Positions 1 through 64,000 of a stretch of DNA of 64,000 bases are shown here, one piece after another. The number at the start of each line of letters is the position of its first letter. The stretch's first letter is position 1. The notes beneath the pieces were generated by a model. The model had not been told where the DNA came from, did not search any database, and saw only the letters and a program-made list of their open reading frames with translations. Both the position numbers and the translations under genes were made by a program. This DNA comes from Nitrospirota bacterium (GTDB lineage: Bacteria > Nitrospinota_A > UBA7883): the NCBI GenBank assembly GCA_024275315.1, contig JAJRZK010000027.1:1-64000 (forward strand). The letters run 5' to 3'.

Positions 1-2
1 CA

Positions 3-173
3 GTGAAATCTGGTCTGCCCACGGCAGCGAAATCTGGTCTGCCCACGGCAGTGAAATCTGGTCTGTCCACGGCAGCGAAATCTGGTCTGCCCACGGCAGC
101 GAAATCTGGTCTGCCCACGGCAGCGAAATCTGGTCTGCCCACGGCAGTGAAATCTGGTCTGCCCACGGCAGTG
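3..173. repeat. 24-nt tandem palindrome array (7 units)
   Basis: Seven near-identical 24-nt units run head to tail with only C/T or G/A variants. Each unit contains CTGCC-CAC-GGCAG, a 5-bp stem with a 3-nt loop. The array is open in one frame (an 8-residue Lys-Ser-Gly-Leu-Pro-Thr-Ala repeat), but there is no ribosome binding site and no recognisable protein, so I read it as noncoding minisatellite DNA. It may continue left of the window. The repeats are directly adjacent without unique spacers, so it is not CRISPR. Confidence 0.9.
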
Positions 174-215
174 GAGACACCGATAATAGTCATAAGAATT
201 AAAGGAAACAAAACA

Positions 216-294
216 CCGTTGCGGGTAAACACCCGTTGCGGGTAAACACCCGTTGCGGGTAAACACCCGTTACGGGTAAACACCCGTTACGGGT
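216..294. repeat. 17-nt tandem palindrome array abutting a tRNA
   Basis: Four 17-nt units plus a partial one. Each carries CGGGT-AAAC-ACCCG, a 5-bp stem with a 4-nt loop; the right-hand units extend to 6 bp. The last partial unit ends within two bases of the encoded CCA of the neighbouring minus-strand tRNA, so the array lies immediately downstream of the tRNA 3' end and would be transcribed as its trailer. Confidence 0.9.
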
Positions 295-295
295 G

Positions 296-373
296 TGGTG
301 CGCCCGACAGGATTCGAACCTGTGGCCTCTTGAACCGCAATCAAACGCTCTATCCGGGCTGAGCTACGGGCGC
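296..373 (-). tRNA. tRNA-Arg (anticodon GCG)
   Basis: Read on the minus strand the segment folds as a canonical cloverleaf. The acceptor stem is GCGCCCG/CGGGCGC. The D stem is GCTC/GAGC with a loop containing GG then A20 (an arginine identity base). The anticodon stem is TTTGA/TCAAG with loop TTGCGGT, the variable loop has 5 nt, and the T stem is ACAGG/CCTGT with loop TTCGAAT. Discriminator A and CCA are encoded. Positions 34-36 read GCG, decoding CGC/CGU arginine. Bacteria usually use an ACG (inosine) tRNA for this box, so the anticodon is worth checking. Confidence 0.9.
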
Positions 374-527
374 TTTGGGAAGAGTTGTATACTATACCAA
401 CCCACGCACTCATTCAACAGCTTTGTGCGGCAGAAACCGCGCGTCCCGGCCGGTGTCAATCGACAGGTAACGGTCATCCGGTAAATATCGGTTGACATCT
501 GTTAACCAATAGCACTATATTTGCCAA

Positions 528-690
528 AGCCGGTGACCTCACGAGAGGATTGAACAGGGAAAGGTGGTGCGATTCCACCGTGGACCCGCCGCTGTGATCG
601 GGGACGAAAGCCGCTGGATACCACTGCGAAAGTTCGCGGGAAGGTGCGGCCGGTAGGTTGATCCGTAAGCCAGAATACCTGCCCGGCGTT
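528..690 (+). promoter_or_regulatory. Cobalamin riboswitch 1 (upstream member of a tandem pair)
   Basis: The order of conserved blocks matches the B12-element: an AGGGAA-like block, a GTGCGATTCCAC hairpin, GGACCCGCCGCTGTGA, a central CCACTG, GGGAAGG, and the 3' box with GATCCGTAAGCCAGAATACCTGCC-type sequence (about 660-683). It is followed by an antiterminator/terminator pair (734-787), which suggests transcriptional control. There is no gene between it and the second riboswitch, so both should act on the btu operon. Confidence 0.92.
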
Positions 691-733
691 TTCCTGAAAT
701 GCGCTTTACGTGGAAAAAGTTTCGGGAATATGG

Positions 734-787
734 CCGGGATTGAAATATCGGAATCCCCGGGAAAGAAATTTCCCGGGTTTTTTTTTT
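734..787 (+). terminator. Intrinsic terminator with overlapping antiterminator stem
   Basis: Terminator: CCCGGGAAA (756-764), a GAAA tetraloop (765-768), TTTCCCGGG (769-777), a perfect 9-bp stem followed by ten T residues (778-787). An alternative stem is visible: CCGGGATT (734-741) can pair with AATCCCCGG (752-760) with one bulged base, which would consume the left arm of the terminator. This is a classical mutually exclusive pair downstream of riboswitch 1. Inference: ligand binding favours termination. Confidence 0.9.
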
Positions 788-844
788 GGTGTAATTATCG
801 AGGAGGCGCCCGAAAGAACAGAATTAATCGACCAACTTTTGAAT

Positions 845-992
845 TCAGCTGTTTTGTGAGGCAAGGGAAGGGAGTTTAACGCTTCCGCCGCCCCGCGACT
901 GTAATCGTGACGAACGCCAGATAAAGCCACTGCCCCTAAAGAGGGTGGGAAGGCTGGTTAGTAGGTTGACCGTTAGCCAGGATACCTGCCGC
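845..992 (+). promoter_or_regulatory. Cobalamin riboswitch 2 (proximal to btuB)
   Basis: This is a second full B12-element: AGGGAAGGGAG, then GCCGCCCCGCGACTGTAA, AAGCCACTG, GGTGGGAAGG, and the 3' box GACCGTTAGCCAGGATACC followed by TGCC. It ends about 45 nt before the btuB start codon. No T-run terminator lies between it and the GGGAGGAG ribosome binding site at about 1021-1028, so translational control is the likely mode. It shares the core with riboswitch 1 but differs through most of the variable arms, so it is not a recent exact duplication. Confidence 0.92.
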
Positions 993-1038
993 ACATAATT
1001 ATTTACTAACTTTTTCTCGAGGGAGGAGAGTGGTTCTC

Positions 1039-3030
1039 ATGAATAAAGTCTATTTATATCTTTTTCTCGTATTGTCTATTTTTATGACCTCGCCCCAGCT
1101 GGCCGGCGCCGTCGACACGGCTGACACAGCCAACACGGCTGACACAGCCGACACGGCTGGCACAGCCGATACAGCTGACGCAAAGGATGAGAAGAGCGAT
1201 GCAACAATTGTTGTAACAGCCACAAAGACCAAGGCCAACGCCAAAACAGTAGGTAGCGCCTTTACGATCATCACCAGCGAAGAAATAGAGAAAAAACAAG
1301 CCAGGACCGCCATAGATGTCCTGCGTTCCGCGCCGTCGGTCGACGTGGTTCAGACAGGCGGCCCCGGCGGCTCGGCCGCCATTTTCATACGAGGCGCCAA
1401 AAACGAGCATACGCTGGTTTTAGTCGATGGTATCGAGGTTAACGACCCGACATCTGTCGGGCGCAATTTCAACTTCGCCCATATCCTCGCCTCCGACATA
1501 GAGAGAATAGAGATAATCCGTGGTCCACAGAGCACCGTGTACGGCTCCGACGCCATGGGCGGTGTAATCAACATAATCACCAAAAGAGGCAAGGGCGCGC
1601 CAGTAATGAGCGCCACCGTGGAGGGGGGCTCGTATGACACCTCCAGCGCCACCGCCAGCGCCAGGGGGAGAACAGGCTCCATCAATTACTCGATCACCGC
1701 CACCCGGTATGTTACGGACGGCATCTCCTCCGCCAATGAAAAAGATGGCGCCATCGAAAGCGACGGCTACAACAACACCTCCGCCGGACTTAACGTTGGC
1801 TTTGATCCCACCGACGCGCTCAGCTTCAACCTGACGCTGAAATATATCGACGCCAACGGCGACATCGACGCCGGTGGCGGAGTGGGAGGAGACGACCCCA
1901 ACTTTACAATGGAAACCAAGGAGCTTTTCGCAAAGGGGGATATCTGCCTGCTTCTGTTCGATGACAGGTTCGAGAGCAGGCTCAGCTATTCCACCGCCAC
2001 CTTCGATCGCGGATATTTCGACGCCACCGACGACGCCCACCCGCAGGACAGCTCCAAAAACACCTTCAACGGAAGCACGACAAAGATCGAGTACCAGGGC
2101 AACCTTTACCTGGCAGACTGGAACACACTTACCCTGGGTGTGGAATCGGAGACCGACAAGGCCGAATCGGTGTACGAGTCCGAGAGTTCCTATGGCCCGT
2201 TCAGCAGTGTGTTCGACAACAAGGAGCTGAGCAATATCGGTTATTACATACAGGAGCAGATCAATCCCCTGGGATCGCTGTTTCTGACCCTCGGCTCCAG
2301 GGTGGACAGTAACAGCGAGTTTGGAACCCATACCACCTACAGGGCCACTGTCGCATACCTGGTGGACGCCATCGGAATCACCATCAAGGGTTCTTACGGC
2401 ACCGGTTTCAAGGCGCCATCCCTGTTCCAGCTATATTCGCAGTATGGCGACGAGAACCTCTCTCCTGAAACGAGTTTGGGCTGGGATATAGGTGTCGAAA
2501 AGAAGTATGATCATCGTAACGCGACCATTGGTGTCGCTTACTTTTTCAACGAATTCAAGGACCTGATTGATTACGATTTCGGCGACAGCAAGTACAAGAA
2601 CATCGGAGAGGCCGAGACCAACGGCTTGGAGATATATGGACAGATCGACTTGCTGGACAACCTGCAGGCCAGGGTCGCCTACAACAAGACGGACACGAAA
2701 GACCGGCAAACCGAAGAGGCCCTGCTCAGAAGGCCGAAGGACAAGATCAGCGTTGACATGAACTACGCCTTTCTGCCCGGCGCGAACGCCACCGTCTCGT
2801 ACTTGAGAGTGGGAGAGCGCGAGGCCAACGACTATTCGACGTACCCGTCCGTCAGGAAGCAAATGGACTCCTATTCCATCGTTAATCTGGCCGCATCATA
2901 CGCGGTCAATAACTCGATCAAGGTATTCGGCAAGGTCGAAAACCTCGGTGACGCGGAATACGAGGAAGTGCTCGGGTATGGAACCGCCGGCAGATCGTAT
3001 TACGCCGGAATAAACGTTGTTCTGAAGTAA
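1039..3030 (+). CDS. btuB: TonB-dependent outer-membrane cobalamin receptor
   Basis: This is a 663-residue outer-membrane beta-barrel transporter that would import vitamin B12 using TonB energy. Visible parts in order: a signal peptide (about 1-24), a low-complexity Asp-Thr-Ala repeat tract (26-47), the TonB box TIVVTAT (56-62), a plug domain with IDVLRSAPSVDV and GAKNEHTLVLVDGIEV, and a long barrel. The C-terminus ends VVLK, not in the usual aromatic residue. I prefer the ATG at 1039 over the GTG at 1030 because the GGAGGAG ribosome binding site lies about 10 nt before it. The gene heads an operon behind two cobalamin riboswitches, which supports the B12 substrate over other TonB-dependent ligands. 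The repeat tract is itself an 18-nt tandem palindrome array inserted in frame. Confidence 0.93.
   Translation: MNKVYLYLFLVLSIFMTSPQLAGAVDTADTANTADTADTAGTADTADAKDEKSDATIVVTATKTKANAKTVGSAFTIITSEEIEKKQARTAIDVLRSAPSVDVVQTGGPGGSAAIFIRGAKNEHTLVLVDGIEVNDPTSVGRNFNFAHILASDIERIEIIRGPQSTVYGSDAMGGVINIITKRGKGAPVMSATVEGGSYDTSSATASARGRTGSINYSITATRYVTDGISSANEKDGAIESDGYNNTSAGLNVGFDPTDALSFNLTLKYIDANGDIDAGGGVGGDDPNFTMETKELFAKGDICLLLFDDRFESRLSYSTATFDRGYFDATDDAHPQDSSKNTFNGSTTKIEYQGNLYLADWNTLTLGVESETDKAESVYESESSYGPFSSVFDNKELSNIGYYIQEQINPLGSLFLTLGSRVDSNSEFGTHTTYRATVAYLVDAIGITIKGSYGTGFKAPSLFQLYSQYGDENLSPETSLGWDIGVEKKYDHRNATIGVAYFFNEFKDLIDYDFGDSKYKNIGEAETNGLEIYGQIDLLDNLQARVAYNKTDTKDRQTEEALLRRPKDKISVDMNYAFLPGANATVSYLRVGEREANDYSTYPSVRKQMDSYSIVNLAASYAVNNSIKVFGKVENLGDAEYEEVLGYGTAGRSYYAGINVVLK
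1110..1180. repeat. 18-nt tandem palindrome array inside btuB
   Basis: Three units with an 18-nt period (hairpins at 1119-1131, 1137-1149 and 1155-1167) plus a degraded fourth. The unit core is GGCTG-ACA-CAGCC, a 5-bp stem with a 3-nt loop (GCA in unit 3). The period is a multiple of three, so the reading frame of btuB is preserved and encodes repeated Asp-Thr-Ala. It sits between the signal peptide and the TonB box, where a flexible insertion is tolerable. Confidence 0.85.
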
Positions 3031-3052
3031 ACCGGAAGGTGGAAGACAGGGT

Positions 3053-3679
3053 ATGAACGATCTGTTGCTTGTACAGTTGTTCTCAAAAGGCGGCCCGGTT
3101 ATGTGGCCCCTTTTGGCCCTATCACTGCTATCGCTCACCATAACCGTGGAGCGGACGATCTTCTGGATAAAGGACGCCGGCCGACAAAACGATGAAACCG
3201 TCCGGGACCTTTTGACCATGGTCGAGGCGGGTGAAATCGACAAGGCCCTTTCGATGGGAGCGGAGTCACGCGATTCATCTGTCCGGGCGGTCGCGTCGGG
3301 GCTGGAGCATTTCGACGCCGGATTTGAAAAGATCACGCAGATGGCCGCCCAAAACGAGATCAGCCGGATGCGGCAGGGGTTGGTGGTGCTCGACACCATC
3401 ATCACCCTGGCCCCGCTCCTTGGCATACTGGGGACGGTGACAGGCATTATCAATTCTTTCGATATGCTGGGCCAGAGCAATGTTCTCGATCCCAAAGTTG
3501 TCACGGGAGGAATAGCCCAGGCGCTGATAACCACGGCCGCCGGGCTTACAATAGCCATCGCCACCCTCATTCCATTCAACTTCTTTGTCTCCAGAACCCA
3601 GGCCGCCACAAACCGGATGGAGCTGTTGGCCACCTCCGTTGAAGTGGCCCTGGATAAAGTCGCCAGGACGAAGCGATGA
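3053..3679 (+). CDS. exbB: ExbB/TolQ-family proton channel protein
   Basis: A 208-residue integral membrane protein of the MotA/TolQ/ExbB family, which with ExbD converts proton-motive force into TonB movement. Three hydrophobic segments are visible: near residues 12-32, a second pair around 120-145 (ITLAPLLGILGTVTGIINSF, the diagnostic family signature) and 160-185 (ITTAAGLTIAIATLIPFNFF). It begins 22 nt after btuB, and its end overlaps exbD by ATGA, so it is translationally coupled. Operon position assigns it to energising BtuB. Confidence 0.92.
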   Translation: MNDLLLVQLFSKGGPVMWPLLALSLLSLTITVERTIFWIKDAGRQNDETVRDLLTMVEAGEIDKALSMGAESRDSSVRAVASGLEHFDAGFEKITQMAAQNEISRMRQGLVVLDTIITLAPLLGILGTVTGIINSFDMLGQSNVLDPKVVTGGIAQALITTAAGLTIAIATLIPFNFFVSRTQAATNRMELLATSVEVALDKVARTKR

Positions 3680-4077
3680 AGATCAGCAGCGGATATGAAC
3701 AGCGTCACGCGAGGGTGGAGATACTGCCCCTTATAGATATCATATTCCTGTTGCTGGTCTTTTTCATCTACTCCATGCTGTTGATGACCGTTCAATATGG
3801 TGTCGATGTCAATCTCGCCACGTCCGCGAACATGGAGGTGGACAGGACAAACAGGATAAATATCAGCATAACTTCAAATAACGAAATATTCATCAACGGC
3901 AAGCCAGTGGATCAGGGGTCCCTGCTTGCAAAGCTGGAGAGCCTGGGGGCGCGGGCCGGGGCGCCGATTCTTCTCAACGGTGATGTAAAAGCCGATTTTG
4001 GCGTTGCTCTTGAAATATTTGACCAGCTAAGAGAGGCCGGATTCGGCTCTGTGGCGCTTGGATACAAAAAGGAATAG
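3676..4077 (+). CDS. exbD: ExbD/TolR-family biopolymer transport protein
   Basis: A 133-residue protein with a short cytoplasmic N-terminus, one membrane helix (about 15-38) containing the family-specific PLIDIIFLLLVFF stretch with the conserved Asp that carries the proton, and a periplasmic domain ending in the FDQLREAGFGSVALGY motif typical of ExbD/TolR. The start overlaps the exbB stop (ATGA). It is followed within 6 nt by the likely start of tonB. Confidence 0.93.
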   Translation: MKISSGYEQRHARVEILPLIDIIFLLLVFFIYSMLLMTVQYGVDVNLATSANMEVDRTNRINISITSNNEIFINGKPVDQGSLLAKLESLGARAGAPILLNGDVKADFGVALEIFDQLREAGFGSVALGYKKE

Positions 4078-4082
4078 GGAAA

Positions 4083-4790
4083 CTGGATAACAGGAAGCTT
4101 GGCGTATCATTTTTTATCGCGGTGGCGTTGCACGGCCTTGTGTTGCTCGCATGGCCGTTTAGTGGCCGGTCGGAGGTTGTCGCCACAGCCGGGACAACAA
4201 AATCGTTAAAGGTGAATTTTACCACCATACAAACGGAAACAAAAAAACCCGAGCCGATAAAGAAAAAGATTCCGGAAAAAACAGGGAAAAAAGAAATAAA
4301 CAGGCCGGTTGCAAAAAAACCAAAACCTGTAAAGAGAATCGTAAAAAAGGTTAAAGCTCCGGTTGTCGGGAAAAAAGCTCCGCCAGAGCCGATGGAAAGT
4401 CCGGCGCCACCTCCGCAGGAGACAGTTACAGACGCCGCGGAGTCCGCCCCGGAGCCTGCCGAATCAGATTTACCCCGATTAGCCAAAGCCCACGCTCCGC
4501 CAGTTACAATAGCCGATCGCGCGGCGTCCATCGTCGATCTGCCCGAGCCGAAATATCCGAGGAGCTCTGTAAGGTCGGGTGAGAAGGGGATCGTGGTGTT
4601 GCAGGTCGAGATCATGGCCGACGGGACGGCTGGCAGGGTCGATGTTGTCCGGTCCAGCTCTTACAGGAGGCTCGATTCCGCCGCTGTCAAGGCGGTTGGA
4701 AAAGCGAAGTTTCAACCTGCCGTCAATAACGGCAGGACCGTTTCTTCGACCATAAAAATCACCATCAGGTTCGAGCTCAAAAACTCATGA
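4083..4790 (+). CDS. tonB: TonB energy-transducing protein (probable CTG start)
   Basis: A TonB homologue of about 235 residues. A membrane anchor (FFIAVALHGLVLLAWPF, about 9-25) is followed by a long Lys/Pro-rich periplasmic linker with EPIKKKIPEK and APPPQE segments, then a C-terminal domain with PKYPRSSVRSGEKGIVVLQV, the typical TonB fold that touches the receptor TonB box. The GTG at 4122 would start inside the membrane helix. Extending upstream in frame gives LDNRKLGVSFFI starting with CTG at 4083, preceded by AGGGAAA, and no ATG/GTG/TTG is available before it. I therefore infer a CTG start, just after exbD. The family call is firm; the start is less so. Confidence 0.88.
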   Translation: MDNRKLGVSFFIAVALHGLVLLAWPFSGRSEVVATAGTTKSLKVNFTTIQTETKKPEPIKKKIPEKTGKKEINRPVAKKPKPVKRIVKKVKAPVVGKKAPPEPMESPAPPPQETVTDAAESAPEPAESDLPRLAKAHAPPVTIADRAASIVDLPEPKYPRSSVRSGEKGIVVLQVEIMADGTAGRVDVVRSSSYRRLDSAAVKAVGKAKFQPAVNNGRTVSSTIKITIRFELKNS

Positions 4791-4850
4791 ATTGTCCAAC
4801 TATGCTTAACGCGGTTAACCAGACACAACAACGGAGCGATTCACCGGCTT

Positions 4851-5786
4851 ATGGATAAGGGGAAAGCCGCCCTGGCTTTGGCTATACTGGCCTCCTTCGG
4901 GTTGGCGTTTTGGGGAAAGTCCCTGATAAGGGATAATGGCGCCACCGCGCTTGAATTGGCCAGCAAGACCAACCGGAAGCCGAGTTGCGAGAAGATTGTA
5001 TCGCTGGCGCCAAGCATCACCGAGACGCTGTTCGCACTTGGTCTTGGCGGCAAACTGGTTGGAGTGACAACCTATTGCGACTTTCCGCCGGAAGCGAAAA
5101 AAATAAGCAAAATCGGCGGCTATTTCTATCCCAACAACGAAGCCATTCTCGCCCTCAAGCCGACCATTACCATGATTCTGTCTGTTCACGACGCGTTCAA
5201 GCAAAGGGCCAGGGAACTGGGAATAAACACCATCATGCTCAACAACCAGAGCGTGAGCGGTATACTCAAGTCGATAGAAATAATCGGGAACACCTGCGGA
5301 GCGCAGGATAGGGCCGAAAAGGTAAACGCCGGATTGAGGGCGAGGATCGATAAGATACAGAAGAAAACAGAGGGCCTGCCGCGGCCAAAGGTGTTGATAT
5401 CGGTAGGCCGTAATATGGGTAGCGGTGGGTTGACCGATATATACATCGCCGGCGAGGATGGATTCTTCAACGAGATGATCACGCTCTCCGGTGGCGTGAA
5501 CGCATTTTCCGGATCCACGTCCAGGTTTCCCGTGGCTTCCGACGAGGGGATATTTCAAATCAACCCCGATGTGATCATAGACATTGTTCCGGACCTGGCC
5601 CAATTGCCTGTCACCGAGGAGGATGTTTTGGAGCAGTGGCGCTCGTTGCGCCAGGTAAAGGCTATAAAAAATGGGAGGGTTTATATTTTCGGAGACGATT
5701 TCGCCGCAAAGCCGGGGCCGAGGTTTATCATGATACTTGAAAAACTGGCGAGAGCCGTGCACCCTGAAGTGAATTGGGACAGCTAA
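4851..5786 (+). CDS. btuF: Periplasmic cobalamin-binding protein
   Basis: A 311-residue ABC-transporter solute-binding protein of the BtuF/FepB-type cluster. It has a hydrophobic N-terminal export signal (ALALAILASFGLAFW), then CEKIVSLAPSITETLFALG, the signature start of BtuF-like proteins. VGVTTYCDFPPEAKKISKIG and NNEAILALKPTITMIL follow. The mature protein would capture B12 in the periplasm and hand it to BtuC. Its stop codon overlaps the next start (TAATG), so btuD is coupled. The start ATG at 4851 follows a 60-nt gap after tonB. Confidence 0.9.
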   Translation: MDKGKAALALAILASFGLAFWGKSLIRDNGATALELASKTNRKPSCEKIVSLAPSITETLFALGLGGKLVGVTTYCDFPPEAKKISKIGGYFYPNNEAILALKPTITMILSVHDAFKQRARELGINTIMLNNQSVSGILKSIEIIGNTCGAQDRAEKVNAGLRARIDKIQKKTEGLPRPKVLISVGRNMGSGGLTDIYIAGEDGFFNEMITLSGGVNAFSGSTSRFPVASDEGIFQINPDVIIDIVPDLAQLPVTEEDVLEQWRSLRQVKAIKNGRVYIFGDDFAAKPGPRFIMILEKLARAVHPEVNWDS

Positions 5787-6562
5787 TGGAAACCGCCATA
5801 GAAATAGATAAAGTCGGCTACGAGATAACAGGCAAAACCATTCTGCGCGATGTGTCCTTTACGGTACGTGAGGGAGAATACATTTCCATTGTCGGGCCCA
5901 ACGGCGCGGGCAAGACGACACTGCTGAAAATGATGTCCAAAATATTGCCCGTAACCATCGGCGATATCTATGTTTACGGATCTCCCCTGGCAGCGTACTG
6001 TCAAAAAAAGCTCGCTAAAATCATCAGCTATGTTCCCCAGGGCGCGGGGGCCATGTTTCCATTTTCCGTGCTGGAGTTCGTGATGATGGGCCGTTATCCG
6101 CACCTGAGTTCATTTATAAAAATCTCCGGCGAGGACAGGCGTGCGGTTTACGCCGCGATGGAGATGACTAAAATCACCCAGTTCGCCGAGAACCCGATAA
6201 ACATCCTGAGCGGCGGCGAGCGCCAGAAAGTTTTCATAGCCGCCGCGCTTGCCCAGGGGGCCAGCATGATGTTGCTCGACGAACCGACGACGTTCCTCGA
6301 CCCGAAAAGACAGTCGGAGATCAACTCCATTCTCAAAAACATAAACAAGGAATCAAACATCACCATAGTCTCCGTCACGCATGATATAAACCATGCGATT
6401 TCGTCCAGCGACCGGATCATCGCGATGAAGGATGGCTGTGTCGTGTTCAATGGCGCGCCGACAGAGCTCATGGGAAACAACAACCTGGAGCGGATATTCG
6501 ATATTTCGTTTCACTTTGCGATCAGCCCGGACAGGGATCACCCGGTTTTATTTCTGGAATGA
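5786..6562 (+). CDS. btuD: Cobalamin ABC transporter ATP-binding protein
   Basis: A 258-residue ATPase of the FecE/BtuD/HmuV group. The Walker A is GPNGAGKTT, the Q-loop follows YVPQGAG, the signature motif is LSGGERQKV, the Walker B is MLLDEPTTFLD, and the switch His is in VTHDINHA. It starts with the ATG overlapping the btuF stop (TAATG) and its own stop overlaps the btuC start (ATGA). It supplies ATP hydrolysis for inner-membrane B12 import. Confidence 0.92.
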   Translation: METAIEIDKVGYEITGKTILRDVSFTVREGEYISIVGPNGAGKTTLLKMMSKILPVTIGDIYVYGSPLAAYCQKKLAKIISYVPQGAGAMFPFSVLEFVMMGRYPHLSSFIKISGEDRRAVYAAMEMTKITQFAENPINILSGGERQKVFIAAALAQGASMMLLDEPTTFLDPKRQSEINSILKNINKESNITIVSVTHDINHAISSSDRIIAMKDGCVVFNGAPTELMGNNNLERIFDISFHFAISPDRDHPVLFLE

Positions 6563-7575
6563 TAAAAGCAGACAAACTAAAATTCTTTTTTCTCACCCTC
6601 ATCGCGCTGTCAATAGGCACGTTGGCCCTGGCGCCCTTTATCGGCATGACAAAGGTTACGCTGGCCATGCTGACAGACGCCGCCCATACCGGAATCGAAA
6701 AAGATATATTCTGGAGGATCAGGGCGCCGAGGACGCTGGTCTCTTTCATCGCCGGGTGCGGGCTGGCCCTCAGCGGCATGGCGTTTCAGGCCATGTTCCG
6801 AAACCCTCTCGCCACACCTTTTACACTGGGCGTGTCGGCTGGCGCCTCCCTTGGCGCGGCGATCTATGTGCGGCTCGGCATGGTGTTCACCATAGCCGGC
6901 GCTTCCGGAATATCCATATTCGCCTTCATGGGAGCGCTTCTATCCATCGCACTGCTGTATGGCCTTACCACTATGAGCAGAAACTTCTCTACCGCCACAA
7001 TGCTCCTCGCCGGAGTGGCGATCAGTTTCTTTTTCTCCAGCGTGATCCTGTTCACCCAATACATATCCGATTTCACCCAGTCATACAGGATTGTCCGTTG
7101 GCTCATGGGCGGATTCGAAGTCTCCGGTTTCGACAGTTTCTTCAACATGTTTCCATTCGTCATGACAGGCGGAGCCATATTGATCTATATGACCAGGGAG
7201 CTTAACCTGATCACCACCGGCGACGAAATCGCCACCAGCCGCGGGGTGGATGTGGTCAGATCAAAAAACATTGTCTTTTTCGCCACCTCCATGATGGTCG
7301 GTGGTGTGGTCGCCATCAGCGGCCCCATCGGTTTCGTCGGCATGATGTCGCCCCATATCTGCAGGCTGATCATCGGCCCGAACCATCGATTCCTCACACC
7401 AGCCACCTTTCTTTTCGGTGGCTCGTTCCTGACAATCTGCGACACCATCGCAAGAACAATAATAGCCCCGGCGGAAATACCCGTCGGTGTGGTGACCGCT
7501 CTTATCGGAGGTCCCTTCTTCGTATGGCTACTGCTGAGCGGAGTGTTAAACAAAGGGATTTTTTACGACAGCTAG
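6559..7575 (+). CDS. btuC: Cobalamin ABC transporter permease
   Basis: A 338-residue polytopic permease of the FecCD/BtuC family, with roughly ten hydrophobic segments. Family landmarks are RAPRTLVSFIAGCGLALSG, the run FRNPLATPFTLGVSAGASLG, and GPIGFVGMMSPHICRLIIGP, the last being the coupling region that contacts BtuD. It is the last gene of the btuB-exbB-exbD-tonB-btuF-btuD-btuC operon; there is no clear T-rich terminator immediately after it. Confidence 0.92.
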   Translation: MIKADKLKFFFLTLIALSIGTLALAPFIGMTKVTLAMLTDAAHTGIEKDIFWRIRAPRTLVSFIAGCGLALSGMAFQAMFRNPLATPFTLGVSAGASLGAAIYVRLGMVFTIAGASGISIFAFMGALLSIALLYGLTTMSRNFSTATMLLAGVAISFFFSSVILFTQYISDFTQSYRIVRWLMGGFEVSGFDSFFNMFPFVMTGGAILIYMTRELNLITTGDEIATSRGVDVVRSKNIVFFATSMMVGGVVAISGPIGFVGMMSPHICRLIIGPNHRFLTPATFLFGGSFLTICDTIARTIIAPAEIPVGVVTALIGGPFFVWLLLSGVLNKGIFYDS

Positions 7576-7698
7576 ATGGTAATGGATAATCTGACGGCTT
7601 GACACCGCCGTAATTAATCCTCATAAGGAGAGCCGCTGTACAATAGGGTCGCCATCAGCGCACTATTGAAGGTGGGTCAGTTCAGCGCGGAAGGTCAC

Positions 7699-7995
7699 TC
7701 ACTTTTTCTTATCTTTCCAGTTCCACCACTTGAGCAATTCCGGGTCATGCACAGAATTGCTGGCGAAATACACCGCACAACGATATACATACAACACGCA
7801 ACGGTCAATGCGCTCACCACGAAGCGCGCAGAGGTCATGATACATTTTCTCAGGATTCTCGTTTCGAAGCTCTTCTACCCGCCGGTAACCAAGGTCCACA
7901 AGGTCCCGGGAAAGGCTCTTCCCGATTCCCGGGATAATCTGAAACTTTCGAGCCGTATTATCGCCGTCAATTTTTGTTCGTAACTTTCCTGGCAT
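7699..7995 (-). CDS. Helix-hairpin-helix protein, Cdd1/'pathogenicity locus' family
   Basis: A 98-residue protein with a helix-hairpin-helix motif (IIPGIGKSLSRDLVDLG) followed by VEELRNENPEKMYHDLCAL and DRCVLYVYRCAVYFAS, the pattern of small PF11731-type proteins. The motif suggests DNA binding; the biological role of the family is not established. It is a single gene convergent with btuC. The start is the ATG at 7995. Confidence 0.8.
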   Translation of the reverse strand: MPGKLRTKIDGDNTARKFQIIPGIGKSLSRDLVDLGYRRVEELRNENPEKMYHDLCALRGERIDRCVLYVYRCAVYFASNSVHDPELLKWWNWKDKKK

Positions 7996-8129
7996 GGCGA
8001 TATAACCCCGGGTATTGTGGATTATTCAATAATCTGCGCGCTTAAGCGGCGTAATTCAGCTTCATGCCCTGTGGCAGGCCACATGGCGCTGTCAAAAACA
8101 ATTCGCCCGGACCAATCCCGCGAAAACGA

Positions 8130-10712
8130 CTATTTGCCATGGTTCTTCAACGCCTGAATTATCACTCGCTTCATATTGGCCATCTCAAAAGGTTTGGCGA
8201 TAAATCCGGACAACCCTTTTCCTATGAATCGTTGGGCGACATCCTGCTCGTTGTAACCGCTGGTCATGACAATGCACCCATCTTTGCTGATCTGGCGAAG
8301 CTTCCGAAAGCAGTCCTCCCCATCCATTTGCGGCATCGTAAGGTCGAGCAGAACGAAAACGAACTCGTCGGGGCGTTTGCGGTATTCTTCCAGGGCCTCC
8401 ACTCCATTGCATACCGTAACAACGGTAAATCCCATTTTCTCCAGCATTCTTTTGCCGATGCTTCTCACCGTCTCCTCGTCATCGACAAGCAGCACCGTAC
8501 CCCCCAGCGCTTTGGCATCGGTTGCGTCCAGATTTTTCTCCATCGAATCCGCTCTTTTTTTGGAAGCGGGAAACAGGACCTTGAACGTTGTCCCTTTCCC
8601 AACTTCGCTGTATATTTTTACAGCTCCATTATGGCCGCGAGCGATTCCCTGGACCGCCGCCATCCCGAGCCCGCGACCCGTGAACTTGGTCGTGAAAAAA
8701 GGATCGAATACCTTATCCATCGTATCCTTGTCCATGCCGGATCCCGTATCGGCTATTTCCAGATAAACATACAAACCTTCCGGCAGGCAATCGACATGCC
8801 AGGCCTCCTTCAAATAAGTCTTGTCACATTCCATCGCGCCGGTTGTCAGCGAGATTACGCCGCTTTTTTCCCCAATCGCTTCTGACGCGTTAATGACCAG
8901 GTTCATGATTACCTGGTTTATCTGAGCAACGTCCGCCTCGATCGGGGGAAGAATCTTTGACAAATCATACTTCAGGACAACTTTTTTCGAGATCGCCACT
9001 TCAAGAAGATGAACCATCTCCTCGATGATTTCGTTCAAGTCGATGTTCCTGATAACGAATTTTCCCTTGCCGGAATACGCCAGCATCTGCCTCGTAAGGT
9101 CAGCCGCCCGTCTGGATGATGTGCCGATATCCTTTATATAACCGCGTATGGGCGAGGTGGGAGGCAAATCCATAAGCGCAAGATCTGCGTTGCCAAGAAT
9201 GCTCGTCAGAAGGTTGTTGAAATCGTGTGCGATCCCCCCGGCCAGCACACCGAGGCTTTCGAGCTTTTGCGCGTGCCGAATCTGTTTCTCCAGATTTTTT
9301 TCCTGCTCTTCCATCCGTTTGCGCTCCAGGGTGTCGTTGATAAGCAGGATGGCCCCGGCAAACGAGCCTTTTTCGAAGATTGGCACACCTGTGATCGACA
9401 AGAAGGACTCCTTGCCAAATATCGATGTAAACGGAAATTCGGTGGAAATTTTCTTGTTGTTCCGCAACGCCTCAAAGACATGGCCTATATTGGCTATCTT
9501 TACGGACGGCAGGTCGGTGATCTTCATGCCGATAGCGGGCGAATCCCTTCCTTCCGGCACACCAATTATTTTTTTCATCTCCGGATTTTCATAAACGATT
9601 CTTAAATCATTATCGAGCGTCATTATTCCGGAGGGGCTGTTCTCCACTATCTTCCTGTGTTTATCGTAGAGCCTTTTATGCGACAGTTCCTCCTGTTTAC
9701 GTTCGGTGATATCTCTGACAACCCCGATCGCGTGCCACTTGCCTTCAACCAATACAGTGGACAACGAAAGCTCCACTGGAAACTCCTCACCATTGCTCCT
9801 CTTTGCCGTATATTCAACAGTCTTGCCGGTAACAGGTCCGCCACCTGATCTCTTAGACCTTGTGACTCCCTTTTTATGCTCTTCAACATACCGGGGTGGA
9901 ATTATGAATTCGTCTATTTTCCCGCCTATGATTTCATCGGAAGAAATCCCGAACATCCTTTCGGCCGCCTGGTTCCAGAACGTAACCGCTCCATCGCTGT
10001 CCATCATGACGATCGCGTCGTTCGCTGAAGATGTGATCGCTTTAATGCGTATCTTGCTTTCTTTCAGCGTGTTTTTTTGTCTTTCCAGTTGCCGGGTCCT
10101 GACTTTTACGGCTTCTTCTAATTTGATGTTCTCTTCGACCGACAATCGTATTTTGTCCCTGATGTGTTCAATTTCATCCCTGCCCCGTTCCGTTTTATGG
10201 AGGCTGAAGCGGCACATTGGGTCTTCAAGATCAGGCGTGTGCAGAACAGACTCGTAGTCTTCGCCGGTGGTTACTTTGATAATTCCTTCACAGAAAAAAC
10301 GGCGAACGCACATACACTTCAGCCCGTCACATCGCAGAGCGTCGCAATGAGCGTGGTAAACACAGTCATCCCTACTGTATTGAACCTCCACGTCTCCTTC
10401 CCTCTCATCAATCCTGACCCAGGAATCATCGGCCACTTTCTCTTTTACATGGATGTTTTTATAGACTAGCTTCAACGCGCCGACGGGTGTCAGGCTTTTC
10501 GGCAAAGGAGCGTACCCGATCTTGAAAGGCTCCGATTCGAGAGAGTTTTTGCTGTGAAGTATCGCAAGATCCCGAAGCATCTGCTCGGCCAGTTTTTCCC
10601 CACCGAAAGGCATGCTGAGACAAAAATGAATCATGGAAAAAAACTGGTCGTTGACAAGACCACGAAGCGAGCTTACATGCCTGTTCAACGCATATTTTCC
10701 CAGATTGCGCAT
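8130..10712 (-). CDS. Hybrid sensor histidine kinase (Cys-rich domain, 2 PAS, HisKA, HATPase, receiver)
   Basis: An 860-residue protein without clear membrane helices. The N-terminal 200 residues form a Cys-rich module: DDCVYHAHC, then LRCDGLKCMCVRRFFCEG, then PMCRF. This spacing recalls the small-molecule or metal-binding ends of V4R or ATC-hydrolase-type domains, though I am not certain which. A coiled-coil linker and two PAS domains (about 215-340 and 350-465) follow. Next come HisKA with GGIAHDFNNLLTSILG (His near 496), HATPase (NQVIMNLVINASEAIG, GMAAVQGIARGHNG), and a C-terminal receiver with VLLDLTMPQMDG (Asp near 790). It stands alone, so its partner is unknown. Start context is weak. 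Confidence 0.9.
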   Translation of the reverse strand: MRNLGKYALNRHVSSLRGLVNDQFFSMIHFCLSMPFGGEKLAEQMLRDLAILHSKNSLESEPFKIGYAPLPKSLTPVGALKLVYKNIHVKEKVADDSWVRIDEREGDVEVQYSRDDCVYHAHCDALRCDGLKCMCVRRFFCEGIIKVTTGEDYESVLHTPDLEDPMCRFSLHKTERGRDEIEHIRDKIRLSVEENIKLEEAVKVRTRQLERQKNTLKESKIRIKAITSSANDAIVMMDSDGAVTFWNQAAERMFGISSDEIIGGKIDEFIIPPRYVEEHKKGVTRSKRSGGGPVTGKTVEYTAKRSNGEEFPVELSLSTVLVEGKWHAIGVVRDITERKQEELSHKRLYDKHRKIVENSPSGIMTLDNDLRIVYENPEMKKIIGVPEGRDSPAIGMKITDLPSVKIANIGHVFEALRNNKKISTEFPFTSIFGKESFLSITGVPIFEKGSFAGAILLINDTLERKRMEEQEKNLEKQIRHAQKLESLGVLAGGIAHDFNNLLTSILGNADLALMDLPPTSPIRGYIKDIGTSSRRAADLTRQMLAYSGKGKFVIRNIDLNEIIEEMVHLLEVAISKKVVLKYDLSKILPPIEADVAQINQVIMNLVINASEAIGEKSGVISLTTGAMECDKTYLKEAWHVDCLPEGLYVYLEIADTGSGMDKDTMDKVFDPFFTTKFTGRGLGMAAVQGIARGHNGAVKIYSEVGKGTTFKVLFPASKKRADSMEKNLDATDAKALGGTVLLVDDEETVRSIGKRMLEKMGFTVVTVCNGVEALEEYRKRPDEFVFVLLDLTMPQMDGEDCFRKLRQISKDGCIVMTSGYNEQDVAQRFIGKGLSGFIAKPFEMANMKRVIIQALKNHGK

Positions 10713-11191
10713 CTCAACGCGGAGCCTTTGAGTGAATATTCATTTCAGACGTGAGTGGCTCAGGTGTGAGCGACGCCGCAACCTGGCGCCAAGATTGGAA
10801 GGATTTTCCTCCACCCATCCACGCCTTCGATTTCCCTTTAGTCGGGAGCGCAATGAAGTTTTGTGGCTCCGTGAGCATATCCCATATTCAGTTGAAATGT
10901 GGATACAACTAAATTCGTGCATATTGTCTCGCCGCTTTGCTGTCTGTGTCAACAGGGATTTTATCCAGTTGGCCATACTAGCAAAATCGTCCCCTCCCTG
11001 ATCGCCGACCGTTTCGTACCGTTTGTTTACAGGCAAAAAACACACGGGCCGGTTCAAAGATAGCAGATCAACCGTTATCCGGTTGTATAACGAGCTGTTG
11101 GCAGCGTCTTTGTACTTTCCAGGGTAAGATCGCCAGACAAGCCGCTTGCGACAGCCGGCCATGCCGGACATTTTATTTGTCCCCGGACATT
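10713..11191. other. Intergenic region with a short palindromic repeat pair
   Basis: About 480 nt between the hybrid kinase and the membrane protein. A 143-codon open frame on the minus strand has no ribosome binding site and an Arg/Ser-rich composition that does not look like a real protein. The only structured element I see is the 19-nt repeat pair at 11164-11205, which overlaps the end of the next gene. Confidence 0.5.
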
Positions 11192-11205
11192 TTATTTGTC
11201 TCCGG
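11164..11205. repeat. Tandem palindrome pair (19-nt period)
   Basis: Two copies of GGACA-TTTTATT-TGTC (starting at 11166 and 11185), each a 4-5 bp stem with a 7-nt loop, framed by CCGG. The second copy overlaps the last codons of the minus-strand membrane-protein gene, so the array lies at its 3' end and could act as a 3' mRNA structure. Confidence 0.75.
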
Positions 11206-13246
11206 ATGGAGATCCCGGATTTTGGCTGTGTTGGTTATTTTGTGTGGGGGGCCGGCCAGATGAAACTATAACAATGTGGTTGTTTTCAAACACGACCGGC
11301 AGGTGGCTTGGTTTGACTATCATGTCCCGTTGCAACACGAAATAGTCGATTCCATATTTTCGGGCGAGCCGCAGCCTCCATGAATCGTCGAATTGGTAAA
11401 ACAGGGCGTGCGCCTTCGCCTGGAGCAGGCGGAACCTGTTCTGATCCGTCTTCATGTTGATATATTCATCCAGGTCGATGCCAAACTCTCCAAGCCGGCG
11501 CAATCCCTCTCCTAAGATGTCGGAATCGGAGACGTAAAGAGCCGGTAACACCGTCCATTCGTACATGGTGCCGAAGGATGGGCGTTGCGAGTATTCCCGC
11601 CATCCGGGGTTATATGAAGGATGGAACAGGGCGGGGTCTTTCATGAACAAGGCGTCCGGCGGGGTGTTGTGTTTCACCCAGAGTTGCGCTTGCATGAAGT
11701 CACGCCCCTTCGCCTGGTTGCCTGAATCCATCAACCTGTCGTTCAGGTAGGTCGAGGGACTGGCGAGAAGCAGAACAAACACCGCCAGAGGGACAAGGTT
11801 TACGTCGGCCCACTTTTTTACGGCGAACGCGGGAACCCCGATCAACATCCCGACCAGCGCGGCTCCGCTCATATAGTATCCGGCCCGCACCGGGGCTATA
11901 TAACCAGCCTCCACGCGGGCGATAAAATCTCCCGGGCTTTGGTTCGCATAATAAACGGCGTAAAACAGCGGCAAAACGATGGCAAAACCGGCCAGGAGCG
12001 CCAGAAAGAGGTCTGTCGGCGAGGCCCCTCTGTACACCCGGAGAAAGACGGGGGAAACCAGCAGGACGGAAAAAATTACAGGCAATCCGGGCGCAAGATA
12101 AAAAGGGCTCAGCAAAATGACGGCGGCTATCGCCACACAAACCGCTTTCCCGGACTCGATATCCCTCCACAATCCGTTCACGGCGTAAACCAGCGCGATA
12201 ATTATATAAAGCTCACTGGCCCTGAACAGCGTCAGCTTGGCCAGGAGAGGGATCGTTGTATATTCGGAAATAAAGACACCGGCCACCGAAACAAATATAA
12301 GAGCCACAGCGCCCGCCATCATCTGCCTGTCGAACAAGGCGGAGGCGCCTGATCTGCGGCGGATATAATGGAACAAAAGCAAAGTCAGCGATATCAACCC
12401 GATAAAGTCTTTGCTGTTCCTGCTGAAAAAGCCTGCGGTGATCGGGTAGAAATGACCACCAAAAAGCCTGGTAAGCTCGAACCATCTCTCCGCTGAAATA
12501 CCTGTGTTGGAGATGTTTTGAGAATCGTAGACGCTGATCATCCAGACAGCGGACAGAATAACGCACAAAACCGCGCCCGCTGCCGCGTTCATCCAGTCCT
12601 GTCTCGCCGGCCTGGAGAAAAGCGTCATCGTAAAAACGAAAATCCCCGCGTGAATCCCCATCAGCGGATGGCAACTGAAAGCCGCGGCTATACACACGCC
12701 GGACCAGACATACCGCCGTTTCAACGCCATTATAACAGCCAGGATACGGAAGACATCCGCCGCGTTGTAATACACACCCTTGAAGTATGGCGCCCCGAAC
12801 CACCCGATGTTCATGGACCTGGCGTAGCTTGCGATAACCAGAAGCGCAAGCGCCACATGGGCGGCTGTCGCCGATTCCGGGAAAAGCAACCTTGACAGGA
12901 GATACACCGCCAGCGAGAGCGCCACTATTTCAAGCGCCACCACCGACGTGAGTATGGATGAGGGATCGAGGCCCAAAACGGCTTTTGCAAGTGGATAGAT
13001 ATACATGAAAGACGACTTGCTGAACACTTCGTAGCCGCCGGGGAAATTTTTCGCGAATATTTCAGGGTTGGCCAGTTGATACGCCCACGCCATGGGCGAC
13101 ACGCCTTTCAGAGCGTACCATATGTGGATTTGCTCGGTGTACTTTTGCCAAACGTGATAAAGCAGCGCCCCCGCGGCGAGAAACATCGCCAATGACGACG
13201 ACATCAGCCGGGCAGGCATTTCGACGATATTCCTGGTCAATTTCAT
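11192..13246 (-). CDS. Polytopic membrane protein, glycosyltransferase C-like
   Basis: About 684 residues with a dozen or so hydrophobic segments in the first 500 residues and a soluble C-terminal tail (about 510-680). The layout resembles GT-C-type lipid-linked sugar transferases or related proteins of unknown function. A periplasmic-type first loop with WYALKGVSPMAWAYQ is present, but I see no diagnostic Asp-Glu motif. The ATG at 13246 is preferred over a TTG two codons upstream. It is divergent from the DUF2079 gene across a 265-nt gap, and the pair may work in the same envelope pathway. The function is not recognised from sequence alone. Confidence 0.7.
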   Translation of the reverse strand: MKLTRNIVEMPARLMSSSLAMFLAAGALLYHVWQKYTEQIHIWYALKGVSPMAWAYQLANPEIFAKNFPGGYEVFSKSSFMYIYPLAKAVLGLDPSSILTSVVALEIVALSLAVYLLSRLLFPESATAAHVALALLVIASYARSMNIGWFGAPYFKGVYYNAADVFRILAVIMALKRRYVWSGVCIAAAFSCHPLMGIHAGIFVFTMTLFSRPARQDWMNAAAGAVLCVILSAVWMISVYDSQNISNTGISAERWFELTRLFGGHFYPITAGFFSRNSKDFIGLISLTLLLFHYIRRRSGASALFDRQMMAGAVALIFVSVAGVFISEYTTIPLLAKLTLFRASELYIIIALVYAVNGLWRDIESGKAVCVAIAAVILLSPFYLAPGLPVIFSVLLVSPVFLRVYRGASPTDLFLALLAGFAIVLPLFYAVYYANQSPGDFIARVEAGYIAPVRAGYYMSGAALVGMLIGVPAFAVKKWADVNLVPLAVFVLLLASPSTYLNDRLMDSGNQAKGRDFMQAQLWVKHNTPPDALFMKDPALFHPSYNPGWREYSQRPSFGTMYEWTVLPALYVSDSDILGEGLRRLGEFGIDLDEYINMKTDQNRFRLLQAKAHALFYQFDDSWRLRLARKYGIDYFVLQRDMIVKPSHLPVVFENNHIVIVSSGRPPTQNNQHSQNPGSPSGDK

Positions 13247-13510
13247 CTGCAAGCAACTGTATCCGGAAAATGAAACCTGTTATGTTAACCTGTATGCTTT
13301 ATTTTATCCAGTCCGAGGAAAGCCGAAGAATGATACAACCCCTGCCGGGCCGGCCATCCATACAGCCATCGCAAGTTCTATGATTTTCAGACCGCCACAG
13401 ATGTTATTCTGTTCACCGTTATGCCACGTGATCATTATTCGGGCCAATACAAACAATGCTGGCGGCGACATTAACACGTGAATCTTCATAATTCATCGAA
13501 AGGCCTGTCC

Positions 13511-15739
13511 ATGGGCGCAACCGGCCACATTGGCCGCTCCGGGCGAGCCGAGGTGTCAACCGCCGCTCGCATCGCGTTGATCATGCTGGTCATCGGGTAT
13601 GTGTCCTATTACTCGTTCATATCCATCGACCGGTGGAACACGGCCCTCTGCAGCCTCGACTACGCAAGGATAGACTCGGCCGCGCACAACACATCCATCG
13701 GCAAGTTCATGTGGAGCAACGACGCCAATTTCAACTACTGGACACAGCACATCTCCCCCATACTTTTATTACTTTCGGCCTATTATCTGGTAAGCGACGC
13801 ATACTGGCCGATATTCGTGGCCCAGTCCTTCACGATCGGGGCGGCGGCTATCCCACTGTTCCTGATAGCCGCGCGAACACTCCGCAACGAGTGGCACGCG
13901 TTGCTGGTGTCCGTCTTCTACCTTTGCTCGGGCGGCCTGCAAATGGCCAACTTATACGACTATCATATGATATCGCACGAGCCGCTGTTCCTGTTTCTCG
14001 CCTTTTACGCCTTGCTGGAAAAAAGATGGACACTTTATTTTGTTTCCCTGGCCATGCTCGCCATTATAAAGGAAGACTCTTTCATACTGGCCGGCGTGGT
14101 GGCGCTTTACACCGCGCTTGGCGAGAAGGAATATAAAATCTCCGCATACGCCATGACGGCGCTGGCCGTGTACGCCCTCATAGTTTTCAAGGTGGGCTAT
14201 CCATATTTCCGGGGTGAAGACACATATGAATATTCAGTCTATTACGGGTGGCTCGGCTCGGGTCCCGCCGATATTGTCCGTAGGTTTGTAACCGAACCTG
14301 TCCAGACAATTAGCATGTTGCTCTCTGTAGACTTGCGATATGACAAATGGAGCGAATTCGTCGTCGAGCACGGAGTGGTGGCGCCGCTGTTCTCACCTCT
14401 CGGGTTGATGATGCTGGCGCCGCCATCGATGGAGCTGTTCCTGGCGGAACACCCCAGGCTTTACGGGTTCGCGTATCATTATCCGCTGAAGGTGATCCCT
14501 GTATGGTCGCTTGCCATCGTACTGGCGCTGGCAAACATAAAAAAAATCATACTTGCATTGCAAACCCGCGCCAGGATGATTCCATACATCGGCGCTGTCC
14601 GAAAAGCGTCTGTCGTCGCGCTTGCGGCCGTTGTGGCCGCGTATGCGGCGGTGGAGATATATTACCTGTTCGCAGGGCCGTTCGACACATTCATAATGGG
14701 AGTTCGGGTGAGCGTGGTTGACCTGCGCAAACCGTTGCTCATCCAGTTTGCGGCGCTTGGCGTGTTGATGGTGATATGCGCCCCGGGCCCAACGGCCGGG
14801 TTTATAGGCAAGGGCGCGGGCACACGAGCTGTCCTTGGGTTTTTAGTGTTTATCATCGTCACCAGGTTTTATAACGCCACGCAAACCGGCGCTCTCCCTT
14901 TTGTCTCCAGCCTGGCCGGATATATGGAAACGATCGACACAGAACATGCGTCACGCCTTGTGAAAGCGGAGGGGCGAATACCGGCGGGCGCGACGGTTGT
15001 GACCAATCCGGGGGCTTTCGCCCATCTCCATCATCACACCGAGACGTATATCTCCATCCCGGGTTACAGGCCGTCGGCGTCGAAAAAGCGTATTGACTAT
15101 TATCTGCTGGACACCAAGGATGTCCAGGGACTGCACAGGCACCAGATCCAGCTTTCGCAGGAACTTTTGCTTAACAGCAACTATGGTGTTGTGTATGAAG
15201 ATGACGGAATCTTCATCTTCAAAAAAGGTCGGGACAAGCGCAAGGATTTCCAACTCTACATCGACAATTTCGCGGCTTCCACAGCGCGGATGAAAACGTT
15301 CGAAAAACAGGCCGGGCCCGGATCGCAAATGGTGGACAAAACTTCGCCGACCGGGATGTCCATTGTGGCGAGAAATGGCTCCGCGAATGAAGGCTATATG
15401 ATATACGGACCTTACATCAGGCTCGCGCCAGGGTGGTATAAGGCTTTATACCGTATGAAAGTCGACAGGATTACCGATGAGACTGTGTGCCGCATAGACG
15501 TGGTTACAGATTTCGGAAAAACCGTGTTGGCGGAAAAATATGTTACCAGCCGTGATTTTGGCGAAAAAAACAAGTGGCGCACGTATGAGCTCGGATTCGA
15601 CATCATCGGCGCGCCAGCGGACAAGCTGGAGTTTCGGGTCTATTATATAGGCGGCGCGGACCTGTACGTGGACCTTGTCCGGGCGGACATGACGTATGAC
15701 GATTTCCTGGCCAACTTGAACGACCGGTTGGATTTTTGA
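13511..15739 (+). CDS. DUF2079-family polytopic membrane protein
   Basis: 742 residues. The N-terminal half has the DUF2079 pattern: a first membrane helix (ALIMLVIGYVSYYSFISI), a DYARID/HNTSIG segment, WTQHISPILLLLSAYYLV, and NLYDYHMISHEPLFLFLAF. These proteins are thought to be GT-C-like membrane enzymes, but their reaction is unknown. The last 200 residues are soluble and beta-rich (GWYKALYRMKVDRIT), perhaps a carbohydrate-binding-like domain. The ATG at 13511 with AAAGG about 9 nt upstream is a better start than the GTG at 13478. It ends convergently with the signalling operon. Confidence 0.82.
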   Translation: MGATGHIGRSGRAEVSTAARIALIMLVIGYVSYYSFISIDRWNTALCSLDYARIDSAAHNTSIGKFMWSNDANFNYWTQHISPILLLLSAYYLVSDAYWPIFVAQSFTIGAAAIPLFLIAARTLRNEWHALLVSVFYLCSGGLQMANLYDYHMISHEPLFLFLAFYALLEKRWTLYFVSLAMLAIIKEDSFILAGVVALYTALGEKEYKISAYAMTALAVYALIVFKVGYPYFRGEDTYEYSVYYGWLGSGPADIVRRFVTEPVQTISMLLSVDLRYDKWSEFVVEHGVVAPLFSPLGLMMLAPPSMELFLAEHPRLYGFAYHYPLKVIPVWSLAIVLALANIKKIILALQTRARMIPYIGAVRKASVVALAAVVAAYAAVEIYYLFAGPFDTFIMGVRVSVVDLRKPLLIQFAALGVLMVICAPGPTAGFIGKGAGTRAVLGFLVFIIVTRFYNATQTGALPFVSSLAGYMETIDTEHASRLVKAEGRIPAGATVVTNPGAFAHLHHHTETYISIPGYRPSASKKRIDYYLLDTKDVQGLHRHQIQLSQELLLNSNYGVVYEDDGIFIFKKGRDKRKDFQLYIDNFAASTARMKTFEKQAGPGSQMVDKTSPTGMSIVARNGSANEGYMIYGPYIRLAPGWYKALYRMKVDRITDETVCRIDVVTDFGKTVLAEKYVTSRDFGEKNKWRTYELGFDIIGAPADKLEFRVYYIGGADLYVDLVRADMTYDDFLANLNDRLDF

Positions 15740-15740
15740 A

Positions 15741-15756
15741 AAGCGGGGAAACGCTT
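15741..15756. terminator. Weak bidirectional hairpin between convergent genes
   Basis: AAGCG-GGGAAA-CGCTT lies between the convergent stop codons at 15739 and 15783. It is flanked on the left by a T/A-rich stretch, which would be the tail for minus-strand transcripts. The stem is only 5 bp, so this is a tentative call. Confidence 0.3.
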
Positions 15757-15782
15757 CGTATCGCGACGCTCAACCGGTGGCG

Positions 15783-16355
15783 CTATGGATGGATCTTTCC
15801 GGTGACCGCTATCAGCTCACGGATCAGATCGTCTGGATCCAGGTCCCGCTCCGATTCATCGATCATAATCGCCCCCTCCCTGTCCCGCTCAACCTTGAGA
15901 ATCTCCGGATGATCGTTTTCCATCCTTTGTATTATCGCCGCCTGCCGTCTGGAAATTCTCAATAGCTGGTTCGCTTTTTTAACGAGCTGTTTTTGCCTCA
16001 GGGCCTGCTGTATGGTAAACGCCAGGTCCATGTCGTTGCACGGTTTGGTGAGGAAACGGTAAATTTGCCCTTTGTTTATGGCGTGTATGGCTGCTTCCAG
16101 GCTGGCCTGGCCGGTCAGCACCATCCTGATCGTTTCCGGGTACTTGTTTCTTACACGGGCCAGAAACTCCGTCCCTGTCATCCCCGGCATTTTCTCATCG
16201 GAGATCACAACATCCACTCCACCCTTCTTAAGAAGCTCCAGCGCTTCGTTGGCGGAGTTGGCGGTTATCACATCGTAAGGCTCCTTGCGGAGGGTCCTTT
16301 TCAGCCCTTCGGTTATCTCCGGTTCATCGTCTACGAACAGCACCGTCTGGGACAT
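15783..16355 (-). CDS. Response regulator, receiver domain with short C-terminal tail
   Basis: 190 residues. The receiver domain spans about 1-125: VLFVDDEPE (acidic pocket), VVISDEKMPGMTG (phosphoacceptor Asp), MVLTGQAS and RFLTKPCNDMDL. The tail (130-190) is charged and helical with no DNA-binding or enzymatic signature, so this is a single-domain-like regulator that probably acts by protein contact. It is the last gene of the signalling operon. The receiver is closely similar to the one in the next gene, which suggests local duplication. Confidence 0.9.
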   Translation of the reverse strand: MSQTVLFVDDEPEITEGLKRTLRKEPYDVITANSANEALELLKKGGVDVVISDEKMPGMTGTEFLARVRNKYPETIRMVLTGQASLEAAIHAINKGQIYRFLTKPCNDMDLAFTIQQALRQKQLVKKANQLLRISRRQAAIIQRMENDHPEILKVERDREGAIMIDESERDLDPDDLIRELIAVTGKIHP

Positions 16356-16397
16356 TGATTACGCTCCTATTTGTTTCGTCCAAATCATCAACCTTAA

Positions 16398-17534
16398 TTA
16401 TCTTATGAGCACCCGCACCTTGTCTTCTATGAACCCGTTATGCCAGAAATTGGCGAGACGCTCCTTTAAAGGAAGAGATATTTCCTGCCCCTTGTGGGCC
16501 AGCAACAGTCCCTTTTTTGTGAAGACATCTTGCCCCAGTATCATGCCGGGCATCAGCTGGACGATTCTGGTGGTCATGGCGGTGGCTCCGGGCCGGGACG
16601 TCTTTATGTTTTTCATCGTCGCCACTATGGCGGGGTCGCATCTTTCCGGCAAACCCGTCAGCTCCACGATGGCCTCATCGAGCGAGCCTCCCTGGGAGAC
16701 GATAAGGTCCAGTTCTATCGCGGCCTTTAGCATTTGCGCTCCGATTTCGGCTTCCGGTCTTTTGGCTGGAGGTTGATCCCCCCTGTAGCGGCTGTACGGC
16801 TTGTCCTGTTGCCCTATCATCAGCGCAATCTGCTCCAGCCTGGGAACATTCTCTAAGAGCTCCTTACCTATGCTCGGGTGCGAGCTTAACATGGCGGTCT
16901 CGTTATCGGAAAGCTTCCCCCCGGAATAATATTTCTCCATCGTCTCCTGGGGGATGGTCACACACCCTATCTGGGAAAGCATGGCCGCCAGCTCGTATTG
17001 CCATCCGCTTTTCAGCCCAAGCTCCGCTGTCATATGCTTTACATATTTGCGCAGACGCGCCGCCCTGCCAAACGCCGTGGGATTGACCATGGACAATATG
17101 TCGATGAGCACCTTGATACTGCGGCTCAAGGTTTTTTCCAGAAGTTCCCGCTCTGATATTATCAGTTTGTGCTGGTCGATCGCGGCGTCAAGAGTGATGG
17201 AGAACAATTCCGGCGAGCAAGGTTTGGTGAGAAAACGAAATATTCTTCCCTGGTTTACAGCCTCCATCGCGGTTTGCTGGTCGGCGTTGCCTGTGAGCAT
17301 GACCCTGACGCTGTCGGGGCTTATGTCCATAACCCTGGTAAGAAAACGAACGCCATCCATCCCGGGCATCCTCATGTCGGAAACCACCACCGCGTACGGC
17401 CCCCGCGTGGATATCGCCTCCAGCCCTTTTTCGCCGCTAAGGGCGGTGTCGATAGAATAACGCTTGCGCATCAGCCGCTTGAAAGTGTCCAGGATGTCTT
17501 TGTCGTCATCGACAAACAAAACTTTATCCGCCAT
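16398..17534 (-). CDS. Response regulator with degenerate HD-type output domain
   Basis: 378 residues. The receiver spans 1-125 (VLFVDDDKDI, VVVSDMRMPGMDG, RFLTKPC). The C-terminal part aligns in layout with HD-GYP output domains (YELAAMLSQIGCVTIPQETM, then HPSIGKELLENVPRLEQIALMIGQQDKP). The HD dyad position reads LSQIG where active proteins have LLHDIG, and the HHE...DG.GYP stretch is replaced by GQQDKPYSRYR. It therefore looks catalytically dead and may serve as a binding or scaffold protein. Its start overlaps the end of the upstream HDOD regulator by 11 nt. Confidence 0.85.
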   Translation of the reverse strand: MADKVLFVDDDKDILDTFKRLMRKRYSIDTALSGEKGLEAISTRGPYAVVVSDMRMPGMDGVRFLTRVMDISPDSVRVMLTGNADQQTAMEAVNQGRIFRFLTKPCSPELFSITLDAAIDQHKLIISERELLEKTLSRSIKVLIDILSMVNPTAFGRAARLRKYVKHMTAELGLKSGWQYELAAMLSQIGCVTIPQETMEKYYSGGKLSDNETAMLSSHPSIGKELLENVPRLEQIALMIGQQDKPYSRYRGDQPPAKRPEAEIGAQMLKAAIELDLIVSQGGSLDEAIVELTGLPERCDPAIVATMKNIKTSRPGATAMTTRIVQLMPGMILGQDVFTKKGLLLAHKGQEISLPLKERLANFWHNGFIEDKVRVLIR

Positions 17535-18744
17535 CTTCGGTCACTCTCGATATTATTTCCCGGCATTTTTCCGTCCATAACGGGATCCGGTCTGTTTTGC
17601 CCAGCTTTTCCATATGCTCGTAATCGATCCGCGACAACTCTCCGACTGTATACTGGGACCATTGCCCGGCGCACAACGCGTTCGCGGCGTGTACGACCGA
17701 TATGATTCCAAACTCCGACTCCATGCTTTCCGCGGGCCGGTGGTGGAAAAACACAGCCTCTATAATGCTGTCGGGCAATCCCCACAGCCCGAGCAGATAG
17801 CCTCCGACCTCGGCGTGGCCGGCTCCGAACTCCTTTAATTCCGCATCGTTTAGGTTGAGCTTTTCATCAGCCAGCGAGTCTATAACCGTTTTATACTTTT
17901 CTGTCAGTTGGGAAATGAACACTATCTTTCCGATATCGTGCAACATCCCGGCCATGAACGCTTCATCTATCAGCTTGTCGTCGGTAAGCTCCATTTTCGC
18001 TATTTCCTTGGAAACGGCCCCCACCGACAAAAAATGGTTCCACAACTCCCCAATCGATATTTTACTGACTTTACTTATCTTTAGCTTCGAAAAGATGTGT
18101 ACGGAAGTCACCAGCGCCCGAACCGTGTCGAGCCCCAGCAATGTGACGGCCTGCGAGGGGCTGGAGATATACGAAAAAAAACCGAAGAAAGCAGAGTTGA
18201 CCAGTTGCAATATTTTGGCGGTCATTCCCGCGTCCCTGGAGATTATATCTCCCACTTTTGCAAGGGAACTATCTGGCGATTGCAATTCCCGGTTTATTTC
18301 GATAACGAGGGTTGGCAGGCTGGGAAGAGAGTCCAGCTTCGTCACCACCTGCTTCAGCCGGTCATCGGCCAGGAACTCACGCAACGCGCACGCTCGTTGC
18401 ACAGCGCTTTTGAGTATTTCCGGATCGCACGGTTTGGCCAGGTATTGATGCGCCGCTTCGACCGATTTGAAAATCATCTCCTGTTTGGAATGGCCAGACA
18501 GGACTATGCGCACCATATCGGGATATTCCTCCGAGACCTTGGCCAGAAGCTCCGCCCCATCCATCCCCGGCATCCTCATGTCCGTAACGATCACATCGAA
18601 CCGATCGCGCGAGAGCGTCTCCAGCGCTTCCGGGCCGCTTTCGGCGAAGGACATTTTCCACTCCTTGCGCATGTCATAAAGCATGCGTTTTAACCCGTCG
18701 AGAACGTCTTTCTCGTCGTCTACGAACATGATTCGCCTTCTCAT
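17524..18744 (-). CDS. Response regulator with HDOD output domain
   Basis: 406 residues. The receiver is N-terminal (IMFVDDEKDV, VIVTDMRMPGMDG, QYLAKPCDPE). An HDOD domain follows: LPSLPTLVIEINRELQSPDS, SRDAGMTAKILQLVNSAFFG and AVTLLGLDTVRALV, with GMLHDIGKIVFISQL and AVFFHHRP. HDOD proteins are non-enzymatic relatives of HD phosphohydrolases found in signalling operons. It lies 5 nt after the upstream PAS kinase and overlaps the downstream regulator. Confidence 0.9.
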   Translation of the reverse strand: MRRRIMFVDDEKDVLDGLKRMLYDMRKEWKMSFAESGPEALETLSRDRFDVIVTDMRMPGMDGAELLAKVSEEYPDMVRIVLSGHSKQEMIFKSVEAAHQYLAKPCDPEILKSAVQRACALREFLADDRLKQVVTKLDSLPSLPTLVIEINRELQSPDSSLAKVGDIISRDAGMTAKILQLVNSAFFGFFSYISSPSQAVTLLGLDTVRALVTSVHIFSKLKISKVSKISIGELWNHFLSVGAVSKEIAKMELTDDKLIDEAFMAGMLHDIGKIVFISQLTEKYKTVIDSLADEKLNLNDAELKEFGAGHAEVGGYLLGLWGLPDSIIEAVFFHHRPAESMESEFGIISVVHAANALCAGQWSQYTVGELSRIDYEHMEKLGKTDRIPLWTEKCREIISRVTEDGG

Positions 18745-18749
18745 GGCAA

Positions 18750-21194
18750 TCAGTTATCAGCCCTTCCATCCAATGGCAAACGGATGGTAAAAATCGTCCC
18801 TTTCCCAACTTCGGATGTAAAAAACATTTCGCCTCCATGTTTTTCAACTATTATCGAACGGGAAATAGACAACCCCTGGCCGGTGCCCCTGCCAACCTGC
18901 TTGGTGGTGAAAAAATGATCAAAAACTTTTTCCTTTATGGAGTCGGTGATTCCACCGCCCGAATCTTCCACCGTTATCAGCGCGTGTTTGGCCTCTTTTT
19001 TTGTCCTAATTGTTATGGTTCCCTTTTCGTCAGATCCTTCCCCCAGTTTTTCCCCGATGGCGTGAGACGCGTTTGTGATCAGGTTGAGAATCACCTGGTT
19101 GAACTCATCCGGATAGCACGGCACCAGGCCAAGATTCTGGTCGAAATCCGTGTGCATCTCCGCTACATATTTCCACTCGTTCCTGGAAATGGTAATGGTG
19201 CTATCGATCATAACATTAATATCCACCAGCGATTTCTCTTTCGATCCGGGATGCGAGAAATCTTTCATGGCTTTTACTATGGTAGACACACGCTCCACCC
19301 CTCTTAAGGAGGCCTCGATGGCCTTGGGTATCTCCTCTGCTAAAAAATCGATATCCGCCTCTTCCGTGGCGGACTCCACCCGCTCTACAAGCTCTCCCGT
19401 GATTTTATTTTCCTTGCAAGCAGTCAACAGCTCTGCGTATTTGTCCAGCAGGTTTTTGATATCGTCAAACGCCCCTTTGAGAAAGTGGGTATTGTCTCCG
19501 ACGAACTGCGTCGGCGTGTTTATCTCATGCGCGATTCCCGCGGCCAGGCTTCCTATCGATTCGAGTTTTTGCGCCTGTGAAAGCTGGCTTTCCAGTATTC
19601 TTCTTTCGGTTATATCCTCCCCCACCAGCAAAAACCCCGCACTGTCATGCGACCTCTGCGGCAGGGTGTTTATGGTGACGTTCAAAAATCCAGGTTTACC
19701 GTCCGGCTTTGTGAAGCTTATTTCCTCTGTAACGGCTCTACCGCCGGTCTTGCCTCCGGAATTTATAAGATTGTTGAGTTTATCAAAATCCCAATCGATC
19801 GCAAGATCGCGCAAGTTACTGCCTACAGCGTCTTCTGGTTTTATCCCCATTGTGCTTTCGGCGGCGTTGTTCCACTTCAGTATTAACAGGTCCTTGTCCA
19901 TGCTGACAAGCGCCAAAGGCAGGGCCGACAAAAGCTGCTCGTTTTCTATGTGCGCCAGGCTAAGCTGTCTTTCAGCCCTTTTTCTTTCGGTGATATTAGC
20001 CTGAGTGGCAACCATTCCCTGGAAAGCTCCGGACGAATCATACAGGGGAGCCGCATTTACGGACACGATCATTTCTCCACCGGCCGGGTCATTTGTGATA
20101 AATTCTATACCGTGTACGGGACCGTTCATTTTTTGCACGCGGTTAAAGGGGTAGTCCTCCTCGCTGAATGGTTCTCCATCGAGTTTTCGCACCGACCACC
20201 GGTTATCGTTATACGATCTTTTACGCAGTTCATCACGGGACATGCCGAAGATGGACTCCGCTTCCTTGTTTGCAAATACAATCTTCCCAGACCGGTCTAC
20301 TATATAAATACCCTCGGCGATGGTTTCGACTATCCGGGCCAAACGCTCTTCGTTGTCGCGGAATTTTTCCTCTGCGATTTTTCGCGCCGTAATGTCCCTG
20401 ATAATACCTACTGCGTTCCATTGTCCGGCTATTTTTATAGCAGACAGCGAAAGCTCGATCGGGAATTCGGTGTTGTCTTTCCTGAGCGCCGAAAGCTCCA
20501 CCGTGTTGTTTATAACCTTACCCTTACCTGTATGGCTGAACGCCTCCACGCTGGTTTCGTGGCTCTCGCGGTATTTTTCCGGGATGATAAACTCGGAGAG
20601 TTTCCGGCCCAGTATCCCGTCTGCTGTATATTGGAACATCAGTTCCGCCGCCGGATTCCAGAATATCACCAGGTCGTGGTCGTCAATCATGATGATGGCG
20701 TCGTTCACCGAAGAGGTCACCGCTTTGAGCCTGGCTTCGCTGTCCCTTATGTCCTTGGTCTGCTGGAGCACCAGCTCTTCGAGCTTGTCCTGGTACCTTC
20801 TGTTTTCCAGAGTCAGGTGTCGCTTGTCCATGGCGATGTCGATGGCGTGCAGGAGAGTGGGGAACATGACCGGTTTTCTTATAAAATCGCCGGCGCCCTC
20901 CCTGATCGCCGTGATGATGGTATCAGGGTTGTCAACGCCGGTTAGCATGATTATGATACAATGCTTATCGAACTTCCTGATCCTTTGAAGTGTTTCGATT
21001 CCGTCTATCCCCGGCATCCTGATATCGAGCAGCACCACGTCCGGTTTTTGGTTTTTTATAATCTCTATCGCGTCGGCGCCGTTATGGGCCGAGAAATTGT
21101 TATATTTTTTAGCCTTGAGCGCCAGCCCTATAGCCTTGCAGGCTTCCACCTCGTCGTCCACAATCAGAATTTTCGGTTTAGGATTTTTCATCAT
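18750..21194 (-). CDS. PAS sensor histidine kinase with N-terminal receiver
   Basis: 814 residues, with the order receiver (ILIVDDEVEACK, VVLLDIRMPGIDG, FIRKPVMFP), three PAS/PAC repeats (about 150-275, 280-405 and 415-535), HisKA (GIAHEINTPTQFVGD, His near 555) and HATPase (NQVILNLITNASHAIGEKL, GRGTGQGLSISRSII). The receiver in front of the kinase makes it a phosphorelay node and not an input-only kinase. The start overlaps the stop of the upstream HD-GYP regulator (ATGA), so the two are translationally coupled. Confidence 0.92.
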   Translation of the reverse strand: MMKNPKPKILIVDDEVEACKAIGLALKAKKYNNFSAHNGADAIEIIKNQKPDVVLLDIRMPGIDGIETLQRIRKFDKHCIIIMLTGVDNPDTIITAIREGAGDFIRKPVMFPTLLHAIDIAMDKRHLTLENRRYQDKLEELVLQQTKDIRDSEARLKAVTSSVNDAIIMIDDHDLVIFWNPAAELMFQYTADGILGRKLSEFIIPEKYRESHETSVEAFSHTGKGKVINNTVELSALRKDNTEFPIELSLSAIKIAGQWNAVGIIRDITARKIAEEKFRDNEERLARIVETIAEGIYIVDRSGKIVFANKEAESIFGMSRDELRKRSYNDNRWSVRKLDGEPFSEEDYPFNRVQKMNGPVHGIEFITNDPAGGEMIVSVNAAPLYDSSGAFQGMVATQANITERKRAERQLSLAHIENEQLLSALPLALVSMDKDLLILKWNNAAESTMGIKPEDAVGSNLRDLAIDWDFDKLNNLINSGGKTGGRAVTEEISFTKPDGKPGFLNVTINTLPQRSHDSAGFLLVGEDITERRILESQLSQAQKLESIGSLAAGIAHEINTPTQFVGDNTHFLKGAFDDIKNLLDKYAELLTACKENKITGELVERVESATEEADIDFLAEEIPKAIEASLRGVERVSTIVKAMKDFSHPGSKEKSLVDINVMIDSTITISRNEWKYVAEMHTDFDQNLGLVPCYPDEFNQVILNLITNASHAIGEKLGEGSDEKGTITIRTKKEAKHALITVEDSGGGITDSIKEKVFDHFFTTKQVGRGTGQGLSISRSIIVEKHGGEMFFTSEVGKGTIFTIRLPLDGRADN

Positions 21195-22243
21195 TCCAGC
21201 ACTTGTTTGTTGAAAATATCGAGAAGGTCAGGATCGAACTGCGTCCCCCTGCTTTCGTTCATAAGGGTGACGGTTTGCTCGTGTCCCAGCGCCTTGCGGT
21301 AGGGTCGATGGCTTGTCATGGCGTCATACGCATCCACGATTATCACTATGCCCACCAAGACGCTCTGGCGGGATTTGTCGAGGCCGTCCGGATAGCCGTC
21401 CCCGTCATACCGTTCGTGATGATGCCTTACGACCTGGCGCGCGCCGTCCAGGTATCCGATGTTGGACACGATTTTATCCCCGATTACAGGGTGCAGTTTC
21501 ACGTGGTCATACTCTTCTTCTGTCAGCTTGCCGGGCTTGTTAAGCACAGCGCCCCGAATTCCTATTTTACCTATATCATGCAACAGCGCGCCATAATGAA
21601 GTGATTCCATCTCTCTGGCGCTCAGCGCCACTTCTTTTCCAAACGCCAGTGACAACTCCGCAACCCGCCGGCAATGGCCTCTGGTATAAGGATCTTTCGC
21701 TTCGATCGCTTCTGACAGGGCCCGCACTATTTCCAGGTTGGCCTTTTTGAGCTTTTTATTCAGCCGTTGCAAAGACTTTGTCTGTTCGGCCACTTTAGCT
21801 TCAAGATTATCCTGGTAATCTTGATTTTCACGGATGAGCCGTCTTTTATCGAGAGAAGACTCCATACGGTGCGCAAGCTCGGCCAACTCCACAGGTTTTC
21901 TCAGATAGTCGTCCGCTCCTTCATGGATAGTGTCGAGGGCAATGCCCACATCATCAACCGCGGAGAGCATGATGATCACACAATCCCCGTTGAACCGCCT
22001 GATTTTTCTGAGCGCGTCTACGCCGTTCATCTCCGGCATTTTTATATCGAGGATAACCACCTCCGGCAAGTGGTCACGCACAAAATCCACCGCGTCGATC
22101 CCGTTGTTGGCGGAGTCGGCCCTGTATCCCTTTTTCGACAGATACGCTACGATAGGCTCGCAAGCGGCGACCTCGTCGTCCACGACCAGAACATGAACCC
22201 CGGAATTTTTATTATCACCCATCGGCGACACTGCCATCATCAT
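21191..22243 (-). CDS. Response regulator with HD-GYP c-di-GMP phosphodiesterase domain
   Basis: 350 residues. The receiver (VLVVDDEVAACEP, VVILDIKMPEMNG, YLRKPVELAE), a coiled coil, and an intact HD-GYP domain follow: GHCRRVAELSLAFGKE, LLHDIGKIGIR, HPVIGDKIV, HHHERYDGDGYPDGL and DAYDAMTSHRPYR. The catalytic HD and GYP residues are present, so an RpfG-like phosphodiesterase is expected. Several in-frame ATGs are possible (22243 to 22222); the start overlaps the kinase stop at 22215 in all cases, which indicates coupling. Confidence 0.93.
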   Translation of the reverse strand: MMMAVSPMGDNKNSGVHVLVVDDEVAACEPIVAYLSKKGYRADSANNGIDAVDFVRDHLPEVVILDIKMPEMNGVDALRKIRRFNGDCVIIMLSAVDDVGIALDTIHEGADDYLRKPVELAELAHRMESSLDKRRLIRENQDYQDNLEAKVAEQTKSLQRLNKKLKKANLEIVRALSEAIEAKDPYTRGHCRRVAELSLAFGKEVALSAREMESLHYGALLHDIGKIGIRGAVLNKPGKLTEEEYDHVKLHPVIGDKIVSNIGYLDGARQVVRHHHERYDGDGYPDGLDKSRQSVLVGIVIIVDAYDAMTSHRPYRKALGHEQTVTLMNESRGTQFDPDLLDIFNKQVLE

Positions 22244-25124
22244 GATAAAGAGGCAGAGTCACAGTAAACACAGCCCCCTTCCCCGCTTCACTTTTTACGG
22301 AAATGCGCCCCCCATGGTTTTCGATTATCCCGTAGGAGATGGACAACCCCAGCCCGGTTCCCTTGCCTTCGGCCTTGGTTGTATAAAACGGATCGAATAT
22401 TTTCTTGATAATATCCTCTGTCATCCCCGTGCCTGTGTCCTTAAAATAAATCCGCACATTGTCATCCTCAACCACCGTGCCGATGGTCAGGCGACCATCC
22501 GAACTATTTTCCTCCGACGCGTCATTTGCACCAGAGTCCCGGCTTTCGGTGATGCTGTCACAGGCGTTGTTAATCAGATTCAAAAAGACCTGAGCCAACT
22601 GGTCCGGATCAGCTTTTATATATATTGGATCCGGACGAAACTTCCGGTCTGTGACGATGTTGCCCACGTTCATCTCGTATTCCACAAGCGCGATAGTCTT
22701 GTTTATCAGTTCGTGAATCTCCAGCCTGATCATCTCCGGCTTGCGTTCCCTGGCGAAATCCCTCAGGTTGTCAGTGATTTTAGCCGTGCGATGCACCTGT
22801 TTCAATATAGCGTTGCACGATTTTCTGGCCTGGGTAGACAGGTTGTCGTCGGTCATGATTAACTGCACGTTGGCGGAGATGATGTTGAGCGGGTTCTTGA
22901 TCTCGTGCGCCACGCCGGCGGAGATCGAGCCCAACGACGCCAGTTTTTCGGACCGGATCACCATCGCCTGCATATTTTTGAGTTTATTGATTGTTTTGAT
23001 CAATTTCTCGTTGGACTCTCTCAGGCTCTGTTGATACTTCTTTTTCTGCATTATCTGCCACATACCGCTCAACAGCGACTTTAGCTGCAACACGTCCGTC
23101 TGATTATAGTTTATACGCTTGTTGCCCACTATGCCAAGCGCCACGACATTTTCTCCCTCGAATATCGGCACGGCAAGAATGCGGACCAGCTTGATATGCC
23201 CTTCGGGTACGCCTTTTTTGTTTGGGTGGCTTTTTGAATAATCATTGATGATCACCGGTTTGCGCTCTCTTATCGACTCCGCCCAGAGTCCGGAGCCGGA
23301 TACGGCAAAATCCAGTGTGGCGACTTCCACCTCGCATTTTTTCATTACCATTGGCGAGTAACTGATAGTCGTCAACACCGATTCCCCTTCATCTATAAGA
23401 CCCAAAAATCCTATTTCGCTTTTTGTAAGTTCTATACCCTTTTCCAATGTGAAATCGGCGATGTTCTTGAGTGTGGCGTCGCTCATCTGGCTGATATCGA
23501 GGAGGGTCTCGAAGCGTTTACTGTTGAGCAGGATCATTTCCCTGGCCAGTTTACGCTCTGTTATATCCAGGTTGGTCCCGACCAGGCGCACGGGCCTGTC
23601 CGATTTGTCGAATTCAGCGTAAAACCGGTTTTCTATAACACGATCGACCCCGTCTGGTCTTGTGACGCGCAGTTCCATGGTGTAAATTCTGTCCTTTTGC
23701 AGGCTCTCGATCGCTATACAGGAGATTTTCTCCCTGTCATCAGGATGCACTATGCTCATAAACTTTTCGAACGTCGGCTCGAACCGTTCCTTGTCCAGGC
23801 CAAGAATCTTGTATGTCTCGTCGGACCAGTGGACGTTCTGGTTTGAAAGGTCCAGTTCCCAGCTTCCTATGTGGGCGATCTCCTGGGATATCCTCAGCAT
23901 CGTTTCGCTTTTCCGGAGCTGTTGTTCGGCGCGCTTGCGTTCGGTAATGTCCCGCAGGATCGATATGCTGAAAATGATGTCCCCATTTTCGTCACGGACA
24001 GCGGTGGCGTTGAGGGATACGTCTATTAAGGATCCGTCCTTTCTTTGCAACAGGAGCTCGGCGTCGCTGATTATTCCGGTTTTTCTGAAATCGGGCAACA
24101 CTTCGTTTCTTATTTTCTCGTGGCAATCGGGACAATACAGCTCGAAGATGCTGTGGCCTATGATTTCGTCCCTGGCATACCCGGAAGCTGTTACGAGCTT
24201 TTCGTTACATAGAAGGACTATCCCGGTTCCGAACTCCAACAAGGCGAACATGTCGGGGGCGTTTTCATACAGGTCTGTGTATTTCGCCTCCGATCTCTCC
24301 AGCTCCTTTTGAACCCTGAGCGACTCGATGCCGAAAGCCACGTCCCCCGCCAATTCCGTAAGGAGCTGTATTTCACTTTCGTCAAATGGATATCTATCCT
24401 CCGAAAATACGTTCAACGCTCCGATCACGTTGCCTTTGCAAACCAGGGGAAACGCTCCAGACGAAAAATATCCTCTTTTCAGAGCCTCCTCCCGCCACGG
24501 CGCAAAATCGGGATCGGTCATGATATCCATGGCGAAACTCGGTTTGCCGGTCCTGATGGCTTTCCCTGTCGGCCCATGCCCTTTTTCCATGTCGGCCCAG
24601 GTGATGTCGATAGATTCCAGATACCCTCCTTCCTGACCGTGGTACGCCACCGGCCGGACACTTTTGGCCTGGTCTTGCTCTTTTAACCCTATCCAGGCCA
24701 GACGATAGCCCCCATAACTCACGATAATCCGGCAAAGTTCGTTTAACATCTCCTGTTCATTGTTTACGCGGACAAGAGACTGGTTGCAATCTCTTAACAT
24801 GTTCAGGATGCGGCTGGTTTTATTGTATGCGTTGACATTTTTTATCAGCGGTTTGTGATAAAGGACATAAAGAATAGGAGTAACCAGCGTTATCAATACA
24901 ACCGCGTCGAGTATCCCTTCCACCAAAGGATCCATGGAAGGAAATAGCGGGTGCAAAAAAAACATTAACTCACTCTCGCCAAGGAATATGACAACGCAGA
25001 TGATTATTAAGAGGCGAATGGAATAGACGGCTGTCTTGGGTGTCCGGTTCGATATGATCGAATACATTAAGGAACCGGAAACATTACCACTACCACGGTC
25101 CATAGAGGTTTTCTTGTCGCTCAT
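22215..25124 (-). CDS. Membrane-bound GAF/PAS sensor histidine kinase
   Basis: About 969 residues from the ATG at 25124 (MSDKKTS). An upstream ATG at 25286 is also in frame, but its first 54 residues have no homology feel; neither start has a strong ribosome binding site. Two membrane helices lie near 30-50 and 70-92. They are followed by GAF (ELCRIIVSYGGYRLAWIGL), two PAS/PAC domains, a second GAF (IGFLGLIDEGESVLTTISYS), HisKA (GVAHEIKNPLNIISAN, His near 739) and HATPase (QVFLNLINNACDSI, GKGTGLGLSISYGIIENHGG). It overlaps the following HD-GYP regulator gene, its likely phosphoacceptor. Confidence 0.9.
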   Translation of the reverse strand: MSDKKTSMDRGSGNVSGSLMYSIISNRTPKTAVYSIRLLIIICVVIFLGESELMFFLHPLFPSMDPLVEGILDAVVLITLVTPILYVLYHKPLIKNVNAYNKTSRILNMLRDCNQSLVRVNNEQEMLNELCRIIVSYGGYRLAWIGLKEQDQAKSVRPVAYHGQEGGYLESIDITWADMEKGHGPTGKAIRTGKPSFAMDIMTDPDFAPWREEALKRGYFSSGAFPLVCKGNVIGALNVFSEDRYPFDESEIQLLTELAGDVAFGIESLRVQKELERSEAKYTDLYENAPDMFALLEFGTGIVLLCNEKLVTASGYARDEIIGHSIFELYCPDCHEKIRNEVLPDFRKTGIISDAELLLQRKDGSLIDVSLNATAVRDENGDIIFSISILRDITERKRAEQQLRKSETMLRISQEIAHIGSWELDLSNQNVHWSDETYKILGLDKERFEPTFEKFMSIVHPDDREKISCIAIESLQKDRIYTMELRVTRPDGVDRVIENRFYAEFDKSDRPVRLVGTNLDITERKLAREMILLNSKRFETLLDISQMSDATLKNIADFTLEKGIELTKSEIGFLGLIDEGESVLTTISYSPMVMKKCEVEVATLDFAVSGSGLWAESIRERKPVIINDYSKSHPNKKGVPEGHIKLVRILAVPIFEGENVVALGIVGNKRINYNQTDVLQLKSLLSGMWQIMQKKKYQQSLRESNEKLIKTINKLKNMQAMVIRSEKLASLGSISAGVAHEIKNPLNIISANVQLIMTDDNLSTQARKSCNAILKQVHRTAKITDNLRDFARERKPEMIRLEIHELINKTIALVEYEMNVGNIVTDRKFRPDPIYIKADPDQLAQVFLNLINNACDSITESRDSGANDASEENSSDGRLTIGTVVEDDNVRIYFKDTGTGMTEDIIKKIFDPFYTTKAEGKGTGLGLSISYGIIENHGGRISVKSEAGKGAVFTVTLPLYHDDGSVADG

Positions 25125-25407
25125 CGATACACCATCGTTGTTGCTTGTCGTGACCGGTTGTGTATCAATAATATACCTCTTGTCGTCCCCTTTTCCAATT
25201 AGCCAGTCGAAAAAGAATGCATTCGAGTCGCTCGAAATGACGAATAGTGGCTTAAATGGCCGATTAAGCAGATTGGTGACCTCCATCAGACAGCCGGGCG
25301 GAAGAACGGGAAAAGCTGATCGGCGATGTAGCGGCCGCTACCGCCGGGGATCGACAACTACGGTTCCCGCCGAAAGGGCTTATGAGGCTAGGAGGCCGAT
25401 ACCGATG

Positions 25408-26865
25408 TCACTTCGGCAGGGCTGGCAGAACATTGGCTGGACCGGCGCCGTCATCCTTCTCTCCTTCGATGATGGCATAGAGCCTGCCAACCATCTCCTC
25501 CAGCGCCGTCGCCTGGCTGTTAAGCTGTTCCGAGGCGGACGCGGCCTGCTCCGCCGCCGCGGCGTTTTGCTGGGTGACTTTGTCCATTTGCGACACGGCG
25601 CTGTTTACCTGCTCCACTCCCTGGGCCTGTTCGTTGGAGGCTGTCGCGATATCGGCCACAAGTTCGGTGATTTTCCTGATACTGGTCACGATGCCTCCCA
25701 ACGCCTCCCCTGCCCTGGCGGCCAAATCGGCCCCGACCGCGGTCCGGCTCACAGCTTCTTCGATAAGCGCGCTGGTGTCCTTGGCGGCTGTGGCCGACCG
25801 TTGCGCAAGGTTCCTGACCTCTTCGGCCACAACGGCGAACCCCTTACCATACTCCCCCGCCCTGGCGGCCTCAACGGCGGCGTTCAACGCCAGCAGGTTG
25901 GTCTGGAATGCGATTTCTTCTATCACCGACATTATTTTCCTGATCTCGCTGGACGATCTGTTTATGTTCTCCATCGCGCCGATCATGTCGGTCATGGTTT
26001 CGTTTCCGCTTTCCGCCTGTTTTCTCGTGTCCATCGCCAGTTTGTTCGCCTGGCTTGCGTTGTCGGCGTTGCTGCGGGTTTGGGACGCTATCTGTTCAAG
26101 AGACGCCGACGTCTGTTCCAGCGTGGACGCCTGCTCGGTGGCGCCTTCGGCCAGGCTGTGGCTGGCCGATGAAACATCTCCAGAAGCGGAAGCCACCTGA
26201 TCGGAGCCGGAAAGCAGGGCAGACGCCATCTCTCTGAGGTCCATTGTGATTTTCCGGGCGATCATGAAATAGAGCATTACCAGTACAATTACACCCTCCA
26301 CGGCGAAAAAAATGGCCAGCAGCCACTTGTTCGAGCTGATCTTCTCTTCCACCGCTTCGAGCGAAATCTCAAGGGCAAGCGCGCCGTTGGCCTCCCCGAC
26401 TCTCCCATCGTGACACTCGGTGCAGTCTATCCCGTGCCGATCGGTCTCCAGCAGAAAAGGAACCACCGCGGTGAACACACCATCGAAATAGATGAACTCC
26501 GGCTTGCCGGAATCCAGGACACGCCGCTCCACCTCGGTCTTGGCCACCTCTTCGGACAACCCGGGACCATACTGCTCGTTCACACCGCGACCACGCACCA
26601 CCCGCACACTTTTGATGCTTTCAATCTGCGAAAGCAGTTTCAGGTATTCGGCGCGCTCGTCCATCACTCCGTTGATCATCATGTAGTTCAGCGCGCTGAG
26701 AGTGGAATAGGCCAGATCTTTCGCCAAGTCCCTGGCCTGGGCGATAGCCTGGTTGTGTTGCATCCTGCCGGTCCAGAAAATATTCAACACAAACAGGAAA
26801 GCGAGGGCGCCACCCAGAAGTAATGTAATTCTAAACCCGAGAGTTTTGCTATTATACCATTTCAT
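25408..26865 (-). CDS. Methyl-accepting chemotaxis protein with periplasmic heme-c motif
   Basis: 485 residues. TM1 spans about 13-31, the periplasmic domain about 32-178, TM2 about 179-201, and a cytoplasmic signalling domain has the hairpin tip [20 protein letters not shown] and [18 protein letters not shown]. The periplasmic domain carries CTECH (148-152), a CxxCH heme-c attachment site, preceded by TDRHGID. Heme-c chemoreceptors are known in Geobacter, where they sense redox or gases; this one is a probable analogue. I see no clear HAMP domain after TM2. It is the promoter-proximal member of the signalling operon and probably feeds a chemotaxis-like or c-di-GMP response. Confidence 0.93.
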
Positions 26866-27118
26866 TCAAAAATCTTCGCCAGGACGCATGTTAAACTCAC
26901 ATTACCGGAAAACTTCGGACTGACCGATTTTAGACATGTTACCGATCTTAGACACATTATTTTGTTTTGGCAACGCAATTCTCGATACGCACATCATCGC
27001 CTGATCTGTTTCGCCACGGGATACGAAACCCCTTTTTCAAGAGTTTTCGGCTCGATCCAGCGCGGGTGTGTAACGATAAAAGTTGGTAATGGACAGATAT
27101 TCAAACAGGAATATCCGC

Positions 27119-27310
27119 TCAAGCGCTAGATTTATCACACAACGCCTGCGATTTAATGGCCACCGTTTCTTCCACTTTCTTAAGCCGGACGGCCAGCTTT
27201 TTCCGCACGCACACAATTGTTCCCATTTTCTCAAAACGACATTTTCCTTTCGTAACAGCCTCTGTGAAATTTCGAGCATCTATCTGCGCACCTGTCCCGT
27301 AATAAACCAT
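27119..27310 (-). CDS. Hypothetical small protein (weak)
   Basis: A 63-residue frame starting at an ATG (MVYYGTGAQIDARNF); a TTG at 27361 would extend it by 17. The sequence is lysine-rich with plausible protein composition (GKCRFEKMGTIVCVRKK), but there is no convincing ribosome binding site and no family I recognise. It may be a gene remnant. Confidence 0.25.
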   Translation of the reverse strand: MVYYGTGAQIDARNFTEAVTKGKCRFEKMGTIVCVRKKLAVRLKKVEETVAIKSQALCDKSSA

Positions 27311-27622
27311 AACCGGAACGGATGAAACAGAAAAAGTTAAACCGGTTTCTACATATAACAACTAATCTGTTAACAAATAAGGCGTTATTATCCGCGATGT
27401 GTTGGCATAATTTATGCCATTACTTAATTGCATGAGCAAAAGGGTTTTAGCGTCAATCGCTTGACCGGCACAGATAAAACCGGCGATGATCACAAGGAGA
27501 GGTAGATTGAGAAACAGATCGAGAAGTTTCAGTTTCTCGGAGTGGTTCGCCCTCTTTTCGAAGGCGACGAGGTTCAGCCTCGGAGCGCCCATATCTGTCA
27601 GAGACAGCAACGCCGTGTTGTA

Positions 27623-27812
27623 CAGGTCGCTTTACGACCGGGGCCACAGCCCGGAGCAGGGGCGAAATTGATGTCCGGCAACCTTCCGCTTAAGGACTCG
27701 GCGCGAGCCGATATATCGCACAGGCCGCTTTACGACCGGGCCACAGCCCGGAGCAGGGGCGAAATTGATGTCCGGCAACCTTTCCGCTTAAGGACTCGGC
27801 GCGAGCCGATAT
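27623..27812. repeat. 98-nt tandem duplication
   Basis: Copy A (27623-27714) and copy B (27721-27812) are almost identical over about 92 nt, differing by one base substitution and two single-base length changes (a G run and a T run), with a period of 98. Each copy contains the hairpin CCGGG-(G)CCACAG-CCCGG. The near identity implies a recent duplication. No gene crosses it convincingly. Confidence 0.9.
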
Positions 27813-27856
27813 GGGGAAATCCAGATTATATGTTTCGATTCGACAGCGCCGGGGTG

Positions 27857-28126
27857 TCAGGCGCTCGAATCAATCGCCCCACCCTTGCTGGAAATCAGGT
27901 TGGCTGTTTTTTTTGTCAGATCATCAATGACGGAGTTCAGATCTCCGACGTTCATCTGCTTCAGGATCCCCCTCGGCGACCCCTTGACTGGCGCGCTGGC
28001 TGTGCCTATATTCCTGGGTCTTGAGACGGGGCCCGAAGTCGCGGCGAGTTCCCGGGTTCTGGAAAATTTGCCGGCGTTATAAAGCCGTTCGGAATTGCTG
28101 GGATCAAGCGAACCTATGTTGGCCAT
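27857..28126 (-). CDS. Hypothetical small soluble protein
   Basis: 89 residues, starting ATG at 28126 with TTGGAG about 8 nt upstream. The sequence is Ser/Asn/Lys-rich with an unstructured first half (SGPVSRPRNIGTASAPVKGS) and a helical end (VGDLNSVIDDLTKKTANLI). There is no membrane segment, signal peptide or known motif. The layout (disordered N-terminus plus amphipathic helix) recalls small anti-sigma-factor-like proteins such as FlgM, but that is only a resemblance. Confidence 0.55.
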   Translation of the reverse strand: MANIGSLDPSNSERLYNAGKFSRTRELAATSGPVSRPRNIGTASAPVKGSPRGILKQMNVGDLNSVIDDLTKKTANLISSKGGAIDSSA

Positions 28127-28459
28127 CGATAAACTCCAATCAACTTCTCATGTATATAATATAATCAACACCATCGTTTTGCGCAAAAAAATATCGAACC
28201 ACTTCACGGCTCCGCGCCGTTGAATATAAAACGCCGACCACGCCGACTGTGTAACCAGCGGTCATATACTCCCGTCCAGGGGCGCACGCCCCCATCGGGG
28301 TGCGAACCCCTCGAGGTGCAACACCCGGTCCGGGTGCGACACCTGATGCAGGTGTTTTGTGCGATTCGCTTTTTACCTTAAACGCGGCGTGGCGCACGCC
28401 CCACAACCACCCGCCCTACGTCTCCCGCGGGAAACCGTATCACGGCGGCGTAACGGCGC
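28127..28459. other. Intergenic region with hairpin array
   Basis: About 330 nt between the small protein gene and the end of the HdrD-like gene. An 88-codon open frame on the minus strand runs through the hairpin array and looks spurious. The array at 28279-28354 is the only structured element. Confidence 0.5.
28279..28354. repeat. 18-nt tandem array of diverged hairpins
   Basis: Four hairpins start exactly 18 nt apart (28279, 28297, 28315, 28333): GGGGCGCACGCCCC, GGGGTGCGAACCCC, GGTG-CAA-CACC and GGTG-CGA-CACC, followed by CACCTG-ATG-CAGGTG (28340-28354). Arms differ between units yet each unit keeps self-complementarity, which points to selection on structure and not simple copying. Confidence 0.85.
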
Positions 28460-29734
28460 CTATTCCGGCGGTTGTTCGGCTGGAGGTTCCTTGGGACCGT
28501 CCGCTTTCAGGTGCTGGGAGCAAAGTTGCATGATGTCCATCACCTCGATATCGTCGGCGTAACCTTCCCGCGCTTCATTAACCTTCTGGAAACAAGCGGG
28601 ACACGACAGCACCAGCTTTTTCGCGCCAAGCTCCCTGGCCTCGTCAATGGATATACGGCCCATTTTTATGGCGTTGTCGGAAAACACCTTTTTAACCGCT
28701 CCACCAGCCCCGCAACACCGCGCCATAAGCCGGTTGTCTTCAAATTCCGCCAGGTCGATTTCGGGTATCGATTTTAGTATGTCCCGTGGTTCCTCGGTGA
28801 TACCCACTCCCCGGGCGAGGTAACATGGGTCGTCATAAACAATCCGCTCCTTGAGCGGCTTTTCGAACTTGATCCTGCCCGATTTGATGCTCTCCAGGAT
28901 AAACTGGCTCATATGGCGTATTTTAAATGGCAGTTTGCCACCCCACCAGCGTGGCCAGTCCCTCGTCATGATGTTGCAACAGCAGGGACACGAGCTTATC
29001 AGCGTCTTGACACCCCTGTCGGCGTAATCCTGTATTACAGGCCGAACAAGGTCAGGAATGATTTTGTGCTGGCCGGAGACAAACAGGGGAAACCCGCAAC
29101 ATATCTCCTTTTCCGGAGGCAACATCATGAAATCTATCCCCGTGGCTGTAAGCATCCGCACATCGCCGATAGCCATCGGCTGGGACTCGTAGGCGGTTGT
29201 GCAACCGGTGTAGTATGCTATTTCGCCCTCTTCTTTGTATGTGGGGCATTCCTTCGGCCACCAGTCATACCTGTTCTCGGCCGGCTGGTTGTAGACGTTG
29301 CCGGTTTTCAGGGCGACCTCTTCCATCATGTTTTGAGGGTCCCACGGGCCATATCCCATCTCCACCATTTTCGCCCGGAGAAAAGGCCACAGCCGTTGTG
29401 AAAAAATACCCGCTTCGCACATTTCACCGCATCTGCCGCACGTGGTGCATTCCCACAACGACCTGGAAAAATGCTTCAATTCCTCCTCGCTGATGTGGGC
29501 GGGTCCCATGAATTTCGCCTGCAACCCGTGGGTCCGCGATACGAAAGACCTGAACTGGGCTATTTTATCTGGCGGGGATATGGTCGTGTCTCCAGTTACA
29601 TCCTGCACGGGGCACTGCGTCAGGCAGGCGCCGCATCTGGTGCAGGCGTCCACTTCCACGAGTTGCCGTTTTGAAAGGCCTGATATGAAATCGAAATTTT
29701 CGGTCTGTTGCGGGTTGTTGGATTTTATTGGCAT
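28460..29734 (-). CDS. HdrD/GlpC-like Fe-S oxidoreductase
   Basis: 424 residues. Two N-terminal 4Fe-4S motifs (CTRCGACLTQCP at about 31-42 and CTTCGRCGEMC about 97-107) are followed by two CCG-type domains (CCGFPLFVSG and SSCPCCCNIM; CCGAGGAVKK and LSCPACFQKV). This is the architecture of the catalytic subunit of heterodisulfide-reductase-like enzymes, as in HdrD, GlpC, TmcB or DsrK. It is soluble and is presumably the electron-handling subunit of a complex whose partners are not adjacent. It differs from the dsrK gene 4 kb away and may be an alternative electron module. The start ATG at 29734 has AGAGGT about 9 nt upstream. Confidence 0.9.
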   Translation of the reverse strand: MPIKSNNPQQTENFDFISGLSKRQLVEVDACTRCGACLTQCPVQDVTGDTTISPPDKIAQFRSFVSRTHGLQAKFMGPAHISEEELKHFSRSLWECTTCGRCGEMCEAGIFSQRLWPFLRAKMVEMGYGPWDPQNMMEEVALKTGNVYNQPAENRYDWWPKECPTYKEEGEIAYYTGCTTAYESQPMAIGDVRMLTATGIDFMMLPPEKEICCGFPLFVSGQHKIIPDLVRPVIQDYADRGVKTLISSCPCCCNIMTRDWPRWWGGKLPFKIRHMSQFILESIKSGRIKFEKPLKERIVYDDPCYLARGVGITEEPRDILKSIPEIDLAEFEDNRLMARCCGAGGAVKKVFSDNAIKMGRISIDEARELGAKKLVLSCPACFQKVNEAREGYADDIEVMDIMQLCSQHLKADGPKEPPAEQPPE

Positions 29735-30074
29735 TGATTTTAACCTCTAGATAACCTTTGTAACTGCTTTTAAGGTCTGCATGGTTTGTTAATCCACCTC
29801 GACAAACGATACCGGAGCGCACGCACGAAACAGCCAGTATCACGCACCTGGTCTGGTCGTTCCCTGATATTGAACACGCGTATCAGCGACTCGATTTCAA
29901 CCAGCGTCACAGCCAGGTTTCATTGTAGCGAACCTCTTGCCAAAATGAAAGTGAAAGATGCGTATTTCCTTTTCTATCAGTATGATATCTTCCACATCAG
30001 TGCGATGTGCCCCACATCAGTGAGATATGCTACATGTCAATGCGGCATGTTTCGTGTGGTGTTTGCCGCCCCTA
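29735..30074. other. Region upstream of the HdrD-like gene, with repeat array
   Basis: About 340 nt between the XRE gene end and the HdrD-like start. It probably contains the promoter of the latter. The degenerate 20-nt repeat array (29971-30050) is the only structured feature; I see no convincing gene. Confidence 0.5.
29971..30050. repeat. Degenerate 20-nt tandem palindromic repeats (4 units)
   Basis: Four units start at 29971, 29991, 30011 and 30031 with the consensus TNCACATCAGTGNGATNTGC. The second unit has a perfect CACATC-AGTGC-GATGTG hairpin; the others retain 4-5 of the pairs. It sits 240-320 nt upstream of the HdrD-like gene start, so it could be an operator array or one of the hairpin arrays seen elsewhere in the window. 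Confidence 0.75.
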
Positions 30075-30491
30075 TCACTTCAATACACGATTCAAGCGCG
30101 CTTTTTCCACCAGCCCATCCGGCTGATGGCAGGTGTTGTCCGCCATCGCCGAGGCAAGCTCGAGCAGGGCCTTGTGCTGTCGCGGATGTGTAATGGCCAT
30201 TTTCCGTAACATTTTTACCAGCTCAATTTCCTCCCCTGTCATTTCATCCCCTGGGGCGGAGTCGTCCACCGACACCTGGTTTTCCGATTCAACTTTCGCC
30301 AGCAGTTTCTCGACACTCAAACCCGCCCTTTGGGCCAATCGAACCATCACAGGCATCTTCGGGGTGGACTTGCCGCTTTCATACTTGGCCACTGTTCCCT
30401 GGCTGACGTTGATCAGCCTGGCCAAATCCTTCTGGGTCATCGACCCCCTTATAGACCTGATTACTTTAGCGAGCTTATACGTATCAGCCAT
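30075..30491 (-). CDS. XRE-family transcriptional regulator
   Basis: 138 residues from the ATG at 30491 (an upstream ATG at 30533 would add 14 residues). A helix-turn-helix of the Cro/CI type lies near the N-terminus: VIRSIRGSMTQKDLARLINV, SQGTVAKYESGKSTPKM and RLAQRAGLSVEKLL. The C-terminal half is acidic then helical (EEIELVKMLRKMAI, HKALLELASAM) with no known sensor. It is divergent from an excisionase-like gene across an AT-rich interval with a promoter and a palindrome, which it may control. Confidence 0.88.
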   Translation of the reverse strand: MADTYKLAKVIRSIRGSMTQKDLARLINVSQGTVAKYESGKSTPKMPVMVRLAQRAGLSVEKLLAKVESENQVSVDDSAPGDEMTGEEIELVKMLRKMAITHPRQHKALLELASAMADNTCHQPDGLVEKARLNRVLK

Positions 30492-30526
30492 GGTTTTCAC
30501 CGGATATTCGAAAAGGAATAATTTTC

Positions 30527-30581
30527 TTGACAATTCTAACCAAAAATATAAAATACCACATATTAGAATATTATTAATATT
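30527..30581 (+). promoter_or_regulatory. Sigma70-type promoter and palindromic operator candidate
   Basis: TTGACA (30527-30532), a 16-nt spacer, then TAAAAT (30549-30554) matches a sigma70 promoter reading toward the excisionase-like gene. Just downstream, AATATTA-T-TAATATT (30567-30581) is a perfect 15-nt palindrome. The position suggests an operator for the divergent XRE regulator; binding is inferred, not shown. Confidence 0.55.
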
Positions 30582-30637
30582 TTATCCAGATTTCATTTTC
30601 GATGGTACGGGTCATTATGGAGGGTGGGGCGATATTA

Positions 30638-30883
30638 ATGGGCGTTTCAGGGGGTGGCAACCTACGTACGGGTATAACGGGTAAGGACGGGGCGGCGTCG
30701 GCTCCGATAGGTCCATGCGGAAAATATTTAACCACATCGCAAGTCGCGAAGCGTTGGGGCGTATCGGCTGTCACCGTTATCCGGCTGATCGAGCAAGGCG
30801 ACCTGAACGGATTAAAAATCAGGGGTAGCTACCGTATAAGCCGTGGATCCATCAGGGAATATGAGTCGCGCGTGGCTTTCTAG
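30638..30883 (+). CDS. Excisionase-like helix-turn-helix protein
   Basis: 81 residues. The N-terminus is Gly-rich and probably flexible; the C-terminal 45 residues are a MerR/excisionase-type winged helix: YLTTSQVAKRWGVSAVTVIR then LIEQGDLNGLKIRGSYRISR. The ATG at 30638 is preferred because GGAGGGTGG lies about 10 nt before it; in-frame ATGs at 30602 and 30617 are further upstream. No integrase or phage genes are adjacent, so it is more likely a small regulator than a functioning excisionase. Confidence 0.75.
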   Translation: MGVSGGGNLRTGITGKDGAASAPIGPCGKYLTTSQVAKRWGVSAVTVIRLIEQGDLNGLKIRGSYRISRGSIREYESRVAF

Positions 30884-31036
30884 GCAATCGCCCCCCACTT
30901 ACATCCCATTGTATTTTAACCGGTTGCATACATATATCACTGCGATTGGAGATTTTGTATCAAGCGCATCCGATTCGGGCTTTCTTTTTCTTATCCAAGG
31001 GCACATATTATAGGTAGAGATTATGGGAGAAATGCC

Positions 31037-31177
31037 ATGACTAGCGCCTTTAAAATTGCCGACATGTTCAACACCGTGGAATTCATCCCCTTTATCCTGG
31101 GCGTCATATGGATGATAATAAGCGCCCTTGGTTTGATGATTTCGGTTGGGTGGGTAGTTTTTACACTGCTGTCCTGA
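31037..31177 (+). CDS. 46-residue small membrane protein
   Basis: ATG at 31037 preceded by GGGAG about 7 nt upstream; 46 codons to a TGA. After a short polar start (MTSAFKIADMFNTVEF) the rest is one long hydrophobic stretch (PFILGVIWMIISALG then LMISVGWVVFTLL), enough for one or two membrane helices. It is downstream of the excisionase-like gene in the same orientation with a 150-nt gap. Small proteins of this kind are usually missed by annotation. The function is unknown. Confidence 0.6.
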   Translation: MTSAFKIADMFNTVEFIPFILGVIWMIISALGLMISVGWVVFTLLS

Positions 31178-31270
31178 CAAGCATGATTACAGGCCGGAAT
31201 TTTCCGGTTTTGCAAGCACGTGGAGAACCGGAGCGGCCGCAAGGGAGCCGGGAACCTCGATAGGCCGGTG

Positions 31271-32503
31271 TCAGGCAGTTTGCATCGATCTTCTCAGGGA
31301 GACCAGGAGAAGTTCGTCAAGCCTGCTCATCAGCTTCTTGTAAGCTCCGCGGGCTATTCTTTTGTCTCCGAACAGCTCTTCGCGAACCATTTGCAGATGA
31401 TGGCGCACAGGCTTGTAGGGATGGATGGTCCCTTGGTCCATCATTGATTTTTCCAATTCCAGCAGTTCTCTGGCCCTGGCCATAAAATCATCCGCCTGGA
31501 CCACCAGGCTGTCCGGTATTTCCGGAGCGTCGAGCCGCGCGGTCTCGCCCATAACCGATATGAGCGAAGTATACTCCATCCCCCTGATACCCCTGCGCCA
31601 CTTGAGGAGCCAGTCGTTTCGCCATGACCACAGCCCCAGCTCTTCTCCGAACATGTAAAAATCCGTGGCCAGCCTACCTAACGGGGATGATTCTTTGTCG
31701 GCGGTATACGCCAGGCGCACAGCGGAACCAGGTTTTTTGCGATCGGAAAGATAGTCGATAAAACAGACAAGCGCATGATTGGCCGATCCGTCCCCCGGAG
31801 TTTCCAGGTGCACAGCGCTGGCTATCACCTTGCCCACGCCGAATTTTCCCTCCAGCAAGCACGGCTCTCCCTCCAGGCTCGCCGGATTAAGCTTCATGCA
31901 GTATCGTTGTTCAAGCTCCTTCCATACAGCGTTCCCATTCACCGGTTTACCCGATGTAAACTTCTCCACATCCACATCCGCCACCATGAATCCCGGCAGC
32001 GGTTTTCCATATCTTGCGAGGATGTTCACGTCTTTGCAATCGCAGTCGCCAAAATGGCCCGGCCACCAGGCAGACACAGTCAGCCGGCCGGGAATATCCC
32101 CGCAAACCCTTTCCGGGCCGGTCGTCGTGATTTCTATAGGTCCGGAAAAATTCGACAACCCCCTGCCCCGCTCCATGGGCAACAGCCGAAGCCCTCCTGT
32201 GGTGGACAGCGCAAAACCAGCCCCTCCGCACACCCCCAGATAGGCGCCGCCATTTTTTACATAGCTCCTCACGGCCTGCGCCCCTTCGTCGCCAAGCTTC
32301 AATCTCTTTTCCGACGCCCAGCCCCCCGGAACAAACAGCACACGGTGGCTGGCCAGACGTCCGCTACGTATATCGGCGGAAGTGACTATGGTAAAATCGA
32401 GCCCGAGATCGGCCAGAGACCGCACAGCCATCAGACCCCATATGTTGGACTCGTCCCAGAAAAGGGCTATGCGCTGGTCCGCTTTCGAGTCATGCGTGGT
32501 CAT
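31271..32503 (-). CDS. BPL_N / class-I glutamine-amidotransferase-like protein
   Basis: 410 residues. The first 250 residues resemble the N-terminal domain of biotin-protein-ligase-like proteins, a flavodoxin/GATase-I fold: IALFWDESNIWG, VLFVPGGWAS, YVKNGGAYLGVCGGAGFAL with the nucleophile-elbow Cys, and GVGKVIASAVHLETPG. There is no biotin ligase catalytic domain. The C-terminal third is helical and acidic/basic (KKLMSRLDELLLVSLRR). Proteins of this kind sit near sulfur or cofactor genes in some anaerobes, but their substrate is unknown. Confidence 0.72.
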   Translation of the reverse strand: MTTHDSKADQRIALFWDESNIWGLMAVRSLADLGLDFTIVTSADIRSGRLASHRVLFVPGGWASEKRLKLGDEGAQAVRSYVKNGGAYLGVCGGAGFALSTTGGLRLLPMERGRGLSNFSGPIEITTTGPERVCGDIPGRLTVSAWWPGHFGDCDCKDVNILARYGKPLPGFMVADVDVEKFTSGKPVNGNAVWKELEQRYCMKLNPASLEGEPCLLEGKFGVGKVIASAVHLETPGDGSANHALVCFIDYLSDRKKPGSAVRLAYTADKESSPLGRLATDFYMFGEELGLWSWRNDWLLKWRRGIRGMEYTSLISVMGETARLDAPEIPDSLVVQADDFMARARELLELEKSMMDQGTIHPYKPVRHHLQMVREELFGDKRIARGAYKKLMSRLDELLLVSLRRSMQTA

Positions 32504-32704
32504 GCCGATGTCCTTGCCATGAACTGTTTTCGGTCCAGCCGATCATCCTACAGACAAACCAGCCTTTTCCCCCGAAACGGATATGGAACCGGCCGGGATG
32601 GCGGCGGACACCCACCCCGGACACGCTGGCAGAGCGGAGCTTGATATCTATGGCGCAAGGACAGAACCGGCGTCACCTGCCCTGTCCGCCATCGTTATCA
32701 GCGG

Positions 32705-33040
32705 TCAATCACCATAAACCATGACCCTAAGCTGCGCGTATACACCCAGCACGCTCCTGGTATGGTAATCGACATGATGGACCTGCGTGATTCCGGAATT
32801 TTTCAAAATAGCGTCGATACTGCAATCGCCATAGGCTACCCAGCCTAAAATAGAGATACATTCGCCATATCCGCTCTTAGAGTATATCGCGTTGGACGTT
32901 GCAAAACCGGGAGCTTTCGTGCCTGTGTAAATAAAACCTGTTACCGGCGCGGGACCAGGTGTCACCATCGCGCAACCCATCAAAAAAGCAAAGGCGAGAA
33001 GAACAGTTGTCTGAAGCAGGAATTTTCTTGAACTGAGCAT
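32705..33040 (-). CDS. TRL-family lipoprotein
   Basis: 111 residues. The signal peptide ends in a lipobox (LMGC, about 19-22), so the mature protein is a lipid-anchored outer- or inner-membrane lipoprotein. The mature part has the TRL-like pattern: GYGECISILGWVAYGDCSID, AILKNSGITQVHHVDYHT and VLGVYAQLRVMVYG. The family is small and of unknown role. Start ATG at 33040 with GGGGG about 10 nt upstream. Confidence 0.82.
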   Translation of the reverse strand: MLSSRKFLLQTTVLLAFAFLMGCAMVTPGPAPVTGFIYTGTKAPGFATSNAIYSKSGYGECISILGWVAYGDCSIDAILKNSGITQVHHVDYHTRSVLGVYAQLRVMVYGD

Positions 33041-33389
33041 AAGCGACCCCCTTTACGCCATACCGGATTAATCTTTATCTACGCGATTCGCTTCCAATTA
33101 TCATCCCAGAAAACACACTGTTAAGTTTATCATATTTTTTACGAATATCAAAAACACCACGCTTAAAGCGCGGCGGGACAGCGCAGTCCCCCAGGCAGTT
33201 ATGGGGAGTGTGACGCCCCTTAGTGTGAATCCGTGCCTGGCCCGGGGTTCGCGCTGTTCCAGAACAACAGCCATAAAAGCCGTTCAACGACCATTCCGTT
33301 TTTCTCCGTAAACGGCTACAACAGCACGCCCATGTTTTTCTCTTCGGGATTTATTTCCTTTACCCGCCCTTGCGGCGGCGCTCCACCAG
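33041..33389. other. Intergenic region downstream of dsrK
   Basis: About 350 nt between the TRL lipoprotein start and the dsrK stop. It holds a GC-rich block (33160-33250) with some self-complementarity. I see no confident gene, riboswitch or terminator. It should contain the promoter of the lipoprotein gene. Confidence 0.4.
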
Positions 33390-34889
33390 CTACACCCCCC
33401 GGTTCCCGCCGAGGATGATGGCGTTTGAAACCAGTTGATGGACGCTGGCTACGACATCCATCCCGATCCCGTAACTGGGCAGTACTTTGGTAAACTGCGC
33501 CTTGCAGATCGCGCAGATCATCGCCATCGTGTTCACGCCGTTGCGCTCCATCACTTCATGCAGAGCCTGGGCGCGGGGCATGGCGCCCTTGACACGCAAT
33601 TCCATCAGCTCGTCGGTAAGCAATCCGCCGCCGCCGCCGCAACAGTATGTGAACTCTCGTATCGTGTCCTGATCCATCTCCACGAAGTTGTTGCATACCG
33701 ACCGGATCAGCTCCCGCGGGATATCGAACTGGCCGCCGGGTTTGTCCCCCATGCGTGACCCCCGGGCCACGTTGCAGGAATCGTGGAACGTCACATTCAG
33801 GTCGTCGTTGGCGGATTTGTCCAGCCTGATCACGCCCCGTTTAATAAGGTCGAGGGTAAATTCACAAATATGCGTCGGGGTGCGGTGTTTCGGATCCAGA
33901 AAGTCGAAAGGCCCCGTCAGCGTGTTCCAGAAGCTGTACCCCACCCGCCAGGCGTGGCCGCACTCGCCCACAATTATTCTTTTTACCTTAAGCTCCCGGG
34001 CGGCGTCGACAATGCGCTGGGCCACTTTTCGCATGGTTTCGAAATTGCCTACGAACATGCCGAAATTGGCGAACTCCGACGCGTAACTGCTGACCGTCCA
34101 CGATACACCCGCCTCGTGAAACACCTTGCCGTAGCCTGTAAATCCCTCTATATGGGGAGAGCTGAAAAAATCGGCCGACGGCGCGATCAACAGAACCTCC
34201 GCCCCGACCTCGTCGAGCGGATACCGGACCGCCACTCCGCTTTCCTCTTCGACATCCTCTTCAAGAAACTCCAGGGTATTGGCCAGCGCCGGCTTTTCCA
34301 TCCCCAGGTTGTTGCCGACATCGAGCACCTTGCCCAGGACCTCGTTACAATATTTCTGGCCAACACCCACGCTGTTCATGATGTCTCGCGCGGCCATGGA
34401 CACCTCCGCCGTGTCTATCCCGAACGGACAATAGACAGAGCATCGGCGGCACTGGGAGCATTGGTGGAAATAGCTGAACCATTCGTCCAGCATCTTTCCT
34501 GTCATATCCTCCGCGCCGGAAAGCCCAGGCAGAAGTTTGCCTCCCGGTGTAAAATATCTCCTGTAAACCTTCCGCATAAGCTCCTGGCGCGCCACGGGCA
34601 TGTTGTTCGGGTCGCCGGTGCCAAGAAAATAGTGGCACTTGTCCGCGCATGACCCGCACCGCACGCAAGTGTCCATATATACCTTGAGCGAGCGGTACTT
34701 CGAGAGAAGCTCTCCCATCCTTCCGATGGCCTTCTCCTCCCACCCCTCTATCTTCGAACCCGGAAACCCCAGCGACTCGTTGTGCTCCTGCGCCGCCAGG
34801 TTGGGTTTGTAATGCGCGGTCGCGCCGGGCTCGATATTCGGGGTGACTATTTCGCCGGTCAGCTCGTCGGTCTCGATTTTTTTTGCCAC
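33390..34889 (-). CDS. dsrK: DsrK, Hdr-like subunit of the DsrMKJOP complex
   Basis: 499 residues, GTG start at 34889 with AGGGAG about 11 nt upstream. Two 4Fe-4S motifs (CVRCGSCADKCHYF and CSQCRRCSVYCPFG) are followed by CCG-type cysteine sequences (FHDSCNVARG, YCCGGGGGL, CAICKAQF), giving the HdrD-like cofactor that reduces or oxidises the DsrC trisulfide/disulfide. It is a cytoplasmic, membrane-associated partner of DsrM, whose gene is directly upstream, and is the last gene of the minus-strand dsr operon. Confidence 0.96.
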   Translation of the reverse strand: MAKKIETDELTGEIVTPNIEPGATAHYKPNLAAQEHNESLGFPGSKIEGWEEKAIGRMGELLSKYRSLKVYMDTCVRCGSCADKCHYFLGTGDPNNMPVARQELMRKVYRRYFTPGGKLLPGLSGAEDMTGKMLDEWFSYFHQCSQCRRCSVYCPFGIDTAEVSMAARDIMNSVGVGQKYCNEVLGKVLDVGNNLGMEKPALANTLEFLEEDVEEESGVAVRYPLDEVGAEVLLIAPSADFFSSPHIEGFTGYGKVFHEAGVSWTVSSYASEFANFGMFVGNFETMRKVAQRIVDAARELKVKRIIVGECGHAWRVGYSFWNTLTGPFDFLDPKHRTPTHICEFTLDLIKRGVIRLDKSANDDLNVTFHDSCNVARGSRMGDKPGGQFDIPRELIRSVCNNFVEMDQDTIREFTYCCGGGGGLLTDELMELRVKGAMPRAQALHEVMERNGVNTMAMICAICKAQFTKVLPSYGIGMDVVASVHQLVSNAIILGGNRGV

Positions 34890-34904
34890 GTAACGCAGTC
34901 TCCC

Positions 34905-35629
34905 TTAAGCCGCCCAGGGGTTTACGTGCCGGTGTTCACGGCAGTTGTCCACCTGGTTGCGGGTGGGTGAGAAGAAAATCCCACCAAGATGCACAAGTTT
35001 TGAAAAAGGAAAATAGACCATCAGAACCAGCGCCAGGGAAGATGAACGAGAAACAGGATGTCTGGCGGAATATTGACCGGATGAAAAGTGACTATACCCA
35101 TTATAAACCCTTTTACCGCCGTCACGTCCGTCCTGATGGCGAATTTCATTATGAGGCCGGTCAGGCCGATAAGCCCGATAAGCGCCAGGGCGAAATAGTC
35201 GGCGAACAAGCTGATACTCCTGGTCCGGTCCACCGTCATCCGCCGCATGTAAAGGTAAACGACAGCCAGCGTCATCAGCGCTCCGGCCCACACGCCCGGA
35301 GGACCGGCCATGGCCACTATGTCCGGAACCGGCACAAGGAAATAGCGAAGATGACGCAACAGAGCAAGAGCCAGGGTGGCGTGGAACAGGTATCCCCCCG
35401 CCCAGGTCCATTTGTTGCCTTTAAACAGGCTGGTAAAAAACAGCGCCTCTCCCGCCAAACGGGCGATCACACCCGGAACAGTTGTGGGAGCCGGCGTGGT
35501 TGGTATTTTCAGCGGCGCAGGAGTGGCCGCGTAACCGTAAAATTTTACAACCAACCCAGTGATAAAAACCGCCGCGGCTCCATAGCATAAAGCTATATAT
35601 ACAAGCGACAGCGCGGACAATCCACTCAT
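34905..35629 (-). CDS. dsrM: DsrM cytochrome b subunit, interrupted by a frameshift
   Basis: NarI/DsrM-type membrane subunit that exchanges electrons between the quinone pool and DsrK. Reading from 35629, six or so hydrophobic segments are seen until a premature TGA at 35021 right after FLVHLPWRWF. A different frame then continues with LALVLMVYFPFSKLVHLGGIF, SPTRNQVDN and RHVNPW, the standard DsrM C-terminus, to 34905. One extra C in the CCC run at about 35042 (minus-strand CTTCCCTGG) restores HLPLALVLMVYFPF and a protein of about 241 residues, near the Allochromatium DsrM length. A homopolymer sequencing error is likely; a real mutation is possible. Confidence 0.9.
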
Positions 35630-35657
35630 CCGGTACCCTTGGCCTCCGGCGCGCCTG

Positions 35658-35990
35658 TTATACGCACCCGGTCGGTTTCGGCAACCCCGCTATCTTGCAC
35701 GCCTGCTTGGCCGGGCCGCCCGGATAAAGCTCGTACAGATATTTTGTGTTGCCCTTTTCCTTGCCCAGTTTCTTGCCGATAGCCTTGGTCAATATACGTA
35801 TCATCGGGGCTATCTTGTACTCTTCATAGTACTCGCGAAGAAAATTGATCACCTCCCAATGGGCCTCGGTCATCTCGACATCCTCTTCTGCGGCCAGGTA
35901 ATCGGCCACTTCCTTGCTCCACTGGTCCAGATTCAGAAGATAACCGTCCTCATCGGTCTCGTAAGTGGCGCCATTAAGCTCGAACGACAT
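35658..35990 (-). CDS. dsrC: DsrC sulfur-carrier protein
   Basis: 110 residues, the TusE/DsrC fold. The C-terminal arm ends QACKIAGLPKPTGCV: both redox cysteines are present, the penultimate Cys and the one 11 residues before it, which marks a genuine DsrC that forms the trisulfide with DsrAB and is recycled by DsrMK. The start ATG has a perfect AGGAGG 8 nt upstream, the strongest ribosome binding site in the locus. It lies between dsrL and dsrM with a 130-nt gap before it. Confidence 0.97.
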   Translation of the reverse strand: MSFELNGATYETDEDGYLLNLDQWSKEVADYLAAEEDVEMTEAHWEVINFLREYYEEYKIAPMIRILTKAIGKKLGKEKGNTKYLYELYPGGPAKQACKIAGLPKPTGCV

Positions 35991-36077
35991 TAATAAACCT
36001 CCTGTAGATAGATTATTGCAACTTTGGCAAAACTCAATTTCAAACAGCTCACACTTTAATTATACAATATGCGGCAA

Positions 36078-36122
36078 CCACCACAGGTGGCAAACCACCA
36101 CAGGTGGCAGACCGCCACAGGC
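36078..36122. repeat. 17-nt tandem hairpins between dsrL and dsrC
   Basis: CCACC-ACA-GGTGG at 36078-36090 and 36095-36107, then a degraded third unit (CCGCC-ACA-GG) from 36112, with a 17-nt period. The units lie in the transcribed spacer just after the dsrL stop, so tandem mini-hairpins would form in the mRNA and may separate dsrC expression from the upstream genes. Confidence 0.85.
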
Positions 36123-36123
36123 T

Positions 36124-37959
36124 CTACAGCCCCATACCCATCTCGATATATCCGCAGGGGCACACCTCGGCGCATATGTGGCACCCCACGCACTTCGTGT
36201 AGTCGGTAAACATCACGTAACCTTGCGGCATCTTCATATCCTTGTCGATAGCCTCGTACGGGCAATATACCCTGCACTGGTCACACGCGAAACAGAGCCC
36301 GCAACTTATGCACCTGGCCGATTCGGCCACAGCCTGGTCCACGGTGATTGTGCGGCTGATTTCGTCGAACCCGTGGCCCCGTTCCTCCACCGGGATGGAC
36401 ACCTCCTCGTTCCTGGGCGAGTGCGGGTAATAGTCCAGCCTGAGGCTCCTTTCCTTCACCACCCGCGCCCTGCCCCCGGACGGCGCCGCTTCGCCTCTTA
36501 TGTAATGGTCGATGGCGTTGGCGGCTTTGCGTCCCTCGCCCACCGATCGTGTGGATATCCCCAACCCCAGCACATCGCCACCGGCGAACACCCCGTCGAC
36601 CCGGGTCATCATGGTTTGGCGATCGACCTCCACCCATCCTTCATCGCCGGAAACACTTTTCATGTCTCCGGAAAGGTCCGGCTTCTGGCCGATACCCACG
36701 ATCAATGATGTAAGTTCCACCGTAAACTCCGACCCTTCGACGGGGACGGGCCTTCGCCTGCCCGATTTGTCCGGCTCTCCAAGCCTCATCCGCTGGCACC
36801 TTATCGCCGTCGCCCGGCCGTTGTCCCTGATCACCTCCAGAGGCGCCGCCAGGAACTCTATCCTCACACCCTCTTCTTCCGCCTCGGCAATGTCTCTGTC
36901 TATCGCCGGCATCTCCTCGCGGGTACGGCGGTATAGTATCGTCACGTTTACACCCATCCTCGCCGATATCCTGGCCGAATCGATCGCCGCCTTACCTGAC
37001 GAGTCGGTCTCGCCCACAGCCTCTCTGGCCGCCTGCCGGGTTTCGTCGTCCTCCTCGGCGAGAGCGGCGCGAAGCGACGCCCGTGCGGCGTCGATGGCGC
37101 TGTCTCCGCCACCTACCACCACGACCCGGTCTCCCACGTCCACCGTGGCTCCGGAGTTTACACGGTTAAGATAGCTTGCGGCGGTGAACACGTTGGCGGC
37201 GTCTTCGCCCGGCGCCCCCAGGCCGGAACCCTTGTGAGCCCCGGCGGCCAGATAGACAGCGTCGTAATCCTCACGAATCTGATTGAACTGTATATCTTTT
37301 CCAACTCTTGTGTTTGTTTTCAGATCGATCCCCAGGTCGAGAATTTTCCTTATCTCCGCGTCAAGAATATCCCTGGGCAACCTGTATGGCGGAATGCCGT
37401 AGCGCAACATGCCACCCGCTTCGGCGTACGCTTCGAAAATCACGACCCGGTATCCCCGGCGGGCTAGCTGGTAGGCGCATGACAGGCCCGACGGGCCGGA
37501 ACCTATGATGGCCACCTTTTTCCCGTTGTCGGCGTCTGTCAGTTTTCTTAAAGCAAGCCCCCGCCTGATCCCGTGATCCCCGATGAACCTCTCCATGTTG
37601 TTTATGGCGACCGAACCGTCGGCTTTATGCTGGCGGTTGCAACCCTTCTCGCACGGATGGGGGCATATCCTGCCGTGGGTGGCTGGCATGGGGTTTTTAT
37701 CGGTCAGAATCCGCCACGCCTCGTCCAGTGATTCTTCCAGTGGCCGTTTATAGAGATCCGACTGGGCTATCTGGGTGAGATAACCGCGAATGTCTTCGCT
37801 ACTGGGGCACTCCATCCTGCAAGGGGGCAGTTTCCTCACATACACGGGACATTTCCAGCTTTTCCCGTTGGTTACTACGATATCCCCAGCGTCCGCCAGT
37901 TCAAGATTCATTTTTCCGGATTTAACCAGGTCCAGCCCGGTGTGGCTAAACATTTTCAT
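36124..37959 (-). CDS. dsrL: DsrL, NAD(P)H:acceptor oxidoreductase
   Basis: 611 residues, FAD and Fe-S protein of the glutamate-synthase small-subunit type. An N-terminal cluster site is CRMECPSSEDIRGYL. The FAD-binding motif is VAIIGSGPSGLSCAYQLARR, the NAD(P)-binding motif is VVVVGGGDSAIDAARAS, and the C-terminal ferredoxin motifs are CISCGLCFACDQCRVYCP and CVGCHICAEVCPCGY. DsrL links the NAD(P)H pool to DsrAB. I use the ATG at 37959 (GGGGAG 6-7 nt upstream, overlapping the dsrB end) instead of an upstream start inside dsrB. It is shorter than Allochromatium DsrL (about 654). Confidence 0.93.
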   Translation of the reverse strand: MKMFSHTGLDLVKSGKMNLELADAGDIVVTNGKSWKCPVYVRKLPPCRMECPSSEDIRGYLTQIAQSDLYKRPLEESLDEAWRILTDKNPMPATHGRICPHPCEKGCNRQHKADGSVAINNMERFIGDHGIRRGLALRKLTDADNGKKVAIIGSGPSGLSCAYQLARRGYRVVIFEAYAEAGGMLRYGIPPYRLPRDILDAEIRKILDLGIDLKTNTRVGKDIQFNQIREDYDAVYLAAGAHKGSGLGAPGEDAANVFTAASYLNRVNSGATVDVGDRVVVVGGGDSAIDAARASLRAALAEEDDETRQAAREAVGETDSSGKAAIDSARISARMGVNVTILYRRTREEMPAIDRDIAEAEEEGVRIEFLAAPLEVIRDNGRATAIRCQRMRLGEPDKSGRRRPVPVEGSEFTVELTSLIVGIGQKPDLSGDMKSVSGDEGWVEVDRQTMMTRVDGVFAGGDVLGLGISTRSVGEGRKAANAIDHYIRGEAAPSGGRARVVKERSLRLDYYPHSPRNEEVSIPVEERGHGFDEISRTITVDQAVAESARCISCGLCFACDQCRVYCPYEAIDKDMKMPQGYVMFTDYTKCVGCHICAEVCPCGYIEMGMGL

Positions 37960-37970
37960 CCATCTCCCCG

Positions 37971-39053
37971 TTAAAGCCTGACATGGGAAGAGGTGTTGAA
38001 CGTGGACCGGGCCAGAGGCGAATCGTCTATATGGTACTTGGTGAAGGGGAATCCGGTCAGTTCGAAGAAGCGTTTCCAGCCGATCCTGTCCACCCATTCA
38101 CCGATCCGCTCGTACGGCCTGCCGGTTTGCTTGTACACGTCCAGTATCTTGCGAACCGCCGCGCCCACCTCCGGCCACCTTGGCGTGTTGTTGGGCAACC
38201 CCCACACCGCAAGCCGCATAAACGACGGCCCTTTACGGGTGCTGGCGGTTTTGCCGCCGAGCCATATGGACAACGTGTCGGTCTTGGCGTCGCGTATCTC
38301 CATGGTCGGGCATTGGCCGTGACACGCGCCGCAATACATGCATTTTTCATCCACGACTTCCAGCGTGGTCTTGCCGGTCTCATCCTGCCTCGGCCTGATC
38401 GCCGCCACCGGGCATATGGCGACAACTTTGGGCAACTCGCACACACCCACCCCTTCGGGCTTGATCCTGGGGGGGTGATGATGCTGGAGGTTGATGGAGA
38501 TGTCCGCCTGGCCGCCACAGTTTATCTGGCAACAGGAGGCGGATATCTTCACACGGGCCGGCAGGGAATCGTCGGTTACGAACTCTTCGTACAACAAGTC
38601 CATCAACGCCTTGACCGAACCGGCGGCGTCGGTGCCTGGCAGGTTGCAATGGAGCCAGCCCTGGGTATGCACGATGTTGGATATGGAATGACCGGTGCCG
38701 CCCACGGGAAACCCGAGCGTCTCGTTGACCTCTTTTATCAGAGGGTCTATGTCGGCTTCGTTGGCCAGGAGAAACTCCACGTTGGCCCTGCTGGTAAAAC
38801 GAAGGTGTCCCTGGCAATACTTATCCGCGATGTCACAAATCTGGCGGACCTTGTCCACGCTCAAGGTCCGTGGCGACCCGGCGCGAACCGTATACAACCT
38901 GTCCCCGTTTTCCGCCCCGTGCACGAGCACACCCGGGCGGAGCTTTTCGTGATAGCTCCATTTGCCGTAGTTTTTCGCCATGAGGGGGTGAAGGTTTTTC
39001 TTATAGTCTGGAGCTCCGTTGTCTCGCGGGGCCATCTTTTTCGCTCTTGCCAT
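37971..39053 (-). CDS. dsrB: Dissimilatory sulfite reductase beta subunit
   Basis: 360 residues. Key motifs: LRFTSRANVEFLL, GGTGHSISNIVHTQGWLHC, siroheme/4Fe-4S binding around SASCCQINCGGQADIS, and an inserted ferredoxin domain with CMYCGACHGQCPTM. DsrB forms a heterotetramer with DsrA that reduces sulfite (or works in reverse) with DsrC as co-substrate. It begins 14 nt after dsrA and ends overlapping the dsrL leader. Start ATG at 39053 has AGGAG about 12 nt upstream. Confidence 0.97.
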   Translation of the reverse strand: MARAKKMAPRDNGAPDYKKNLHPLMAKNYGKWSYHEKLRPGVLVHGAENGDRLYTVRAGSPRTLSVDKVRQICDIADKYCQGHLRFTSRANVEFLLANEADIDPLIKEVNETLGFPVGGTGHSISNIVHTQGWLHCNLPGTDAAGSVKALMDLLYEEFVTDDSLPARVKISASCCQINCGGQADISINLQHHHPPRIKPEGVGVCELPKVVAICPVAAIRPRQDETGKTTLEVVDEKCMYCGACHGQCPTMEIRDAKTDTLSIWLGGKTASTRKGPSFMRLAVWGLPNNTPRWPEVGAAVRKILDVYKQTGRPYERIGEWVDRIGWKRFFELTGFPFTKYHIDDSPLARSTFNTSSHVRL

Positions 39054-39067
39054 ATCCGGGCTATCTC

Positions 39068-40339
39068 CTAGCTATTGGTTGATTCCATGGATTCGACTTC
39101 TTCATTAACCACTGCCGGGTCATGTCCAGACTCACCCTCGAGCATGCCGGGGGCCAACTCCTCGAATTTTATATATGGATTGGAGCGTGGCGCGGTTATC
39201 ATCTCCGGATGAGGCTCCAGCCCCACTCCGTCCAGAAACGCCCCCAGCCCTATCCTGTTGATAAACTCGCCCACACGTTCATGTTCGAGCGCGTGCTCTC
39301 CCCAAAACTCCCATATCCGCTCCACGAGGTCTGTCAGCTTTTCCCAATCCTCCTCGGTCTGGAGCTTCATGAACGGAACCAGCACAGAGCTCATGGTGTC
39401 TCCGATTTTCAGCGTCCGTTTGCCGCCGATCAGTATGGTCGCGCCACGGTCCTTGCCGGGTTTAAGCGCCTTGTGCATGACGTTTATGCAGTGCATGCAC
39501 CTGACACAGTTGTCGTCGTCCACCTCGATCTGGTTGTCCTTCAGCGATATGCAGTTGGTGGGGCAACGCGTTATCACGTTGTCGATGACAAAATCGGCCC
39601 CATGCCCGTCCACGAACTTGCCCACCTCGGCCTGGTCTATTTGCATCGGTCCGCGCCAGGTGCCGATAATCGGCATGTCCGACCTTTGCATGGCGCAGGC
39701 GCAGTCGTTGGCGCATCCTGAAATCTTGAACTTGTACTTGTAGGGAAACTCCGGGCGGTGAAGCTCGCTGATATATGTGTTGGTTATGTGGGTCTGTATG
39801 GCCATGGTGTCTATGAGCGCCATCTCGCAACGGGCCTGGCCGACACAACAGGCCAGTGTCCGAAGCGCCGCGCCGGACCCTCCCAGATCCCAGCCATGTT
39901 CCATGAGCTCTTCGGCGGCGTCGAAAGTGCTCTTGTTATCGCTTCCCAGAAGCAGGATGTCCCCGGTCATGCCGTGTAGCTGTATTATACCGGCGCTGTG
40001 CTTTTCCCATATGTCGCAAAGCTCCCGCAGTGTAGCGGTGGAATAGACCCATCCGGCCGGGGGGATTATGCGGATCGTGTGAAACTGCGCTATGTCCGGA
40101 TATTTTTCGGCCAGCTCGGAATATCTGGCGATGACGCCGCCACCATACCCATCGACGTTGAGCACGGTGCCTTGCCAATAGTTCCACCTGTCTTCGTATG
40201 ACTGGTTCAACTGTCCCAGCAACTGTCCCACAGCAGGTTTTTTCGTCGCCAAACTCTTTAGATCCTTGACGAAACTGGGCCACGGTCCCGACTCCAGGTC
40301 GTCGATCATTGATGTGTTGATTTTATTCTCTGAAGACAT
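39068..40339 (-). CDS. dsrA: Dissimilatory sulfite reductase alpha subunit
   Basis: 423 residues from the ATG at 40339 (MSSENKIN) with AAGGGAG 5 nt upstream; an in-frame upstream start at 40588 gives an extension that does not look like DsrA. Motifs: FHTIRIIPPAGWVYST, the siroheme-4Fe4S ligands in ACCVGQARC (C-x5-C) and GCANDCACA (C-x3-C), and a ferredoxin insert with CPTNC and CVRCMHC. It is the catalytic subunit, with active siroheme, and precedes dsrB in the usual order. Confidence 0.97.
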   Translation of the reverse strand: MSSENKINTSMIDDLESGPWPSFVKDLKSLATKKPAVGQLLGQLNQSYEDRWNYWQGTVLNVDGYGGGVIARYSELAEKYPDIAQFHTIRIIPPAGWVYSTATLRELCDIWEKHSAGIIQLHGMTGDILLLGSDNKSTFDAAEELMEHGWDLGGSGAALRTLACCVGQARCEMALIDTMAIQTHITNTYISELHRPEFPYKYKFKISGCANDCACAMQRSDMPIIGTWRGPMQIDQAEVGKFVDGHGADFVIDNVITRCPTNCISLKDNQIEVDDDNCVRCMHCINVMHKALKPGKDRGATILIGGKRTLKIGDTMSSVLVPFMKLQTEEDWEKLTDLVERIWEFWGEHALEHERVGEFINRIGLGAFLDGVGLEPHPEMITAPRSNPYIKFEELAPGMLEGESGHDPAVVNEEVESMESTNS

Positions 40340-40530
40340 ACCGCTCCCTTTCATTTGATTTTGCCACCCAATTCTTTTTATATACCGGAATGCAAAGTTA
40401 ATAGCGCATGAATATGGGTTAACAAGTAGATGCAAATAAACCCGTTTGGATTCCAGAAGTCCGCCAAATTGCTGTAATGAGGCGACATGGGGACGTCTGG
40501 CCCCCGATTCGCCCAAGCCTTCATCTTTGT

Positions 40531-41922
40531 TTATCCCCCCGTGGTCAGGCCGGTTTTCCGGATAAACGCGGCGAAATCCTCCCCCCATGTCGGCGCTCCG
40601 CAGGAGTGCAGATGGGCGTAGGACGCAATGGTGTTTTTATATATTATCCCGTCCATACCGCCGGCGATCCCGCTCCCGCGCAACGCTCTCCACGCGAATT
40701 TCACGTCCGAACCAAGCCCTGTCACCCGGGAATGGTGGAACTCGTGGCATTTGATCTGGCTGGCCGGGTTGAACCATTCCAGGGCTCCGGTGGCTTCCAG
40801 GGTCATGTAGCCAAGCCCCATTGGTTTGCTGGTCATCTCCACGGCGCAATCGAGCGCCGACACCATTTGGCCCGCAAGCCCGTTCCATTCGATGGATCTT
40901 GTCAGGTACATCATCCCGCCGCATTCGGCGTAGACCGGTAAACCCCGGTCGATCTCGCTTTTTATCACACGCCGAAGGGCTTGATTGGCCTCCAGTTCCT
41001 TTATGAAAACCTCCGGAAACCCGCCACCGATATACAACCCGTTCACCTCCGGCAAGACGCTGTCTTCCAGGGGGCTGAAGGGAACTATCTCCGCCCCCGC
41101 CGATTCCAGCGCCTCAAGGCATTCGGGATAATAGAAGGTAAACGCCCGGTCCAAGGCGACACCGATCCTTATATCCGGCTCGACCTTCCGCTTTGGGCAA
41201 GGCTTCACCATCGGCAGATCACCAGCCGTAGCGGCGATTGTCGTTAACCGGTCAAGGTCGACATTGGCGCCGACAATCTCGCCGATCGCTCCGATTTTTC
41301 CCGCCAGGGCCGGGTCTTCCTTCACCGGGACCAGGCCCATGTGCCTTTCTTCCAGCCCCACCTGATCCGGCGCTTTCGGGATCACGCCGAGGATTTCCAT
41401 CCCCACATGCCGCTCTATTGATTTGACCAGCTTGCTCTCGTGACGGGGTGAGGAGACACGGTTGAGGATAACGCCGGCGATGGACAGCTCCGGATCGAAA
41501 TCCCGGTATCCCGTCAGGAGAGGAGCCACTCCCCTGTTCATGCCCCATGTGTCTACAACGATAACCACGGGAGCGTCGAGCAGATGCGCAAGACCGGCCG
41601 TGGAATCGGTCCCGTTGATATCGATCCCGTCATACAGCCCGAGGTTTCCTTCTATCAGCGCTATATCAGCCCCCGGAGAGGCGGATTGAAAAGAGCGCAG
41701 AATGTTCTCGTCGCCCATCATGTAAAAATCGAGATTGCGGCAATCTCTCCTAGCCGCGCTGGTCATCCACATCGGATCGATGTAGTCTGGCCCCTTTTTG
41801 AACGGCTGGGCGGACAACCCCTTGTTCGTAAGCGCCCTGAGCAGACCCACGCTAACAGTGGTCTTGCCACAGCTCCTGTGCGGGGCCGTTATGACCACCC
41901 TGGGCGCGCTACCTGATTTCAT
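40531..41922 (-). CDS. dsrN: DsrN / CbiA-like siroheme amidase
   Basis: 463 residues, cobyrinate a,c-diamide synthase fold: an N-terminal dethiobiotin-synthetase-like ATPase (VVITAPHRSCGKTTVSVGLL) and a C-terminal glutamine amidotransferase with nucleophile region GLPVYAECGGMMYLT and HEFHHSRV. In dsr loci this gene is DsrN, which amidates siroheme to the siroamide cofactor of DsrAB. It is separated from dsrA by 190 nt, all in the same direction. A role in B12 synthesis is possible, but there are no other cobalamin biosynthesis genes here. Confidence 0.9.
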   Translation of the reverse strand: MKSGSAPRVVITAPHRSCGKTTVSVGLLRALTNKGLSAQPFKKGPDYIDPMWMTSAARRDCRNLDFYMMGDENILRSFQSASPGADIALIEGNLGLYDGIDINGTDSTAGLAHLLDAPVVIVVDTWGMNRGVAPLLTGYRDFDPELSIAGVILNRVSSPRHESKLVKSIERHVGMEILGVIPKAPDQVGLEERHMGLVPVKEDPALAGKIGAIGEIVGANVDLDRLTTIAATAGDLPMVKPCPKRKVEPDIRIGVALDRAFTFYYPECLEALESAGAEIVPFSPLEDSVLPEVNGLYIGGGFPEVFIKELEANQALRRVIKSEIDRGLPVYAECGGMMYLTRSIEWNGLAGQMVSALDCAVEMTSKPMGLGYMTLEATGALEWFNPASQIKCHEFHHSRVTGLGSDVKFAWRALRGSGIAGGMDGIIYKNTIASYAHLHSCGAPTWGEDFAAFIRKTGLTTGG

Positions 41923-42283
41923 TGATCACGATTATTGACGGCTATACAATTCATCATCAAACGGCGATTCTAACAGGTTGATGAAAATATTGCTCGACAC
42001 CTGGTGGAGATTATCATTGCCAGGCGCCAGCGCCGCTGTTTAATTATCCCGAATCCCCAGCATCGGCGACAGCGGCGCACGCTGTTTTACGCACAGATTG
42101 AATCGTTTTCCCGTCAAATACATCAATAACCAAGGCGTTGCTATTCGCCAGGGGACGATTGTTGGTTGTCTGATCGAGTATCGGGGATCATCTGTCTGGA
42201 TGGCGGCCGTTTGCGCCACACGCCAATAATTGGCATAATCGAGCTACGTTATGGATATTCCATCATCATTGGGAGACCACTAG
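41923..42283. promoter_or_regulatory. Divergent dsr promoter region (dsrN / dsrJ)
   Basis: 360 nt between the divergently transcribed dsrN and dsrJ. It must contain promoters for both arms of the dsr locus. I do not see a clear sigma70 or sigma54 site. It includes a GC-rich self-complementary block (CAGCG-C-CGCTG near 42029) and a dsrJ ribosome binding site GGGAG about 10 nt before the start. Confidence 0.5.
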
Positions 42284-42631
42284 ATGTTGACACGGGCAGG
42301 GTCCGTTGTTGTGTTCCTGGCGGTTCTTGCTTTTCCATTTTTCTACAACCTCGTTTCCACCGGCTATTCCTCCAGCGCCACCGCGCAACCCCAGTTAAAA
42401 ATAGCAAAACCGGGCAAATGCGTGGAGGATACGGCCTGGATGCGGAAAAACCATATGAAGATGCTCATCCATGTCCGCGAAAAAGCCGTTCGGGAAGGTG
42501 TGCGCTCAGTCGATCACAGCTTTCATGGTTGCATAAACTGCCACCCGAAACGGGAAGAATTTTGCAACCGGTGCCATGACTATGTGGGAGTGAAACCGGA
42601 ATGCTGGAACTGTCATCATTACGATTTATGA
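42284..42631 (+). CDS. dsrJ: DsrJ triheme cytochrome c
   Basis: 115 residues, ATG at 42284. An N-terminal hydrophobic anchor (VVVFLAVLAFPFFYNLV) is followed by three CxxCH heme-c sites in the last 35 residues: CINCH, CNRCH and CWNCH. This matches the periplasmic DsrJ of the DsrMKJOP complex. It begins the plus-strand dsrJOP operon and is followed 12 nt later by dsrO. Confidence 0.96.
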   Translation: MLTRAGSVVVFLAVLAFPFFYNLVSTGYSSSATAQPQLKIAKPGKCVEDTAWMRKNHMKMLIHVREKAVREGVRSVDHSFHGCINCHPKREEFCNRCHDYVGVKPECWNCHHYDL

Positions 42632-42643
42632 AAATGGCTTGAT

Positions 42644-43423
42644 ATGGCTCTTGACAGAAGAGATTTTCTGACGATCGGCGGCCTGATCGCCGCAGGTACG
42701 GCCCTTGGTTCAGTCGGCTCGGCGTTCTCCCATACAGCCAGCGGGCATGAAGGTCACGAGGCGGAGCCGGCGGTAAAACGGACCGGCGACCGGGCGTCGT
42801 CCAAAAACAAATGGGGAATGGTGATCGATATCGAAAAATGCGGCGAGGGTTGCGACGCATGCGTCCGCGCGTGCCGAAAAGAAAACAACGTGCCGCATTT
42901 CGACGATCCGAAGCTGGATATCCACTGGATACGGAAAATAACTTTTAAACAAAAAGGCGTTCCCGGGGCGGAGGAACGTCAGATGCCGGCCATGTGTTTT
43001 CATTGCGAGCACCCACCCTGCGCCCATGTCTGCCCGGTCGCCGCCACTTTCAAGCGGGCGGACGGGATCGTCCTGGTGGACAAGCATCGTTGCATAGGAT
43101 GCAGGTATTGCATGATCGCCTGTCCCTACAAGGCCAGATCGTTCGTATCTATGCATGTGGAGCCAAAACCGGGCGATAACCGGGATGTGCCTGTTCGCAT
43201 GCACGGAGTTGTTGAAAAATGCAACTTCTGCGTACACCGGATCGACAGCGGCGAAGAGCCGGCCTGCGTGGAATCATGCCGCAAAGAGGGGAACGGCGCC
43301 ATGGTGTTCGGTGATTTTAACGATCGCGCAAGCAAAGTTTCGGAAATGGTTCGAACCAGCAGGGCGCGCCGGATAAGGCCGGACCTGGGGTGCGATCCGC
43401 AGGTTTTTTACATGGGGATATAG
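42644..43423 (+). CDS. dsrO: DsrO periplasmic ferredoxin-like protein
   Basis: 259 residues. A Tat signal (DRRDFLTIGGLIAAG) directs folded export. Four 4Fe-4S cluster motif sets follow, e.g. CGEGCDACVRACRKENN, CFHCEHPPCAHVCPVAA, CIGCRYCMIACPYKAR and CNFCVHRIDSGEEPACVESC. This is DsrO/NrfC-type. The stop overlaps the dsrP start (TAGTG). The start context is weak. Confidence 0.95.
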   Translation: MALDRRDFLTIGGLIAAGTALGSVGSAFSHTASGHEGHEAEPAVKRTGDRASSKNKWGMVIDIEKCGEGCDACVRACRKENNVPHFDDPKLDIHWIRKITFKQKGVPGAEERQMPAMCFHCEHPPCAHVCPVAATFKRADGIVLVDKHRCIGCRYCMIACPYKARSFVSMHVEPKPGDNRDVPVRMHGVVEKCNFCVHRIDSGEEPACVESCRKEGNGAMVFGDFNDRASKVSEMVRTSRARRIRPDLGCDPQVFYMGI

Positions 43424-44628
43424 TGGCCACCAAAATTAAGCACACCAGGATAGAAGGGAAATCTTCGGCCTACCTCGTTTTTATGATAGTGGCGGGAGCG
43501 CTGGCTGCGCTCAGCCCCCTTTCGGCTCTGTACCTCTTTTTCGAAGGTCATCACGTCACCAGCATGACGAACCAGGTACCATGGGGAATGCCGATCGTCA
43601 TGGCGATCTATCTCATCGGAGCATCCGCCGGGTCGCTGGTGTTGTCGGCCATGTCATCGGTCTTCGGGCGCGCCGAGTACAAACCTTTTTCCAGGATGGC
43701 GGCGTTGCTGGCGGTGTTGCTTATCGTCGCCGCCCTTATGGCGATCATCATGGACTGGGGCCGGCCGGACCGTATTCTTGTCCCCTTTTTCCATTTTCAG
43801 CCGAGGTCGATGTTCTCGCTTAACGCCATATTATACTCGCTGTACATGGCTCTGGGGATAGTCTACCTGTGGGCCATGTTCCACAACAAGGAAAAGCTGG
43901 AGAGGTTGCTTGGTCTTTGCGCTGTTGCGCTTGCAATACTCGTCCATTCGGGTACCGGCGCCATTTTCGGATTCGTGTATGTGCGTGAGCTGTACAACTC
44001 CCCCCTCCTGCCACCAAGTTTCATCGCGGCCGCCTTGTCCTCCGGCACGGCGCTTATGATAATCACCCTTCACTACACGTTCAGGTTCACCGGCAGAAAG
44101 CTGGACGAGCGACATGTGCACAACCTTGGCAAACTCATGGGGGTGTTTATTCTGGTCGTTATCTATTTCATATTCATCGAGAACGTAACCCGCTCATACG
44201 CGCCGAAAAACTATGAAGCCGCCTCGTTCCTGCTGTTGCATGGCGGCAAATACACCGCCTATTTCTGGATCGGCCTGGTTTTGATGGGTCTTGTGGTCCC
44301 AGCCATTATCGCGCTAAACGGCGCCACCGGTAAATCCGTGAGGTGGATTCTCGCCGCGTCCTGGTTGCAATTGGCTGGTGTGATGCTCGAACGATACCTG
44401 ATTGTGATACCGGCGCAAATTCTGCCTCTCGAGTTTTTCCCCAACAAGGAGATCACCAGCGGGTTTCTTGACGGCCAGTTCGCCGAATACAGCGTGTCGC
44501 TACTGGAATGGATATACTCGCTGGGCCTTGCCGGCGTGGTGATGTTCGGTTATGGTCTCGCCATAAGACTGTGGCCAATGGTCCCCACCGAGGCGGCATA
44601 CCCGGAACAGCTATTAAAAACTAATTGA
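43423..44628 (+). CDS. dsrP: DsrP NrfD-family membrane subunit
   Basis: 401 residues, about ten membrane helices of the NrfD/PsrC type (quinone interacting), e.g. YLVFMIVAGALAALSPLSAL and FFHFQPRSMFSLNAILYSLY. The GTG at 43423 overlaps the dsrO stop with GGGGAT just upstream, so it is coupled to dsrO; an ATG at 43390 inside dsrO is less likely. It completes the DsrMKJOP complex. Confidence 0.94.
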   Translation: MATKIKHTRIEGKSSAYLVFMIVAGALAALSPLSALYLFFEGHHVTSMTNQVPWGMPIVMAIYLIGASAGSLVLSAMSSVFGRAEYKPFSRMAALLAVLLIVAALMAIIMDWGRPDRILVPFFHFQPRSMFSLNAILYSLYMALGIVYLWAMFHNKEKLERLLGLCAVALAILVHSGTGAIFGFVYVRELYNSPLLPPSFIAAALSSGTALMIITLHYTFRFTGRKLDERHVHNLGKLMGVFILVVIYFIFIENVTRSYAPKNYEAASFLLLHGGKYTAYFWIGLVLMGLVVPAIIALNGATGKSVRWILAASWLQLAGVMLERYLIVIPAQILPLEFFPNKEITSGFLDGQFAEYSVSLLEWIYSLGLAGVVMFGYGLAIRLWPMVPTEAAYPEQLLKTN

Positions 44629-44970
44629 GTGAACCACCGACCAGCAACCAGCGGTTTTGGCGTCACCACTTTTATTCGGTATTTTCCATGCACTTTTTCA
44701 CGCAATCCAATTTGTAATATACACTTACAATCCAGAAAATTCGGGGCAATTTTATTATGGATTGAATTTATCTTTCAATTGAAATTCAAAGTTTTATCAA
44801 TACCAGTATCTATCTGATTATATGGAATATTTATAGCTTCGGAACCCCTCGATCTTACTGATAAACCATGGATTTACTCTCGGGCCATGGGAAAATCCTT
44901 GAAAAAGATTGAAAACTGCATAATAATCAAAACCCAAATCAAAATATAATAATCTGATATATTTATATCC
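44629..44970. other. AT-rich intergenic region
   Basis: About 340 nt downstream of dsrP and upstream of the GspE/PilB ATPase. It is conspicuously AT-rich from 44690 onward compared with its neighbours. I see no gene, strong terminator or array; it probably holds the promoter of the next gene. Confidence 0.45.
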
Positions 44971-46938
44971 ATGAGCAAACCCTTTTCCACGCTTATTGTT
45001 GAGAACAATATTGTCAGCCCGGAAATTCTGGATGAGTTGTTGCAAAAGCAATCGGCCAGAAACGTATCGTTAAGCTCGATTCTTTTATCCGAAAGTATTC
45101 TGTCGCGACCGGCGTTACGTGAATTTTTCCAGAAACACATGTTCAACATGTACCTTGGCGACCTCCTGCTCGAGTCGGGTATCGTAACCAACCCCGACTA
45201 CATTCAGGACGCGCTGGAGTATCAGAAGCACAAGGATGTAAAGCTTGGCGAAGCCCTGGTCGAGCTTGGTTTTTTGACCCATGAAGACCTTATCAACGGT
45301 TTGTGCCAGCAGACCAACACGATCAAGGTCATCCCGGAACCGGAACTGGCCCAGGATTTCAAGCCCATGCCATCGGTCCGTTTCCAGGAGGAAAACCTTG
45401 TGCTTCCATATTATAAGGATGGCCAAATCATCACCATTGTAATGGCGGACCCGTTCGACTACCAGTTGGTGGAGAGGGTTAAAAGCATTTACGAGGGCTA
45501 TAACGTGGAGATAGCCTACTCCGAGAAAGACGACCTGCTCGCATTCTTTAACAGCAGAAGAGTGTGGGAATCTGACAAAAAGGAAAAGAAAAAGGGTAGC
45601 AAACGGGTTGTAGCGGATATTCGCTGGTCTATCTCCCTCGATCCCAACGATCGCGAGATGACGGAAAACGTCAAGACGTTCCAGATATACCTGAGAAAAG
45701 CGCTGGATTTGGGAGCGTCCGACATGCATATAGAGCCGATGCAATCGGCGTTGCTGTTTCGTTTCGCCATAGACGGAATGCTTCAGACGATAACCCAGGT
45801 GCCGATATCGATGGCCCCGTCTATATCGGCCATGATAAAAGTCGCCGCGGGGATAGACATAACCAAGCGCATGTTGCCGGGGGACGGCCGGATTTCCGTT
45901 ATGCACAGGAATGTCGAATACGACCTGCGCGTCTCCACCTACCCTTGCCTGCACGGGGAAAACGTGGTCATCCGAATTCTGAAAAAGACACAGGGACTCG
46001 ATTCTGTCAATGATCTGGGGTTCTCCCCCGCGAACCTGAAGAAATTCCGTCTTAACTTGCTGAATCCCTCGGGAATAACCATAGTGACGGGTCCCACCGG
46101 CTCTGGCAAAACCACCTCCTTATACTCTTCAATGCTGGAGCTTGCGGCGCCGGGAAACAAGCATATAATCACCATCGAGGACCCGGTGGAGTACAGGCTC
46201 GAAGGGTTGACCCAGGCGTCCCTCAACGAAGCCCAGGGATTTGACTACACGACAGCGCTTACATCCATATTGCGACAGAACCCTGACATTATCATGGTGG
46301 GGGAAATCAGGGACAAAAAAGCCGCCTACGCGGTTATCCAGGCGGCTTTGACCGGCCACAAGGTTTTCACTACGTTCCACACGGAAAACTCGACCGGCGC
46401 CCTGGCGCGCCTTATCGACATGGGTGTGGAAAATTTCCTTATCTCGGAGACCGTGGTGTTCGTCGTGGCGCAAAGACTGGCCCGGATGATCTGCCCGGAG
46501 TGCGTGGATGAATATAAGCCCGACATGAATGTGATAAACGCGATGAACATACCTGATTTTAATCCGAGCGACCATACCTTCTTCAGGGGTACGGGCAGGG
46601 TCGGCGGCCGCAGGTGCGATAATTGCTCCGGGGCGGGATACAAGGGAAGAATCGGCGTTCACGAGGTGCTGTCGGTCTCAGAGTCGGTCTCCAAAGCCAT
46701 CCTGGAAATGAAACAGGCTCATCAGATCAGGGAGACCGCCAAGCGGGACGCCGGACTTCTGACCCTGAAAGAGGATGTAATGTACAAGATAATGCGGGGA
46801 TACACGACCTTCGAAGAGGCTTTGCGTGTCATCCCGCATATCTCCGAAGGCATCAGACCGTTCCATAAAATAATGGAGCTTTCAGAAGACGCGCCTTACA
46901 CCTTCCGGCCAATGGATAAAGCACCCCAGTTCAACTAG
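44971..46938 (+). CDS. Type II secretion/type IV pilus assembly ATPase (GspE/PilB family)
   Basis: 655 residues. The N-terminus carries MshEN/GspE-N repeats (DLLLESGIVT, ALVELGFLTHEDLINGL), followed by the ATPase: ASDMHIEP (Asp box), Walker A GPTGSGKTTS (about 374), HIITIEDPVEYRLEG, Walker B region PDIIMVGEIRD, and a tetracysteine zinc motif (CPEC...CDNC). It should power pilus or pseudopilus assembly. No pilin, inner-membrane platform or secretin genes are adjacent, so the exact system is undecided. Confidence 0.9.
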   Translation: MSKPFSTLIVENNIVSPEILDELLQKQSARNVSLSSILLSESILSRPALREFFQKHMFNMYLGDLLLESGIVTNPDYIQDALEYQKHKDVKLGEALVELGFLTHEDLINGLCQQTNTIKVIPEPELAQDFKPMPSVRFQEENLVLPYYKDGQIITIVMADPFDYQLVERVKSIYEGYNVEIAYSEKDDLLAFFNSRRVWESDKKEKKKGSKRVVADIRWSISLDPNDREMTENVKTFQIYLRKALDLGASDMHIEPMQSALLFRFAIDGMLQTITQVPISMAPSISAMIKVAAGIDITKRMLPGDGRISVMHRNVEYDLRVSTYPCLHGENVVIRILKKTQGLDSVNDLGFSPANLKKFRLNLLNPSGITIVTGPTGSGKTTSLYSSMLELAAPGNKHIITIEDPVEYRLEGLTQASLNEAQGFDYTTALTSILRQNPDIIMVGEIRDKKAAYAVIQAALTGHKVFTTFHTENSTGALARLIDMGVENFLISETVVFVVAQRLARMICPECVDEYKPDMNVINAMNIPDFNPSDHTFFRGTGRVGGRRCDNCSGAGYKGRIGVHEVLSVSESVSKAILEMKQAHQIRETAKRDAGLLTLKEDVMYKIMRGYTTFEEALRVIPHISEGIRPFHKIMELSEDAPYTFRPMDKAPQFN

Positions 46939-46958
46939 ATCAAAACCTGCCGTCATCT

Positions 46959-48032
46959 TTACAGCAGGTTGTCCAGCCCCCGTCGCTTTATTATCTCGGT
47001 CACCTTGCGCACATCCTGGGCCCGGTCCTTGTGGCAAACCAGTATGGCGTCGCCGGTTTCTATGATTATCAGATCCTCCACCCCGATAACGGCGATGAGG
47101 CTCTTTTGGTTATGGGTTACAACGCCCCTGGAATCGACAGAGATAAAATCTCCCCGGGGCATATTGCCATTCTCGTCCGGTTCGGCCAGGTCGTACAGGG
47201 ACCGCCACGACCCGACGTCGTTCCAGCCTGGATCGGTGACCGCCACCATCACCCTCCCCTGCGCGCCGGCTTTTTCCATGACACCATAATCGATCGATTC
47301 ACCAGGCAGTTCCGGGTAGATTCTGTTGATCGTATCAACGAACCCGGAAGTGTCCACGCTTTCACTTATCGGCTTCATGGCCTCCAAGAGCTCTGGCATA
47401 TGCTCTTGCATCATGTCGAGAATCGTGGCGGCGTACCAGAAGAACATGCCGGAATTCCAGTAATACGACCCGGCCCGAACATACTCCGAAGCCGTGTCGA
47501 CACCCGGTTTCTCCAGGAATTTTTCGGCCTCGTAGATCGCGTCGGCCACAGGGGCTCCCCGCTTTATATATCCATACCCGGTTTCAGGATAGGAGGGCTT
47601 TATTCCCATGGTCACCAGCTTTTCCGGGTAATCGGCCAGCGTCTCCACGATCTTTTCCACCGATTCTCCCAGCTCGTCCGGCCTGGCGATGACATGGTCC
47701 GCCGGATAGACACCCATGATCCCCTCCGGGTCGCGCCTCTTTACTATCATCGACGCCAGCGCCACGCATGGGGCGGTGTTTCTCCCCACCGGTTCGACAA
47801 TGACATTCTCCGGTGGAAGCAGGGGCAGTTGCTCCCTTATCTGGTCTGCGTGCGACACGCCGGTAACCACGAGAATACGCTCCGGCGGCGTGATCGGAGT
47901 TATCCTGTCGAAAGTGGCCTGGATCATGGTGCGATCCCCGACGATGGACAGAAGCTGTTTAGGTGTCTTTTCCCTGGAAAGAGGCCAGAACCTTGTCCCT
48001 TTGCCTCCGGCCATTATAACCGCGTGCAACAT
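46959..48032 (-). CDS. manC: Mannose-1-phosphate guanylyltransferase
   Basis: 357 residues, ATG at 48032 with GAGGAA about 7 nt upstream. The nucleotidyltransferase signature MAGGKGTRFWPLSREKTPKQ is N-terminal, followed by VEPVGRNTAPC, GYGYIKRG and FLEKPG. It makes GDP-mannose from mannose-1-phosphate and GTP for envelope polysaccharide. It lacks the C-terminal mannose-6-phosphate isomerase domain of longer bifunctional forms. The uppP gene ends just inside its leader. Confidence 0.92.
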   Translation of the reverse strand: MLHAVIMAGGKGTRFWPLSREKTPKQLLSIVGDRTMIQATFDRITPITPPERILVVTGVSHADQIREQLPLLPPENVIVEPVGRNTAPCVALASMIVKRRDPEGIMGVYPADHVIARPDELGESVEKIVETLADYPEKLVTMGIKPSYPETGYGYIKRGAPVADAIYEAEKFLEKPGVDTASEYVRAGSYYWNSGMFFWYAATILDMMQEHMPELLEAMKPISESVDTSGFVDTINRIYPELPGESIDYGVMEKAGAQGRVMVAVTDPGWNDVGSWRSLYDLAEPDENGNMPRGDFISVDSRGVVTHNQKSLIAVIGVEDLIIIETGDAILVCHKDRAQDVRKVTEIIKRRGLDNLL

Positions 48033-48043
48033 GTGTATATTCC

Positions 48044-48868
48044 TCAAACGCTCAGGTAAAACGTTACAGCCCCCACAGGCCAGCAATAATAAGCGAACCA
48101 GGACAGACGCCCGTCTTTTACAAAAACCACCAGCAACTTAAGGCACAAATACCCGATGACAAGCGAAGTCAAAAACCCGACCGCAAGCGACTGGAGCGGT
48201 ATATCCACGCTGGCGGAGCCAATGTGTAGAATCATCGCCCCCGCTATCGCGGGGATCGACATCAAAAACGAAAACCTGGCCGCCGTCTCACGCTCCATCC
48301 CCAACAACAGGGCAAGACTGATCGTCACACCGGACCTGCTTATCCCGGGAGTGATAGCCAACCCCTGCGCCACTCCGATGGCGACAGCTTCCCATATTCT
48401 GATCTGTGATATGTCCCTGCCCCTGTTATCCATGAACCGTGTGGAAAACAGCACCGCGCCGGTAACTATCAGCATCACGCCGACCCACGTCGTGGAGCCG
48501 AACATCGACTCGAACTCGTCCTTGAACAATACTCCTATAACCCCTGTCGGTATCGTGCCTGCTATTACCAACACAAAAAAATAAAACCCGGGTCGCCCTT
48601 GCGCGGCGCCGCGCCAGCTTTTTTTGCCCGACACAAGATCTTTGGCCGCATCACCGGTCTGCCTGAGCACGGTGGCAATATACGACCAGTAATACCAGAT
48701 TATCGCCGCGAGAGTTCCCATATGCAGGATTATGTCGAAAAACAGCTCCGGCTCTGTCATCCCGAAAAGGCTTTGGGCTATGACCAGATGACCGGAAGAG
48801 CTGACCGGCAGATATTCGGTCAGGCCCTGGGTCAGCCCAAGCCAGAACGCCTCGGTGGTATTTATCAT
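48044..48868 (-). CDS. uppP: Undecaprenyl-diphosphatase (BacA/UppP)
   Basis: 274 residues, about seven membrane helices. The catalytic motifs are LTEYLPVSSSGHLVI and GLAITPGISRSGVTI. It recycles undecaprenyl diphosphate for peptidoglycan and O-antigen assembly. It precedes manC by 11 nt in the same direction, so the two may be cotranscribed as an envelope precursor unit. Confidence 0.95.
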   Translation of the reverse strand: MINTTEAFWLGLTQGLTEYLPVSSSGHLVIAQSLFGMTEPELFFDIILHMGTLAAIIWYYWSYIATVLRQTGDAAKDLVSGKKSWRGAAQGRPGFYFFVLVIAGTIPTGVIGVLFKDEFESMFGSTTWVGVMLIVTGAVLFSTRFMDNRGRDISQIRIWEAVAIGVAQGLAITPGISRSGVTISLALLLGMERETAARFSFLMSIPAIAGAMILHIGSASVDIPLQSLAVGFLTSLVIGYLCLKLLVVFVKDGRLSWFAYYCWPVGAVTFYLSV

Positions 48869-49273
48869 CTATAGTTCAAGGTTGAGTGTGCAAGTTCCAG
48901 AACAAAGTTTCGTGCCAAATCAGTCCAAATAGGGAAGGTTTACACGATACATTACATACGTATTCCCAACAAGGCATATTTGCCATGATAACGTAAAGTG
49001 TCTTATTAAAATACAACCTGAACAATATTTGTCACTGACAGCTATTTTATAAGAACTTCCGGCTTTATCCATTTTTTTAGCGGCTTAATTTTTAACTGCT
49101 TAAGCGTTTTTGTTTTTGGCGCGACAATTGCTATACTAATTGGTAAGATATCGCCATATTCGACAAAATAAACGACAAAAACCGGTATGCCCCGGGAGGC
49201 TGACAAACTGTCTGATCGACGCACTGCCCCGGTCGCAACCAAGAAGTATGATACAAGACGCGAGATCGCAAAT
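48869..49273. other. Intergenic region between uppP and the first GGDEF-EAL gene
   Basis: About 400 nt between divergent genes. It is AT-rich in its first half and presumably holds both promoters. An in-frame ATG at 49187 could lengthen the downstream protein by 29 residues. No repeats or confident regulatory site were seen. Confidence 0.45.
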
Positions 49274-52200
49274 ATGGAGAAAACCAGACTATTCAATCGA
49301 TTGAGCGTGCAGGTCAACATACTGATAATTTTCCTGATTATTATTCCCACCACAATTACCGCCTTATATTTCTGGACCAAGCTGGACATGGATTTGCGGG
49401 AGGAGATTCTGTCCGACACATACCATATGCTAAAAATGAAGACCGATGTGGCCGAAAACGCGATCAGGTTTTCAACGAAACGGTTGAATTCGATCATCAA
49501 GCATGTCCAGGTACACTTGAACTCCAGCAGGGATATGGCGATGATATGCAGGGCAAGCGTCCCCGTGGAAGATTTTTTCGATAGCCAAATGTATGGCAAT
49601 ATCGCAAGCGATATGAAAACCGCATTGCTTGAGGATGAAAACTTCCTCAAGCTAACGTTGATAAACACATCCGGCCGGGAGATGGTCCATGTTGTCCGCG
49701 CAAACTCCGGAATCAGGGATGTCCCACCCAAAAAACTGCAGGATGACTCCAGGCACTTTTATTTTCAACAGACGATGAAAATCGGACGGGAAGAGCATCG
49801 TGTTTTTACCCCGATGTTGTACAAGAAGGATGGAAAAATAAGCCTACCCCACACTCTTGTAATGCAAATAGCCAGGAAAGTATATCTGGATAACGGAGAG
49901 CTGTTCGGGATAGTTGTCTTTTGCATCAACGCCAATATGTTGTTCGGCGACAGGTCTTTCGACAAGAATCCCGGGTTCCTGGTGATAGACAACCAGGGGA
50001 ACTACCTGAGCCACTGGGACAAAAGCCTTCTTTACGGCAAACAGCTCGGCCACGACACCAACATGCTCGACGAGGAGCCGGAGTTGGGCAAAAACCTGGC
50101 AAGACAAAACTCCAGGATTCATTTTGATCCGGAAATAAGAGAATACAGAGTGTGGCGCAAGGTGTTTTACGACTCCGGTTACATGGTCTTTATGGAACGA
50201 ATACCGGAATCGTCCGTTGTAGCTACATGGGAGGTCACGCTCCGGGAAGGGTCGTACGTGGTGTCCGCGATCATGATAGCCAGCCTGCTACTCATTCTGC
50301 TTATCCTGAACCGGATGCTTCGGCCGCTGGTGTCATTAAAAAACTCGATCATCCGACTGGAACATGGCGACCTCGATGCGCGGGTGAAGATACAATCAGA
50401 CACCGAAATAGGGGTCATAGGAGCCGCTTTTAACAAAATGGCGGAAGAGATACAGAAAAAGACCAGCATTATCCAGATGGAGCATAATATAACCGTCCTC
50501 GCCAACGAGGCTACCACGGTGGATGAATCGATCCTGATATGTATGGCTCATGTATGCAACTATACGCAATGGGAAATCGGCCACGCATTTATACCCGATG
50601 ACACAGGCATACTTGTCTCGAGTAATTTGTGGTATCTGAAGCACCCCGAAAAACACAAGCGTTTCCGTAAAATAACGGAGTTGACTACTTTCAGGTCAGG
50701 CGTCGGCTTGCCTGGAACGGTGTACAAAACCGGAGAGCCAGCCTGGATAATCGACACATCGACGGACCCGAATTTTCCAAGGACAAAAATACTAAACGAT
50801 CTGGAAATCGAAACGGGGTTTGCATTCCCCGTGCTGGAAAGGAAAAAAGTCGTCGCCGTACTGGAGTTTTTCTCGTCACAGACTAAAGAACCTGATGATC
50901 TGCTGATTAACGCGGTAAAGAATATGGCGACCCAACTAGGCAGAGTGACAGAACGAAAAAGACTGGACGAGAAAATACGTATGCTGTCTTTGTTCCCGTC
51001 GGAAAACCCCAACCCCGTAATGCGGTTTTCCAGGGAAGGAATGATCCTGTTCAAAAATCCCAGAAGCGAAATATTATGCAGGGAACTGGACTGTGAAGAA
51101 GGCCGACCGGTACCAGCTGAATTCAGAACCGCTATTGACAGGTGCCTGAAAACAGAAAAACCGGTCGAGTTCGAGATGGAAACCAACGGCAGAATGTTCA
51201 ATATCGTAATCACGCCTACAGGCGACACCGGCTATGTCAACCTGTACGGCAGAGACATAACCAACCGTAAACTCGCAGAACAAGCCCTCAAGAAAAGCGA
51301 AACAGAATATCGCAACCTGTTCGAACACGCCAGCGACGCCATTTATATCGCTGATGCAGACACAAGACAGTTCCTCATGGTAAACAAAAACGCCTGCAAC
51401 CAGATCGGTTACACCAAAGAGGAACTGTTGAACCTGCGTATTGAAGATGTCGACATAGGATGTTCCGTGGAAGAGCATGTCAAGTCGATCATGAAATTGA
51501 AAAAATCTGAAAGCGCCGTGTTCGAAACGAAAAACCGCAGAAAAGACGGGACCATCATAGATGTGGAAATAAGTAGCAGAATCATTAATTATTCCGGGAA
51601 ATCAGTCATACAGAGTTTTGTCCGCAACATCACCGAACGCAAACGGATAGAAGAAAAGCTGCAAGTGGCGGCGATGGTTATCAACGGAGCGTCGGAGGGG
51701 ATCGCGGTGACCGACAAGAAAGCGATAGTGGAATCTGTCAATCCGGCGTTTACCTGCATCACAGGTTACGAGCCAGAGGAAGTAATAGGGAAAAGCATAC
51801 GTACCCTCAAATCAGACAGGCATGATCGCAAGTTTTACAAAAATATGTGGGACAGCATAATAAACGACGATGGTTGGGAGGGGGAAATATGGAACCGCAG
51901 AAAAAGCGGGGAGGCGTTCTTAGAGCACATCACCATCACCGCCATCAAAGATTCGGACGGCTCCACCACCAAGTACGCCTGTATATTTCAGGACATCACA
52001 GACAAGAGGAGAAGCGAGGATGAAATTGAATACAAGGCCTACCACGACGCGTTGACCGGCCTGCCGAACAGGCAACTGTTCATGGACAGGCTGACCCAGG
52101 CGATCGCCCGCGCAAAACGGTCCGGGTCGAAGTTCGCCATCTTGTTTCTGGACCTTGACGGATTCAAGCATATCAACGACAACCTGGGTCATGACGTGGG

Positions 52201-53392
52201 CGACCTTCTGCTTCGGGGTGTTTCCGTCCGGCTGGTGGGGTGCGCTCGTGAAGAGGACACCGTATCGCGCCTGGGTGGGGACGAGTTCACCATCATAGTA
52301 GAGGACATCCAGAGCACGCATGAAGCCTCAGAGATCGCGCGGCGAACCGTGGAATCCTTGGCGGAACCCTTCATGCATGACGGAGACAGCCTCTTCGTCT
52401 CCACCAGCGTGGGAATAGCTCTGTTCCCGGATAACGGCTCCACCACCGAAGAGCTCCTTAAAAGCGCCGATCTGGCCATGTACAGCGTCAAGGATCAGGG
52501 GAAAAACAACTTTCGATTCTTCTCCAAACCTCTCAACGAAAAAGCTGTCAAACGCAGGATCCTGGAAACCAGCCTGCGCAACGCTATGAACAACAACGAA
52601 CTGGTCGCCTATTACCAGCCGATAATAAGCTTGAAAACGGGTCTGATCGCAGGAGCGGAGGCTCTGGTCCGATGGCGGCGCGAAGAGAACAGAATCGCCA
52701 ATCCAGACGAGTTTTTACATGTCGCAGAAGAAGCCGGACTGATAACCATGCTTGACGAGTGGATGCTGTGCGAGGTGTGCGATTTTATCACGAAAATGAA
52801 AACTTCCCTTGAAAACCAGGCTCAATTCAGCGTTTCAGTAAACCTGTCCGCGCTGGATCTCGAGCAACCTGATATTGTAAGCAAAATCATAAAAGTAATC
52901 GATAGCCATAAAGTGGACCCCGGTCGAATCGTGCTCGAGGTCAAGGAAAACGATATCATAGAAAATATGGACACGGCGTGTGACATTCTCGGACAGCTTG
53001 GCAATTATGGTACAAGCGTGTTGATAGATGACTTCGGCTCCGGCTACACATCGTTGAGCTACCTCATGAAATTGCGCGCCTCCTCCATCAAGATAGACCG
53101 TGTGGTTATCAGGGAGATTCCCGGTAACAAGGTCGCCGTCCCGGCGACAACGGCGATTGTTTCCATGGCCCGCGAGATAGGACTGCACGTGATCGCCGAA
53201 GGGGTTGAAACAGATGATCAACTGAAATTCCTGCAAAATATAGAGTGTGAAAAGGCACAGGGATTTCTGATCAGCCTTCCCCTGGATCAGAGTGAAATGG
53301 AAAACTTGATATTAAATAAAAAATCGTTGATGATCCGCGGATCTGATTCCCGGCAGGCCACGACACCTCCGGAAAGGGAATTAGGATTATAA
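49274..53392 (+). CDS. Membrane PAS-GGDEF-EAL c-di-GMP protein, paralogue 1
   Basis: 1372 residues from the ATG at 49274 (MEKTRLFNRL); an ATG at 49187 is possible. TM1 (about 13-33), a large periplasmic sensor domain (about 35-320, Cache-like), TM2 (about 330-350), HAMP, GAF, three PAS-type regions, then GGDEF (RLGGDEFT, 1001-1005) with the RxxD inhibitory site REED, and EAL (GAEALVRW, about 1129-1131; DDFGSGYTSL; EGVETDDQ). Both catalytic motifs look intact. It shares its C-terminal cassette with the next protein and one 4 kb away. Confidence 0.93.
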   Translation: MEKTRLFNRLSVQVNILIIFLIIIPTTITALYFWTKLDMDLREEILSDTYHMLKMKTDVAENAIRFSTKRLNSIIKHVQVHLNSSRDMAMICRASVPVEDFFDSQMYGNIASDMKTALLEDENFLKLTLINTSGREMVHVVRANSGIRDVPPKKLQDDSRHFYFQQTMKIGREEHRVFTPMLYKKDGKISLPHTLVMQIARKVYLDNGELFGIVVFCINANMLFGDRSFDKNPGFLVIDNQGNYLSHWDKSLLYGKQLGHDTNMLDEEPELGKNLARQNSRIHFDPEIREYRVWRKVFYDSGYMVFMERIPESSVVATWEVTLREGSYVVSAIMIASLLLILLILNRMLRPLVSLKNSIIRLEHGDLDARVKIQSDTEIGVIGAAFNKMAEEIQKKTSIIQMEHNITVLANEATTVDESILICMAHVCNYTQWEIGHAFIPDDTGILVSSNLWYLKHPEKHKRFRKITELTTFRSGVGLPGTVYKTGEPAWIIDTSTDPNFPRTKILNDLEIETGFAFPVLERKKVVAVLEFFSSQTKEPDDLLINAVKNMATQLGRVTERKRLDEKIRMLSLFPSENPNPVMRFSREGMILFKNPRSEILCRELDCEEGRPVPAEFRTAIDRCLKTEKPVEFEMETNGRMFNIVITPTGDTGYVNLYGRDITNRKLAEQALKKSETEYRNLFEHASDAIYIADADTRQFLMVNKNACNQIGYTKEELLNLRIEDVDIGCSVEEHVKSIMKLKKSESAVFETKNRRKDGTIIDVEISSRIINYSGKSVIQSFVRNITERKRIEEKLQVAAMVINGASEGIAVTDKKAIVESVNPAFTCITGYEPEEVIGKSIRTLKSDRHDRKFYKNMWDSIINDDGWEGEIWNRRKSGEAFLEHITITAIKDSDGSTTKYACIFQDITDKRRSEDEIEYKAYHDALTGLPNRQLFMDRLTQAIARAKRSGSKFAILFLDLDGFKHINDNLGHDVGDLLLRGVSVRLVGCAREEDTVSRLGGDEFTIIVEDIQSTHEASEIARRTVESLAEPFMHDGDSLFVSTSVGIALFPDNGSTTEELLKSADLAMYSVKDQGKNNFRFFSKPLNEKAVKRRILETSLRNAMNNNELVAYYQPIISLKTGLIAGAEALVRWRREENRIANPDEFLHVAEEAGLITMLDEWMLCEVCDFITKMKTSLENQAQFSVSVNLSALDLEQPDIVSKIIKVIDSHKVDPGRIVLEVKENDIIENMDTACDILGQLGNYGTSVLIDDFGSGYTSLSYLMKLRASSIKIDRVVIREIPGNKVAVPATTAIVSMAREIGLHVIAEGVETDDQLKFLQNIECEKAQGFLISLPLDQSEMENLILNKKSLMIRGSDSRQATTPPERELGL

Positions 53393-53664
53393 ATTAAATC
53401 GATAAAACCCAATCGGAACTTGTCTGGCACACCCGGAAGCGGCGCAATGATTTTGTAATATTTTACTGCAATTCATTATCCTGTGACAGGCCGGACTTCA
53501 AAAGCCGCACACGCATAAGCGTTCTGGACAATCAGCCAGCAAAACATCCTGTATTTGCTGGAAAAAAAATACTTGATCGGCATTTTTTATATTAGAATCA
53601 AATATTCGCCCAGCAATAAAAAGTGACACTGGAAAAAACCAATTAGGCGACGACTTTTACTGCC

Positions 53665-56600
53665 ATGATCGACAAACTAAAAACCATAAGCCTCTGGCAT
53701 CTTGTATGGATTTCCATACTGGTGTCAGAAATCCTGGCCGAATCGATCGTCATAGTGATGAGCCTTATCATGCACGGAGAAATCCTGCCCGAGTACCTTA
53801 TCACCGGTGCGGTAACCGATTTTTTCACCGCCTTGGTAGTGGTATCTATCATCGTGTTGCTGTTAAACAAGTTGCGAGAGGCGGACAAGCGCCTTTTGCG
53901 TAAGGATATAAGCCTCGGCGAGGTGGAAAAAATCGCCAGGGTCGGCAATTGGAACCTCGACCTGGTTTCGAACAAGCTACATTGGTCGGATGAGGTTTAC
54001 AACATATTCGAAATAGACCCGGACGAGTTTGAGGGGACTTACGAATCCTTCCTCGGGGCGGTCCACCCCGAAGACAGGGAGATGGTGAACAAGGCGTTCA
54101 CCAACTCTGTGAAATACAAGTCACCATATGATATAACGCACCGCCTGTTGATGAAAGACGGCAGGGTGAAGCATATCGCGGAGCGATGTAAAACGTTCTA
54201 TAATGAACAGGGCAAACCCGTGCGCGCCGTCGGCACGGCCCAGGACATCACCGAGCTCAAGCTCGCGGACAGCGCCTTGCGCAAAAGCGAGGAGAGGCTC
54301 TCTTCCATTCTCGAGAAGACCCCCACAGTGGTATTTATAAAAGACACGCAGGGCAGATACCTGCTGGTGAACAAACGATATGAAGAGTTGTTCCACGTGA
54401 CCAACAAGGAGATAATCGGCAAGGTAGACCATGACATATTTCCCGCGGAAATGGCGGACAAGTTTCGGGAAAACGACCTGGAGGTGATAAAGGCCGACAA
54501 ACCCATGGAAATCGAAGAGCTGGTACCCCAGGACGATGGTGTGCACACCTACATTTCGGTCAAGTTCCCGCTGTACGACGATGAAGGCAAAGCCTACGCC
54601 GTGTGCGGAATCGCGACTGATATTACCCAGCGCAAACAGACGGAGGAGAGGCTCTACCAGGAAATACTCGAGAAAAAAGAAGCCGAATACAACCTGATGG
54701 ACAAGGAGCGAAACCTTGAAAAAGCGCAGGAAATAGCCCACCTTGGCCATTGGAAACTTGAACCGGAGACCGGGAAGGTCGAAGGATCGAAGGAGCTGTA
54801 CAAAATTTTCGACCTGTCACCGGAGGAGACGACTTTAGAAGCGTTCGCCGATGTTGTTCATCCCGACGACAGGGACTTTGACCTGGAAAAAATTAGGAGA
54901 GGTATAGACCATGGAGAGCCGTGGAATATAGAGCACCGCCTGCTGATGAAGGACGGGTCGATAAAATGGGTGAAAGACATAGGTGAACCGATCCTGGACG
55001 ACGCTGGAAAGACTATCAGAATCGTCGGCACGGTACAGGACATCACCCAGCTCAAGTTTGCGGACAGTTCCCTGCGCAAGAACGAAGAGCGGTTGGAGGA
55101 AGCCCAGCGTATCGCCCAGTTGGGAAGCTGGTCGGTGGACGTGGAATTGAAACATGTCGAATGGTCTGACGAAATGTACCGCATTTACGGGCTCGATAAA
55201 AATAAAACCACCCCAGAATACGAGATGTTCATAGAATCGGTTCATCCCAACGACAGGGAAAAAGTGTCATCATCACACAAACGTATTTTAGACACCGGTG
55301 AATCGGTCAGGCTGGAGCATCGCATAACAAGGCCGGGAGGGGAGACGCGCTTTCTTTTAGTCTACATCGAAGCTGAAAAAAATGAAAAAAACGAGATCAC
55401 GGGACTTGTCGGTGTGTCCCAGGACATCACGGAAAGCAAACTGTTGACCCATGATCTACAGGAATGGAAAACCCGTTATGAAGCGGCGGTCAAATCCAGC
55501 GGGCAGGTTTTGTATGACTGGGACACGGAAACCAGCGAAGTGACGTATGGAGGAGAACTGACCAAAATCCTGGGCTACACCGAAGAGGAGATGGAAGGCG
55601 GCCTGGCGCGATGGAGACAATTGATACATAAAGAGGATCTGGATCTTTATGACGAGGCGCTGGATCGAATCATTTCCACCAAGAAAAACTCCCATATTGA
55701 GTACAGGGTCAGAAGAAAAGACGGGACATATATCCATGTCGAAGATAACGGACAGTTTATCCAGGACGACAGAAACGAAAAGTTCCGGATGATCGGCTTT
55801 GTAAAGGATATAACCGAGCGCAAAAAAAACGAGGAAAAAATCAGAATGGCGGCGGAGGTGTACGATAACGCCGCCGAGGGTGTTATTGTCACCAACCCGG
55901 AAGGTGTGATCCAGTTTGTAAATCCGGCGTTCAGTGTCATCACGGGGTTCAGCATGGAAGAGGCCATAGGCAAAACACCCGCGATTATCAAGTCCGGACG
56001 GCACGACAAGGAATTCTACAGGAAAATGTGGAAAACACTGCTGACCACCGGCCGGTGGCAGGGCGAAGTGTGGAACCGCAGAAAAAACGGCGAAGCCTAC
56101 CTTCAGCAGATGACGATCACTTCCATCAAGGACAGCAATGGCAACGTCACCCAATACGCATCGGTGTTCAGTGACATCACAGAAATCAAGGCCATTGCAA
56201 AAGAGATCGAATACCAGGCGTACCAGGACGCTCTCACCGGATTGCCGAACCGCCAGCTTTTTATTGACCGGCTCAAACAGACCATCGGCAGGTCCAAGCG
56301 TGACAAGCGGACTTTCGCCCTGCTGTTTATCGACCTGGACGATTTTAAGCATATAAACGACTCCATGGGCCATGTCGTCGGCGATCTCATGCTACAGGGG
56401 GTGACGGTGCGGCTGGTGGGATGCGCACGCGAAGAGGACACGGTGGCCAGGCTCGGTGGCGACGAGTTTACGATCATCCTGGAAAACCTGGGGCATGAAG
56501 AGATGGCGACAATCGTGGCGCAACGGATCATAAGCTCGCTGGAGGAGCCTTTTTCTTACAAGGGGGATGATATTTACGCCACTGTAAGCATCGGTGTGGC

Positions 56601-57516
56601 CATCTATCCCGACGACGGGACCAATGCGGAGATTTTGTTGCGCAACGCGGACATGGCGATGTATCACGCCAAGCAGAGCGGAAAGAACAAATATCATTTC
56701 TTTACGCAATCGATGAACGACAAGGCCGTAAAACGGCTCAAGCTGGAAAACTCCATAAGAAAGGGCGTCGACAACAACGAGTTCATTTCTTTTTACCAGC
56801 CCAAGGTCGACGCCCGGACAGGCATGATCGCCGGTTTTGAGGCTCTTGCAAGGTGGTGGAGACCGGATGGGTCCTTTATCTCACCTGTAGAGTTCATACC
56901 CACCGCGGAGGATACGGGGCTGATCGTGCCCATCGGGGAGCAGATTTTGCGATCCGCCCTGGAGCAAACCGGGGTATGGCACAAGAACGGTCATCCGTAC
57001 CTGAACGTGTCGGTGAACATCTCAACCGTGCAAATAGACCAGGGAAACCTCGTGGAAGTCGTGCGATCCAATCTTGAGGCGACCGGCTTCCCAGCCGAAC
57101 ATCTTGTCCTGGAAATAACGGAAACCTCTCTGATAAAGGAGCCGGATATGGCGTTGAGCACCCTTAACGGCCTTCGAGAGATGGGGGTGGGTATCTCGCT
57201 GGATGATTTCGGCACCGGGTTCTCGTCCCTGAGCCATCTCCAGAAATTCCCCATAGACGAGTTGAAAATAGACCGGTTCTTCGTCTGCAGTATACCGGAC
57301 AACCCCGATGACTCCGCCATAGCCACATCCATCATATCCATGGCCCACCACCTGAACCTGCGCGTTGTGGCCGAAGGGGTTGAAACCCGGGACCAGCTCG
57401 ATTTTCTCGTGTCAGCCGGTTGCGATGAAACCCAGGGTTACTTGCACTCCCCTCCCCTGCCAAAGGAGAAAATCGAGGAAATGCTGAACAACCAGCCGGA
57501 TAATCGTAATAAATAA
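53665..57516 (+). CDS. Membrane PAS-rich GGDEF-EAL protein, paralogue 2
   Basis: 1283 residues. Two N-terminal membrane helices (about 10-32 and 43-65) are followed by six PAS/PAC units between about 85 and 840, a GGDEF domain (RLGGDEFTIIL, 931-935, with REED) and an EAL domain (GFEALARW, about 1059-1061; ITETSLI; DDFGTGFSSLSHL; EGVETRDQ). The long PAS chain suggests multiple signals feed one output. Start context is weak. It lies 270 nt after paralogue 1, same strand. Confidence 0.93.
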   Translation: MIDKLKTISLWHLVWISILVSEILAESIVIVMSLIMHGEILPEYLITGAVTDFFTALVVVSIIVLLLNKLREADKRLLRKDISLGEVEKIARVGNWNLDLVSNKLHWSDEVYNIFEIDPDEFEGTYESFLGAVHPEDREMVNKAFTNSVKYKSPYDITHRLLMKDGRVKHIAERCKTFYNEQGKPVRAVGTAQDITELKLADSALRKSEERLSSILEKTPTVVFIKDTQGRYLLVNKRYEELFHVTNKEIIGKVDHDIFPAEMADKFRENDLEVIKADKPMEIEELVPQDDGVHTYISVKFPLYDDEGKAYAVCGIATDITQRKQTEERLYQEILEKKEAEYNLMDKERNLEKAQEIAHLGHWKLEPETGKVEGSKELYKIFDLSPEETTLEAFADVVHPDDRDFDLEKIRRGIDHGEPWNIEHRLLMKDGSIKWVKDIGEPILDDAGKTIRIVGTVQDITQLKFADSSLRKNEERLEEAQRIAQLGSWSVDVELKHVEWSDEMYRIYGLDKNKTTPEYEMFIESVHPNDREKVSSSHKRILDTGESVRLEHRITRPGGETRFLLVYIEAEKNEKNEITGLVGVSQDITESKLLTHDLQEWKTRYEAAVKSSGQVLYDWDTETSEVTYGGELTKILGYTEEEMEGGLARWRQLIHKEDLDLYDEALDRIISTKKNSHIEYRVRRKDGTYIHVEDNGQFIQDDRNEKFRMIGFVKDITERKKNEEKIRMAAEVYDNAAEGVIVTNPEGVIQFVNPAFSVITGFSMEEAIGKTPAIIKSGRHDKEFYRKMWKTLLTTGRWQGEVWNRRKNGEAYLQQMTITSIKDSNGNVTQYASVFSDITEIKAIAKEIEYQAYQDALTGLPNRQLFIDRLKQTIGRSKRDKRTFALLFIDLDDFKHINDSMGHVVGDLMLQGVTVRLVGCAREEDTVARLGGDEFTIILENLGHEEMATIVAQRIISSLEEPFSYKGDDIYATVSIGVAIYPDDGTNAEILLRNADMAMYHAKQSGKNKYHFFTQSMNDKAVKRLKLENSIRKGVDNNEFISFYQPKVDARTGMIAGFEALARWWRPDGSFISPVEFIPTAEDTGLIVPIGEQILRSALEQTGVWHKNGHPYLNVSVNISTVQIDQGNLVEVVRSNLEATGFPAEHLVLEITETSLIKEPDMALSTLNGLREMGVGISLDDFGTGFSSLSHLQKFPIDELKIDRFFVCSIPDNPDDSAIATSIISMAHHLNLRVVAEGVETRDQLDFLVSAGCDETQGYLHSPPLPKEKIEEMLNNQPDNRNK

Positions 57517-57575
57517 CGGTCACGACACAAAACCCGGCGTCGGGCTCCTCATGTGGCCGTGTCGCGGCAGTAAGA

Positions 57576-57600
57576 ATATCATCGTGTCACACGATGATAT
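57576..57600. promoter_or_regulatory. Perfect 25-nt palindrome upstream of the DUF2167 gene
   Basis: ATATCATCGTG-TCA-CACGATGATAT is a perfect 11-bp inverted repeat with a 3-nt centre. No T-tract follows, so it is more likely an operator or DNA-structure element than a terminator. It sits about 195 nt before the DUF2167 start and 60 nt after paralogue 2. Confidence 0.6.
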
Positions 57601-57794
57601 AGATTGCATGTGGTTGAATCTCGCCAAAATCATGTATAATGACTTCATCAAAAGCCGCCGGCTGGTGTGGGTTTGCCTTGCGCATGTTTAAGACCTGGGC
57701 GCTGGCTTGATGATAAACGCGGCCGGGCGATGTCGGCGCCTGGTTAGTCTGATCGGAGCGGATACGAACGGTTCCGCGCAATCGGGGGATTAAC

Positions 57795-58691
57795 ATGCGC
57801 GCTTCAATCAACAGCAGCCTGATTATCGATAAAATATATCCATCCGTTTTCTGGTCCGCGTTTCTTGCTGTTTTCTTTCTTTCAACAGGCGTCCGGGCCC
57901 AGGTCATGCCGCAAATCAACTGGGTCGAGGGGCCTGACACCATAGTCGTAGGTGACGAGTTGGCGGAAATATATATAGATGAAAACTATCTTTTCGCCAG
58001 GAAAGCGGACGCCCAGAAACTAATGAAAGCGATAGGCAACACCTCCTCCGGCAAAGAGATCGGGCTGATCTATCCCAAAAGCGAGGCGGGCTGGTTTATC
58101 CTGTTCGAGTATGATGATGTAGGGTATGTCAAGGATGATGACAAGGACTCCATCGACTCGGACGCTATCCTGGATAGCATAACAGCGGGAACCGAAGCGG
58201 CCAACACCCAGAGACGCGCCCGGGGTCACAGCGCGTTGAACGTGATCGGGTGGTATGAGGAGCCATTTTACGATGAACAGACCAACAACCTCGTGTGGGC
58301 CATCCTGGGCGAGGAAGAGGATAGCAAGGAGCAGATTGTAAACTATAACACCAGGATTTTGGGCAGAGGAGGATATGTGGCTGTCACGCTCGTATCGCCT
58401 CCGGAACTGCTGGACGAGACAATGGAGGAAATAGATTATGTTCTGAGCAACTTTGAATATATCGAGGGTGAAAGATATTTCGATTTCACTTCGGGCGACA
58501 AGATCGCAAAATATGGGCTCGCGGCCCTGATCGCGGGAGGAGCGGGAGCGGCCGTCGCCAAGTTCGGGCTGTTCGCGTTTCTAGCCAAGTTCCTGGCAAA
58601 AATGGGCAAAGCCGCGGTGGCGGTTGTGGCCGGAATCGCCGCGGCTATCGGTGGAGCGCTCAAGGCCATATTCGGGAAAAAGGAAAACTGA
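57795..58691 (+). CDS. DUF2167-family membrane protein
   Basis: 298 residues, ATG with GGGGGA about 5 nt upstream. It has an N-terminal signal-like helix (SVFWSAFLAVFFLSTGVRA), then a soluble region with INWVEGPDTIVVGDELAEI, GWYEEPFYDEQTNNLVWAI and NYNTRILGRGGYVAVTLV, all DUF2167 landmarks, and C-terminal Ala/Gly-rich membrane helices ending in a Lys-rich tail. The family is of unknown function. It is followed within 110 nt by another membrane protein. Confidence 0.85.
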   Translation: MRASINSSLIIDKIYPSVFWSAFLAVFFLSTGVRAQVMPQINWVEGPDTIVVGDELAEIYIDENYLFARKADAQKLMKAIGNTSSGKEIGLIYPKSEAGWFILFEYDDVGYVKDDDKDSIDSDAILDSITAGTEAANTQRRARGHSALNVIGWYEEPFYDEQTNNLVWAILGEEEDSKEQIVNYNTRILGRGGYVAVTLVSPPELLDETMEEIDYVLSNFEYIEGERYFDFTSGDKIAKYGLAALIAGGAGAAVAKFGLFAFLAKFLAKMGKAAVAVVAGIAAAIGGALKAIFGKKEN

Positions 58692-58803
58692 TTTTCCACA
58701 AGACACATAACCGCTGTCAAACCCCGCCGATTTTTGCAAGGCGCCTTTTGAAACAGCCGGACCACCTCTCCTTCGATCCGGATTCTGATATATTATAACC
58801 GGT

Positions 58804-59910
58804 ATGGATATCCGGCTTTTGTTTGATGAGGTTTTCTTTTTCCTCGCCGCCTTCTACCTGCTCGGATGTTTTTCATTTGTAAAAAATTATTTTCCCCAGT
58901 TCACATCACACACAGGCGCCACATTTTCCATCCTCTCCCCGGGAATCAGATTCGCAAGCGTCGCCCCGACCGGCGAATTGTTCTGCGCCCGCCAGCTCCC
59001 CGTATGTTTCACCCCGGAGGGAGTTTGGGTTCTGCGCAACGGGCAAACGCTGGAAACGGAGATTACATCCGCCAATGATTTTGTTTTCATCTCATACGAT
59101 CAGATGCAGAAAATCGAGGCGTCCACCCACTATGTCGCAATCGACGACATCAAGATCAGCGCATCTTCCCCGGTGTACGCGGAACGCATGGCACGCAGGA
59201 TAAGGGAGATCAAAAAGCTCGAACGGAAGGATCGGCGGGAAAAGATCGATGAATATCTAAGGGAATCGTTCGATGTCGCTAGTGTTCATTCCTTCAGAAA
59301 AACGTATCATCACCCCATCCGGATTCTGAAAGCCCTGGCCAGCGCCCTGTTCGTGATGACATACGTGGCTCTGCCCATAATAGTCTTCACTCCTCTTGTC
59401 GTACAGGCAAAATGGAGCGTAATACTTGGGCTGATGCTGTCCTACCACCTGTTGATCGTTTTTTTTACAATGCGCGTGAACAGAAAAATATATAAAGACG
59501 TTCTCGAGTACCGGCTCGGCGTTATCATCTCATTTTTCCTGCTTCCCATAGAGACCATGCACGCCGTCAGGCATGTGACGAAAGAATCGCTGGCTCAATA
59601 CGATTTTATCACCATCGCGGCAGTTCTGCTGGACAAGGGGAGTTTCATGAAAATAGCGGGCAGGGAGATTTACAGGGCGCGACATCTGGCCAGGCAGTGC
59701 CGGAACCTGGCGCTGAAAAACTACTGGAGCGACCGAAGCTACAAAATCGGGCTCCTGCTGGTCAATAAGGATATCGATGTGGAAAACGCGCTCGCGCCGC
59801 CGGAGGATATCGACCACACAACCGTGTGCTACTGCCCCATCTGCGGATCAAAATATAACGAATACGCAGGCGCCTGCGTCGACTGTGGAATGGGGCTTGT
59901 CAGGCTGTAG
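58804..59910 (+). CDS. Membrane protein with C-terminal zinc ribbon
   Basis: 368 residues. Hydrophobic segments lie near 5-25, 180-205, 208-228 and 240-258; a charged coiled region (RRIREIKKLERKDRREKIDE) lies between. The last 30 residues carry CPICGSKYNEYAGACVDCG, two CxxC knuckles of a zinc ribbon, probably cytosolic. I do not recognise the family. Position after DUF2167 suggests a two-gene unit. The start codon context is weak. Confidence 0.7.
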   Translation: MDIRLLFDEVFFFLAAFYLLGCFSFVKNYFPQFTSHTGATFSILSPGIRFASVAPTGELFCARQLPVCFTPEGVWVLRNGQTLETEITSANDFVFISYDQMQKIEASTHYVAIDDIKISASSPVYAERMARRIREIKKLERKDRREKIDEYLRESFDVASVHSFRKTYHHPIRILKALASALFVMTYVALPIIVFTPLVVQAKWSVILGLMLSYHLLIVFFTMRVNRKIYKDVLEYRLGVIISFFLLPIETMHAVRHVTKESLAQYDFITIAAVLLDKGSFMKIAGREIYRARHLARQCRNLALKNYWSDRSYKIGLLLVNKDIDVENALAPPEDIDHTTVCYCPICGSKYNEYAGACVDCGMGLVRL

Positions 59911-60024
59911 ATGGTTGGATACGACTTCGGGCGCACATGCTTGCTGACGCTATCAGGACATTTGAAATAACGCGTCATTTCCGTCGATTTGGGTCATTTC
60001 CTTTGCGCCGGGATTTCGCGATGG

Positions 60025-63000
60025 TTAAAGGCCACTGTCTTTCGAGCTGTTTACTATCGGCCGATATGCGGAGCTGGACTTTATGTATCGATCGTAAAAC
60101 TTACTCGCCGGGACGGGCGGGTCGAAATAATATCCCTGCACTTCGTCGCATCCCAGCTCCCGAAGCAGATCGAACTGCTTCCTGGTTTCAACTCCTTCGG
60201 CGATCACTTTAAGGCCCATGCTGTGGCCGATGGATATAACGGCGATGGCGATGGTCTTGTCATCGTCGTCTGACAGGATATCTCTTATAAAAGTACGGTC
60301 GATTTTAAGTGTTTTAATGGGAAATTTTTTCAGGTAACCCAATGAAGAGTAGCCCGTCCCGAAATCGTCTATCGAAAGATGTATCCCCATCTCGTTAAGC
60401 TCCCGCATCACGCTGATAGAAAGTTCTACATCCGACATGACAATACTCTCGGTCACCTCGATCTCCAGAAACTGCGCCCCCAGCCCGCTTATGGCCAGAG
60501 CTTCCCTGGTGGCCCTGATAATTCGTTTTTGCTCAAACTGTCGGGCGGAAGCGTTTACCGATACGCTCAACGCGCATGGACCCTCATCCTGCCATTTCTT
60601 CAACTGTTTGCAGGCGTCGCTCAGAACGATTTCGCCCAGCGGACATATCAGCCCCGATTCCTCCGCGACGGGGATAAAATCCGCCGGAGACACCACCTTG
60701 CCATCCGGCGAGTTCCAGCGCACCAGCGCCTCCATGCCAGAAAGAAGCCCTGTACCGATATCAATTTTAGGCTGGTAATAAAGCTCCATTTCACGGTTGT
60801 CGATAGCTTTTCGTAGCTTGTTTTCCAGCTTCATGCGGTTGACGACTTTTTCGTTCATCGACTTGTTGAAAAATTTGTAGCTGTTTTTGCCATAGTCCTT
60901 GACGTGGTACATGGCTATATCGGCGTTTTTTATAAGCTCTTCGGGTGTCTCGCCATCTTGCGGGTAGAGAGCTATACCGATGCTAACTGTGATGTACAGG
61001 TTTTCCCCTTCATTGTAGAATGGCTCCGCCATGGCCTTGATTACCCGGTTGGCCACCGAGATGGCGTCCTGCTCGCTGTTCATGCTTTCTATGATTATGG
61101 TGAACTCGTCCCCACCCAGGCGCGATATCGTGTCCTCTTCGCGCGAACAGTTAATCAGCCTGATCGCGGCGCCCCTGAGAAGCTGGTCACCAATGGAATG
61201 GCCCAGGGAGTCGTTGATGTTCTTGAAATTGTCCAGGTCGATGAACAACACCGCAAAGATTCCTGTAATACGTCCGGATCGGGAGATGGCCAGTTTTAGC
61301 CGATCCAGAAAAAGCTGTCTGTTGGGAAGCCCGGTCAGGGTGTCGTGATAGGCCTGGTATTTTATCTCTTCTTCGCTCTTTTTTATATTTGTGACATCAT
61401 TGAACACCGACGAGTATTGCACCGGCTCCCCGTCCTTGCCGCGAATAACGGAAATGGTGGCCCATACAGGGAATACCTCACCGTTTTTTCTGCGGTCCCA
61501 AAGCTCCCCCTGCCAGCGCCCGACACTTAACAGCTCTTTCCACATGTTTTTGTAAAACGCTTTGTTATGCCTGCCGGACTGGATTATCTTCGGTTTTACC
61601 CCCTTAACCTCTTCGATGGAGTAGCCCGTGATGTTTGAAAACGCCGGGTTGACGAACTGGATGTAGCCGTTTATATCGGTGACAATCACACCCTCGGAGG
61701 CGGTTTCGAATACCTTGGAGGCGATTTTCTGTTCTTCCTCGGATTTTTTACGTTGAGTGATATCGCGAATGACCGCCTGCACCACCTTCTTGCCGGAGTA
61801 CTCGAAGAGGTTGGCGCTTACTTCCACGGGCATTTGCGACCCATCTTTCCGCTTGTGGATCCTCTCGAAAATGATGCTTTTGCCCGATATCATGCTTTGG
61901 AGCGGTATATCGGTCTGGGGGTCGAAATCAGAGCTGATTATGTCCTCGATTTTTAAATTGAAAAACTCGTCCCGGGTGTAACCAAGCCGCTTGGCGGCGA
62001 TTTCATTACTTTCCAGCACCCTCCTCGACTCCGGATCGAATATGATGATTCCGTCATTGGCGTAATCGAACAGGTTCCTGTACTTTTCGCCTGATATGCG
62101 CACGTTTTCCTCGGCCTGCTTGCGTTTGCTGGCCATCCGGTTGAATGAATCAGCCAACAGCTCAATCTCGTCGCGTGTGTTTATGTCCAGTGAATAATCC
62201 AGGTTCCCCTGGCCGATTTTTTCCACCCCTTTCGTAAGTTTCCTTATCGACTCGACTATCGCCCCTATGATGATCCATGCAGTCACGCAACCGATAGCCC
62301 CGAGCGCTATTGTGATGACAAGAAGGATTTTCGACAACGCCGCCGTGGTGCTGGCGTTGTCTCTCGCGTTGATGATGATTTGCTTTATAAGCGGCTTGAC
62401 ATGGTCGTTCAATAGCGACCTGATACGCAACTGGGCGTCCTTGAATTTGTCGAGTTGCTCGTGTTTTCTGTCTTCCCCGTCGATAATCTCCGCCGCCGGA
62501 AGGGCGTAACTGGCGAACGCGACGGTTATGGCTTTTAGTTGCCGTTTTTCCTCCTCTGTCAAACCAAGCCGCTTGTACGTCTCCATCGTGCGCTGGAAGT
62601 TGGTTAACGCTTTTGCGGCGTCATCACGCAGACGCGATTCCTGCAATGTCAGGTATCCCTCGATAGCGGTGAACGTCTGGCGTATATACAAGGCCATGTT
62701 CATGGAGCTTTCCTGTTTTTCCAGCGCCATGGGCAGGTTTTTGTTCAGGCTCTTGCGAAGGCCGGTGTCGATCAAATGGTCTATGGCTTTCATCCGGGCC
62801 CTGAGCTTCACCAGGTTTTCGTACTGCTGGTCCACCATGGAGATGATTTTATCGCCCAGCTCATGGTATTCTATCTGCGCCTGCTCGATCCTGTCGGCTA
62901 AAGCTTTTAATTCCGGCGATAGAACAAGTTTCTTATACTCCGCCAGATGTTTCCGGTAATTGTCACGAAAGGCGAGCCAGTTGGCCTTGTGCTTTTCATA

Positions 63001-63177
63001 GCGGCGGTTGGAGTAGTTGAGCGCCTCGGAATAGCCCTGGGTGACGTTTATCTCGATCTCCAGTATGGCCACTTGCAGCGGATGGGCCATGGTGGCCAGT
63101 TTGCCCACATCCTGTTCGGTGCGGGCGATAAGATATACAAATATGGAGCTGGATACAGCCATAATCACCGCCAGCAA
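60025..63177 (-). CDS. Membrane PAS-GGDEF-EAL protein, paralogue 3 (5' frameshift suspected)
   Basis: 1050 residues are readable from a TTG at 63177. The N-terminal helix, a long helical periplasmic domain (about 20-285), TM2 (near 290-312), HAMP, two PAS domains, GGDEF (RLGGDEFTIIIE, about 688-692) and EAL (MEALVRW; VTESIVM; DDFGTGYSSLGYL; EGVETRKQ) are present. The natural start seems to be ATG at 63245: its frame reads MRQKINHYKTAQRFEK and then breaks in a run of six A (minus strand). Adding one A would join it to KFIYTIGLLAVIMAV, a proper first membrane helix. This is probably a homopolymer indel. It is convergent with the zinc-ribbon gene. Confidence 0.88.
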   Translation of the reverse strand: MLAVIMAVSSSIFVYLIARTEQDVGKLATMAHPLQVAILEIEINVTQGYSEALNYSNRRYEKHKANWLAFRDNYRKHLAEYKKLVLSPELKALADRIEQAQIEYHELGDKIISMVDQQYENLVKLRARMKAIDHLIDTGLRKSLNKNLPMALEKQESSMNMALYIRQTFTAIEGYLTLQESRLRDDAAKALTNFQRTMETYKRLGLTEEEKRQLKAITVAFASYALPAAEIIDGEDRKHEQLDKFKDAQLRIRSLLNDHVKPLIKQIIINARDNASTTAALSKILLVITIALGAIGCVTAWIIIGAIVESIRKLTKGVEKIGQGNLDYSLDINTRDEIELLADSFNRMASKRKQAEENVRISGEKYRNLFDYANDGIIIFDPESRRVLESNEIAAKRLGYTRDEFFNLKIEDIISSDFDPQTDIPLQSMISGKSIIFERIHKRKDGSQMPVEVSANLFEYSGKKVVQAVIRDITQRKKSEEEQKIASKVFETASEGVIVTDINGYIQFVNPAFSNITGYSIEEVKGVKPKIIQSGRHNKAFYKNMWKELLSVGRWQGELWDRRKNGEVFPVWATISVIRGKDGEPVQYSSVFNDVTNIKKSEEEIKYQAYHDTLTGLPNRQLFLDRLKLAISRSGRITGIFAVLFIDLDNFKNINDSLGHSIGDQLLRGAAIRLINCSREEDTISRLGGDEFTIIIESMNSEQDAISVANRVIKAMAEPFYNEGENLYITVSIGIALYPQDGETPEELIKNADIAMYHVKDYGKNSYKFFNKSMNEKVVNRMKLENKLRKAIDNREMELYYQPKIDIGTGLLSGMEALVRWNSPDGKVVSPADFIPVAEESGLICPLGEIVLSDACKQLKKWQDEGPCALSVSVNASARQFEQKRIIRATREALAISGLGAQFLEIEVTESIVMSDVELSISVMRELNEMGIHLSIDDFGTGYSSLGYLKKFPIKTLKIDRTFIRDILSDDDDKTIAIAVISIGHSMGLKVIAEGVETRKQFDLLRELGCDEVQGYYFDPPVPASKFYDRYIKSSSAYRPIVNSSKDSGL

Positions 63178-63410
63178 ACCGATGGTATATATAAACTTTT
63201 TTCGAATCGTTGGGCTGTTTTGTAATGATTAATCTTTTGGCGCATTTCCAACCTGATCACAAGCGATGTTAAAATAGCGGCGCCCCCACGTGACGCTTAC
63301 GGCTCATTCTATCCGGACAGGTTACTTCCCGGTGGTTACGCAACAACGATCTGGAGGGTTGAGCGCGCGGTCATAGCCGTCACAATTCAACCAGGCCCCA
63401 TAGCCTTCGC

Positions 63411-64000
63411 TTACGACGTCTTTTTCAATCCCTGGTTGGGCCTTTCACCCATGGCGAATATGACGAAAACTGTTGTGCCCTTCTCCATTTCGCTTTCAAC
63501 GCTTATTTGCGCTCCCATGGATTCGACAAGACGCTTGACTATGGTCAAGCCGATGCCCGCCCCCTTGATGTTTGTCCCTTCTTTTCCCAGCCGATCGAAC
63601 GGCTTGAACAGGTTATCCATTTTATCTTCCGGAATGCCGATGCCGGTGTCGGAAATGGACAGGCGCACTTTGTCGCCGTCGAGCGTTTCGCTCGACACAA
63701 TAACTTCGCCCCCCGGCTTGTTATATTTGATAGCGTTGGAAAAAAGATTGACCAGCACCTGCTTTAAATATATCCGGTCGGCTTTTACATAAAGACCATC
63801 CTGCGGTTTTTGAAGGGTAATCGTTGATTGCGACTCGTCTGCCATGGGCTTCACTTCGGTCATGGCGTTTATCACAGCGGGCCATAACTCCACGTCTTCT
63901 ATCGAAACCGTGATCTCTCCCGACTCAATACGGGACAGATCGAGCACATCATCCACCAGTTCGACGAGGCGTTCGCCACCATTGATTATTCTTTCCAGCA
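63411..64000 (-). CDS. Sensor histidine kinase, C-terminal part (cut by window edge)
   Basis: About 196 residues up to the right edge, continuing outside. Visible: the end of HisKA (LVDDVLDLSRIESG), then HATPase with LKQVLVNLFSNAIKYNKPGG (N box), ISDTGIGIPEDKMDNLFKPF (G1/F boxes) and GAGIGLTIVKRLVESMGAQI (G2). The C-terminus is a short basic tail with no receiver. Its sensor domains are not visible. It lies 165 nt downstream of the start of paralogue 3, in the same direction. Confidence 0.9.
   Translation of the reverse strand, partial: LERIINGGERLVELVDDVLDLSRIESGEITVSIEDVELWPAVINAMTEVKPMADESQSTITLQKPQDGLYVKADRIYLKQVLVNLFSNAIKYNKPGGEVIVSSETLDGDKVRLSISDTGIGIPEDKMDNLFKPFDRLGKEGTNIKGAGIGLTIVKRLVESMGAQISVESEMEKGTTVFVIFAMGERPNQGLKKTS

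Follow-up and report, generated by a model that had tools for sequence, protein, structure and literature searches.

Organization of the btuB locus

The window, which is the entire 64,000-nucleotide stretch of DNA analysed, contains near its start a seven-gene operon (btuB-exbB-exbD-tonB-btuF-btuD-btuC) preceded by two cobalamin riboswitch aptamers (RS1 and RS2). The first gene (1039..3030, + strand) encodes a btuB-like TonB-dependent B12 receptor of 663 aa that matches the Pfam plug and barrel families and for which TIGR01779 was the best of 32 families at 342.7 bits, a score under the cut-off of 599.7 for that family; a BtuB scan of genome contigs returned only three distant receptors. Profile matches on the same strand identify exbB (3053-3679), exbD (3676-4077) and tonB (4122-4790), followed by btuF-like (4851-5786), btuD-like (5774-6562) and btuC-like (6559-7575) genes. 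Upstream of the leader the contig begins with two short tandem-repeat arrays, one at 1-175 with a 24-base unit (GCAGTGAAATCTGGTCTGCCCACG-like) and one at 218-295 with a 17-base unit (GTTGCGGGTAAACACCC-like).

The whole genome has just three RF00174 copies, and the one outside the window lies on contig C17 (locus L056, G000:C17, 1846-2036), where it heads an adenosyltransferase-cobC-cobU-cobT-cobS operon for adenosylation and nucleotide-loop assembly. Such an operon fits a corrinoid importer downstream of RS1 and RS2, and taken with the import genes it makes the organism look able both to import and to finish corrinoids.

Two cobalamin aptamers, probably in one leader

Scanning the whole window against Rfam with cmscan (RF00174 gathering score 31.5) gave three matches above the gathering score: the two cobalamin aptamers and a tRNA on the strand opposite to them (373-299). 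RS1, a class-I aptamer (514..701, + strand; 97.4 bits, E 4.6e-23), and RS2, assigned by tree to a subtype here termed RS-B (842..1007, + strand; 95.3 bits, E 1.8e-22), each align to model positions 1-189. The original prediction had placed two cobalamin riboswitches in series at 528-992 and had named this covariance-model comparison as the test by which it could fall; both elements match RF00174 from end to end, and the predicted span does hold the two aptamers, although its limits were slightly too narrow at both ends. Both stand upstream of the btuB-like receptor gene and its tonB/exbBD/btuFCD-like operon, and both are predicted binders of AdoCbl or a related corrinoid.

A promoter-like site (TTGACA-18-TATATT, 492..521, + strand) agrees with the consensus at 11 of 12 bases and places the expected transcription start near 528. 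It is the only such site in a scan of 374-1100, compared with a mean of 0.5 in shuffles, and none was found between the aptamers in that interval, where the hairpin at 756-777 with its T10 tract is likewise the sole terminator-like site. With one promoter-like site ahead and one terminator-like site, the two aptamers are most simply read, at the level of sequence, as parts of a single leader. The first bases of RS1 are probably not transcribed, since the outermost part of its match to the model overlaps the -10 box.

The first aptamer leads into an intrinsic terminator

Downstream of RS1 the segments CCCGGGAAA-GAAA-TTTCCCGGG form an intrinsic terminator of 9 pairs closed by a GNRA loop and followed by T10 (756..787, + strand; -15.4 kcal/mol). 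Two candidate antiterminators were found by folding, one pairing 734-741 with 752-760 (734..760, + strand; -7.9 kcal/mol) and the other pairing 720-726 with 756-762 (+ strand; seen when 720-762 is folded, at -9.9 kcal/mol), and both occupy the 5' arm of the terminator. The strong terminator with an overlapping antiterminator that had been proposed after riboswitch 1 is therefore present, the latter on paper, and a terminator (756-787) with alternative stems is the arrangement that defines the first element of a bi-mechanism pair.

How the ligand might reach this platform is suggested by the RS1 L5 region (ACCCGCC, 584..590, + strand, from the RF00174 alignment), in which CCGC at 586-589 could kiss the loop sequence GUGG at 710-713 of a candidate P13 hairpin (CUUU-ACGUGGAA-AAAG, 704..719, + strand). 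Most other first members show the motif GNGG(A) at a comparable spacing. The mechanism of this stage is tentative: two antiterminators are possible, a choice between them by ligand binding is predicted, and the putative P13 is a weak stem of just 4 bp. A kissing P13 at 720-745 was considered separately and rejected (+3.9 kcal/mol).

The second aptamer leads into a covarying hairpin at the btuB ribosome binding site

RS2 carries the RS-B signature GCCGCCCCGCGACTGTAA (P5-L5-P6; 887..904, + strand), defined by alignment and genome searches, with L5 CCCCG at 891-895. Beyond the aptamer lies a hairpin, P13 (1012..1029, + strand; stem 1012-1018/1023-1029, loop GAGG 1019-1022), which encloses the Shine-Dalgarno sequence AGGAG (1024-1028) ten bases ahead of the ATG at 1039, in agreement with the claim that riboswitch 2 runs into the btuB ribosome binding site. 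The terminator scan of 374-1100 found no intrinsic terminator after RS2, and the predicted control of the second element is accordingly placed at the ribosome binding site.

The hairpin was evaluated in an alignment of 13 sequences drawn from the loci described below, where 93.6% of cells are paired and 5 of 6 pairs have changed on both sides; the paired fraction is biased upward because the hairpin had been selected by visual inspection of the sequences ahead of the count, and more weight attaches to the two-sided changes. They number 16, compared with 0-8 for slid versions; the score for covariation reached 0.630, whereas shuffling gave 0.332 ± 0.049 and sliding no more than 0.387. The P13 loop reads G[ACU]GG in 13/13 loci. 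Because the search pattern itself fixed L5, the L13-L5 kiss lies outside the reach of covariation, and in the window this predicted kiss carries an A-G mismatch (GAGG vs CCCCGC). The window P13 is weak by itself (-6.5 kcal/mol by folding), while in several relatives it adjoins the Shine-Dalgarno sequence instead of covering it.

An unlikely alternative is that RS2, too, works at the level of transcription, by way of early or Rho-dependent termination within btuB, and that the two riboswitches form a same-mode, pseudo-cooperative pair whose effects multiply at one level. A translationally blocked message is also open to termination by Rho. Published AdoCbl doublets have moreover been filed in this way, 26 of them being counted under pseudo-cooperative systems in a review in which the platforms were not comprehensively evaluated (PMC9481103). 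Against such a pair stand the lack of an intrinsic terminator downstream of RS2 and the conserved, covarying hairpin that every one of the 13 loci has at its Shine-Dalgarno sequence, which favour a translational second stage.

The tandem arrangement recurs ahead of btuB

Sixty genomes of relatives were searched and 40 loci were rescanned in full. The only other same-strand pair among these relatives occurs in G054, a genome of another phylum (apparently a phylum of its own), and its second aptamer has the RS2 signature. Among the searched members of the window's phylum no further pair was found, and G012 alone carries a single RS2-type aptamer. When the 18-base signature GCCGCCCCGCGACTGTRA was sought in 385 genomes, apparently a few from most bacterial phyla, 6 contained a match, and 297 further genomes of the phylum of G046 added 7 signature loci in 6 genomes. 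The total is 13 RS-B loci in 12 genomes from about five phyla.

In nine of these loci (the window, G054, G250, G114, G486, G735, G571, G732 and G682) the RS-B aptamer is the second member of a tandem, and all nine tandems stand ahead of btuB; the non-tandem loci are those of G012, G381 and G720 and the second locus of G735. With the three signature-defining loci excluded, the tandem proportion is 7/10. The downstream gene is btuB-like at 12 of the 13 loci and btuF-like at the other. A hairpin with a T-run terminator follows eight of the nine first members, the window included, whereas that of G732 has a hairpin without a T-run. Together with the compensatory changes in the Shine-Dalgarno hairpin across the 13 loci, these terminators support the proposed combination of a transcriptional with a translational mode.

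Multiple aptamers occur in <1% of AdoCbl leaders (PMC2258182), and in that sense the pair is unusual, as had been suggested; however, the mixed-mode pair recurs before btuB in about five phyla, and the arrangement is thus rare among cobalamin leaders yet no one-off. As to the facts the original prediction is correct, and as to the mechanism it is most likely so.

Two of the non-tandem loci deserve separate description. In G381 (L091, G381:C92) cobalamin aptamers at 166-329 and 3182-3366 share one orientation and one apparent btu operon, an ordinary aptamer lying at the head, 2.9 kb upstream, with btuC- and btuD-like genes between it and an RS-B aptamer directly before btuB. At L089 (G735:C162) a stretch resembling a cobalamin aptamer's 5' half (GGGGAATCCTGTGTGAATCAGGGAC) lies at ~1320-1370 on the signature strand and is possibly a decayed first member; the RS2-type aptamer downstream of it, ahead of btuF, is intact. 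This fragment lends some substance to the idea that in the window, too, one aptamer is active while the other has decayed yet still matches the family model. Such decay is very unlikely for RS1 or RS2, however: each reaches roughly three times the gathering score along the entire model, with high posterior accuracy, and each has an intact platform.

The two aptamers belong to different lineages

A tree was built with the signature columns masked, the other sequences being aptamers from the window's own phylum and the first members. Eleven of the 13 second members fall in one clade (support 0.994) with RS2 inside and RS1 outside, a placement that rules out local duplication of one riboswitch and indicates that the pair arose by the joining of two lineages with no recent duplication. 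On balance we favour, with some reserve, the wider reading that RS2 represents a distinct lineage linked to btuB (signature GCCGCCCCGCGACTGT, P13 loop GNGG at the Shine-Dalgarno sequence), which in about five phyla provides the second, translational stage downstream of a separate cobalamin riboswitch acting on transcription; the pair would then be a conserved and undescribed two-stage B12 device.

Different lineages might also sense different corrinoids (e.g. AdoCbl and another cobamide), in which case the leader would be a two-input gate and not one ligand read twice. Between its outer stem and P3, RS2 does indeed have no copy of the optional hairpin, and in the RF00174 alignment its L4 is UUUAACG where the consensus is UGcaAau. 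The core is nevertheless intact in both RF00174 matches, L4 of most other second members begins with UG like the consensus, and cobalamin riboswitches have been reported as broadly corrinoid-sensitive (PMC9600662), so that a division of ligands between RS1 and RS2 appears improbable.

A two-stage model for control of B12 uptake

Reading of one ligand by both aptamers is the likelier description, and the leader is probably a bi-mechanism B12-sensing device acting on one transcript, first on transcription and then on translation. Ligand binding, the direction of each switch and the kissing-loop coupling are predicted as follows. With adenosylcobalamin or a related corrinoid in ample supply, RS1 would bind it during transcription and the antiterminator would be denied, RNA polymerase would stop at 756-787 and the whole uptake operon would be off. 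Transcripts that escape would reach RS2, which in its ligand-bound form would keep P13 (loop GAGG against L5 CCCCG), burying the btuB Shine-Dalgarno sequence and blocking translation. Without B12 both platforms would open and the receptor would be made. RS1 would in this way make a single, irreversible decision on transcription for the whole seven-gene operon, with RS2 exerting a later control over btuB translation.

Bi-mechanism pairs have been defined, and SAM examples (SAM-II/SAM-V) listed, in a review (PMC9481103); in tandem riboswitches a transcriptional mode is predicted for the first member, while the second may have either mode (PMC12452182). The SAM-II/SAM-V tandem resembles the model proposed for the present leader in reading one ligand at two levels, but it joins two aptamer classes, whereas here a single class supplies both aptamers and the predicted ligand is a cobalamin. 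Published tandem AdoCbl riboswitches have two AdoCbl aptamers per leader, as is predicted here; they are described as pseudo-cooperative with separate platforms, whereas the pair in the window has two different predicted modes and a second aptamer from a btuB-tied lineage of its own. Some of the 26 published doublets may be of the mixed-mode type. In E. coli a cobalamin aptamer controls ribosome access to btuB (PMC2258182), as is proposed for RS2, but that translational riboswitch is single, while here a predicted transcriptional riboswitch stands ahead. A search confined to the open-access literature found no description of a mixed-mode AdoCbl pair, so that any claim of priority is provisional.

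Bi-mechanism pairs have so far been documented mainly for SAM, and a recurring cobalamin version, if true, would mark transcription-then-translation reading of one ligand as a general solution. The loci described here offer naturally occurring pairs whose stages can be inactivated one at a time, and loci such as G381 would place the two stages at different genes of one operon.

Finally, a Shine-Dalgarno-like element (ATCGAGGAGGCG, 797..808, + strand) lies in the spacer between the two aptamers. In about 7 of the 13 loci (the window, L077-L081 and L087) a comparable element precedes the signature of the second aptamer by 80-115 bases, and no common pairing partner was found for these elements. 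Use of the element by a short upstream ORF was considered and rejected, there being no start codon at the usual spacing in the window or elsewhere, except perhaps in G381. In its strongest form (AAAGGAGGTG) the element is the full complement of the 16S rRNA 3' end.
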